From the NCBI GenBank assembly GCA_031271685.1, contig JAISVH010000102.1, positions 1-37,960 on the forward strand: a stretch of 37,960 nucleotides of DNA, given 5' to 3'. Under the pieces are notes generated by a model. That model was not told the DNA's origin. It saw nothing but the letters and a program-made list of their open reading frames with translations, and searched no databases. The position numbers were made by a program, and so were the translations under genes. Numbering within the stretch: position 1 is the stretch's first letter; each line of letters begins with the position of its first letter. The stretch is from Eubacterium sp. (GTDB lineage: Bacteria; Bacillota; Clostridia; Oscillospirales; Ruminococcaceae). Shown in pieces: positions 1 through 37,960 of the stretch.

Positions 1-22
1 TAGCTGAGCTGTATTGCCTTAA
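1..22 (+). repeat. Right end of a family A repeat, cut by the window edge
   Basis: The first bases (gagctgtattgccttaa at 6-22) match the right terminus of the ~180-bp family A element seen complete at 15924-16097 and 24097-24276. The rest of the copy would lie outside the window. Confidence 0.6.
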
Positions 23-23
23 C

Positions 24-127
24 TATAGTCAGCATGTATGATCGTTTAACTTTAAATTTATCAAATTTAAAGTTAAACGATCATAACCCATCGCCTAAGA
101 GGAGGGGACACGAACGCGGTTATAATA
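24..127 (-). repeat. Family B mosaic repeat (copy B1) with a perfect 22-bp hairpin
   Basis: Positions 38-59 and 63-84 are perfect reverse complements (22 bp) around a 3-nt loop. Next to it (85-127) is the GC-rich header module (gcctaagagg core, then aacgcggttataat), and on the other side gtcagcat at 31-38. Read on the minus strand the order is header, palindrome P, atgctgac, the same order as in the copies at 8901 and 19663. Confidence 0.75.
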
Positions 128-166
128 TTTTTAATGTTGAAGATTTGGGAAAAATGACTAAAATTA

Positions 167-195
167 TTGACAAAACTTTTTTTTGATGTTATAAT
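167..195 (+). promoter_or_regulatory. Promoter of the tRNA-Gly gene
   Basis: A consensus -35 TTGACA (167-172) and a consensus -10 TATAAT (190-195) are 17 bp apart. Transcription would start near 202, a few bases before the mature tRNA 5' end at 209. Confidence 0.85.
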
Positions 196-208
196 ATTAA
201 AAAATATT

Positions 209-282
209 GCGGGTATGGTTTAATGGCAAAACATCAGCTTCCCAAGCTGAGGACACGGGTTCGATTCCCGTTATCCGCTCCA
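209..282 (+). tRNA. tRNA-Gly (anticodon CCC)
   Basis: The 74-nt sequence folds as a cloverleaf. The acceptor stem gcgggta pairs with tatccgc through one G-U pair. The anticodon stem tcagc/gctga encloses the loop ttCCCaa, so the anticodon is CCC (reads GGG, glycine). The T arm carries the usual ggTTCGAttcc. CCA is encoded at 280-282. A strong promoter lies directly upstream and an intrinsic terminator downstream, so this appears to be a single-gene transcript. Confidence 0.95.
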
Positions 283-292
283 TCATTTCTTC

Positions 293-336
293 CCGCTAAA
301 CCGTATGAACACTGGGTTTGCGGGGTTTGTTTTTTT
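293..336 (+). terminator. Intrinsic terminator of the tRNA-Gly gene
   Basis: CCGC-t-AAACC (293-302) pairs with GGTTTGCGG (315-323) with one bulged base, and a run of seven T follows at 330-336. It begins 11 nt after the encoded CCA. Confidence 0.75.
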
Positions 337-379
337 GATGTTAGGATATGTGATGCAGAATGAGTGCTTGATATCATTT

Positions 380-431
380 TATAGTTGGTCAGTTTAAAAA
401 CCCTTTAGGGATTTTAAATTGACTGACTATA
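380..431. repeat. Family D near-palindromic repeat (copy D1)
   Basis: A 52-bp near-palindrome runs from tatagttggtcag to ctgactata with the core ccctttaggg at 401-410. The same outer arms occur around 19852-19984, and related arms near 795 and 17812. It overlaps the 3' end of the minus-strand gene at 414-728, supplying its last residues and stop codon. As RNA it would form a strong hairpin. Confidence 0.7.
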
Positions 432-728
432 TAAGCTCTGCATTATTCCCGTCATACGAAGAACCAAAATGGCCAAAATCGCCAGATTCGCGAGGACGGA
501 GCCAAAAATAATCGCAAAAGGGAACGTAAAAATTTTATAACCCGCTTTGTTGTAACTCGCCCGAAGTCGTTTGCCGCGATACCTAATTGCAGACATGACC
601 GTTATGACCGTCAACGCGAATTGAACCGTTATGCTCACGATCCTCAATTCGGCGGGCAATTCATAATTGGACCAACAAAAATAGTTGAATAAAGACGCCG
701 CTCCGGTCAATAACGCAAGCACTAACAT
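414..728 (-). CDS. Small hypothetical membrane protein
   Basis: A 104-residue protein with three likely membrane segments (about residues 1-19, 29-47 and 68-92) separated by a short basic loop (residues 49-64, RYRGKRLRASYNKAGYK). I do not recognise a family. The ATG at 728 is preceded by a purine-rich AGCGGAGAG at reasonable spacing, which supports it as a real start. The last codons (SQSI and the stop) fall inside repeat D1, so the present C-terminus may have been created by insertion of the repeat. It is a single gene on the minus strand, separated from rpsR by repeats and a terminator. No function is proposed. Confidence 0.6.
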   Translation of the reverse strand: MLVLALLTGAASLFNYFCWSNYELPAELRIVSITVQFALTVITVMSAIRYRGKRLRASYNKAGYKIFTFPFAIIFGSVLANLAILAILVLRMTGIMQSLYSQSI

Positions 729-794
729 AAAATCACTCTCCGCTTAAATATTGCCTGAATTTATTGCTGTTCCAAGCTTTTGTGCGATGTTATA

Positions 795-895
795 GCGGGT
801 CAGTTTAAAAACTTTAAATGCGTTTTTAAAAATGCTATAACCGCGTTCAAGTCCCACGCCGCTTTCGTTATTCGTTTTGCGGGGGGGTCATGCAC
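795..895. repeat. Fragments of family D, C and B repeats
   Basis: Positions 795-845 (tatagcgggtcag ... aaaaatgctataac) combine a family D-like left arm with a family C-like right arm. They are followed by ccgcgttcaagtcccacgccgc, a degraded header module of family B. Together with the flanks they fill the gap between the small membrane protein gene and rpsR. Confidence 0.5.
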
Positions 896-896
896 G

Positions 897-933
897 AAAA
901 AACAAAAACCCATCATTTAGGTGGGTTTTTTAT
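897..933 (-). terminator. Terminator of the rpsF-ssb-rpsR operon
   Basis: AAACCCATC (906-914) and GGTGGGTTT form a hairpin with a small loop. Read on the minus strand, the stem is followed by T-rich gtttttgtttttt. The T-run on the other side means it may work in both directions. Confidence 0.8.
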
Positions 934-955
934 TAATCAGATAAAAAGCCGTTTA

Positions 956-1213
956 TTAATCTGAAGCGTATGGAATAAGTGCAACCTGTCTTGCCTTTTT
1001 TATCGCCGATGTAAGCTCCCTTTGGTGGTAGGCGCAAGCCCCCGTAACCCTTCGTGGTAAAATCTTTGAACGCTCGGTCATGCATTTTTTTAGTCTGCTT
1101 ACATCTTTATAATCAATAAACTCGGCACGGTCAACACAAAACTGACACACCTTTTTGCGTGCTCTTTTCATGGGTCTGCCGCCTTTATCGAACGGCTCTT
1201 TCCTTTCGGCCAT
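956..1213 (-). CDS. rpsR: 30S ribosomal protein S18
   Basis: An 85-residue S18, the small-subunit platform protein that forms a heterodimer with S6. The family signature is clear: [36 protein letters not shown] and the C-terminal [22 protein letters not shown]. Start: the open frame extends six codons upstream to 1231, but the ATG at 1213 has GAGGAG about 7 nt before it and gives the usual MAERKE-type N-terminus, so 1213 is chosen. It is the last gene of the classic rpsF-ssb-rpsR operon, 44 nt after ssb, and is followed by an intrinsic terminator. Confidence 0.96.
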
Positions 1214-1257
1214 TATATTTACTCCTCTCATTAATTTTAAATGTTATAACATATCTG

Positions 1258-1746
1258 TTAAAACGGATAGTCATCGTCTGTATCGCTCATATCTACAAAA
1301 TCCTGCGGTTCACCGCTAGACATAACGGGCGGCACCGAAACAGCTTCAGCCGGATGAGGGCCACCCGGATAGCTTGTCTGATAGCCGCTTTGATTTTGAT
1401 ATGAGCCGGCGGAATTAAACGAAGCTTTAGGCTCACCCGTAAAGCTTGCGTTGTCAACTACAATCTCAGTGACATTTCTGGTCTGATTGTTTTTGTCAAC
1501 ATACTGTCTTGTTTGCAGTTCGCCGTCAATCAATATCATACGTCCCTTGCCAAAATAACGGCTGATAAATTCGGCGGTTTGTCTCCATGAAACGACATCA
1601 AAAAAATCGGTTTTGCGTTCCTCTCCTTTTGCCGCAAAGCTACGGTCAACGGCAATGCGGAAAGATAACACCGAAACCCCGTTGGGAGTGGTTTTTAACT
1701 CAAGGTCGTGACAAATTCGCCCCATTAAAATAACTTTGTTATACAT
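1258..1746 (-). CDS. ssb: Single-stranded DNA-binding protein
   Basis: A 162-residue SSB. The N-terminal OB fold (about residues 1-105) carries the family features MYNKVILMGRICHDLELK, FRIAVDR, TDFFDVVSWRQTAEF, GRMILIDGELQTR and VTEIVVD. A Gly/Ser/Gln/Pro-rich flexible linker follows, then the acidic tip DDDYPF at the extreme C-terminus, the docking peptide for replication and repair partners. It binds ssDNA as a tetramer in replication, recombination and repair. Located between rpsF (15 nt gap) and rpsR, the standard Gram-positive arrangement that couples it to ribosomal protein expression. Confidence 0.97.
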   Translation of the reverse strand: MYNKVILMGRICHDLELKTTPNGVSVLSFRIAVDRSFAAKGEERKTDFFDVVSWRQTAEFISRYFGKGRMILIDGELQTRQYVDKNNQTRNVTEIVVDNASFTGEPKASFNSAGSYQNQSGYQTSYPGGPHPAEAVSVPPVMSSGEPQDFVDMSDTDDDYPF

Positions 1747-1761
1747 AAGCTGTCCCCCGCT

Positions 1762-2055
1762 TTATTTGCGAAGCGTCGTTAACGAACGCAAAACACCGTC
1801 GGTTATATTGATAACACGCTCAAATTCCTGAGGGAAATCCGGCTTACAGTTAAAGCAATAAACCACATAATAACCGTCATCTTCATAATTGATGGGATAT
1901 GCAAGCCTACGCTTGCCCCACTCATCAACACTTACGAGTTCCGCACCGTTTTTTATAAGGTCGGAAAATTTTTCAACTAAACCTTTAACGTTTTCATCGC
2001 CGTTGGCGAGAGAAAAGATAACCACAGCCTCATATTTTTCACTGGTTTTTGCCAT
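1762..2055 (-). CDS. rpsF: 30S ribosomal protein S6
   Basis: A 97-residue S6 with the ferredoxin-like fold signature YEAVVIFS, the LVEKFSDLIKNGAELVSVDEWGKRRLAYPINYEDDGYYVVY core and FERVINITDGVLRSLTTLRK. It forms the S6:S18 dimer on the platform of the 30S subunit. An open frame continues 40 codons upstream to 2175, but that extension is the 5' untranslated leader. The ATG at 2055 has a consensus AAAGGAGG about 7 nt upstream. It is the first gene of the operon with ssb and rpsR. The leader contains a structure expected to bind S6:S18 and mask the ribosome binding site. Confidence 0.96.
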   Translation of the reverse strand: MAKTSEKYEAVVIFSLANGDENVKGLVEKFSDLIKNGAELVSVDEWGKRRLAYPINYEDDGYYVVYCFNCKPDFPQEFERVINITDGVLRSLTTLRK

Positions 2056-2068
2056 TATTATACCTCCT

Positions 2069-2118
2069 TTTAGACTAATGTCCCACAGATTAGCTGTGAG
2101 CAAGGATAGCCGGCTAAA
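2069..2118 (-). promoter_or_regulatory. S6:S18-binding leader (feedback regulatory RNA) of rpsF
   Basis: On the minus-strand RNA, UUUAG (2118-2114) pairs with CUAAA (2073-2069), leaving a three-base CCG bulge (2113-2111). GCUA then pairs with UAGU, and CUCACAG (2100-2094) pairs with CUGUGGG (2088-2082) around the loop CUAAU. A CCG bulge below a hairpin is the known S6:S18 target that mimics the 16S rRNA site. The 3' arm directly abuts AGGAGG of rpsF, so folding or protein binding should hide the ribosome binding site. The pairing is seen; the regulation is inferred from the family. Confidence 0.7.
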
Positions 2119-2194
2119 TTTTGCCTGCATCTCATAGCACAACTTTACTCGAAAATAAACCGATAAAAACTTCATAAAATCTTTTTTATCAAAG

Positions 2195-2223
2195 ATTTTA
2201 CACTATTTTTCGGCCGTTTTCAA
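2195..2223 (-). promoter_or_regulatory. Proximal promoter of rpsF-ssb-rpsR
   Basis: On the minus strand, TTGAAA (2223-2218) and TAAAAT (2200-2195) are separated by 17 bp. A palindrome (taaaatctttg / aaaagatttta) overlaps the -10 and the start region. Confidence 0.65.
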
Positions 2224-2241
2224 AAGTTAATTGACTATAAC

Positions 2242-2270
2242 ATTTTATCACATTTAAAATAAGTTGTCAA
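2242..2270 (-). promoter_or_regulatory. Distal promoter of rpsF-ssb-rpsR
   Basis: On the minus strand, a consensus TTGACA (2270-2265), a 17-bp spacer and TAAAAT (2247-2242) preceded by an extended -10 TGA. It lies 47 bp upstream of a second promoter-like pair, so the operon probably has tandem promoters. Confidence 0.75.
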
Positions 2271-2286
2271 TGAAATTATCAAATTT

Positions 2287-2703
2287 TTACTGAAAAATTC
2301 CGGCAAGTATTTCAAATCCGCGTTCGGGAGACTCCACAAACATAACCGAGGCCTCCATGGGGCAAAGCCCCTCGCCGCTTCGATTTTTAATGAATTGTGT
2401 TTTTTCATCGAACACAACATATATATTGTGCTTTTTAAGCGTCTCAAGAGCCGGTTCACTTATTATGCCCGCATAAATCTCCGAGACTCTGCCATAAGCA
2501 AAAAGTAGCGCCGCGGCCTTTCCGATCACCCTGTCGCTGACTGAAGCCCTTTCAAGCAGAGACTTATCCGTGCGGAGCAAGCTTAATACCGGAGCAATGC
2601 CGTGAAGCTCTGACGTAAAAGTTTTTTTTTCGTTTATCGCGGCAAGGGTTAAATTATTATCAAGCATTATTGCCTTAGCTTTTTCTAAATGCTTTGTCAA
2701 CAA
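2287..2703 (-). CDS. DUF1893 family protein (deaminase-like fold)
   Basis: A 138-residue cytosolic protein matching DUF1893 by its pattern: DNNLTLAAINEKKTFTSELHGIAPVL at the N-terminus, SDRVIGKAAALLFAYGRV in the middle, then ISEPALETLKKHNI and the C-terminal IKNR...GLCPMEASV. From memory, the family's solved structure has a cytidine-deaminase-like fold, but the biochemical role is not established, and I do not assign one. The start is TTG (2703, or the adjacent TTG at 2700), preceded by AGGGGAGG. It overlaps the end of the ECF transporter gene by 29 nt, so translation is probably coupled. No terminator is visible before the rpsF promoters. Confidence 0.8.
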   Translation of the reverse strand: MLTKHLEKAKAIMLDNNLTLAAINEKKTFTSELHGIAPVLSLLRTDKSLLERASVSDRVIGKAAALLFAYGRVSEIYAGIISEPALETLKKHNIYVVFDEKTQFIKNRSGEGLCPMEASVMFVESPERGFEILAGIFQ

Positions 2704-3229
2704 TACCTCCCCTTTCTAATATGTATATTATAGGCGGGATTACCGCGATTTGCAGAATTATACCATATATACCGGTAATTGTGGCGTTTACCATAGCTAT
2801 CACTCCCGCACCCGCAACCTTAAACAAAGCGGCGGCGATTACAAGCGAAGCCGCATATACTCCTCTCCCAAAAATCATAGCGGAAATAAGAGAAATAAAA
2901 ACGCCGCGCTTTTTTACCCCAAACTCGGATTTAATTTTTTCATGAATAAATCCGCTAAAAAATCCATATGCCGCAAGTTCAAAAACCATGAATGGCAGGC
3001 GCGCCGCATCCGGCATACCCGTAGTTATAAAGCTTAGAAGAGGAGATAAAACCCCGATCGCCAAGCCGAAAATCGGACCCAGCAAAAAACCTCCCAACAA
3101 AACAGGCAGGTGCATCGGCAAAAAAAGCTTGCCAGCCGCTGAACCTCCAATCAAGTGCAGCCCTTGCGGCAATAATATAGCCATAGTGACAAGCAATCCG
3201 CCAAAGGTTAATTTCCTGATATTAGTCAT
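2675..3229 (-). CDS. ECF transporter substrate-binding (S) component
   Basis: A 184-residue integral membrane protein with about six hydrophobic segments. The N-terminal half carries the pattern LPMHLPVLLGGFLLGPIFGLAIGVLSPLLSFITTGMP, typical of vitamin and micronutrient S components of energy-coupling factor transporters. Such proteins capture the substrate in the membrane and borrow the shared EcfA/A'/T module, which is not in this window. The substrate cannot be read from sequence alone. The gene starts 5 nt after the aldo/keto reductase stop and overlaps the DUF1893 gene, so the three are likely co-transcribed. The ribosome binding site is weak, consistent with coupling. Confidence 0.85.
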   Translation of the reverse strand: MTNIRKLTFGGLLVTMAILLPQGLHLIGGSAAGKLFLPMHLPVLLGGFLLGPIFGLAIGVLSPLLSFITTGMPDAARLPFMVFELAAYGFFSGFIHEKIKSEFGVKKRGVFISLISAMIFGRGVYAASLVIAAALFKVAGAGVIAMVNATITGIYGIILQIAVIPPIIYILERGGIVDKAFRKS

Positions 3230-3234
3230 AAATG

Positions 3235-4365
3235 TTATACCAACTCTTCCTCAAATAATTTTCTGAGCAATTTTAAATCTTTTATTATTTCTATGCGCTG
3301 AGGGCATATTTTCTCGCATTCGCCGCATTCCCGGCAATTGTGTGGCTTTTTGGATTCCGGCAACTCATTTTTCCATGCCCAAATCGCACCGGATTTGTTG
3401 TGATAGATACCGTAATCGTTAAATATCCTGAAGCATCTCTGAATATCTACTCCGGCTGGACACATTTTGCAATATCCGCACTTGGTGCATTGATTATAGC
3501 CTCGAGTTTTAAGTTTTTCAGCTGCATCTTCAACGGTATTAAGCTCAATTTCGTTGAGCGGTTTAAAATTATTGAAGGTGTTCAGATTATCTTCTACCTG
3601 AGAAAGGTCGGACATTCCGCTGAGTATAAGTTTCGCGTCCGGCAGGCTTGCCGCCCATCTCAAAGCCCAAGAGGCCGTTGACGCTGAAGAATCAATTCGG
3701 TGAAAGCCATCTGTTATCTCGGAGGGTAAAGCGGCAAGCCTGCCGCCTTTTACCGGCTCCATAATAAAGACTGGAATTCCCAATTCTCGCGCCAAATTAT
3801 ACCCTTTGATGCCGGCCTGATGCTCTTTGTCCATGTAATTCAGCTGTATTTGGCAGAAATCCCAGTCGCGAAAGCGCAAAATTTTCTCAAACACGGCGTA
3901 ATGATCGTGAAACGAGAAGCCCAGGTTTTTTATCTTTCCCTGTTTTTTAAGATTTTCAACAAAGTCTACAATACCAAAATCTAGCATTTTTGACCAAGTG
4001 TAATCACCTAAAGAGTGAATCAGGTAAAAGTCTATATAATCGGTATTTAACCTTTGCAGCTGGGTTTTGAAAACACTCTCGGCATCTTCGGTTGATTTTA
4101 TCTGCCAAGCAGGCAGTTTTGTAGCTATATAATAGCTTTCACGCGGATATTTTAGGAGCGCCTCGCCTAAAAAAACTTCGCTTTCACCTTCATGATAGAC
4201 ATATGCGGTGTCAAAGTAATTGACCCCTGATTTATAGGCCTTGTCAATCATTTGTCCTGCGTTCATGCGGTCTATCCTTCCGTTTGCTTCAAGAGGAAAC
4301 CTCATACAGCCAAAGCCTAACAATGACAGGTTTTCCCCGGTTTTTTCAAGCTTATTGTATCTCAT
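3235..4365 (-). CDS. Aldo/keto reductase with C-terminal 4Fe-4S ferredoxin domain
   Basis: A 376-residue protein. Residues about 1-280 are an aldo/keto reductase TIM barrel (LLGFGCMRFP, NYFDTAYVYHEGESEVFLGEAL, YYIATKLP, YIDFYLIHSL, IKNLGFSFHD). The C-terminal ~80 residues carry two cysteine clusters, CTKCGYCKMCPAGVD and CRECGECEKICPQ, predicting 4Fe-4S clusters. This fused subfamily is common in anaerobes; the physiological substrate is unknown. The start at 4365 has AAGGAGAT upstream and gives the usual MRYNKLEKTG; an in-frame start 7 codons earlier lacks support. It heads the operon with the ECF S component and DUF1893. Confidence 0.92.
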   Translation of the reverse strand: MRYNKLEKTGENLSLLGFGCMRFPLEANGRIDRMNAGQMIDKAYKSGVNYFDTAYVYHEGESEVFLGEALLKYPRESYYIATKLPAWQIKSTEDAESVFKTQLQRLNTDYIDFYLIHSLGDYTWSKMLDFGIVDFVENLKKQGKIKNLGFSFHDHYAVFEKILRFRDWDFCQIQLNYMDKEHQAGIKGYNLARELGIPVFIMEPVKGGRLAALPSEITDGFHRIDSSASTASWALRWAASLPDAKLILSGMSDLSQVEDNLNTFNNFKPLNEIELNTVEDAAEKLKTRGYNQCTKCGYCKMCPAGVDIQRCFRIFNDYGIYHNKSGAIWAWKNELPESKKPHNCRECGECEKICPQRIEIIKDLKLLRKLFEEELV

Positions 4366-4411
4366 AAAGCATCTCCTTAGTAACATCCAAGTATTAATTC
4401 AAAACGAAACT

Positions 4412-4535
4412 ATAGTTAAGGCAATACCGCACAACTCACGCTTAACGGATTGACGCACAAATCACTTGAGTATTCATCGCCAAACTTCGTTAATTTTATT
4501 AAATATCAACGGATATTCGCGGTAAAATCGCCGGT
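4412..4535 (+). repeat. Family A repeat, diverged right half (copy A5)
   Basis: The left terminus ttaaggcaataccgcac (from 4416) and the body cacttgagtattcatcgcc ... aaatatcaacggatattcgcgg match the other family A copies. The right terminus is missing; a different hairpin (GTCTGCC/GGCAGAC, 4541-4557) takes its place. Confidence 0.8.
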
Positions 4536-4575
4536 TTCTCGTCTGCCTGCGGCAGACAGCAGAAGCGAATACGAA

Positions 4576-4619
4576 ATATTAAACCGTCGAAACACAAACA
4601 TTTCGTTACGGTTTAATAT
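4576..4619. repeat. Long hairpin between the reductase and EAL genes
   Basis: ATATTAAACCGT (4576-4587) is perfectly complementary to ACGGTTTAATAT (4608-4619), with an inner CGAAA/TTTCG stem and a 2-nt bulge. It lacks a long T-run. A related sequence (gcggtttaatgtatac) appears near 20028, so this may be another dispersed family. The rest of the 4366-4859 gap holds family A copy A5 and the promoter of the next gene. Confidence 0.6.
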
Positions 4620-4697
4620 ATACAATTCTTATTTTATAACTTAAACGTCAAAAAGTCAAGCATAAAGGTTTAAATTTGTAAACTTTTTATTATTGGT

Positions 4698-4726
4698 TTG
4701 ACAATGCATATCGAATGTTGTATAAT
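4698..4726 (+). promoter_or_regulatory. Promoter of the EAL protein gene
   Basis: A perfect -35 TTGACA (4698-4703), a 17-bp spacer and a perfect -10 TATAAT (4721-4726). This predicts a leader of about 125 nt before the ATG at 4860. I do not recognise a known riboswitch in that leader. Confidence 0.85.
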
Positions 4727-4859
4727 GATACATATAAAAATATTAGTATAGATTCAAGATTTTGTTTAAAAACACCAATGATGTTAATCTAAAGTGAGAT
4801 ACTCGTGATTTATAAACGGCAACCTTTAGAAAACAATAAACTTCGCAGGGAGCAGAAAA

Positions 4860-7226
4860 ATGAAAATTTTTAAGCATATACCGGCGATTTTATGCGCTGT
4901 ATCAATATTATTTTTGATAATCGTTTCATACGCGCAGCCGTCATCCGGGAGATTTTCGCATGTAAGTACTTTTGACACTTCTTATTTATTGGCTCTTTTG
5001 TTTGTTATTATCGCAATTTTAATAACTTTTGCCGTAATTATTTTTAAGGAACGGCGAAATTATAAAGAGCACGCTTACAAGCTTGAAAATATTGATCTTT
5101 TGACAGGCGAGCGCAACTTGTTCTGCTTTATTAAAGAGGCAGGAGATATCCTTTTTAAAAACAAGCGCAGTGAATACACTGTCATGCAGATAAATATTCG
5201 CAACTTTAAATATATCAACGACATCTTCAGCACCTTTGAAGGCGATAAGCTCATTAAAAATATGGCTGAGAATATATCAAAACTATTGACTCCGGGGGAG
5301 ATACAAGCTCGCACTAACGCAGATAATTTTATAATATTGCTGCATCGCACCGAGTTTGAGCAGCTTCACATATTCTTTAACGAGCTTAAGGTTTTGGTTA
5401 GGAAAAGTTGCGGCGTTACTCTTGACGATATTATGGGCGAAATTTATTGCGGCATCTGTATTTTAGAGGATAATACCGATATCAATGACGCTGTTGAATC
5501 AGCGCATATCGCTCTTAGGGTCGCTGCGGAAAAAAAGATTAGCAGCGCTTTGTATGATGAACAGATGCGCAGCGATGCGCTTAAAGAGAGTGAAATTGTA
5601 AAATCAATGTACGATGCTATGCGTGAGGAGGAGTTTTGCTTTTATCTTCAGCCACAGCATTATCTTTTAGAGCAGGATAAGATTATGAGCGCGGAAGCGT
5701 TGGTGCGTTGGCGCAAGCCGGACGGCAGTATAGTCAGCCCCGGAGAATTTATTCCGATTTTTGAAAGAAACGGTTTTATAATTGAGCTTGACCGGTACAT
5801 ATTTGAGCAGGTTTGCAAGTTTATTTCATATTATATAAACGAGGATTGGTTTGAAAATCTGAGAATCGCTGTCAACGTATCAAGAATCGATATTTATAAG
5901 CGTGATTTTGTGGAATTTTATAAACAAACGAAAAATAAATACAATATCCCTGACGGAAGGCTAGAGCTTGAATTTACTGAAAGCGTAGCGTTTGAAGATT
6001 ATGAGACTTTTCAGCGAACGATACATACTTTAAAAGCAAATGGCTTTTATTGCTCTTTAGATGACTTTGGATCGGGCAGCTCATCGCTGAATGTGTTAAA
6101 AGAGCTACCGGTAGACGCCCTTAAAATGGATAGAAAATTTTTTATCGGAAGCAAGGGGAACCTGAAACGCAACAATTCGCTTATCGCCTCTGTTATTGCT
6201 ATGGCAAGGGGATTGGATATGGAGATAGTTGCCGAAGGAATAGAGGATGAGGAACAGATAGAATTTCTCCGAAAAATAGGATGCGGAGTCGTTCAGGGAT
6301 TTGTTTATTCAAAACCGCTTTGCGTTTCGGATTTTATTGAATACGCCAAAACTTATAGAGGATTCAATAAGACTTTTGATTTGGATTCATCCCTTTGCGC
6401 GGCAAATGAAAGTTTGAAATTTATGCCGCAAAAACCCGGAATTGATGATGTGTATCTTAAATATCTCTCAACTCTTAAAAATACCGAGATGATGGTTTGG
6501 GAGATAGATCTCAGGCATGATAAAATGAGGGTGGTATCAACCGGGGGCGGCAGGTTTTATCATAAAAATGCCGCGGGAAGATTTTCGGCGGAAATTTGCA
6601 GTTTTATGGACTCGCAGGTTAATCCTGAGGACAGACAGGATTTTTTTAAAACAGTATCCTTTGACAATATTATGCTGAGTTTTGAGCGTGGAGACGAAGA
6701 GGTTTCGCACGAATATTCCGGTATGGTTTATGACGATAAGATGCTTTGCCTTAAGGAAGAGTACCAAAGGTATATCTTAACATTTTGCCGGATAGGCAAC
6801 GCAAAAGAAAAGCCGACTATGGCGCTCGCCTTTTTCCGGCGAGCCGAAGCGCGTAAGGGTGAGCCGGTCAAACTTTCGCTTGCCTTAAAAAATTTAAGCG
6901 GAACTATTTATGAGGTAAATATCAAATCTCAGCAAATGCAGCTTATACAAAACAACTCGCTCAACGGCAATATTGCCAAGGATACAAATATGGAGAGCAA
7001 AGTAATGACTTTTTATAATAAATACATTCATCCTGACGATATAGACACGTTGATAATGTGGAGTTCTACGGAGGGGCTGAATAGTTTTAAGCATTCACCT
7101 TCTGAAATCACACGCTGTGAGTTTAGAAAAAAAGGGTTTGGCGACGTTTATGAGTGGTATTGCTCCACTATAATTAAGAACAACGCCGACAGCGATTTGT
7201 TTTTGATTTTAACACAGAAAATGTGA
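4860..7226 (+). CDS. Membrane EAL-domain protein with degenerate GGDEF (likely cyclic di-GMP phosphodiesterase)
   Basis: A 788-residue protein with two N-terminal membrane segments (about residues 8-26 and 42-64), then a GGDEF-fold domain (~75-235) whose signature is NADNF at residues 153-157, so cyclase activity is very unlikely. The EAL domain (~247-505) keeps its key motifs: EALVRW (E279), NVSRIDI, LEFTES, DDFGSGSSSL, KMDRKF and VAEGIE, so it should hydrolyse c-di-GMP. Residues ~525-788 appear to hold two PAS-like sensory units, the second with YIHPDDID. The start ATG has AGGGAG upstream. It has its own promoter and terminator and lies just upstream of the type IV pilus locus, a process often controlled by c-di-GMP. 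The link to pili is inferred. Confidence 0.9.
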   Translation: MKIFKHIPAILCAVSILFLIIVSYAQPSSGRFSHVSTFDTSYLLALLFVIIAILITFAVIIFKERRNYKEHAYKLENIDLLTGERNLFCFIKEAGDILFKNKRSEYTVMQINIRNFKYINDIFSTFEGDKLIKNMAENISKLLTPGEIQARTNADNFIILLHRTEFEQLHIFFNELKVLVRKSCGVTLDDIMGEIYCGICILEDNTDINDAVESAHIALRVAAEKKISSALYDEQMRSDALKESEIVKSMYDAMREEEFCFYLQPQHYLLEQDKIMSAEALVRWRKPDGSIVSPGEFIPIFERNGFIIELDRYIFEQVCKFISYYINEDWFENLRIAVNVSRIDIYKRDFVEFYKQTKNKYNIPDGRLELEFTESVAFEDYETFQRTIHTLKANGFYCSLDDFGSGSSSLNVLKELPVDALKMDRKFFIGSKGNLKRNNSLIASVIAMARGLDMEIVAEGIEDEEQIEFLRKIGCGVVQGFVYSKPLCVSDFIEYAKTYRGFNKTFDLDSSLCAANESLKFMPQKPGIDDVYLKYLSTLKNTEMMVWEIDLRHDKMRVVSTGGGRFYHKNAAGRFSAEICSFMDSQVNPEDRQDFFKTVSFDNIMLSFERGDEEVSHEYSGMVYDDKMLCLKEEYQRYILTFCRIGNAKEKPTMALAFFRRAEARKGEPVKLSLALKNLSGTIYEVNIKSQQMQLIQNNSLNGNIAKDTNMESKVMTFYNKYIHPDDIDTLIMWSSTEGLNSFKHSPSEITRCEFRKKGFGDVYEWYCSTIIKNNADSDLFLILTQKM

Positions 7227-7250
7227 CCATAGCTTATCAATCTAACTGCG

Positions 7251-7294
7251 TTTATGTCCCCCGCCTAAGAGGCTCCGCCGCAGATATTTGAAGC
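7251..7294 (+). repeat. Family B repeat, shortened copy (header joined to R module)
   Basis: gcgtttatgtcccccgccta is followed at once by gctccgccgcagatatttga. These are the two end modules of family B without the middle, suggesting an internal deletion. Confidence 0.6.
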
Positions 7295-7369
7295 AAAAAA
7301 CGACATGAGTCGCACACTATTTTTTCGTATCCGTTAAAGTGAAATTCTGCACTGTTAAAATTAATTATT

Positions 7370-7401
7370 ATAGGGGGCTTATTCGTCCCCTATGATTTTT
7401 T
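7370..7401 (+). terminator. Terminator of the EAL protein gene
   Basis: ATAGGGGGC pairs with GTCCCCTAT (one wobble) around ttattc, followed by gattttttc. It separates the EAL gene from the pilC promoter. Confidence 0.85.
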
Positions 7402-7494
7402 CGATTTATGTTTTTCACAAACTTTATTAGATAAAATAAAATCAATTTGTTAAAAACGCATAAATGTTGTGATGAATTTTTGTGGCTTTTTCAG

Positions 7495-7523
7495 TTGATA
7501 TCTTGAAAAATCTGTGATATAAT
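7495..7523 (+). promoter_or_regulatory. Promoter of the type IV pilus operon (pilC)
   Basis: -35 TTGATA (7495-7500), a 17-bp spacer, and -10 TATAAT (7518-7523) with an extended TG element (7515-7516). The start of transcription would be near 7530, about 33 nt before the pilC start codon. Confidence 0.8.
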
Positions 7524-7562
7524 TAAGTGTGTTTATATACATTATAGAAAGGGGGCGAGAGT

Positions 7563-8759
7563 TTGAACACATATTCTTATGCGGCGACCGATAAAAGCGG
7601 ACGGACAGTAAAAGGAAAATTGAAGGCGGCTAGTTCTCAGGAGCTTTACGGGCAATTACGTGAAGAAGGGCTTTATTGCTATGAATATCAAGAGTTAGGC
7701 GCGAGACGGCTTAAGGCAAAGTATAGGTTCAAAACCAAAGAGCTTGCATTGCTTTGTCGACAGTTATCGGCAATGCTGTCGGCCGGGATAAACGTTGTCA
7801 GGGCTATACATATACTTATGTCGCAAGAAGAAAGCGCTAAGGCAAAAGAGGTGCTTCGCGAAATTTATGAAGAAGTTCAGCGCGGGTCGTCTTTTTCTGC
7901 TGCGCTTGAAAACAAGGAGGGCGCTTTTCCGCCGCTTTTTGTAAGTATGGTTGCTTCCGGAGAGGCTTCGGGCAATCTTGATATGATAATGGCCAGGGTC
8001 TCTGACCACTACGCTAAAGAAAACAAGCTGCAAAACACCATTAAAAAAGCAATGACCTACCCTACTATATTGTTGATAGTTATGGTTATTGTTGTGTTTG
8101 TTCTGTTTGGATTTGTAATGCCCACATTTGCGGGCTTGTTCACTAATCCGGAGGCTATTCCTCCGATCACAAGATTCGTTATGGGAATTAGCGACATTTT
8201 TATTAACTATTGGTTTTTTCTTATTGCCGGCATAATTTTTTTGATAGTCGGCATTAAGCTGATGCTAAAAATCAAGCCGATACGCTATCTTTTTGATAAG
8301 GCAAAATGTAAACTTAAAATGGTGGGCAAACTGGTGACGCAAATTTATCTCGCACGGTTTGCTCGAACGATGGCCAATCTGTTCGCATCCGGCCTTCAAA
8401 TGGTCGAATGTCTCGAAAAATCAGTCGAAACACTTAATAATTCATATATTTCAAGCTGTTTTGACACGGTTCTCGAAAATGTTAAGAGAGGTGAAAGCGT
8501 CTCTGATTCTATAGCTGCGACAGGAGTGTTCGATGCCATGTTCACCTCAACGCTCTATATTGGAGAAGAGTCGGGGCGGCTGGATGAGATACTCGAAAAA
8601 AGCGCTGATTTTTATGATGAGGAATCGGATACCGCCGTTACAAACCTTGTCAGCATGATAGAACCAATTATGATCGTTTTTTTAGGGCTTATGGTTATGC
8701 TAGTTTTGGCGGGCGTGTTCCCGGCAATGTACGGCTCGATTGAAAATATGGGCATATAG
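7563..8759 (+). CDS. pilC: Type IV pilus inner-membrane platform protein PilC
   Basis: A 398-residue GspF/PilC family protein. The N-terminus (YSYAATDKSGRTVKGKL) and two repeated GspF domains (about residues 60-180 and 265-390) are recognisable: LALLCRQLSAMLSAGINVVRA with FSAALENKEGAFPPLFVSMVASGEASGNL, then YLARFARTMANLFASGLQMVECL with MFTSTLYIGEESGRLDEIL. Three membrane segments lie near residues 162-185, 208-232 and 364-388. It is the platform against which the PilB and PilT motors act. The start is TTG, preceded by AAGGGGG. First gene of the T4P locus behind a strong promoter; family C and B repeats follow directly. Confidence 0.94.
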   Translation: MNTYSYAATDKSGRTVKGKLKAASSQELYGQLREEGLYCYEYQELGARRLKAKYRFKTKELALLCRQLSAMLSAGINVVRAIHILMSQEESAKAKEVLREIYEEVQRGSSFSAALENKEGAFPPLFVSMVASGEASGNLDMIMARVSDHYAKENKLQNTIKKAMTYPTILLIVMVIVVFVLFGFVMPTFAGLFTNPEAIPPITRFVMGISDIFINYWFFLIAGIIFLIVGIKLMLKIKPIRYLFDKAKCKLKMVGKLVTQIYLARFARTMANLFASGLQMVECLEKSVETLNNSYISSCFDTVLENVKRGESVSDSIAATGVFDAMFTSTLYIGEESGRLDEILEKSADFYDEESDTAVTNLVSMIEPIMIVFLGLMVMLVLAGVFPAMYGSIENMGI

Positions 8760-8773
8760 TCTTTTTCTTGTTT

Positions 8774-8903
8774 TATAGCAAATTGCGTAAACATTGAAGC
8801 GAATCCTATGTTCACGCTTGCCGCCAAAAGCGTTGCACTGCGGCAAAGCCGCAGTGCATATAGCATTTTGAAAAACTTAAACGTTTTATTAAAATGCTGT
8901 AAC
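8774..8903 (+). repeat. Family C repeat (copy C1)
   Basis: About 130 bp beginning tatagcaaattgcgtaaacat, with GCACTGCGG/CCGCAGTGC and GCATTTT/AAAATGC hairpins and ending aaaatgctgtaac. A second copy lies at 22568-22696. The ends (ttatagca and tgctgtaa) are inverted repeats. It begins 14 nt after the pilC stop. Confidence 0.8.
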
Positions 8904-9127
8904 CGCGTTCATGCCCCCCGTCTCTTAGGCGGCGGGTTATAATCGTTTAACTTTAAATTTAAAAAATTTAAAGTTAAACGAGGATTGCGCTGTTTGCGAA
9001 TAGCGCCCGCAACGTGCACGCTGCGGAAACTCTTTTGCTTAAAAAAGACTTAGTATTTTTTTAAGCGAAAGGTATATACATGCTGACGCTTGTTAAAACA
9101 CGGAAGCGGCTTTGCCGCTGATGTTTG
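8901..9127 (+). repeat. Family B mosaic repeat with internal module (copy B2)
   Basis: In order: GC-rich header (8901-8943), palindrome P (8944-8960 with 8964-8980, perfect 17-bp arms), internal module M plus palindrome Q (8981-9066, ending cttaaaaaagacttagtatt and onward), atgctgacgcttgttaaaac, and the R module (gcggctttgccgctgatgt). It fills the 395-nt gap between pilC and pilM together with family C copy C1. The copy at 33700-33903 carries M and Q in the reverse orientation. Confidence 0.8.
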
Positions 9128-9154
9128 AATAAACATATTTTAAGGGGTATGAAT

Positions 9155-10636
9155 ATGCTTTCTATTGATATTACAGACAGCGAAGTGCGCATTATCAGGG
9201 TAGCCCTTCAAGGCGAAAAAATCAGAATTTTAAAAGCGTTAACGCGCGATATTACGCCGGGAGTTATAGAAAACGGGCAGATAAACGATTTGTTCATGTT
9301 GGCGGGGGAAATAACCGAGCTTTTGGTTAGCGAGAAGATTCCTTTTGAAAAGGCCGTTCTTTGCATAAACGCCGGGGGAATTTTGTATAAGGAAATTTAT
9401 TTGCCGAAACCGCGGACGATAATTCCTATGCAAATGGAAGATATGATCATGAATGAAATGGGTTTAAGCGATACATATAATATCTCGTATTCTATAGTTG
9501 ACGAACTGTATGAAGTGGAAACCGGCCGTCAGCTAAAAGTGATCGCTACGGCTTGTCCTCAAAAGATAGTAGATTCGTATATCTTGTTGGCAAAGCAGAT
9601 TGGATTGCCTCTTTACAGGATGGTGGTTGGCAGCAATATAGTATCTCTGCTAATAGCCAAACGACCGCGAGATGATAATCAGTCACCGTTTTTACTGCTT
9701 CAGGTTGATAAAAAATTCATAAATATCAATATTTATGTGGACAACAACCTTGTGTCATCCAGGTATGTACAGGTGGACCTTGAAGACTATGGGGCAAGAA
9801 CCGCCGATCCGATCAATCTTTGCATTTTTGACAACATATTTCGTTTAATCCACTTCTTCGGCACCGCGCCTGGGACTGAATCAATAAAACATATCGGTTA
9901 TTTCGGGCATATAGAGAATGTTGATGCGCTTGAAAGCACACTCGCGCAGTTTAATTTGCCGTTTTCAGAGCTTGGGCGGCCATTTGAACTGTCGGCGGCT
10001 TTTTCAGGCTTTCCTTTTACCCGTTTCGTCAACTGTGTGGCAGCTTGTTATAAATTGAATAAAATAGAAAATGACGTTGACCTTTTAGATTCAAAAGAGG
10101 TAAGGCTGCGGCGTAAGAACAGCGCTTTTTTATTTTTCGCGGGTGCTTCGGCATTGATTTTTGCGTTTATTGTTATCGGGCTGACAATTTATACGGACAC
10201 ATTAGTAAAAAATAAAAACAACGAGCTTTTGGCGGTTCAGCAGCAATATGAAATGCTAGGGCACGAAGAGCTTGTCGCAAAAATCAACGCTATGAAAGCC
10301 GCGCTTTCGGTATTTGATGCATATGTGCAAAAGGTGAACTATTCTAAGGCTATCGTTGATTTTCAGTATAAAATGACGCCGGATATTCTCCGAAAAATCA
10401 AAGACGCTATGTTTAGCGGCATGGTAATTGAAGGAGATGTTATGGTCGAAGACGAAGATGTGACAGCAACTTTTATCTGCCCGGATAATTCTATGCCGTC
10501 GGCCTATGTCGACGCGCTTAGGGAGCAAGGGTATTTTGAAAGCATAGACTATAAAGGATACAGCACCACGGAACAGGGAGACTTCACGTTTAAACTTTAT
10601 ATGAAAATAAAAGGGGGTAATATATTTGAGGCTTAA
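9155..10636 (+). CDS. pilM: Type IV pilus assembly protein, PilM-PilN fusion
   Basis: A 493-residue protein. Residues 1 to ~300 look like PilM, an actin-like ATPase fold on the cytoplasmic side (MLSIDITDSEVRIIRV at the start, then AVLCINAGGILYKEIYLP and MQMEDMIMNEM). A single membrane helix at ~323-347 is followed by a coiled, PilN-like extracytoplasmic part with a ferredoxin-like end (~430-493). In most systems PilM and PilN are separate proteins, so this is read as a natural fusion. An open frame extends 10 codons upstream from TTG at 9125, but the ATG at 9155 has AAGGGG about 7 nt upstream. It overlaps the next gene by 11 nt. PilM identity is reasonably sure; the PilN part rests on topology. 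Confidence 0.8.
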   Translation: MLSIDITDSEVRIIRVALQGEKIRILKALTRDITPGVIENGQINDLFMLAGEITELLVSEKIPFEKAVLCINAGGILYKEIYLPKPRTIIPMQMEDMIMNEMGLSDTYNISYSIVDELYEVETGRQLKVIATACPQKIVDSYILLAKQIGLPLYRMVVGSNIVSLLIAKRPRDDNQSPFLLLQVDKKFININIYVDNNLVSSRYVQVDLEDYGARTADPINLCIFDNIFRLIHFFGTAPGTESIKHIGYFGHIENVDALESTLAQFNLPFSELGRPFELSAAFSGFPFTRFVNCVAACYKLNKIENDVDLLDSKEVRLRRKNSAFLFFAGASALIFAFIVIGLTIYTDTLVKNKNNELLAVQQQYEMLGHEELVAKINAMKAALSVFDAYVQKVNYSKAIVDFQYKMTPDILRKIKDAMFSGMVIEGDVMVEDEDVTATFICPDNSMPSAYVDALREQGYFESIDYKGYSTTEQGDFTFKLYMKIKGGNIFEA

Positions 10637-11414
10637 GTCAGCTGAAAAAACGCTTATAATGATATTAATTATCGGTGTGGTGCTGGGCTTGGGATATTAT
10701 TTTTTTATAAAGCCCAATATGGAAAAAATGGACCAAACCGAAATTGAAATCGCTGCGGTAAATCTGAAAATTGCCGAAGCTGAAAGCGCGGTAGCCGAAG
10801 AAGCACAGGTCAGGGCACAGTATGAAGAGGCTAAAAAAAAGCCGCCCGAAGCCCAAAAGGTGTTTTTCCCTGAGATGGACACTGTAGATGCGGAAAGAAC
10901 CATAACAAAAATATTGGAAGACAAGGGATATAAGGCTATCGACGGAATCGCTGTCAGCAGTATGCAGCCGGTGACGCTTACTGTCGCGGCCCCGCAAGAG
11001 GAAAGCAACATTACATATGAAATACAGAATTATTCGTTTTTGCAGGGCGTCGCTCAGGCGGATGGTGCCGCGGATTCCAGCGGCGGGGAAGCCATAACTA
11101 TTGAATCTGCGCAGCAGTACCTAAACGAAGAACATACCAAAGACGAAAAAGCGAAAATGGTCAATGTCATACGTTCTATGCTTTTAGGCCAAACTGCGGA
11201 GATCGCGGTAATTAAGGGAGGTTTCTCGCTAGAGCTTGACAACCGTGAATATAAGGCGTTTTTAAATTATCTTAATTCGCTTACGCAGGCCACGGCCGTT
11301 ACGCGTTGCGAGTTCAGAAACGCTAACCGGGATACTGCAGAAAAACAAATTTATGACTTTTCACTTAACCTATATGTCGTGAGAGAAATGGAAATGGTTG
11401 AAGATTTGTTTTAG
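10626..11414 (+). CDS. pilO: PilO-like type IV pilus alignment protein
   Basis: A 262-residue bitopic protein with a short cytoplasmic N-terminus, one membrane helix (residues ~9-27), a coiled coil (~33-75, rich in Glu/Ala/Lys) and an extracytoplasmic domain. This topology, the motif FIKPNMEKMDQTEIEIAAV and the position directly after the PilM-PilN fusion identify it as PilO-like. It would dimerise with the PilN part to link the motor to the pilus. The start is TTG at 10626 with AGGGGG upstream, overlapping the end of the previous gene by 11 nt, so translation is coupled. Sequence conservation in PilO is low, so the call depends on topology and context. Confidence 0.75.
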   Translation: MRLKSAEKTLIMILIIGVVLGLGYYFFIKPNMEKMDQTEIEIAAVNLKIAEAESAVAEEAQVRAQYEEAKKKPPEAQKVFFPEMDTVDAERTITKILEDKGYKAIDGIAVSSMQPVTLTVAAPQEESNITYEIQNYSFLQGVAQADGAADSSGGEAITIESAQQYLNEEHTKDEKAKMVNVIRSMLLGQTAEIAVIKGGFSLELDNREYKAFLNYLNSLTQATAVTRCEFRNANRDTAEKQIYDFSLNLYVVREMEMVEDLF

Positions 11415-11437
11415 CATATGAATTTTTTCGGATTTTT

Positions 11438-11618
11438 ATAAAGGAAATATCGCACAGCTCTGGCGTGTAAAGCACGCAGTTGGATTTTTCGTAAAACTAG
11501 GCAATTTTGCCGCGAATATTCGTTGATATTTAAGGCAAAATTAACGAAGTTTGGCGAGAAATACGCAAGTGATTTGTGTGTCAAGACGTTAAGCGTGAGT
11601 CGTGCGGTGTCGCCTAAA
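11438..11618 (-). repeat. Family A MITE-like repeat (copy A4)
   Basis: This is the reverse-complement orientation of the element at 24097-24276: cgcacagctctggcgtgtaa at one end, the core gccgcgaatattcgttgat, and gtcgtgcggtgtcgcctaa at the other end. It fills the gap between the pilO-like gene and the giant pilus gene. Confidence 0.85.
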
Positions 11619-11664
11619 GACTTTTAGATATATATTAGCCCTTCGGAGGGGGCAATAACACATT

Positions 11665-14600
11665 ATGAAAAATTTGACGCTTAAACTTCAAGCCCGCCGG
11701 ATTTTTAAAAAACAGGGCAGTATAATGATTATTGTTTTGGTCGTTATGGCTTCGCTTTTGGCGCTTGTCACCGGCCTTTTATACACTGTTAAAAGCGAGC
11801 GGGCTACTTTGGTCGACGATGTTAGTCAAGAGCAGGTGTATCAGATGACCGCTTCTGCAAATAATCTTGTTTTTGATTATCTTGATATTTATTTTGGAAC
11901 GGTAAACAGAGAAACAGAGCTTGACGGCATGGGCAACGAATTGATTGATAAAATAGTGGATGTTGGAGAAGAATGGCTGGCCGACGCCGCAAAAAGCGAC
12001 CCACATGAGTTCGGGTTTGAAGAAAAGCAGTTCACACGCAGGCTTGCCCTTACTGATATTGAGGATGAAGCCGTTTATAAATATATTACAAAAATAGAAA
12101 TAGCTGATGTCGTTAATGATAACCCCGACGAGCCGGATACAAAGTATTATTATTTTAATGTTATAACAAATGGAGTGTATAAGAATAAACAAAACAGCTG
12201 GAACTACGACGATTCTGTAACCATAACACGGCAGCTTATGCTTAAAGAATACAGTAAACCGACCGTAACAAAAACAGACGGCATCGAAGACGATCAAAAA
12301 TATTATGTTGTCGCGTTCGGAACAACAGGAGGACCTTCTCCCGCAGAGGTCGGCGGGCCAAAAATCAGTCATACTACTTATTTTGGGAACGACGAATCGA
12401 TTTGGGGCGCAAGCAGCCAATTTAATTCAGCAATGTCTACATTTGGCTCTTTTAGGACTATGGACGGCATGCAGTTCGGAACTACTGATAAAGTTACGCT
12501 TAACATAAGAAAGAATTTTATACATCAAAACACGGAGGGAGTTTTCCCAAGGGGCGGAGTGGCAAGGATTGGCGGCTATTTTAAAAATGAGAAGTATACT
12601 ACCGGGGGAGCCACCGCTAACGACAAAACGGTTCTATATATATTAGGCCAGGAAACGACACTGACATCAGCCAAGAACGACTGGTATGGGAATTATCCGC
12701 CTGTCCCCACAGTTTTTGTTCCGGGCGGCGATTGGATGGCGATGCGTGATAACGTTATTGTTTTTTTAAATGGTGATTTTACTTATACGCATTCGTCTCC
12801 ACCCGGCACCGTATTCTACATTAACGGTAATTTGACCATTCCGCCATATTCCACCGATTTAGACGGTGTTACCTTTTACGTTTCGGGAGACGTGACGGTT
12901 GATGTTGAATTCGTTGGGGGTTCGGCTTTTAACAGCTTTACAAACGCTAAAATTTATTTCGGCCGCAATTTAAAATTGCCGAGATTTGAAAAGGCGTTGC
13001 AGGATGAAATTGATGTTATTGACGCTTATGATCTTGACGCCAGGTATGGGGAGATTTCATATTCGCAGCAGTTGATATTGCAACAGGCTGAAAAAGATGC
13101 TTGCAAGCCAAAATATTATAATTGCATGATGAATTCAAACGTTTTCATTCATGCGGACGGCACAGCGTACGCCGCTTATGAGGAATCTTTAAGCAGCGGC
13201 CAGGCTCAAGTGGCTTTTATGTACGGAACAGATGAAGCTTGGCCGTTTGAGCGTGAGGATGATGATTTTGAAGTGTCGCTATTCCCAAACAGGCAGATCA
13301 ACGGAGAGGATTTTGAAACGGTTCAAGAATGTTTTTACACTTTATGTCAGGAAACAATTGAAAAATCTTTTAGCATAAACGGTGAGCAGGAGTTTGTGGA
13401 CACCATAAGCGGACGTCTGACGACCGAGCCGCTTAATTCCCGCGATGAACGTAACATTCCGATTTTCTTATCTCGTAAGCTAAGTATCGCGGATATCGTT
13501 CTTTCACAAAGCGATACCGCATCGCTAGACCGATTTAGGATCACGGCCGAGCTTACGCGCGAAGCGGGAGCCACTAGCGCCGGATTTAGGTATGAATTTA
13601 TCGATGCCGTTGAAGATCCTTCGGATTCAGGCATTTTTAAGGCCGAGCCGCGAAGCGATACGGTGACAGCCGCAAAAAACCTTTTAACTTATAGCAGCGG
13701 CTATATGGAGGATAGACTTTCTCCAAAAATTTTTCCATCATGGGATATACAAGACATTTTGGTAAACAAAAAGGATTTAAGTGATGAATATGAGTTAACC
13801 TTGACAAATGAATATAAAATCGACATAAATCGAAGCTATGCTGATGCGGAGGGAAATAATAACCCAACGATATTTATTTCCGACAGCGGCTATATAAATT
13901 CTGTATTAATACAGGATTATAGCATACCTCAGCGAGAAGGCGACACAACCACAATTATCGTAGACACGACAAACGGGCATCCTGATGACCCAACTATGCA
14001 TAAGGACATATACTTGCGGCTGCTGCCTAATTGTAAGCAGTCTTATAATCCGTGGGAATATGATCCTAATTCGTCTGCTAAAGACACATTTATGTGGAAA
14101 TATGGCGGACGTAAGCTCAATGTCCTTGTCAGAGGGGCGGGGAGCGCCGTGTTTTTTCTTGACGATAGAAAAGGTGTGAGCGTGGCAAAATATTCGGATA
14201 TTGATAAGAAAGTGTTTATCGGACATGAAGCGTTTTTTAATGAAATAGGAAATGACTTTTCGGAGGGTGACATAAGTGCAGCAGAGATGCTGAGACAAGA
14301 GGTTTCAAAATATATACATGGCGAAACTCTGTGCGACATCGAAGACTGCGTATACTGTCATGATTTAGTTAAGCCGGATAAATCCAATGTTGGCATTGAA
14401 ATAAGTCCCGGCGCGCATTTGATAAGGCAAGATGGCGATGAAACTTTGGGGAAATGGGGAACAAGGCTTGGCGGGCTTATAGAAAAATATATGAGTTCTT
14501 CGGGCGGGTATATAGGTGCTGATAATAACCCGCATCCTTATTTCATTCACAACAATGTTTTTATGGTAAACAATAATGACTATAACAGAAAACCGGTCAC

Positions 14601-15042
14601 CGACACCGGCACCCAGGACGGATATGACGTCAGAAATGTGTTCTTTTATAAAGACACAAAAATGTATGGGTACATCTGGTCTAACTATAGCATAGTTGAG
14701 ACTAGAGAATATGGCAACTGCTTTATGGCGGGAGGAATAGTCGGCTCAAGCTTTGCGATGAGCAACAGACTGGCCGGGGATTATACTTCGGGGAATTTAG
14801 AAGTCGCTCATCTAATGCCTGCGGATTATTACGCACTGACTAAAAAGAAACAAATTTGGCAGCCTGAAAAATACGAGCTTGACGGAATAACAGAACGCGC
14901 GGATTATAATCCTCTTACTTATAGTCGGAATGTTGTCGCCTCGCTTTTAGGCGAAGTGTCGTCAAGCGGAGAGGGAGGAATGGCGACTATTACGCTGCCT
15001 GGAGGAGCAGAGTCTTCATTCGGCTCGATTGGATTTAGATAA
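11665..15042 (+). CDS. Giant PilX-like type IV pilus-associated protein (candidate tip subunit)
   Basis: An 1125-residue protein. The N-terminus is prepilin-like: a basic stretch (LQARRIFKKQG) followed by the hydrophobic helix SIMIIVLVVMASLLALVTGL at about residues 20-39, like PilX-type N-termini, but without the usual Glu at mature position 5. The rest is extracellular in character. Residues ~355-440 contain short repeating hydrophobic/Gly/Asn strands (VIVFLNGDFTY, VFYINGNLTI, VTFYVSGDVTV, KIYFGRNLKL) that suggest a beta-solenoid. A cysteine cluster C890-x4-C895-x2-C898-H899 stands out. The ATG has GGAGGGGG about 12 nt upstream. The next two genes encode minor prepilins, so this may be a very large tip or adhesin subunit. 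That function is inferred, and I know no named homolog. Confidence 0.75.
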   Translation: MKNLTLKLQARRIFKKQGSIMIIVLVVMASLLALVTGLLYTVKSERATLVDDVSQEQVYQMTASANNLVFDYLDIYFGTVNRETELDGMGNELIDKIVDVGEEWLADAAKSDPHEFGFEEKQFTRRLALTDIEDEAVYKYITKIEIADVVNDNPDEPDTKYYYFNVITNGVYKNKQNSWNYDDSVTITRQLMLKEYSKPTVTKTDGIEDDQKYYVVAFGTTGGPSPAEVGGPKISHTTYFGNDESIWGASSQFNSAMSTFGSFRTMDGMQFGTTDKVTLNIRKNFIHQNTEGVFPRGGVARIGGYFKNEKYTTGGATANDKTVLYILGQETTLTSAKNDWYGNYPPVPTVFVPGGDWMAMRDNVIVFLNGDFTYTHSSPPGTVFYINGNLTIPPYSTDLDGVTFYVSGDVTVDVEFVGGSAFNSFTNAKIYFGRNLKLPRFEKALQDEIDVIDAYDLDARYGEISYSQQLILQQAEKDACKPKYYNCMMNSNVFIHADGTAYAAYEESLSSGQAQVAFMYGTDEAWPFEREDDDFEVSLFPNRQINGEDFETVQECFYTLCQETIEKSFSINGEQEFVDTISGRLTTEPLNSRDERNIPIFLSRKLSIADIVLSQSDTASLDRFRITAELTREAGATSAGFRYEFIDAVEDPSDSGIFKAEPRSDTVTAAKNLLTYSSGYMEDRLSPKIFPSWDIQDILVNKKDLSDEYELTLTNEYKIDINRSYADAEGNNNPTIFISDSGYINSVLIQDYSIPQREGDTTTIIVDTTNGHPDDPTMHKDIYLRLLPNCKQSYNPWEYDPNSSAKDTFMWKYGGRKLNVLVRGAGSAVFFLDDRKGVSVAKYSDIDKKVFIGHEAFFNEIGNDFSEGDISAAEMLRQEVSKYIHGETLCDIEDCVYCHDLVKPDKSNVGIEISPGAHLIRQDGDETLGKWGTRLGGLIEKYMSSSGGYIGADNNPHPYFIHNNVFMVNNNDYNRKPVTDTGTQDGYDVRNVFFYKDTKMYGYIWSNYSIVETREYGNCFMAGGIVGSSFAMSNRLAGDYTSGNLEVAHLMPADYYALTKKKQIWQPEKYELDGITERADYNPLTYSRNVVASLLGEVSSSGEGGMATITLPGGAESSFGSIGFR

Positions 15043-15066
15043 TAATAGCATGAAAGGAGACGTGAC

Positions 15067-15927
15067 ATGAGCAGGTTTTTAGAGCCCTTACGGAAGAAAA
15101 AAGGTTTTTCATTGGTTGAGTGTGTTATGGCGATTGCTTTATTCAGCATAATGTCGCTTATGGTCATGCGCGTTCTTTCGCTTGCTATTGAGCAGAAAAG
15201 ATATAATGACGGATTGGTCAAGGACACAAATTCGCAGTTGGATCTTATAGCAAAGGGCGAAGAGGGCGTCGTTGGGGAAAAAAGAGGGGCAAACTTACCT
15301 TATGATCAAGGATTTGGCGTAAGCTCAGGTTATTTTTCGTCCGCAGCGCAAAGCGCCGGATTTTTGATAGCTAAACCAAATTATGACCTTAGCGGATTTG
15401 AGAAAGAGCTGATACGCAATTTTTTAACTTCGGACGATTATAATGAAATGAGCAACACTAAGTTTTATTCAACTCGAAATCTAAGCAGTTCGGGTATGCC
15501 TATTACAATTAGTCTTGACAGTTCGGTCGCACTGCCGGAAAAAGTTGATTTGGACCTTAACGGGACGATTTATACTTATGATACTTATGATGAATGCACA
15601 GTAAGAGTCACGGACGCATCCGGCACTTCTTCCGGCTTATCGCACATAACGGTTATGAGACTGCCAAAGCTGTATGAATGCGTGTTGTCTGAAATCCAGG
15701 CGATCGGATGTTCCGCGCACGTTATCAGCGAAATAGAGGACGAGATATCCGGCGGCAGCAATGATTATATAAGGATAATGCATTTTAACAGCGAGTTCAG
15801 TTTAAAGCTTATGTTTTATAGAGACGATACCGTTCCGTACGGAAACGATCTTGTTAGTTTTTTATACGGAACCGGCACACTATATCGGAATGGCGACACT
15901 AATAAATATGACAGGCCGAATCCTTAA
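15067..15927 (+). CDS. Minor type IV prepilin (PilV/PilW-like)
   Basis: A 286-residue prepilin. The class signature is clear: a short basic leader ending KKKG, then FSLVECVMAIALFSIMSLMV, with predicted cleavage between G13 and F14 and Glu at mature position 5 (E18). The C-terminal ~240 residues are a Ser/Asp/Tyr-rich globular domain I do not recognise. The size and the position after the giant PilX-like gene suggest a minor pilin of a tip-initiation complex. AAAGGAGA precedes the ATG. The stop codon TAA (15925-15927) lies within the first four bases of repeat copy A3, so the C-terminal end was probably set by that insertion. Confidence 0.88.
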   Translation: MSRFLEPLRKKKGFSLVECVMAIALFSIMSLMVMRVLSLAIEQKRYNDGLVKDTNSQLDLIAKGEEGVVGEKRGANLPYDQGFGVSSGYFSSAAQSAGFLIAKPNYDLSGFEKELIRNFLTSDDYNEMSNTKFYSTRNLSSSGMPITISLDSSVALPEKVDLDLNGTIYTYDTYDECTVRVTDASGTSSGLSHITVMRLPKLYECVLSEIQAIGCSAHVISEIEDEISGGSNDYIRIMHFNSEFSLKLMFYRDDTVPYGNDLVSFLYGTGTLYRNGDTNKYDRPNP

Positions 15928-16097
15928 GTCAACACCGCACGACTCACGCTTAACGGCTTGACGCACAAATCACTTGCGTATTTCTCACCAAATTTCATTA
16001 ATTTTGCCTTAAATATCAACGGATATTCGCGGCAAAATTGCCTAGTTTGGCGAAAATCCGGCTGCGTGCTTTGCACGCCAGAGCTGTATTGTCTTAA
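15924..16097 (+). repeat. Family A MITE-like repeat (copy A3)
   Basis: A 174-bp copy with ttaagtcaacaccgcac at the left and gagctgtattgtcttaa at the right as imperfect terminal inverted repeats. The core holds TTTTGCC..ATATC..GATAT..GGCAAAA. It sits between two minor prepilin genes, supplies the stop codon of the first, and ends 18 nt before the start of the second. Confidence 0.9.
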
Positions 16098-16114
16098 CAT
16101 AACAGGTGGACTAT

Positions 16115-16786
16115 ATGAATTTATTTAATATCTTTAAAATCAAGTCAAAAAAAGGTTTTTCTCTCACCGAAGTTTTGGTTGCTACGGCGGTCATAGCCGT
16201 GCTTATGACAGCTATGGCGATGCTGCTTTCGTCTGCTCAAGGGATATTTACGTCACTGCGCCGCGACAGTCAGGCCGACGCTGTCACAGCATTGTTAGGA
16301 GACTATATTGAGGGCAGGCTTAAAACGGCTAACGAGGTTTATATTTATAACATTAATAAGGATGGGAACGACGAGTCTACTTCATTTTCGGACATGATAA
16401 GCGATGATGCTTGGTATTATGACCCTGTAAAATATAAAAATGGCATTATTATAATCAGCAGTTCCGGAGGCAGGATTTATGACAATATGAATATTGTTGA
16501 CTCTTCGGGGAATGTGGCCGGATTTATAGCTGAAGACAAAAATATAGCTTTTAAAGACGAATTTTATAATAATTGTGAATATCCTGTGAAAATCGAATCG
16601 ATTTTTGGGGAGAACAGCTACCTGAAAATAACACATACGCCAATGCGCAATGGCGAGAGACTGTCGGCCGAGCGGGTAAAAAGCTTTTTTCTGCTAAACG
16701 GCAGAATTATAAACGGAGGCAATTATGACCCATTGGACGCCGATCCGAAATACATATTGATTTATTATAAAAGATATAAGTTTTAA
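16115..16786 (+). CDS. Minor type IV prepilin
   Basis: A 223-residue prepilin with a leader ending KSKKG, predicted cleavage at G14/F15 and the helix FSLTEVLVATAVIAVLMTAMAML, with Glu at mature position 5 (E19). The remainder is a pilin-type globular domain without recognised motifs. The frame opens at a GTG at 16106, but the ATG at 16115 follows AGGTGG at 5 nt and gives a standard short prepilin leader. It ends 3 nt before the convergent pilD gene. It is separated from the preceding prepilin gene only by a family A repeat, so the two likely remain in one transcript. Confidence 0.88.
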   Translation: MNLFNIFKIKSKKGFSLTEVLVATAVIAVLMTAMAMLLSSAQGIFTSLRRDSQADAVTALLGDYIEGRLKTANEVYIYNINKDGNDESTSFSDMISDDAWYYDPVKYKNGIIIISSSGGRIYDNMNIVDSSGNVAGFIAEDKNIAFKDEFYNNCEYPVKIESIFGENSYLKITHTPMRNGERLSAERVKSFFLLNGRIINGGNYDPLDADPKYILIYYKRYKF

Positions 16787-16789
16787 GCG

Positions 16790-17557
16790 TCATATTTTTA
16801 AAAACGACCGGTATGATTCTATTATTTCATTGCCATAGAGATAGCTTATGGCGATACCGATTGAGAGGTATGGACCGAAGCTTATCACGCCTGTCTTTTT
16901 AGTTAATTTTATTATTATTCCGGCGGCCGCCCCGGTGATGAACCCGATAAGAGCGGAGGGAACAACCGACCAACCAAGCAAAAAACCGGCGGCGGCCATA
17001 AGTTGAACGTCACCTCCCCCCATGGCTCCCAAGAACGAGAGGACGGCAAATGGTGCTGAAATAATAAATAAACCTATTATATGCTCGCTCAATTTTACAT
17101 TTTGTGACAAGGAAAGAGATACTATAAAAGATATAAGACCTAGCGCGGCGATGATAATACTGCAGTGATATGGGATTTCACCGGTTTTAACGTCTAAAGC
17201 GCTTAGTTCAATAAGCACGGCAAACAAAACAAACGCGAACGCCAACCGCGGCCTGAGTCCGAGTGCGCAAAACGCGAAGACAAAACTAAGGCCGGTAACT
17301 AATTCCAAAATTGGGTATTGCCAGGAGATCTTGCTTTTACAGCCGCGGCATCTTCCTTTTTGAACAGCGAAGCTAAAAATCGGGATAAGTTCTTTTGCGG
17401 TCAAGCTTTTTTGGCATACGGGACAATATGAGCGTCCTTTTAAAAAGCTTTCTTTTTTTGCCATGCGCAGCACCACGACGTTTAAAAAGCTTCCTACAGC
17501 CGCTCCAAAAGCAAAGCAAAACATCCCTATTATTATGTTATAGACTTGCAGACTCAT
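16790..17557 (-). CDS. pilD: Prepilin peptidase (leader peptidase / N-methyltransferase) PilD
   Basis: A 255-residue polytopic membrane enzyme. The N-terminal domain has GSFLNVVVLRM and the zinc-type cysteine pairs CPVC (45, 48) and CRGC (70, 73), the features of bifunctional enzymes that also methylate the mature pilin N-terminus. The aspartyl protease residues are D122 in LDVKTGEIP and D183 in GGGDV. It cleaves the G|F leaders of the prepilins encoded around it. It is the only T4P gene on the minus strand, convergent with the minor prepilin and divergent from pilB. The start at 17557 has AGAGGTG upstream. Confidence 0.95.
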   Translation of the reverse strand: MSLQVYNIIIGMFCFAFGAAVGSFLNVVVLRMAKKESFLKGRSYCPVCQKSLTAKELIPIFSFAVQKGRCRGCKSKISWQYPILELVTGLSFVFAFCALGLRPRLAFAFVLFAVLIELSALDVKTGEIPYHCSIIIAALGLISFIVSLSLSQNVKLSEHIIGLFIISAPFAVLSFLGAMGGGDVQLMAAAGFLLGWSVVPSALIGFITGAAAGIIIKLTKKTGVISFGPYLSIGIAISYLYGNEIIESYRSFLKI

Positions 17558-17616
17558 TAAAATATCACCTCTTTTTATAGTGAATTTAGCGTTGTTTTTG
17601 TTTTTTTCTTAAACGC

Positions 17617-17757
17617 AATTTGCTATATTACATGCCTTTTTGCCGCCAAACTGCTTTAATTTTTCTTTAAATATCAAGCGACGGGTGATTTTCAATCCCT
17701 AACTGACGCTTGTTAAAATACTGGAAGAGGCTTCGACGCAGATATTTGAACCATCTA
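17617..17757 (+). repeat. Repeat fragments of families C, A and B in the pilD-pilB gap
   Basis: gcaatttgctata (family C end, reversed) is followed by gccgccaaactgctttaat and ctttaaatatcaa (family A core fragment) and by ctgacgcttgttaaaatact plus gacgcagatatttgaa (family B tail). The A fragment is closest to the one at 33285-33390, including the preceding ttacatgcctttttgc. Confidence 0.65.
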
Positions 17758-17808
17758 TATAACATAAATATATCACAAATCGGGTTTTAATGCAATGTTT
17801 ATTATAGT

Positions 17809-17912
17809 TAATCAGCTTAAAAAACACTGGGAAAAACAATACAAAAGCTTTAGCAAGAGCGATTTTGCAAAAATTTTTAAGGCTGGGTTTTAATTTGATT
17901 TACTATAACTTA
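17809..17912. repeat. Family D-like repeat upstream of pilB (copy D4)
   Basis: tatagttaatcagcttaaaa at the left and tttaatttgatttactataa at the right are inverted relatives of the D1 arms, with acactgggaaaa facing the right arm through ggctgggt. It occupies the end of the 376-nt gap and runs up to the pilB ribosome binding region. I see no strong pilB promoter here. Confidence 0.55.
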
Positions 17913-17933
17913 GGAAAAGAAGGTTAATGCTTT

Positions 17934-19667
17934 ATGAAAAATAACATGCAAGGCGCTCAATCAATAAGGATAGGCGATATCCTACTTGAAAGCGGATTTA
18001 TAACAGCAGATCAATTGAGCATGGCTCTGCAGAAACAAAAAGACAAAGAAGAAAATCCCAACGGCCTAAAAATAGGCGATTTTTTGCTTAAGCTTGGTTA
18101 TGTTTCAGAGACTCAATTACTTCACGCGCTTTCAACGCGCCTTAAAGTACCGTTTGTTGATCTTACTACTGCCAAGATCGATGGCGATTCGGCGAAAAAA
18201 ATCCCTGAGGCACTTGCCAGAAAGCATGTTTGTATCGGGTATAAAATAAATCATGGCAGGCTTTATGTGGCAACTAATGACCCTATTAACTTTTTCATAT
18301 TTGAAGAATTGAAGATAAGCACAGGGATGGAAATATATCCCATGCTCGCGACGCAGTCTTCGATCATGGATGCCATAAACCGCATTTATACCCAATCGAA
18401 CGTTTCAGGTGTGGTTGATGATATCAACAAAGAATACCAAGAAGAAAGACACAGAACACAGATACAAACTCAGGTTGAACAGGAAAGTGAAGAGCGCGTT
18501 GACAACGCGCCGGTGGTGCGCCTTGTTAACCAGCTTATAGAATCAGCATTCAGGCGTAACGCTTCTGATATACATGTTGAGGCATTTAAGGACAGGACGC
18601 GTATACGAATGCGTATTGACGGGGAGTTGATGGAAGTCATGACGGTAAAAATCCAGGCTCACCAGGCGTTGGTAACTCGCCTTAAAATCATGGGCGGCAT
18701 GAATATAGCCGAGCGCCGAATACCCTTAGACGGGCGCGCCGGGATGGTAGTTGACGGAGTAACCCTTGACATCCGAATTTCCACGATTCCTGCGGTTTAT
18801 GGAGAAAAGGCGGTGCTGCGTCTTTTATCTACTGCAGACGAAAAGGCGAGGCCTGTAACCGAGCTTGGTATGACGGAATATAACTATGAAATGTTTCGGT
18901 CAATAATTAGGTGTCCACATGGCGTTATGTTGGTTACCGGGCCGACAGGTTCCGGAAAATCCACTACACTTTACGCGACGCTAGGGGCGCTTTATACTCC
19001 TAAGCTAAACCTTGTAACGGTCGAAGACCCGGTCGAGAAAAAAATGGACGGCATAAATCAGGTTCAGATAAACGTTAAAGCTGGAATGACTTTCGCAGCT
19101 GCACTGCGTTCGCTTTTGCGCCAGGATCCGGACGTTATCATGATAGGTGAGATACGCGACGGCGAGACCGCGGACATAGCTATACGAGCAGCTATAACCG
19201 GACATCTGGTGCTGTCGACCCTGCACACCAACGATGCCGCGAGCACTATACTGCGCTTAGTCGATATGGGAGTGGCTCCATATATGGTGGCAAGCTCACT
19301 TATAGGGGTGGTTGCCCAACGTCTTGTGCGGCTTCTTTGTCCGGTTTGCAGACAGAAGAGAATAATAGATGATCCCGCTGATTTAAGGTTGGTGGGGGTG
19401 AATCACCAGGTTGAGGTTTACGACCCGATGCCCGGAGGCTGCCGCGACTGCAGCGCCACCGGATATAAAGGAAGGACGGCCATACATGAAATAATTATTA
19501 CCAATAATGCGATAAAGGAGATAATATCCGGTGGCGGAACCGCCTCTGAAATCGAGGAAATGGCAATTAAAAACGGAACTAAGCTTCTCCGTCATAATGT
19601 GGCCGAAATGGTATTGGCCGGCAGGACGACTATGGACGAATTAGTAAAAGCTACATACACTGTATAA
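17934..19667 (+). CDS. pilB: Type IV pilus extension ATPase PilB
   Basis: A 577-residue GspE/PilB hexameric ATPase. The N-terminal ~160 residues are MshEN-type, a fold that binds c-di-GMP in some PilB homologs (RIGDILLESGFITADQLSMAL and the partial repeat IGDFLLKLGYVSETQLLHAL). The core has ASDIHVEAF, Walker A GPTGSGKSTT (from residue 336, K342), the Asp box TVEDPVE, Walker B DPDVIMIGEIRDGETADIA and the His box. A zinc site is formed by CPVC and CRDC near the C-terminus. The stop codon TAA belongs to the first bases of family B copy B4. It powers pilin polymerisation on the PilC platform. Confidence 0.96.
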   Translation: MKNNMQGAQSIRIGDILLESGFITADQLSMALQKQKDKEENPNGLKIGDFLLKLGYVSETQLLHALSTRLKVPFVDLTTAKIDGDSAKKIPEALARKHVCIGYKINHGRLYVATNDPINFFIFEELKISTGMEIYPMLATQSSIMDAINRIYTQSNVSGVVDDINKEYQEERHRTQIQTQVEQESEERVDNAPVVRLVNQLIESAFRRNASDIHVEAFKDRTRIRMRIDGELMEVMTVKIQAHQALVTRLKIMGGMNIAERRIPLDGRAGMVVDGVTLDIRISTIPAVYGEKAVLRLLSTADEKARPVTELGMTEYNYEMFRSIIRCPHGVMLVTGPTGSGKSTTLYATLGALYTPKLNLVTVEDPVEKKMDGINQVQINVKAGMTFAAALRSLLRQDPDVIMIGEIRDGETADIAIRAAITGHLVLSTLHTNDAASTILRLVDMGVAPYMVASSLIGVVAQRLVRLLCPVCRQKRIIDDPADLRLVGVNHQVEVYDPMPGGCRDCSATGYKGRTAIHEIIITNNAIKEIISGGGTASEIEEMAIKNGTKLLRHNVAEMVLAGRTTMDELVKATYTV

Positions 19668-19795
19668 CCGCGCCCCCCCTTTTAGGCGGCGAGTTATAAT
19701 CGCTTAACTTTAATTTTTTTGAATTTAAAGTTAAAAGATTATACACGCTGACTCTTGTAAAAACAATGGAAGCGGCTGCGCCGCAGATGTTTGAA
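19663..19795 (+). repeat. Family B repeat (copy B4)
   Basis: Header ataaccgcgccccccctttt with ggcggcg (19663-19695), palindrome P (cgcttaactttaa / ttaaagttaaaag, about 19700-19739), cacgctgactcttgtaaaa and the R module gcggctgcgccgcagatgt. This is the simple version without the internal M-Q module. The pilB stop codon (19665-19667) is part of its header. Confidence 0.75.
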
Positions 19796-19851
19796 TTGAC
19801 AATTTATAACTTATAATGTATAATTATTTAGACGGGTAACTCTTGTAGTTG

Positions 19852-19984
19852 GTTAGTTAAAAACGCGGCTTGCAGCCGAAGGCGGCCTTACCTTGCTACA
19901 TGGTCAGCCGCGCACCTTAAGGTTGCCAATGGGCTTTGCACTATGTTTAAAAACCCTTTAGGGTTTTTAAATTGACTGACTATA
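19852..19984. repeat. Family D repeat, long copy (D3)
   Basis: The outer arms tagttggttagttaaaaac and tttttaaattgactgactat match the arms of D1 at 380-431, but here they flank about 90 bp of GC-rich sequence (gcggcttgcagccgaaggcg and onward). The right arm includes aaaaacccttta, as in D1. Confidence 0.65.
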
Positions 19985-20051
19985 TCATTGATAGAAAGCC
20001 TAAAAAAATTAAGCCAAAAGTTTGTTCGCGGTTTAATGTATACGCTTTTTA

Positions 20052-20285
20052 GGAAATTATTTTTGCTTATTTTAAAGTTTATTTACTACAGTGTCCGGTA
20101 TAAGTCAGCCAGTATTGAAATAGGAATTTTATAGTCAATCAATTTTAGAAATCCAATAAAAAACCATGTAAAGACTGCTGTTATAGTCTTTTAACTTAAA
20201 ATTTGATAAATTTAAAGTTAAACGATTATAACATGTATATGTGAATTATAATAAATTAACTTGAAAATAAGCAAAAATAATTTCC
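20052..20285. repeat. 234-bp element with 34-bp inverted repeat ends
   Basis: Positions 20052-20085 and 20252-20285 are inverted repeats matching at 32 of 34 positions (ends ggaaattatttttgc and gcaaaaataatttcc). Between them lies 166 bp with no gene, including a family B palindrome P (about 20183-20233, ttaaagttaaacgattataa) and part of a family D arm (tatagtcaatcaattt at about 20131). The rest of the 795-nt pilB-pilT gap holds copies B4 and D3. Confidence 0.75.
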
Positions 20286-20462
20286 GCAAAATTGCCTTTT
20301 ATTAAAGCTTTTAAGTTATTATTTTTGATATTTTATAAGTTAATTAACTATAAGTGAATAATATAGAGCGGGTTTTGTTGATTTTTTATATGTTTTCAAG
20401 TTGATTTTCTGTATAAATACGGGTGTCGATTAATAAATTATTCTAAGGGAACTCGGTTTATA

Positions 20463-21530
20463 ATGAAGGAAATAGAAATAAATCAAATTTTAGATGAGGC
20501 AAGGGAAATGGGGGCTTCTGACCTGCATTTTACCGCGGGATTGCCGCCGACAGTCAGGCTAAACGGAAAAATACAAAAGCTTAAAGGATACCCGGATTGT
20601 ACGGAGCCTATTATGATATCCGTAATAAATTCTATTACCGCGATAAAACAAAAGCAGGTTATCCAAAAGGGAGACGACGCCGACTTCGCGTATGTAAGCG
20701 CTTCAGGCATGCGCCACAGGGTGAATGTTTTCCGCCAACGCGGATATCATGCAATAGCGTTTCGTTTGCTATTGAATGAGATACCTACTCTTTTGGATTT
20801 AAATCTGCCCGCGCTTTTAGGAGAGTTCGCAATGGCTCCTCGCGGTTTGGTTTTGGTGACCGGACCGACCGGGTCGGGAAAGTCCACTACGCTTGCGGCT
20901 ATGGTTGATCACATAAATCGTGTTAAAAATTGCCATATAATCACGATCGAAGACCCGATAGAATATATCCACACTCACAAACAGTCGATGGTAAATCAGC
21001 GCGAAATACACTCTGATGTGGATTCGTTCGGCAGCGCGTTGAGAGCTGCGCTTCGAGAGGATCCGGACGTTATATTGGTGGGGGAAATGCGTGACTTTGA
21101 AACGATAAATGCCGCTGTGACCGCTGCCGAGACCGGACATCTCGTTCTTTCCACACTGCACACCACCGGTGCGGCTGAAACTCTTAACCGCATAATTGAC
21201 GTCTATCCTCCGCATTCTCAGGGGCAGTGCCGCGCGCAGCTTGCAAACATCGTAGTGGGCGTAGTTTCGCAAACTCTTATCCCCACAAAAGATGGCAGAA
21301 ATCGTGTCGCAGCTTTGGAAATAATGGCAATGACTGACGCGATCGCTTCGCTTATCCGCGACGGAAAAACCTATCAGATACCAAATTCCATCTCAACCGG
21401 ACGCGCTAAAGGAATGTTTACCCTTGACCAAAATTTAGCTCAGCTAACCGCTTTGGGCATTGTCTCGAAGGAGGAGGCGCTTGAGCGGTGTCAGGACAGG
21501 AGAGAATATGAGAGAATACTGACGGGTTAA
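20463..21530 (+). CDS. pilT: Type IV pilus retraction ATPase PilT
   Basis: A 355-residue PilT. Motifs in order: ASDLHFTAGLPPTVRLNG, Walker A GPTGSGKSTT (from residue 134, K140), the Asp box TIEDPIEYIH, Walker B DPDVILVGEMRDFETI, the His box TAAETGHLVLSTLHTTGAAET and the C-terminal AIREG-like segment IASLIRDGKTYQI. It disassembles the pilus and drives retraction. Its presence with PilB indicates a dynamic, retractile pilus capable of twitching or DNA uptake, not only a static fibre. The ATG at 20463 has AAGGGA upstream. It is separated from pilB by nearly 800 bp of repeats, so it may have its own promoter, though I find no convincing one. Confidence 0.96.
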   Translation: MKEIEINQILDEAREMGASDLHFTAGLPPTVRLNGKIQKLKGYPDCTEPIMISVINSITAIKQKQVIQKGDDADFAYVSASGMRHRVNVFRQRGYHAIAFRLLLNEIPTLLDLNLPALLGEFAMAPRGLVLVTGPTGSGKSTTLAAMVDHINRVKNCHIITIEDPIEYIHTHKQSMVNQREIHSDVDSFGSALRAALREDPDVILVGEMRDFETINAAVTAAETGHLVLSTLHTTGAAETLNRIIDVYPPHSQGQCRAQLANIVVGVVSQTLIPTKDGRNRVAALEIMAMTDAIASLIRDGKTYQIPNSISTGRAKGMFTLDQNLAQLTALGIVSKEEALERCQDRREYERILTG

Positions 21531-21534
21531 CGCT

Positions 21535-21600
21535 TGGAACTTGTTCGATAGCAGGCAACATGAACATTGGAGGAGAAATTTCCGCCGTAGATGTTTGAAT
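21535..21600 (+). repeat. Family B tail fragment after pilT
   Basis: cgcttggaacttgttcgata ... tttccgccgtagatgtttga resembles the tail (cttg..., R module) of family B. It is degraded and of modest confidence. Confidence 0.4.
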
Positions 21601-21683
21601 TATTTTTGCTAACTTGGAAAACATTTTATACCATTTGCACAAAAATCTTATGTAATTTTCTCTAATTATTTTCAACAATTATA

Positions 21684-21712
21684 TTGCATTTTTGCACTAA
21701 TTATATTATAAT
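21684..21712 (+). promoter_or_regulatory. Promoter of the major pilin gene
   Basis: -35 TTGCAT (21684-21689), a 17-bp spacer and a consensus -10 TATAAT (21707-21712), preceded by an AT-rich stretch that could act as an UP element. The predicted start near 21719 gives a leader of about 195 nt. Confidence 0.8.
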
Positions 21713-21750
21713 ATGGTAGTGGATAAATTTTTTACTATTTTCAAATAAAA

Positions 21751-21899
21751 GTATTATGGCCCATACAGAAACCGTTAACAATAAATCAAAATTATTAACT
21801 TATATATTTTTGATCACGGGCGATTTACTAAAGTTTAGCATTCGGTATTTTAATTTGAGACTAGTTTAAAATTGTTTAAGCCATAATACATAATTTTTT
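21751..21899 (+). promoter_or_regulatory. Structured 5' leader of the major pilin gene, class unknown
   Basis: GTATTATGGC (21751-21760) is perfectly complementary to GCCATAATAC (21880-21889), closing a 119-nt domain. Internal pairings include ATCAAAA with TTTTGAT and ACCG with CGGT. The right arm is followed by a run of six T (21894-21899) and then by AGGAGGG (21900-21906) of the pilin gene. This layout resembles a riboswitch or attenuator. I could not match it to c-di-GMP-I, c-di-GMP-II or another class. Confidence 0.5.
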
Positions 21900-21914
21900 A
21901 GGAGGGTAATTCAT

Positions 21915-22496
21915 ATGCTGGCAAAAATTCAGAAACTTAAGAATAAGAGAGGCTTTACACTCGTTGAGCTTATCGTGGTGGTCGCAATTATAGCCGTTTT
22001 GGCAGCTATCCTCGTTCCGCTGATGGGAAACTATCTTAATGATGCGAAAAAGAGTTCTGCTGTTTCAGCTTCAAAAACTATTAAAAACATTTTTTCCAAC
22101 GCAATGACTAGCGCGGTGAATCAGGACAGAGGCAGAGCTCCTGGTGCGGCTTACGGATACCACACTGTGCAAATTTCAGGCGGCAGGGCGACTGTTGCTT
22201 TGACCGGAGATACCGGCAACTGGGTTGGGGGAACTACCAGCCAAACAGAATATTCAAATAATATTGTGGCTCAATTGGTTAACGTTCCGGATGGCTCTGC
22301 AATTGTGGGCGTGGTAGGTTCAAACGTTATAGGCTGTGCATATATAGCCGGGGATGTCGCGCCTGCTAATATGGTAAACTTAATACAAGACGGCAGTGAT
22401 ACTAGCTCGGGTTTCCCGGATGAGACACTTATGGTTGACAATGAGGTCGCCTCGACTCAGCCCAATATTGGCGGAATGATCGTTGGTTATTGCTAA
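21915..22496 (+). CDS. pilA: Major type IV pilin (PilA-like)
   Basis: A 193-residue prepilin with the textbook N-terminus: a basic leader (MLAKIQKLKNKRG) cut after G13, then FTLVELIVVVAIIAVLAAIL with Glu at mature position 5 (E18). The mature protein is about 180 residues with a small, Gly/Ser/Val-rich globular domain and two cysteines in the C-terminal third. The start has a strong AGGAGGG at about 8 nt. A strong promoter, an optimal ribosome binding site and a terminator-like hairpin right after the gene (22528-22554) all suggest high expression, which is why it is called the major pilin. The long leader indicates RNA-level control. Confidence 0.92.
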   Translation: MLAKIQKLKNKRGFTLVELIVVVAIIAVLAAILVPLMGNYLNDAKKSSAVSASKTIKNIFSNAMTSAVNQDRGRAPGAAYGYHTVQISGGRATVALTGDTGNWVGGTTSQTEYSNNIVAQLVNVPDGSAIVGVVGSNVIGCAYIAGDVAPANMVNLIQDGSDTSSGFPDETLMVDNEVASTQPNIGGMIVGYC

Positions 22497-22527
22497 TGTA
22501 AAAAATACTGATTTAAGTTTAAAGAAA

Positions 22528-22554
22528 CTTTCCCCGTCTTTATGGCGGGGAAAG
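22528..22554 (+). terminator. Terminator or attenuator hairpin after the major pilin gene
   Basis: CTTTCCCCG (22528-22536) pairs perfectly with CGGGGAAAG (22546-22554) around a 9-nt loop. Only a short gcgttt follows, so termination is probably partial. It may also protect the pilin mRNA 3' end. Confidence 0.65.
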
Positions 22555-22567
22555 GCGTTTAATCAAT

Positions 22568-22696
22568 TATAGCAAATTGCGTAAACATAGAGTTTACTTA
22601 CATGTTTACGCTAGCCGCTAAAGCGGTGCACTGCGGTTTTAACGCAGTGTTTATATCATTTTGAAAAATGTAAACGTTTTATCAAAATGATATAAC
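22568..22696 (+). repeat. Family C repeat (copy C2)
   Basis: A 129-bp copy of the element at 8774-8903: the same start tatagcaaattgcgtaaaca, GCACTGCGG/CGCAGTG hairpin and end atgatataac, in the same orientation. Paired changes relative to C1 (for example GCATTTT/AAAATGC versus TCATTTT/AAAATGA) keep the stem, suggesting the structure is maintained. Confidence 0.8.
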
Positions 22697-22758
22697 TTAA
22701 AAAATGTCAAGAATATTATGCCGCAAAATAAATCAACAATCACGCAATGAGGTTCACT

Positions 22759-23358
22759 ATGAAAAACAAAAAAGGGTTTACGGTGGTCGAGCTTGTCGTT
22801 GTGATAGCGATAATCGGTGTTATGACCGCGATAATCGTGCCGCTCGCATCGAACGATAACGCTGCGGAAGAGGCGAATGCCAAGGCGCGCTCTTTCTATT
22901 TTTCTCTGCAAAGGGTAATGGCCGAATATAAGCTTGAGTATGATTCCGTTGAGCCTAAAGCCAGATTGGACGATCCGTTTACTGGGACATATTATCTCGA
23001 AATTGAAGCAATAAAAGCAGGTTCAAGCGGAGCGGATTATTCTAATTTGGCGGCTTATGTATTTAACAACAGCAGTGATTTTTCAATGCCTGACCCCCTT
23101 CATAATGAAAAAGGCAGAACCGGCCACGATGAGGATAAAACACTTTTTCAACGTCTGCGTCCATGCGTTGACGATACGGACGGAGGTTTTTTTTACGCTG
23201 AGATAGACGGAAATTATCGTGTTGTTCGGGTTTATTGGGCGCGCAGCGCACTGACTGCCGGAGATGGTTTCGAGGCCCAGAACAGAGTAAACGGCGTGGC
23301 TGTCGGAGCTTTTCCGTTTGGATACGGCGATGTTGCGCAAACGATATTTGGTTCATAA
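22759..23358 (+). CDS. Second type IV pilin
   Basis: A 199-residue prepilin with a very short leader (MKNKKG), predicted cleavage at G6/F7, then FTVVELVVVIAIIGVMTAII with Glu at mature position 5 (E11). The mature part is Asp/Glu/Ala-rich with no recognised domain. The ATG at 22759 is preferred to the in-frame ATG at 22747 because TGAGG lies 6 nt upstream and it gives the shorter standard leader. It follows the major pilin gene after a hairpin and repeat C2, and ends before the terminator that overlaps the rpsL promoter. It could be a second fibre subunit or a minor pilin. Confidence 0.88.
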   Translation: MKNKKGFTVVELVVVIAIIGVMTAIIVPLASNDNAAEEANAKARSFYFSLQRVMAEYKLEYDSVEPKARLDDPFTGTYYLEIEAIKAGSSGADYSNLAAYVFNNSSDFSMPDPLHNEKGRTGHDEDKTLFQRLRPCVDDTDGGFFYAEIDGNYRVVRVYWARSALTAGDGFEAQNRVNGVAVGAFPFGYGDVAQTIFGS

Positions 23359-23434
23359 GTTATTACATATTCACAAATACGTGAACGCAATAACCGTTTT
23401 AATAGGTAAAACTATAGTTTTTAAAGCTTAAATA

Positions 23435-23463
23435 TTGACTTTTCGCGCATAATGGTTTATAAT
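23435..23463 (+). promoter_or_regulatory. Promoter of the str operon (rpsL)
   Basis: -35 TTGACT (23435-23440), a 17-bp spacer and a consensus -10 TATAAT (23458-23463). The -10 lies within the loop of the inverted repeat at 23444-23477. Predicted leader of about 78 nt to the rpsL start. Confidence 0.85.
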
Positions 23464-23484
23464 TACTGTTATGCGCGGTTTTTT
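23444..23484 (+). terminator. Terminator of the pilin genes, overlapping the rpsL promoter
   Basis: CGCGCATAA (23444-23452) and TTATGCGCG (23469-23477) form a perfect 9-bp stem with a 16-nt loop, followed by six T (23479-23484). For transcripts from the pilin genes this is a standard intrinsic terminator. The rpsL -10 element sits in its loop, so the two functions share the same bases. Confidence 0.75.
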
Positions 23485-23547
23485 GTATATTAATGTCAAT
23501 CGCGTGTGATACTATATGAATGTAATATGGCAAGGAGGTGTAAAGAA

Positions 23548-23970
23548 TTGCCAACCTTTAATCAGCTGGTTAGAAAAGGCCGTGAGGTTTCTGAAAAAAA
23601 GTCTAAAGCTCCGGTTATGGGAAAGGGTTTAAACACTATCAAAAAAGCGGAAATTAACACGTATTCGCCGCAAAAACGCGGGGTCTGCACAGCGGTAAGA
23701 ACCCATACTCCGAAAAAACCTAACTCCGCGATGAGAAAAATTGCCAGGGTGAGGGTTTCAAACGGTTATGAGGTTACGGCTTATATTCCCGGCATCGGCC
23801 ACAAGCTTCAAGAGCATAGCGTGGTGCTGATTCGCGGGGGCCGTGTTAAGGACCTTCCCGGCGTGCGCTATCACATAGTGCGCGGCACACTAGATGCTCA
23901 GGGTGTCGACGGCAGGATGCAGGGAAGAAGCAAGTACGGGGCGAAGCGCCCGAAAGCGGGAAAGAAATAA
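23548..23970 (+). CDS. rpsL: 30S ribosomal protein S12
   Basis: A 140-residue S12, the decoding-centre protein. The start is TTG at 23548, preceded by AAGGAGGT at 8 nt, giving (M)[11 protein letters not shown], the standard S12 N-terminus; the 14 codons upstream are leader. The conserved loops are present: [31 protein letters not shown] and [14 protein letters not shown], with wild-type-like lysines at the positions where streptomycin-resistance changes usually occur. First gene of the str operon, followed by an unusually long 483-nt gap containing repeat A1 before rpsG. Confidence 0.97.
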
Positions 23971-24096
23971 GTAAATAAAGTAAATTTGCCAACAAAAAAG
24001 GCTAACATATATAAATTTGCCTCCTGCGGCTTAAACTCTATTTTTACAAGAAATGGGGCGTTAGTTCGCGAAACGAACCACAGGATCACAAAAGCT

Positions 24097-24276
24097 TTAA
24101 GGCAACATCGCACAACTCACGCTTAACGGCTTGGCGCACAAATCACTTGCGTATTTCTCGCCAAACTTCGTTAATTTTGCCTTAAATATCAACGGATATT
24201 CGCGGCAAAAATGCCTAGTTTGACGAAAAATCCGACTACGTGCTTTGCACGCGAGAGCTTTGCGATATAGCCTTAA
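24097..24276 (+). repeat. Family A MITE-like repeat (copy A1), between rpsL and rpsG
   Basis: A full 180-bp copy. The ends ttaaggcaacatcgcacaac and gctttgcgatatagccttaa are imperfect terminal inverted repeats of about 22 bp beginning and ending in TTAA. The core contains nested stems TTTTGCC/GGCAAAA and ATATC/GATAT, and another hairpin cgtgctttgcacg near the right end. No open reading frame of its own. Confidence 0.9.
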
Positions 24277-24453
24277 GTTTTTTAATTATCATTTAAGCGT
24301 GATGAAGTGGAATAAAGGAGTGCGTTTTGCATATTCGGAGAAAAATTTAAAAAAGTTTTTTCCGTAGTTGCGCCTTTTTTTGGGCGGCGGAAGTTGCGAA
24401 AATTTGCTTTCGAGTACCTATGATTTTCAATTAATTTGAAGGAGGGAAGAAAA

Positions 24454-24924
24454 GTGCCAAGAAGAGGTAATGTGCCCAAGCGCGAGGTGCTGCCAGATCC
24501 GATGTACGGCTCGGAGTTAGTAACGCGTCTTGTGAATAACATCATGTTGGACGGCAAGAAAGGGATTGCACAAAAAATTGTTTACGGCGCGTTCGAGATA
24601 GTTGCGGATAAGGCAGGGAAAGATGCGCTGCAGTGTTTTGAGGAGGCAATGGAAAATATTATGCCTCAGCTAGAAGTAAAGGCGCGTCGTGTAGGCGGCT
24701 CGACCTATCAGGTGCCCATGGAAGTGCGCCCCGACAGAAGAAGAACGCTAGGTCTTAGATGGCTTACATCTTATAGCAGAAACAGGAACGAAAAAACTAT
24801 GAAAGAGCGTTTGGCGAATGAAATTTTAGACGCGCTTAAAAATCAGGGCGGCGCCTGCAAAAAACGCGATGACACCCATAGGATGGCCGAGGCCAACAGG
24901 GCGTTCGCACACTATAAATGGTAA
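24454..24924 (+). CDS. rpsG: 30S ribosomal protein S7
   Basis: A 156-residue S7, the primary assembly protein of the 30S head. The family pattern is complete: [61 protein letters not shown] and [35 protein letters not shown]. The start is GTG at 24454 with GGAGGG about 7 nt upstream. It lies 18 nt before fusA. The upstream gap of 483 nt contains repeat A1 and further small hairpins, so an extra promoter could exist there, though I cannot identify one with confidence. Confidence 0.97.
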
Positions 24925-24942
24925 GGAGTATTACGGAATAAT

Positions 24943-27021
24943 ATGGCTAGAGATGTTTCTCTCGAAATGACCCGTAATATTGGAATCATGGCCCACATTG
25001 ACGCGGGCAAAACCACCACCACCGAGCGTATATTATTTTATACCGGAAAAACCCATAAAATCGGCGAAACCCATGAAGGTTCCGCGACAATGGACTGGAT
25101 GGAGCAGGAGCAGGAAAGGGGTATCACTATAACCTCGGCCGCTACTACCGCGTTTTGGAAGGATCATAGGATCAATATTATCGACACACCAGGTCACGTG
25201 GATTTCACGGTTGAGGTTGAGCGGTCGCTTCGAGTGCTTGACGGCTCCGTTACTGTATTTTGCGCTAAAGGCGGCGTTGAGCCGCAGTCTGAAACAGTAT
25301 GGCGTCAAGCGGATAAGTATAGGGTGCCGCGCATGGCATATGTAAATAAAATGGACATTGTGGGCGCCGATTTTTTTAATGTCGTTGATATGATGAGGGA
25401 CAGGCTTAAAACTAATGCGGTGCCCATCCAACTTCCTATTGGAGCGGAGGAATCTTTTCGCGGAATTATTGACTTGGTTGAGATGAGGGCGGAAGTTTAT
25501 TACGACGACTTAGGCCGCGATATGCGTAACGAGGACATTCCGGAGGATATGCTGGAATTAGCCAAAGAATACCGTGGGAAGTTGTTGGAATCAGTGTCTG
25601 AGCACGACGAAGCAATAATGGACAAATACTTTGCCGGGGAAGAGGTTTTGGTGGCTGACATCAAAAAATGCATAAGGCAGGCTTGTTTATCAAACGAAAT
25701 GGTGCCGGTAACCTGCGGCACATCCTATCGAAACAAAGGGGTGCAAAAACTATTGGACGCGGTGGTGGATTATATGCCGGCTCCCACTGACGTTGATAAT
25801 ATCAAGGGATTAGATCCCGATAGCGGCGAAGAGGTTGAGAGAAAATCTTCGGATGAAGAGCCCTTTTCCGCTTTAGCTTTTAAAATCGCGACTGACCCGT
25901 TTGTAGGTAAGCTCTGTTTCTTTAGGGTATATTCCGGTTCGGTAAACGCCGGTTCTGGCGTGCTTAACGCCACAAAGGACAAAAAAGAGCGTTTGGGCAG
26001 AATATTGCAAATGCACGCGAATCACAGACAGGATATTGACATTTGTTATGCCGGAGATATCGCGGCGGCGGTAGGCCTTAAACTGACCACCACTGGGGAT
26101 ACGCTATGTGATGAAAAACATCCGGTAATACTTGAGTCAATGGAATTTCCCGATCCGGTAATTGATTTGGCGATCGAGCCTAAAACCAAAGCAGGGCAAG
26201 AAAAAATGGGAATAGCCCTCTCTAAGCTTGCCGAAGAGGATCCGACTTTTAGAACGTGGACCGATTCTGAAACTGGGCAAACTATTATCGCGGGAATGGG
26301 TGAATTGCATCTGGAGATAATCGTTGACCGTTTGCTTCGCGAATTTAAAGTAGAGGCAAATGTTGGCGCACCACAGGTAGCCTATAAGGAAACGATACTC
26401 GGCAGTGTTGAGCAGGATACAAAATACGCGAGACAGTCAGGAGGCAAAGGGCAGTACGGCCATGTTAAAATCAGGGTCGAGCCTAACGAATCGGGCAAAG
26501 GCTATGAGTTTATCAATAATATTGTCGGCGGCGCTATACCAAAAGAATACATCCCGGCCGTGGACGCAGGGATACAAGGGGCTATGCAGGCGGGGGTTCT
26601 TGCGGGATATCCGGTGGTTGATGTGAAGGTAACCCTTTATGACGGGTCTTTCCACGAAGTGGATTCGTCTGAGTTGGCGTTTAAGATCGCTGGTTCAATG
26701 GCTTTTAAAGAAGCCTGCCGAAAAGCAAAGCCCGTAATACTTGAGCCTATAATGAAAGTCTCAGTCACCGTTCCGGAAGACTATATGGGCGATGTTATCG
26801 GCGATTTGAGTTCGCGGCGCGGAACCATTTTGGGAATGGACGACCGTTCGGGAATAAGGCTTATAAACAGCAATGTGCCGCTGTCTGAAATGTTTGGCTA
26901 TTCAAACGATCTGCGTTCAAAGACACAAGGGAGAGGTCAATACGCAATGGAGCCAAGCCATTATATTGAGGTTCCGAAGTCAATTGCCGAGGGTATTATG
27001 ACGAAACGCACTAAACCTTAA
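24943..27021 (+). CDS. fusA: Translation elongation factor G
   Basis: A 692-residue EF-G, the GTPase that translocates tRNA and mRNA on the ribosome. The G domain has P-loop [16 protein letters not shown], switch [10 protein letters not shown] and NKMD. Domains II-V follow, with [34 protein letters not shown] and the C-terminal [23 protein letters not shown]. The length is typical. GGAG lies about 12 nt before the ATG. It sits in the canonical str operon between rpsG and tuf. Confidence 0.98.
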
Positions 27022-27049
27022 AGATTTTTATTCTTTTTTTTAAAAACAC

Positions 27050-27078
27050 TTGTTTTTTTTATAAATATTTGGTAAAAT
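27050..27078 (+). promoter_or_regulatory. Probable extra promoter for tuf
   Basis: TTGTTT (27050-27055), a 17-bp spacer and TAAAAT (27073-27078) lie in the 99-nt gap between fusA and tuf. An additional tuf promoter would fit the high demand for EF-Tu. Confidence 0.5.
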
Positions 27079-27120
27079 AAGATTTATGGTACACATTAAT
27101 TATCAGGAGGAAAATCTATA

Positions 27121-28323
27121 ATGGCAAAGCAAAAATTTGAACGTACAAAACCGCACGTTAATATCGGTACGATTGGCCACGTTGACCATGGCAAAACCAC
27201 CTTGACCGCCGCAATTACCAAAGTATTGGCAATGAAGGGCATGGCTAAGTTCGAAGCATACGACATGATCGATAAAGCGCCTGAAGAAAGAGAGCGCGGA
27301 ATCACCATCAATACGGCTCACGTTGAATATGAGACCGACAATCGTCACTACGCTCACGTTGACTGCCCAGGGCACGCTGACTATATTAAAAACATGATAA
27401 CCGGCGCGGCGCAGATGGACGGCGCTATACTCGTTGTGGCGGGGACTGACGGGCCGATGGCGCAGACAAGAGAGCACATTCTGCTTGCTCACCAGGTAGG
27501 GGTGCCGGCTATGGTTGTCTTCATTAACAAGTGTGACGACGTTGACGACCCTGAACTTCTTGATCTTGTTGAAATGGATATAAGAGATATTCTTAATAAC
27601 AACGACTTCCCCGGCGATGACATTCCGGTAATCCGCGGCTCTGCCAAGGTTGCTCTTGAATGCGCAAGCCAGGACATTAACGCTCCCGAATATGCTTGCA
27701 TTTTGGAACTTATGAAAAATGTTGATGAATATATACCAACTCCCAACCGTAAGGCTGATTTGCCGTTCCTTATGCCTGTCGAGGATACTATGACCATCAC
27801 CGGGCGCGGAACGGTCGCTACCGGACGTGTTGAGCGCGGACAAATCAAGGTTAATGACCCTGTCGAGATCACAGGCCTTGTTGATGAACCAAGAAGCACT
27901 GTTGTTACCGGTGTTGAAATGTTCAGAAAACTGCTTGACTATGCTGAAGCAGGCGATAATATCGGCGCGTTGCTCCGTGGTGTTCAGAGATCTGAAATTG
28001 AGCGCGGACAGGTACTTTGCAAACCCGGATCTATCCATCCTCATACTAAGTTCAGCGGACAGGTGTATGTGCTTAAAAAAGAAGAGGGGGGACGTCATAA
28101 GCCTTTCTTCTCTGGCTATAGGCCGCAGTTTTTCTTTAGAACCACAGATGTTACCGGTGTTATTACCCTTCCTGCCGACAAGGAAATGTGCATCCCCGGC
28201 GACAACGTTTCAATGGATGTTGAACTTATTACTCCTATCGCTATTGAAGAAGGCCTTCGCTTCGCTATCCGCGAGGGGGGGAAAACTGTTGGGTCCGGAG
28301 TCGTAACAAAGATTAATTCATAA
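27121..28323 (+). CDS. tuf: Translation elongation factor Tu
   Basis: A 400-residue EF-Tu, which delivers aminoacyl-tRNA to the ribosome. The GTPase motifs are [18 protein letters not shown] and NKCD, with [17 protein letters not shown] in switch I. Domains 2 and 3 are complete ([21 protein letters not shown] and [40 protein letters not shown]). The gene has a consensus AGGAGG upstream of ATG. Last gene of the str operon here. The GC-rich codon choice relative to its neighbours is normal for a highly expressed gene. Confidence 0.98.
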
Positions 28324-28337
28324 ATTTTTATAACTGC

Positions 28338-28400
28338 ATTTATGTTTCCGCATCTTTGGCGTTGCTTGAAAAGCAAAATCCGCCGCAGATTTTTGAAGAA
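28338..28400 (+). repeat. Family B fragment after tuf
   Basis: gcatttatgtttccgcatct resembles a degraded header, and atccgccgcagatttttgaa is the R module, comparable with the shortened copy at 7251-7294. Confidence 0.4.
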
Positions 28401-28418
28401 TTATTCTTGGTAAATTTA

Positions 28419-28448
28419 ACCGCCGTCTATCGGAAGATAGGCGGCGGT
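28419..28448. terminator. Strong hairpin between tuf and the amidase gene
   Basis: ACCGCCGTCTATC and GATAGGCGGCGGT pair over 13 bp (one G-U) with a GGAA tetraloop. No long T-run follows directly on the + strand, but a T-rich stretch occurs at 28469-28482. It lies between convergent genes and probably stops transcription from one or both sides. Confidence 0.65.
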
Positions 28449-28479
28449 TCAGTAATTCGTTAAGGCTGATTTTATTTAT

Positions 28480-31400
28480 TTAATAAAATAAAATTTCTGT
28501 CTCTTCTTCCTCTAATTCTTCAGGATATTCTTGCGCATATATGTCGCCTATGGGATTTTCACCCTCGGCGGGATCGTCTGCAGATTCATTATACGGCTCA
28601 GTTTCGGCGGGCATAGTCTCGGTAGTGCCGCCGCCGTTTTCGTCAAAATTTTCATTATTGTCCGGTATGGCAACGCTGCCGTTTGAGCTGTAAGAAATTG
28701 AGCTTTTCGATAAATAGCTGCTTATACCGTTGATTATAGCATTAGCAATCCCGTCTTGATGTTTTGGGTTGGCTAATGCCATGGCATCTTCCATATTGTT
28801 TACAAAACCTGTTTCTACCAACACGGACGGGAAATCCGGCTGCAGGGTAACATTAAAATAGGTATACTTTGCTCCCCGGTTTTCATTTGCTTTGTCTTGG
28901 TATACGTTATTGGAAAAATAGTTTGAAATGCTTGCTGAAATATCCTCAGCTAACGGTTGTGAGAACGGATTATAATAATATACTTCCGTGCCGCGAACGC
29001 TGCCCCCGCCGGTCGCCCAGTTTGCATGAAGAGAAATAAACAAATCACAACCGTAGCTGTCGCGCGCGACCTCCGGTCTTGACTTGGTTAAGACGAACTG
29101 GTTTTCGGTTTGAAGACGCACTGAATTTACCCCTATTGCCCGAAGTTTTTCATCCAATTTTTTAGCTATGGCAAGATTTACGTCATACTCAATAACTTCT
29201 CCGATTGCGCCGGGGTCAAGTTTAGAAGGACTCTTGCCGTAACCATGACCCGGATCAATAACAACGTTCATGTTTTGTATTGTATTAGTCAAAACCTGAA
29301 AAGTCAGCATAAGGTCGCCGTTATCGTCATAATATGCGTTGCATCCGCCATAAACTCCCTGTTGGCGAAGTCTCAGAATCATTCTGAATTTGGCTATCCC
29401 TTCTTCTGTCACCTGTTCCCATTTACCGGAGTCAAATACAAGGTTAGATTCAAAATCCGGCAATTTTGTAACGCTAGTAATATTGTCAAAGGTAATGTAA
29501 ACATAATTTGCGCTGCCAAAATTACTTACGGCATAGTCGTCGCTTGAGTAATACGATTGCCCGACAACCTCCGCCTTATACGAAATTTTATAATCTAGCC
29601 CGATTTTAAAATAACTGTCACCGCTATAGGTTCCGCCGGCCTTAACCACCAATCTGTTTTCACCTAACCCCGTATCCTCAAAGGTAGTAACGTCCGATGA
29701 GTAAAATCTCTTGCCTGAAAGGGTAGTGTAAAAATTTGTATTAGCGCTTTTAAGATAGTCAAGCGTTCCGGCGGGCACCTGTCCAAACGCCGGATTAAAG
29801 GCGGGGTTGTTTGAAGTACCTATGGTTTTTCCATCGAAAACATGAGTATTATTGTTGATTACTTTAATATATTTTACCATTTCCTGATCAGTTTTAAATG
29901 GCGAAATTGTGCCCACTACCTCACCTGTGCCTAAAGAATCCTGATCGAACATCATTGTCTTCAGCGCCTCCGGCGGCTTGGGTAAAGCGTTTACGATCAC
30001 GCTTGCTCCGGCCAAAGTGCGCGAATAACCTTGATAAACCGAATTCACGCTGATAATGCCTAGGTTCTGTTCGGTTTCAATAATCCCTTCCGGCATATTA
30101 TATTTTCCCGAAAAGGTCACATAAGAGCTGTTGATGTCTTCATCGCCGGAACGGCCGGACTCTTTTAAGGCTACGGTTTTTTCCCCGATTGTAGCCGTGA
30201 CGGTAGCTCCCTGATAGGCTACGGCAGAAAGCGTAAGTGATGTTCCGCCGTCTACCCTAAGGATTTTTCCTTCGGCAATTGACTCGTCTAAATCACGCAT
30301 AGTTATGATTTTGTGTTCTATCTGATATGTATAGATTTTAGACTTATGCCGTATGGTAAACACATTTTTACCGACATTAAGGGTTTTTTCAAAATAGAAA
30401 TTTCCCGCTTCGTTAAGCTTTATCTTTTTATCGTTGAAGTAAACATCGAAATTTTCGTCAAAGCTTCCCGCAAAATTAACAGTCTTCTCATAAGTAGTGA
30501 ATTTCAAATCCTTAGGTGAGCGCATTGTCAGCTCTTCATTAAGGGATTCCTCGTTTATTTGATTTTCATAATATTTTGTTAGAGTGTCTGTGGAATTTAG
30601 CGGATTTTTTAACAAGGACTCATAAGAATTAAACACGCTGCCCTGATACCATTCTGTTTCCTTAGCCTTGACAAGCTGTTTTAAAAGTTGATCTTCGGCT
30701 CCCCAACCGGTCTCTGAGGAGCCGATTTTCTCATTGTAATGCACTATATACATTGGAACGTTGGCTTTTTGGCAAAGCTCGCTCCACCAACCGGTAACGT
30801 CGGAAAAACCTATTTCCTTATCATCGATCGATCCGTATGAGCGCACCATCAAAAAATCGGTATAGCCGTTTTCGACATATTTTTTTGTATCGGAAAATCC
30901 GTCATAAAGCGCCTGGATTTTATCTCCGGTCGACGAGCCTTGCTTATTGTCAGAGTTGTTGGCCCAAACGTCGTTTATCATTATTCCCACTGGGATTGAG
31001 TTATCCGTAAGTCTTATTACGCGGCTGGCAGTCTCGAATAAGTATTCAGTGCTGTCATATAACCAGTTTTCATATCCGATGCCTGACCCATTGATCATAT
31101 ATCGTCCATAGCTGTCGGCATTCTTTTTGTTATAATAATCGTCAAGTATTATTCCATCGCCGGGATATTTGATTGAAAACCTATGTACTTCTGATACAAG
31201 CTTGTTTATCGCCCCGGAACCGCTGCTACCGGCATCTTTTAATCCATTGTTTATATCATATACTAAAAAAACATTAAAAAGCTTTTCATGCGCTTTTTCA
31301 ATAGTAAGGCTTAAAAAATCGGGCTTGTCAGTTTTGTTCATGCTGAGGTCATAATAAATTCCGCTCTTTCCGGCAGTATTAATAACCACAGTATTAAGCC

Positions 31401-31722
31401 CGGTTTCGGACAATTTTTCAAGTATGTTTTCAATCTGCGACGAAACGTCGTTCTCGTCGTTTTCCTCAGAAAGAATAAAATCCCTGCCCGGTGTCAATAT
31501 GACTCCGCGCATATTTTCCGGCAGGCTTATCATTGAAAATGATTCGTTATCTTTAAAATTGCTTTCATTAATTATCTGAGTTTCGGATGATATATTTGTT
31601 TGATTAGACTTAATCCCCTCCGGGTTCGATGAGGCTGGTTCAGCGCCGATGCAAAAAGGGAGCGCTACCATATACAATGACAGAGCTAAAATTAAACTTA
31701 TGCCTTTTAACTTCCCCAACAT
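28480..31722 (-). CDS. Secreted GHL10-like / N-acetylmuramoyl-L-alanine amidase (Amidase_3) fusion
   Basis: A ~1080-residue secreted protein with a signal peptide (GISLILALSLYMVALPFCIGA). Residues ~65-385 resemble a GHL10-type TIM barrel (RGVILTPGRDFIL, LNTVVINTAG, GDGIILDDYY, VGIMINDVW, FLMVRSYGS, VPMYIVHYN). A central region of beta-rich, Ig-like repeats follows. Residues ~830-1015 are a zinc Amidase_3 domain: VVIDPGHGYG, IEYDVNLAIAKKL, FISLHANW and VLVETGFVNN. The tail is acidic and Pro/Glu-rich. It cleaves the bond between muramic acid and the stem peptide. The ATG at 31722 is chosen for its AAAGGAAAG; an in-frame start 8 codons earlier overlaps the upstream gene. It follows the GHL10 lipoprotein stop by one base, so the two form an operon. 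Confidence 0.9.
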   Translation of the reverse strand: MLGKLKGISLILALSLYMVALPFCIGAEPASSNPEGIKSNQTNISSETQIINESNFKDNESFSMISLPENMRGVILTPGRDFILSEENDENDVSSQIENILEKLSETGLNTVVINTAGKSGIYYDLSMNKTDKPDFLSLTIEKAHEKLFNVFLVYDINNGLKDAGSSGSGAINKLVSEVHRFSIKYPGDGIILDDYYNKKNADSYGRYMINGSGIGYENWLYDSTEYLFETASRVIRLTDNSIPVGIMINDVWANNSDNKQGSSTGDKIQALYDGFSDTKKYVENGYTDFLMVRSYGSIDDKEIGFSDVTGWWSELCQKANVPMYIVHYNEKIGSSETGWGAEDQLLKQLVKAKETEWYQGSVFNSYESLLKNPLNSTDTLTKYYENQINEESLNEELTMRSPKDLKFTTYEKTVNFAGSFDENFDVYFNDKKIKLNEAGNFYFEKTLNVGKNVFTIRHKSKIYTYQIEHKIITMRDLDESIAEGKILRVDGGTSLTLSAVAYQGATVTATIGEKTVALKESGRSGDEDINSSYVTFSGKYNMPEGIIETEQNLGIISVNSVYQGYSRTLAGASVIVNALPKPPEALKTMMFDQDSLGTGEVVGTISPFKTDQEMVKYIKVINNNTHVFDGKTIGTSNNPAFNPAFGQVPAGTLDYLKSANTNFYTTLSGKRFYSSDVTTFEDTGLGENRLVVKAGGTYSGDSYFKIGLDYKISYKAEVVGQSYYSSDDYAVSNFGSANYVYITFDNITSVTKLPDFESNLVFDSGKWEQVTEEGIAKFRMILRLRQQGVYGGCNAYYDDNGDLMLTFQVLTNTIQNMNVVIDPGHGYGKSPSKLDPGAIGEVIEYDVNLAIAKKLDEKLRAIGVNSVRLQTENQFVLTKSRPEVARDSYGCDLFISLHANWATGGGSVRGTEVYYYNPFSQPLAEDISASISNYFSNNVYQDKANENRGAKYTYFNVTLQPDFPSVLVETGFVNNMEDAMALANPKHQDGIANAIINGISSYLSKSSISYSSNGSVAIPDNNENFDENGGGTTETMPAETEPYNESADDPAEGENPIGDIYAQEYPEELEEEETEILFY

Positions 31723-31723
31723 T

Positions 31724-33238
31724 TCAACTTTCCTTTTTAATTTCATTTTTCTCCGATATTACGGCGGCAGACTGCGCTTCGGAACCAAAAAGGTAATCAT
31801 AGCTGAAAAAGCTTATCCCAAAACTTCCTTTTTGTTTTGCCAAGGATATCTGGCGTGCCAGTATATCCGAGTTTTTTTGCCATTCGGCTTTACCTGTTCC
31901 CGCCCATTGGTCTTCTTTTCCTATTTTATAAGCAGCCAGTCCCACGATGAGTTTAACTTCGGAATTTTGTGTTAACTTTTCCCAACGTGAAAGACATTCT
32001 TCGTATGGTTGGGTCTGGTTATCAAATCCATAATAAATTTGTGGAGCGATATAGTCACAATATGATATGTCGTTACCCCACCTATTAACGTCGGCATAAA
32101 GGTTGTTGATGTTATTTTCTATGCTGCCCTGCGGACTTATCCCGAAAAGAGCCGAGCTGTTAGATGTTTTAACACTTTTTTTAATTTCTTTTACAAGCTT
32201 GTTTATATTATCAAAACGAAATTCCGACAGTGAATCCGAACCGCTTTCCTTAAAAGACTTTTCGTCAAACGAAGCGTCGGTGGTTGGATAAAAATAATCA
32301 TCAATATGAAGTCCGTCGAGGTTATAGTTCGCTGTAAGTTCAGAAGCGCCCAATGCAATAAGGTTGCGTACGCCTTTATAAGCCGGATTCAAATACCAGT
32401 TATCTCCAAATTTAACTATGTAATCGCCTTTTTGTACGCCGTTATACCATACCGCAGTCTCATACTTATCATTTATTTTCATCATATCCGCATCAGCGCT
32501 TAATCTGAGCGGGTTTATCCATGCGTGGACAGATATGTTTCTATTATGAGCTTCCTCTATCATGATTTTAAGCGGATCAAAACCCGGAGAAGTTCCGATA
32601 TTTCCTCCGGCATACTTTGACCAGGGAAAAAATTCAGATTGATAAAGTGCATCGCCAAAAGGGCGCACCTGCACAAACGCTGTGTTAATGCCAAAATCTG
32701 TACACTTGTCCATCATGTCGGAAAAGCTGTTTCTGAACGAGCTTTCGCTTTTACCCATGAGTATGCCGCCTAGCTCAAGATAGGATATCCAAATGCCGTA
32801 AACTTGATCGTGATTTAGCGCGGCATACGAACTTGTTCCCGGCAAAAAAGGGGTCTCCGTCTGGTCGGTGTTTGGGGCAGAAGAAGCCGAGGCAGTCGTT
32901 GGGATATTCGGTGAATTGATATTATCAAGCGGATAAGACGAGGAAGCTGAATTTTCTTTTGCTTTTTTAGTATTTTCAGCTGTTTGAATTTCTTTAGTTT
33001 TTTTGGTAATGTTTTCAAAATTTAACGATTCCATTGAGGTAGTCTCGGATAATTTAGGGATTGTTTCATCTTCCTGCGGTTTTTTGGAGGAATTTGCGGT
33101 TTTTAACGATATATGCTCCAATGCCATGCCTTCGTAGTTTTCGGCGTTTATAAGTTTTTCCCTGCCGGACGAACAGGCGGAAAACAAAAAACACACAATT
33201 AAAGTAATAAGAATAACCGTTTTTTTCAAATTTTTCAC
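31724..33238 (-). CDS. GHL10-family glycosidase-like lipoprotein
   Basis: A 504-residue lipoprotein with signal peptide and lipobox LFSAC (C22). A ~110-residue Ser/Thr/Glu/Pro-rich linker precedes a GHL10 (DUF187) TIM-barrel domain at about 145-490: YGIWISYLELGGIL, GINTAFVQVRPFGDALYQSEFFPWS, ISVHAWINPLRLS, WYLNPAYKGVRNLI, LDGLHIDDYFYP, FGISPQGSIENN, YIAPQIYYGF, KLIVGLAAYKIG. The family member DigH of E. coli cleaves peptidoglycan glycan strands stripped of stem peptides, so a cell-wall role is likely. It lies directly upstream of the GHL10-amidase fusion. Confidence 0.9.
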   Translation of the reverse strand: MKNLKKTVILITLIVCFLFSACSSGREKLINAENYEGMALEHISLKTANSSKKPQEDETIPKLSETTSMESLNFENITKKTKEIQTAENTKKAKENSASSSYPLDNINSPNIPTTASASSAPNTDQTETPFLPGTSSYAALNHDQVYGIWISYLELGGILMGKSESSFRNSFSDMMDKCTDFGINTAFVQVRPFGDALYQSEFFPWSKYAGGNIGTSPGFDPLKIMIEEAHNRNISVHAWINPLRLSADADMMKINDKYETAVWYNGVQKGDYIVKFGDNWYLNPAYKGVRNLIALGASELTANYNLDGLHIDDYFYPTTDASFDEKSFKESGSDSLSEFRFDNINKLVKEIKKSVKTSNSSALFGISPQGSIENNINNLYADVNRWGNDISYCDYIAPQIYYGFDNQTQPYEECLSRWEKLTQNSEVKLIVGLAAYKIGKEDQWAGTGKAEWQKNSDILARQISLAKQKGSFGISFFSYDYLFGSEAQSAAVISEKNEIKKES

Positions 33239-33284
33239 CTCTTAATTATTCTATTACCCCTGCATCGAACACTAGACAATTATT

Positions 33285-33390
33285 ACGTGTCTTTTTGCCG
33301 CCAAACCGCTTTAATTTTTTCCTTAAATATCAATGGGAATTCGCGTCAAAATTGCATTGTTTGACGACAAAAATCCTAAGTGATTTTGTA
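33285..33390 (+). repeat. Diverged family A repeat fragment (A8)
   Basis: ttacgtgtctttttgccgcc, aaccgctttaattttttcc and taaatatcaatgggaattcg match the middle of family A and especially the fragment at 17640-17690. It lies in the leader of the GHL10 lipoprotein gene. Confidence 0.6.
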
Positions 33391-33446
33391 TTTTGTTTGT
33401 TGCGGGAGTAATAAAAGAAACGGCTATAACCGCCATAACTTATGGT

Positions 33447-33475
33447 ATTATAGCACTTTTTTAAAAATTAGTCAA
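33447..33475 (-). promoter_or_regulatory. Promoter of the GHL10 lipoprotein-amidase operon
   Basis: On the minus strand, TTGACT (33475-33470), a 17-bp spacer and TATAAT (33452-33447) with an extended -10 TGC. The predicted leader of about 200 nt contains the family A fragment A8. Confidence 0.8.
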
Positions 33476-33504
33476 ATTTTTGTCGAAATTTAACGTTATG
33501 AAAA

Positions 33505-33640
33505 TATGGCTTAAAAAGCGCACAGATGGATTTTTAGTGAAGTCAGGTAATTTTGCCGACAGAACGGCGTAGAGTAATTTCGCAAGCAGTATAGTACATA
33601 TATGGGTTGACGTTTGTGGGTTGCGCAAGCGGACTTGGTT
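33505..33640 (-). repeat. Degenerate family A repeat in reverse orientation (A9)
   Basis: gcgcacagatggatttttag, gaagtcaggtaattttgccg and tttcgcaagcagt resemble the left part of the reversed copy A4 at 11438-11618. Strongly diverged. Confidence 0.35.
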
Positions 33641-33651
33641 TGCTATGGCAT

Positions 33652-33681
33652 TTGACAACGCTTTATTGGTTATGTTATAAT
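33652..33681 (+). promoter_or_regulatory. Promoter of the aconitase-isocitrate dehydrogenase operon
   Basis: A consensus TTGACA (33652-33657), an 18-bp spacer and a consensus TATAAT (33676-33681) with an extended TG. It is about 250 nt upstream of the aconitase start, so copy B3 lies in the transcribed leader. Confidence 0.75.
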
Positions 33682-33689
33682 AAAGATAA

Positions 33690-33903
33690 TCGCGTTTATG
33701 TCCCCCGCCTTTTAGGCGGCGGGTTCCATGCTGACTATGGCTAATTAACTTAAAAAATACTAAGTATTTTTTAAGTTAAAGGGGGTTCGCAGCGTGCGCG
33801 TTGCGGGAGCTATTTGCAAACAACGCAATCCTCGTTTAACTTTGAATTTAAAGTTAAACGACTATAAAACACTGGCAGCGGCTCCGCCGCAGATGTTTTA
33901 ATA
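33690..33903 (+). repeat. Family B mosaic repeat with inverted internal module (copy B3)
   Basis: Order: header (cgcgtttatgtcccccgcct and ggcggcgggtt), atgctgac, palindrome Q (33749-33775), module M in reverse orientation (to 33832, ending cgcaatcct), palindrome P (33833-33860, cgtttaactttgaattt and ttaaagttaaacg), aacactgg and the R module (cagcggctccgccgcagatg). Compared with copy B2 at 8901-9127, the P-M-Q block is inverted. Confidence 0.8.
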
Positions 33904-33935
33904 TCTGCGATTTAATTAAAAAGGAATGATATTAA

Positions 33936-35861
33936 ATGGGTTACGGTATAGCTGAAAAAATTATAAAAAAGCATTTGACGTATGGCGAGATGGTCAAGGG
34001 AAAAGAAATCGGTCTTAAAATCGACCAAACTCTGACTCAGGACGCGACCGGAACAATGGCATATCTTCAGTTTGAAGCAATGGGGGTCAGCCGGGTAAAA
34101 ACTGAGCGCTCGGTCGCCTATATAGACCATAATACTTTGCAGACCGGTTTTGAAAATGCCGACGATCACCGTTTTATCAGCTGTATAGCGAAAAAGCACG
34201 GCATATGGTTTTCGAGACCCGGAAATGGAATATGCCATCAGGTGCATTTAGAACGGTTTGGCCAACCGGGAAAGACTTTAATAGGATCAGACAGTCATAC
34301 CCCCACGGCAGGAGGTATCGGAATGCTCGCTATGGGAGCGGGGGGGCTAGACGTCGCTGTTGCTATGGGAGGTGGGGCCTACTACATAACTATGCCAAAG
34401 ATCATAAAAATAAACCTATCCGGAAAACTTGTCCCGCCCGTTAGTGCAAAAGATGTAATTTTACATATTTTGAAGGCGCTTTCGGTAAAAGGCGGCGTAG
34501 GAAAAATTATCGAATACGCAGGCGAAGGCATACAAACCCTTTCGGTGCCTGAGCGCGCGACTATTACGAATATGGGGGCGGAATTAGGCGCAACTACTTC
34601 GATTTTTCCTTCCGATGAAGTCACTTATGAATTCTTAAAAGCACAGGGTCGTGAAGACGACTATTTGCGAATATTTCCCGATAATGACGCTGTATATGAC
34701 GAACATATAGAAATAAACCTGGAAAAGGTAGAACCGATCGCAGCCTGTCCGCACAGCCCGGATAACGTTAAGACATTGTCAGAAATAGGCGACATAAAAG
34801 TTGATCAGGTGTGTATAGGTTCCTGCACCAATTCTTCTTATCGCGATCTTATGACGGTTGCGCATATACTAAAAGGGAGAACCGTGCATCCGGATGTGAG
34901 CTTGTCAATAGCTCCCGGAAGTAAGCAGGTATTCAATATGCTAGCAAAAAACGGGGCATTGTCTGATTGCATCGATGCGGGTGCGAGGATACTTGAAAGC
35001 GCTTGCGGCCCTTGCATTGGGATGGGGCAGTCACCCAATTCCGGAGGGGTGTCTTTGCGCACTTTTAATAGAAATTTTGAGGGCCGCAGCGGAACTAAAG
35101 ACGGACAAATTTATTTAGTTTCCCCCGAAACCGCCGCTATTTCTGCACTAGCCGGAAAGCTCACCGATCCGCGAGAATTTGGAAATATGCCGATAATAAA
35201 ACAGCCAAGCGCTTATCTTATAAACGACAATATGATAACTCCTCCCTCTGATGAAAGTGAGGCGGCGGCAGTAGAAATTCTGCGAGGACCGAATATTAAG
35301 CCGTTTCCTGTTAATTTGCCGCTTAATGAGGATATTAAAGCTAATGTGGTATTAAAAGTCGGCGATAACATAACAACGGATCACATTATGCCGGCAGGAG
35401 CTAAAATACTGCCTCTAAGATCCAATATCCCGGCAATAAGCGAATATTGCTTTACCGCCTGCGATCCAGATTTTCCAAAACGCGCTAAAGAAGCAAAATT
35501 CGGCTTTATAATCGGAGGCGTTAACTATGGGCAGGGATCGTCAAGAGAGCATGCGGCGCTGGCCCCACTTTATTTAGGAATAAAGGCTATAATATGCACG
35601 TCGTTTGCCCGTATCCATCGTCAAAATCTTATAAACAGCGGAATTATACCGTTAGAATTTAAAAATCCCGAAAATTATAACGAAATCAGACAGGGAGACT
35701 TATTAGAACTGAACAATATTAAAGACGCAATTAAAAACGATAAGCCGATAATGCTTTCAAATCTCAAAACCGGGAAAACATGCGAGCTTTTATGCGATCT
35801 GTCGGAGCGCGGACGAAAAATATTGTTGGCGGGCGGGCTGTTGAATTATACGAAAGGATAA
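33936..35861 (+). CDS. Aconitate hydratase
   Basis: A 641-residue aconitase of the shorter type common in anaerobic bacteria. It isomerises citrate to isocitrate through a 4Fe-4S cluster. The cluster ligands are C297 (CIGSCTNSS) and C357 and C360 (CGPCIGMG). Other signatures are [27 protein letters not shown], the swivel-domain start [16 protein letters not shown] and [25 protein letters not shown] at 33936 has AAGGAA about 7 nt upstream. It is 4 nt ahead of the isocitrate dehydrogenase gene, so the pair forms an operon converting citrate to 2-oxoglutarate. Citrate synthase is not in the window. The long leader carries repeat B3. Confidence 0.94.
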
Positions 35862-35865
35862 ATAC

Positions 35866-37074
35866 ATGACAAATAAAATTAAAATGATGACACCGCTTGT
35901 CGAAATGGACGGCGATGAAATGACTCGCGTTATCTGGAGCATGATTAAAAAAAATCTGATAGAACCTTTCGTAGAGCTTAAAACAGAGTATTACGATCTG
36001 GGACTGGAGAACCGGAATAACACAAGAGATCAAGTTACGATAGACTCGGCAAACGCCGCAAAAAAATATGGGGTGGCGGTAAAGTGCGCTACTATCACTC
36101 CTAATGCCCAACGCATGAGCGAATATAATCTTAAGGAAATGTGGAAATCGCCGAATGGGACTATCAGAGCCATACTCGATGGAACGGTATTTCGCGCACC
36201 GATAACGGTTAAAGGGATAATGCCGCTTATTCCCAGTTGGAAAAAGCCGATAACTATCGCGCGCCATGCCTATGGAGACGTTTATAAAAACATCGAGATG
36301 AAAATCAAAAAAGGTTCTAAAGCAGAGCTTTTGGTAACCGATTCCAATGGTGTTGAGACGAAGGGATTAATACATGATTTTTATGATTCTGACGGAGTTA
36401 TACAAGGACAGCATAATTTAAACATCAGTATTGAAAGCTTTGCTCGTTCCTGCTTTAATTTTGCGCTAGATACAAAGCAGGATTTATGGTTCGCGACAAA
36501 AGATACTATTTCAAAACAGTATGATCATAACTTTAAGGACATTTTTGAAGATATTTTTGCGCGTGAATACAAACATAGGTTTGCATCAGTCGGAATAAAT
36601 TATTTTTATACTCTTATAGACGATGCGGTGGCAAGAGTTGTGCGCTCGGAAGGCGGCTATATTTGGGCCTGCAAAAACTATGACGGCGACGTAATGTCGG
36701 ACATGGTGGCTACCGCGTTCGGCAGTCTCGGGATGATGACTTCGGTTTTGGTGTCGCCCGGCGGAGCTTATGAATTTGAGGCCGCTCACGGCACGGTCAC
36801 CCGTCATTATTATAAACACTTAAAAGGTGAGGCGACGTCGACAAACTCGGTGGCGACAATTTTTGCGTGGAGCGGAGCTCTTAAAAAGCGCGGCGAGCTA
36901 GACAACCTCCCCGATTTAATAACATTTTCTGAAAAACTGGAAACCGCCACAGTCGAAACGATTGAAGACGGTATTATGACCGGCGATTTATACTCTATTT
37001 CTGCCATTTACGGAAAAAGGAAAGCAGATACTGAAGAATTTATAAAAGAAATAAAAACGCGACTTTACATATAA
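35866..37074 (+). CDS. icd: NADP-dependent isocitrate dehydrogenase (eukaryote-like type)
   Basis: A 402-residue enzyme of the dimeric type that resembles the eukaryotic cytosolic and mitochondrial NADP enzymes rather than E. coli Icd: [15 protein letters not shown] at the N-terminus, [36 protein letters not shown] in the substrate site, [51 protein letters not shown] and [31 protein letters not shown]. It decarboxylates isocitrate to 2-oxoglutarate with NADP+, feeding glutamate synthesis in anaerobes with a partial TCA cycle. AAAGGA lies just before the ATG, within the end of the aconitase gene. A long hairpin and repeat A2 follow. Confidence 0.96.
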
Positions 37075-37128
37075 GAACATGTATTCATAGAAAAAACATT
37101 GTATAGATGACTTATTTTACGTTATTTC

Positions 37129-37198
37129 GCCCTTATAGAGTTTTATTTGACGGAAAATCGTTTCTCCGTTTCAGCATTTTCTCTATGAATATAAGGGC
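37129..37198 (+). terminator. Long hairpin after icd
   Basis: GCCCTTATA (37129-37137) pairs with TATAAGGGC (37190-37198). Within it are GAG/CTC and a second hairpin ACGGA/TCCGT (37150-37169). There is no T-run, and the right arm overlaps the terminal repeat of copy A2, so it may be a repeat-derived structure instead of a real terminator. Confidence 0.4.
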
Positions 37199-37370
37199 AA
37201 CATCGCACAACTCACGCTTAACGGCTCGGTGCACAAATCACTTGCGGATTTCTCGCCAAACTTCATTAATTTTGCATTAAATATCAACGGATATTCGCGG
37301 CAAAATTGCCTAGTTTGACGAAAAATTCGACTGCGCGCTTTGCACGCCGAGTGGTGCGGCATTGCCCAAG
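37194..37370 (+). repeat. Family A MITE-like repeat (copy A2)
   Basis: A full copy closely matching 24097-24276: aagggcaacatcgcacaact at the left, cggatattcgcggcaaaatt in the core and gtgcggcattgcccaag at the right as terminal inverted repeat. It fills most of the 376-nt gap between icd and the glycosyltransferase gene. Confidence 0.9.
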
Positions 37371-37450
37371 TTCTAATAAATATTATTTTTTCAAGGATAG
37401 TTTTACCGTTGTTGCGCATAATAAAATAATAATTAAAGAGGACGAAGTAA

Positions 37451-37960
37451 ATGAAAGTCGCATTGTTTACCGAAACGTATCTTCCTGCTATAAACGGGGT
37501 GGTGACTCATGTTAAAACTCTGAAAGAGGGGCTGGAAGGCTTAGGTCATAAAGTGATCATAGTAACTGCCAACGCCGAAGTCAAAAGACATGAGATGTCA
37601 GGTGATATGCTGTATTGTCCGGCGATCAAGCTTAAAAAAATATATGATTATGATGTTGCCTCGCCGCTAAGCGCCAAACGCCTTAAAATTCTGCGGGATT
37701 TTTCACCCGATATAATACACATCCATAATGAATTCGGAGTAGGAATATCTGGAATTTTTATCGCGAAGATACTTAGAATTCCGTTGGTGTATACTCTCCA
37801 TACAATGTATGACGATTATGTTTACTATGTCGCCAACCGCCATTTCCAAAAGTTTGTAACTCGCGCTACCCATCAATATGCAAGGGGTCTTGCCATAGCG
37901 GCCGACGCTATAACTGGTCCTTCGCGAAAAGTTGAAGCTTATTTCAAAAATTGCGGGGTA
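37451..37960 (+). CDS. GT4-family glycosyltransferase (partial, cut by the window end)
   Basis: An open frame of 170 codons without a stop starts at ATG 37451, preceded by AGAGGAC. The protein begins MKVALFTETYLPAINGVVTH, then KTLKEGLEGLGHKVIIVTA, PDIIHIHNEFGVGISGIFIAK and PLVYTLHTMYDDYVYYVAN. This is the N-terminal Rossmann domain of GT-B fold, GT4-family glycosyltransferases. The closest type in Gram-positive bacteria makes glucosyl-diacylglycerol membrane lipids, but mannosyl transfer cannot be excluded. The nucleotide-sugar binding C-terminal domain lies beyond the window. Confidence 0.88.
   Translation, partial: MKVALFTETYLPAINGVVTHVKTLKEGLEGLGHKVIIVTANAEVKRHEMSGDMLYCPAIKLKKIYDYDVASPLSAKRLKILRDFSPDIIHIHNEFGVGISGIFIAKILRIPLVYTLHTMYDDYVYYVANRHFQKFVTRATHQYARGLAIAADAITGPSRKVEAYFKNCGV

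Follow-up and report, generated by a model that had tools for sequence, protein, structure and literature searches.

Introduction

The aprE leader of Bacillus subtilis and the 5′ stem-loop of Escherichia coli papA, which encodes a major pilin, are hairpins that stabilise their mRNAs from the 5′ end; for aprE, ribosome binding is also important. The cow-rumen-4 RNA (RF02948), another hairpin-bearing RNA considered below, was reportedly described in a 2017 paper. According to an extract of PMC3997798, mRNAs of B. subtilis are stabilised by hairpins at or near the 5′ end, and the RNA pyrophosphohydrolase RppH of this organism requires at least two unpaired 5′ nucleotides as well as G at position 2. 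An extract of PMC6200980 places pilA1, the type IV major pilin gene of Clostridioides difficile, under the control of a class-II c-di-GMP riboswitch.

Here we analyse the leader of a type IV pilin gene on a contig of 37,960 nucleotides, referred to in the following as the window (contig C95 of G000, a 2.26-Mb MAG with a completeness of 93%). An earlier note on this DNA had read the leader as an uncatalogued structured RNA with the layout of a riboswitch or attenuator. Like that of pilA1, the leader belongs to a clostridial type IV major pilin gene; unlike it, it gives no match to the c-di-GMP-II model. Many leaders of related loci resemble those of aprE and papA in carrying a hairpin at the predicted mRNA 5′ end, but differ in that this hairpin (P1) is accompanied by a separate, conserved one (P2); the likeness is one of arrangement, and no relation in sequence is claimed.

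Results

The pilin locus and the comparison set

In the window, pilT (20463–21530) is followed by a gene for a type IV pilin of 193 amino acids (21915–22496; Pfam N_methyl, 37.2 bits) and by a second pilin-like gene at 22747; the features of the leader described below lie on the plus strand unless otherwise stated. The two pilin genes are separated by a palindrome-rich element of ~130 bp (22567–22695), a dispersed repeat of G000 with 67 matches on many contigs (both strands and palindrome self-matches included) and a second copy in the window at 8773–8903.

The comparison covered 71 genomes of the genus and 394 of the order. Using the pilin protein as query on genome contigs confirmed no close relative, after which the related loci were gathered with PilT. 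The nearest named PilT relatives, at 76–79% identity, belong to four Oscillospiraceae MAGs, which from their isolate names we take to be of termite-gut origin.

Promoter and transcription start

A TTGCAT −35 hexamer, a 17-nt spacer and a TATAAT −10 hexamer (promoter A, 21684–21712) precede the leader, with hexamers and spacing as in the relatives. The strong promoter that had been credited to the gene is thus present in sequence, but a generic consensus scan did not list it. Promoter A implies a start at 21718/21719. The initiation sequence of the relatives (ACAGAAA...) is found further downstream in the window, at ACAGAAACCG (21765–21774), making 21765 a candidate alternative start. Scoring with position weight matrices built from 38 relatives gave summed start scores of 11.1 for 21765, 7.1 for 21718 and 4.0 for 21719, compared with 11.3 to 34.3 for the 38 relatives' own starts. 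Position 21765 is the best of 260 positions tested; among the 75816 positions of the two strands of the window it ranks fifth, and 21718 and 21719 rank 31st and 70th. A possible second −10 hexamer for it, TATTAT (21752–21757), falls within the left arm of the 10-bp pairing described below and has a poor −35 score (−6.2).

The −10 hexamer and the ACAG start are separated by 6 nt in the relatives, as against ~50 nt between promoter A and ACAG in the window, and an insertion of some form between the promoter hexamers and the initiation sequence is therefore likely. For the extent of the leader, given earlier as ~195 nt, the evidence divides: the hexamers favour 21718/21719, with which the proposed closing helix is retained, but the initiation sequence favours 21765, with which its left arm would not be transcribed. 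A start downstream of 21760, named at the time as an outcome that would tell against the structure, is what the 21765 candidate would be.

Pairing and fold of the window's leader

The perfect 10-bp pairing on which the earlier reading was built is real: GTATTATGGC (21751–21760) and GCCATAATAC (21880–21889) are exact reverse complements, with the arms 119 nt apart and four of the ten pairs G-C. Watson-Crick stems of at least 10 bp occurred in 11.5% of 2000 dinucleotide shuffles of 21718–21904, those that also had at least four G-C pairs in 0.3%, and those with in addition a 3′ arm ending in the last 30 nt in 0.15%. The six T had been placed directly after the right arm, which is incorrect, as ATAA intervenes; the T run occupies 21894–21899 in a stretch that comprises ATAA, the six T and the Shine-Dalgarno sequence (SD) AGGAGGG (21890–21906).

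The predicted fold of the leader as a whole (21714–21914) is no better than that of its shuffles, 41 of 200 of which fold as well (z −0.80). The sub-domain 21745–21895, a stretch chosen around the repeat, is more stable than shuffles (z −2.63; 2 of 200). In the predicted transcript from 21718 the mean probability of the ten pairs is 0.012, and they are mostly unformed because the bases of the left arm pair with 21820–21848 in a long, imperfect AT-rich hairpin (5′ strand 21720–21762, 3′ strand 21818–21878 in the minimum free energy (MFE) pairs). Forcing the ten pairs costs just 1.6 kcal/mol for the leader alone and 2.1 kcal/mol when 45 nt of the pilin gene are included, which is within the error of the model, and both folds therefore stay open; the 10-bp helix is predicted to be one of two nearly equal closings of the domain. 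Inside it, the MFE fold of 21745–21895 has a hairpin at 21772–21819 (CCGU 21772–21775 with ACGG 21816–21819, and AUCAAAA 21785–21791 with UUUUGAU 21808–21814), of which the fold of a longer transcript retains just the 7-bp part. A weak local hairpin of 7 bp followed by CATAA (21864–21881) lies approximately in the slot that P2 occupies in the relatives; its predicted probability in the full fold is near zero.

The MFE fold is paired from +1 if transcription starts at 21719, and a transcript from 21765 has its first pair at +8. The SD is predicted to be unpaired with a probability of 0.56, compared with 0.38 ± 0.15 in shuffles; for the start at 21765 the values are 0.54 and 0.41.

A covarying hairpin in the leaders of related pilin genes

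The leaders of many relatives share a common pattern: a TTGCAA/T-N17-TATAAT-like promoter, an ACAG/ACAA start, a hairpin, an CAUAAAAAA-like sequence, a U-run and the SD. The hairpin, P2, has a stem of 8–9 bp and a loop of 3–6 nt. In 26 of the 42 leaders a GGA is found on its 5′ side, and on its 3′ side a CAUAAA-like and U-rich sequence leads to the SD, the core of which begins 15–29 nt after the end of P2 in 41 leaders and 41 nt after it in one.

A script was applied to the sequences upstream of pilin-like genes, those of minor pilins among them; of 141 distinct stretches, 49 had a stem of at least 7 bp together with the tail, 47 of them distinct. Seven rows, one of them the weak hairpin of the window, were discarded on visual inspection as non-P2, which left 40 (alignment A1). 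The pairing percentage in A1 (279 of 279 cells) is biased, in that rows were chosen upstream of pilin genes and for the stem, which makes both the 100% pairing and the pilin context partly a matter of construction; the real evidence for P2 is the variety of compensated pairs. Covariation in homologous leaders, which the earlier note had proposed as a check on the RNA, is seen for P2, which is a different stem from the 10-bp pairing, as two-sided, compensatory change at five of the seven pairs with up to five pair types. The covariation score is 0.440; shuffles give 0.127 and slid controls no more than 0.091, and in the latter pairing falls to 26–51%. RNAalifold likewise recovers the stem. The loops are variable (CGCAGA, UGCG, UGAG and GCU among others), which makes a DNA palindrome a less likely object of selection.

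A covariance model of P2 (R1), run with stricter filters and with part of the candidates scored, matches 31 of the 71 genus genomes, at one place each apart from a weak extra match in G022. All 30 genus loci fetched contain a training row, so that the search is evidence for single copy number and for absence elsewhere but does not bear on additional copies. Among the R1 matches listed there is no strong one away from pilin genes; 31 of 32 loci fetched hold an A1 row, each beginning 85–114 nt before the pilin N-terminal motif, and L249, which is outside the training set, shows the P2 arrangement in its sequence. With 16 candidates scored per genome, 8 of the 394 order genomes matched, six from the same genus and two from another genus of the family. 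P2 is a compact covarying RNA element of a gut genus with type IV pilus genes, and in this analysis it was seen before pilin genes only.

Three genomes missed by R1 (G018, G030 and G093; loci L029, L030 and L195) apparently carry an altered P2 with a GC-rich stem, a CGCAGA loop and an ACGGAAAUAAAA-like tail; their first hairpin also has a similar loop word. In a further genome, G023 (L005/L214), two pilin genes are adjacent and divergent, and one of the leaders contains GTCGG and, downstream, two copies of CCGAC with either of which this 5′ strand could pair, making an alternative pairing beside the SD possible.

In the window, R1 stays at chance level within the leader even with the filters off, at 12.2 bits (21720–21736) and 11.6 bits (21863–21890, minus strand); its highest-scoring match anywhere in the window (16.1 bits, E 0.52) is outside the leader, and G000 gives no match under the stricter filters. 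Likewise, no P2 match was found in the near relatives of the window. In a tree of 55 distinct PilT sequences out of 63, G000 is placed on a long branch beside L042 (support 99/94), inside a clade of 16 rows without a P2 label, and the P2 labels are present in other clades; labels derive from R1 matches and from leaders read, two sources that cover part of the rows. The PilT of L060, from a record titled Bacteroides sp., groups among the Oscillospiraceae in the same tree, and the MAG behind it is probably mislabelled. The proposal of an uncatalogued structured leader fits many of the relatives, where it is conserved, covarying and, in the loci scanned, without an Rfam match at gathering score, but does not extend to the window, the leader of which gives no match to P2.

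A hairpin at the predicted 5′ end

A hairpin, P1, begins at +1 to +3 in 33 of the 39 P2 leaders that have a recognisable promoter (three of the 42 have none), compared with 10.9 expected from dinucleotide shuffles; the promoter hexamer lists were widened to the relatives' own for this count, which is accordingly not blind. The stretch from the predicted +1 to P2 has a mean z of −2.55. P1 was assessed by folding each leader separately, and in a MAFFT alignment (A2) the 3′ arms failed to align. L203, with a P1 region of 1 nt, counts as a miss among the 39 and is left out of the sets of 38 leaders, in which P1 has at least 10 nt. Of these, 37 have A at +1, 36 have C at +2 and 27 have at most one unpaired 5′ nucleotide. 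In view of the requirements of B. subtilis RppH and of the stabilising 5′ hairpins described in the extract of PMC3997798, protection of the 5′ end is the simplest reading of P1, provided that the RppH of these bacteria behaves like its B. subtilis counterpart, as we infer by analogy.

Among six leaders of the window's own clade, those of G063 and G020 have their first pair at +1 or +2, though G063 with just a 4-bp stem (−1.7 kcal/mol); in the other four, pairing begins at +7 or +8. The clade thus appears to carry leader hairpins of changing sequence that are not canonical P2.

Known RNA families and the c-di-GMP connection

At gathering score, Rfam returned just a tRNA for the whole window, one tRNA and no leader match for twenty relatives' loci, and no family for P2 in the loci scanned, which include part of the P2 leaders. 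Within 21500–22000 nothing credible appeared up to E 10, and a known riboswitch class was rejected on these grounds. The earlier note had seen no motifs of the two known c-di-GMP classes: neither RF01051 (c-di-GMP-I) nor RF01786 (c-di-GMP-II) has a match in the window at gathering score or in 21500–22000 up to E 10. Whole-genome searches of G000 for c-di-GMP-I and c-di-GMP-II were silent, as were the control genomes, so that these searches are no evidence of absence from the genome. An intrinsic attenuator was dismissed as well, there being no intrinsic terminator in 21500–22800.

Relaxed scans of 12 and 13 loci gave cow-rumen-4 matches in two P2 leaders, at 31.7 and 34.2 bits against a gathering score of 48.5. 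The matches span P2 and the SD, and the two RNAs are alike in the order of a hairpin, an AAAUA/U-rich spacer and AAGGAGG; they differ in that the relatives' matches are below gathering score and the window has none. GP20-a and caiA RNAs gave weaker matches to a few P2 leaders at relaxed thresholds. No description of a P2 or P1–P2 leader was found in the open-licence papers searched, and the P1–P2 leader of the relatives appears to be an RNA element not previously catalogued.

The nearby EAL phosphodiesterase of the earlier reading is a real protein, but its gene (4860–7226) lies 14.5 kb upstream of the leader. The protein has a GGDEF-EAL architecture with ADNF in place of GGDEF, and the EAL part retains EALVRW; as these motifs are generally understood, the GGDEF domain looks degenerate and the protein is more likely a phosphodiesterase than a cyclase. 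The putative link of the leader to c-di-GMP derives from this protein and from the analogy with C. difficile pilA1 (extract of PMC6200980).

Discussion

We consider, with a probability of about 0.55, that the leader senses no ligand and is a structured 5′ UTR of passive function on a presumably abundant mRNA for the pilus subunit. In the relatives, P1 at the 5′ end would make the end of the transcript inaccessible to RNA pyrophosphohydrolase and to 5′ exonuclease. The ribosome site would be left open by P2 together with the A/U-rich spacer before the SD. In the window the slot of P1 and P2 would be filled by the long AU-rich hairpin, which would pair the 5′ end if the start is at 21719 and would leave the SD fairly open. 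Such an element suggests a way, open to testing, in which a Gram-positive gut anaerobe might keep an abundant surface-protein mRNA from decay. The translational part is suggested by the position of P2, since the predicted accessibility of the SD in the relatives hardly changed with P2 (0.474 against 0.413; higher in 24 of 38), an effect too weak for P2 to be retained as an opener of the SD. Against the passive-leader reading stand the missing P2 match in the window, a leader fold that does not exceed shuffles in stability (z −0.80) and the late first pair, at +7 or +8, in four of six leaders of the window's clade; a start at 21765 would also abolish the 5′-terminal pairing.

The layout of a riboswitch or attenuator was not borne out, given the small core of P2, the A-rich spacer between stem and U-run in the relatives, the missing terminator and the accessible SD. 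It would have required a sensor of c-di-GMP, of another dinucleotide or of some other ligand, in which the 10-bp helix would close the domain and either the U-run or the SD would serve as output, and we regard it as quite improbable. A pilin gene, a long leader, a closing helix and two nearly equal folds would suit such a device, as would the GGDEF-EAL protein encoded in the window and the class-II c-di-GMP riboswitch of C. difficile pilA1 (extract of PMC6200980); yet no Rfam match is seen, the SD is not sequestered and the relatives retain just small hairpins beside it. Among the matches listed from a DNA search of the 71 genus genomes, no clear homologue of the window's inner domain appears, and none within 21765–21822 is better than E 0.016. 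To our knowledge, a hairpin of 8–9 bp with a loop of 3–6 nt is smaller than any known aptamer. As a caution, one good inverted repeat in an AT-rich leader does not make a riboswitch. A leader bound by a protein appears no more plausible than the riboswitch; one example would be CsrA, which restrains the translation of flagellin and might act on pilin in the same manner. G000 encodes CsrA, as do 55 of the 71 genus genomes, and GGA precedes P2 in the majority of leaders as given above, but the triplet lies at the base of the stem and not in the loop. The gene is somewhat commoner with P2 (27 of 31 genomes) than in genomes without it (28 of 40; odds ratio 2.9, Fisher p 0.15), though a CsrA match is absent from four of the 31, namely G013 (99% complete), G034 (96%), G072 and G078, and control by CsrA was rejected. 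Only slightly better placed, and still unlikely, is the proposal that P1–P2 is an unrecognised cis-regulatory RNA family of type IV pilins in gut Oscillospiraceae, with P2 and its GGA and CAUAAA flanks as the site at which an unknown trans factor would set pilin output, and with the window as a derived, bistable form that could alternate between the 10-bp helix and the long hairpin.

The long hairpin could alternatively be functionless, the decayed insertion of a small dispersed palindromic (MITE-like) repeat that lengthened an ordinary pilin leader; we hold this to be possible but doubtful. DNA matches to the leader turned up at a number of places in G016, G033 and G017 and at a single one in G000; they represent either copies of a palindromic repeat, ACTATTYTCAAATTA...TAATTTGARAATAGT, or fragments that resemble it. 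Matches to the repeat arm number 48 in G001, 56 in G033 and 16 in G016, against 0, 1 and 0 in the respective reversed controls; in G000 there are three, two of them in the window's leader, against two in the reversed control. With a profile built from 14 copies (45 loci fetched, 18 with the centre motif, four of which failed the trimming pattern), the two best nhmmer places in the window are the two arms of the leader hairpin in inverted order, both of them weak matches: the right half at 21827–21865 (8.1 bits, E 0.15) and the left arm at 21750–21733 (6.2 bits, E 0.58). In feature terms, 21733–21750 on the 5′ strand of the long MFE hairpin resembles the repeat arm by nhmmer and by pattern search, and 21823–21865 on its 3′ strand side resembles the repeat centre and arm by nhmmer. 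An insertion would also account for the spacing of ~50 nt between promoter A and ACAG, in place of the relatives' 6 nt. These scores are nevertheless individually weak, 3 of 1000 shuffled leaders reach the higher of the two, and a chance match of one arm would bring the other along through pairing. The leader shares with the repeats of G001, G016 and G033 the inverted arms and the centre, but the similarity is weak and the arms are spread by ~75 nt more, being ~100 nt apart in the leader and 23–24 nt in the repeat; moreover, the arms enclose ACAGAAACCG, an arrangement that a single simple insertion would leave unaccounted for. The leader was also considered as a high-copy repeat of G000 itself and rejected, as it has there a single full match and weak partial ones, e.g. 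on G000:C147. A small palindromic repeat of G001, G016, G033 and other genomes (L253–L257, L293–L332), the second repeat noted here after the ~130-bp element between the pilin genes, occurs in a single-hairpin form of ~57–60 bp and in a longer two-hairpin form ending in ATAGTAT; copies are plentiful in G001 and G033, but most of the other genus genomes have few or none.
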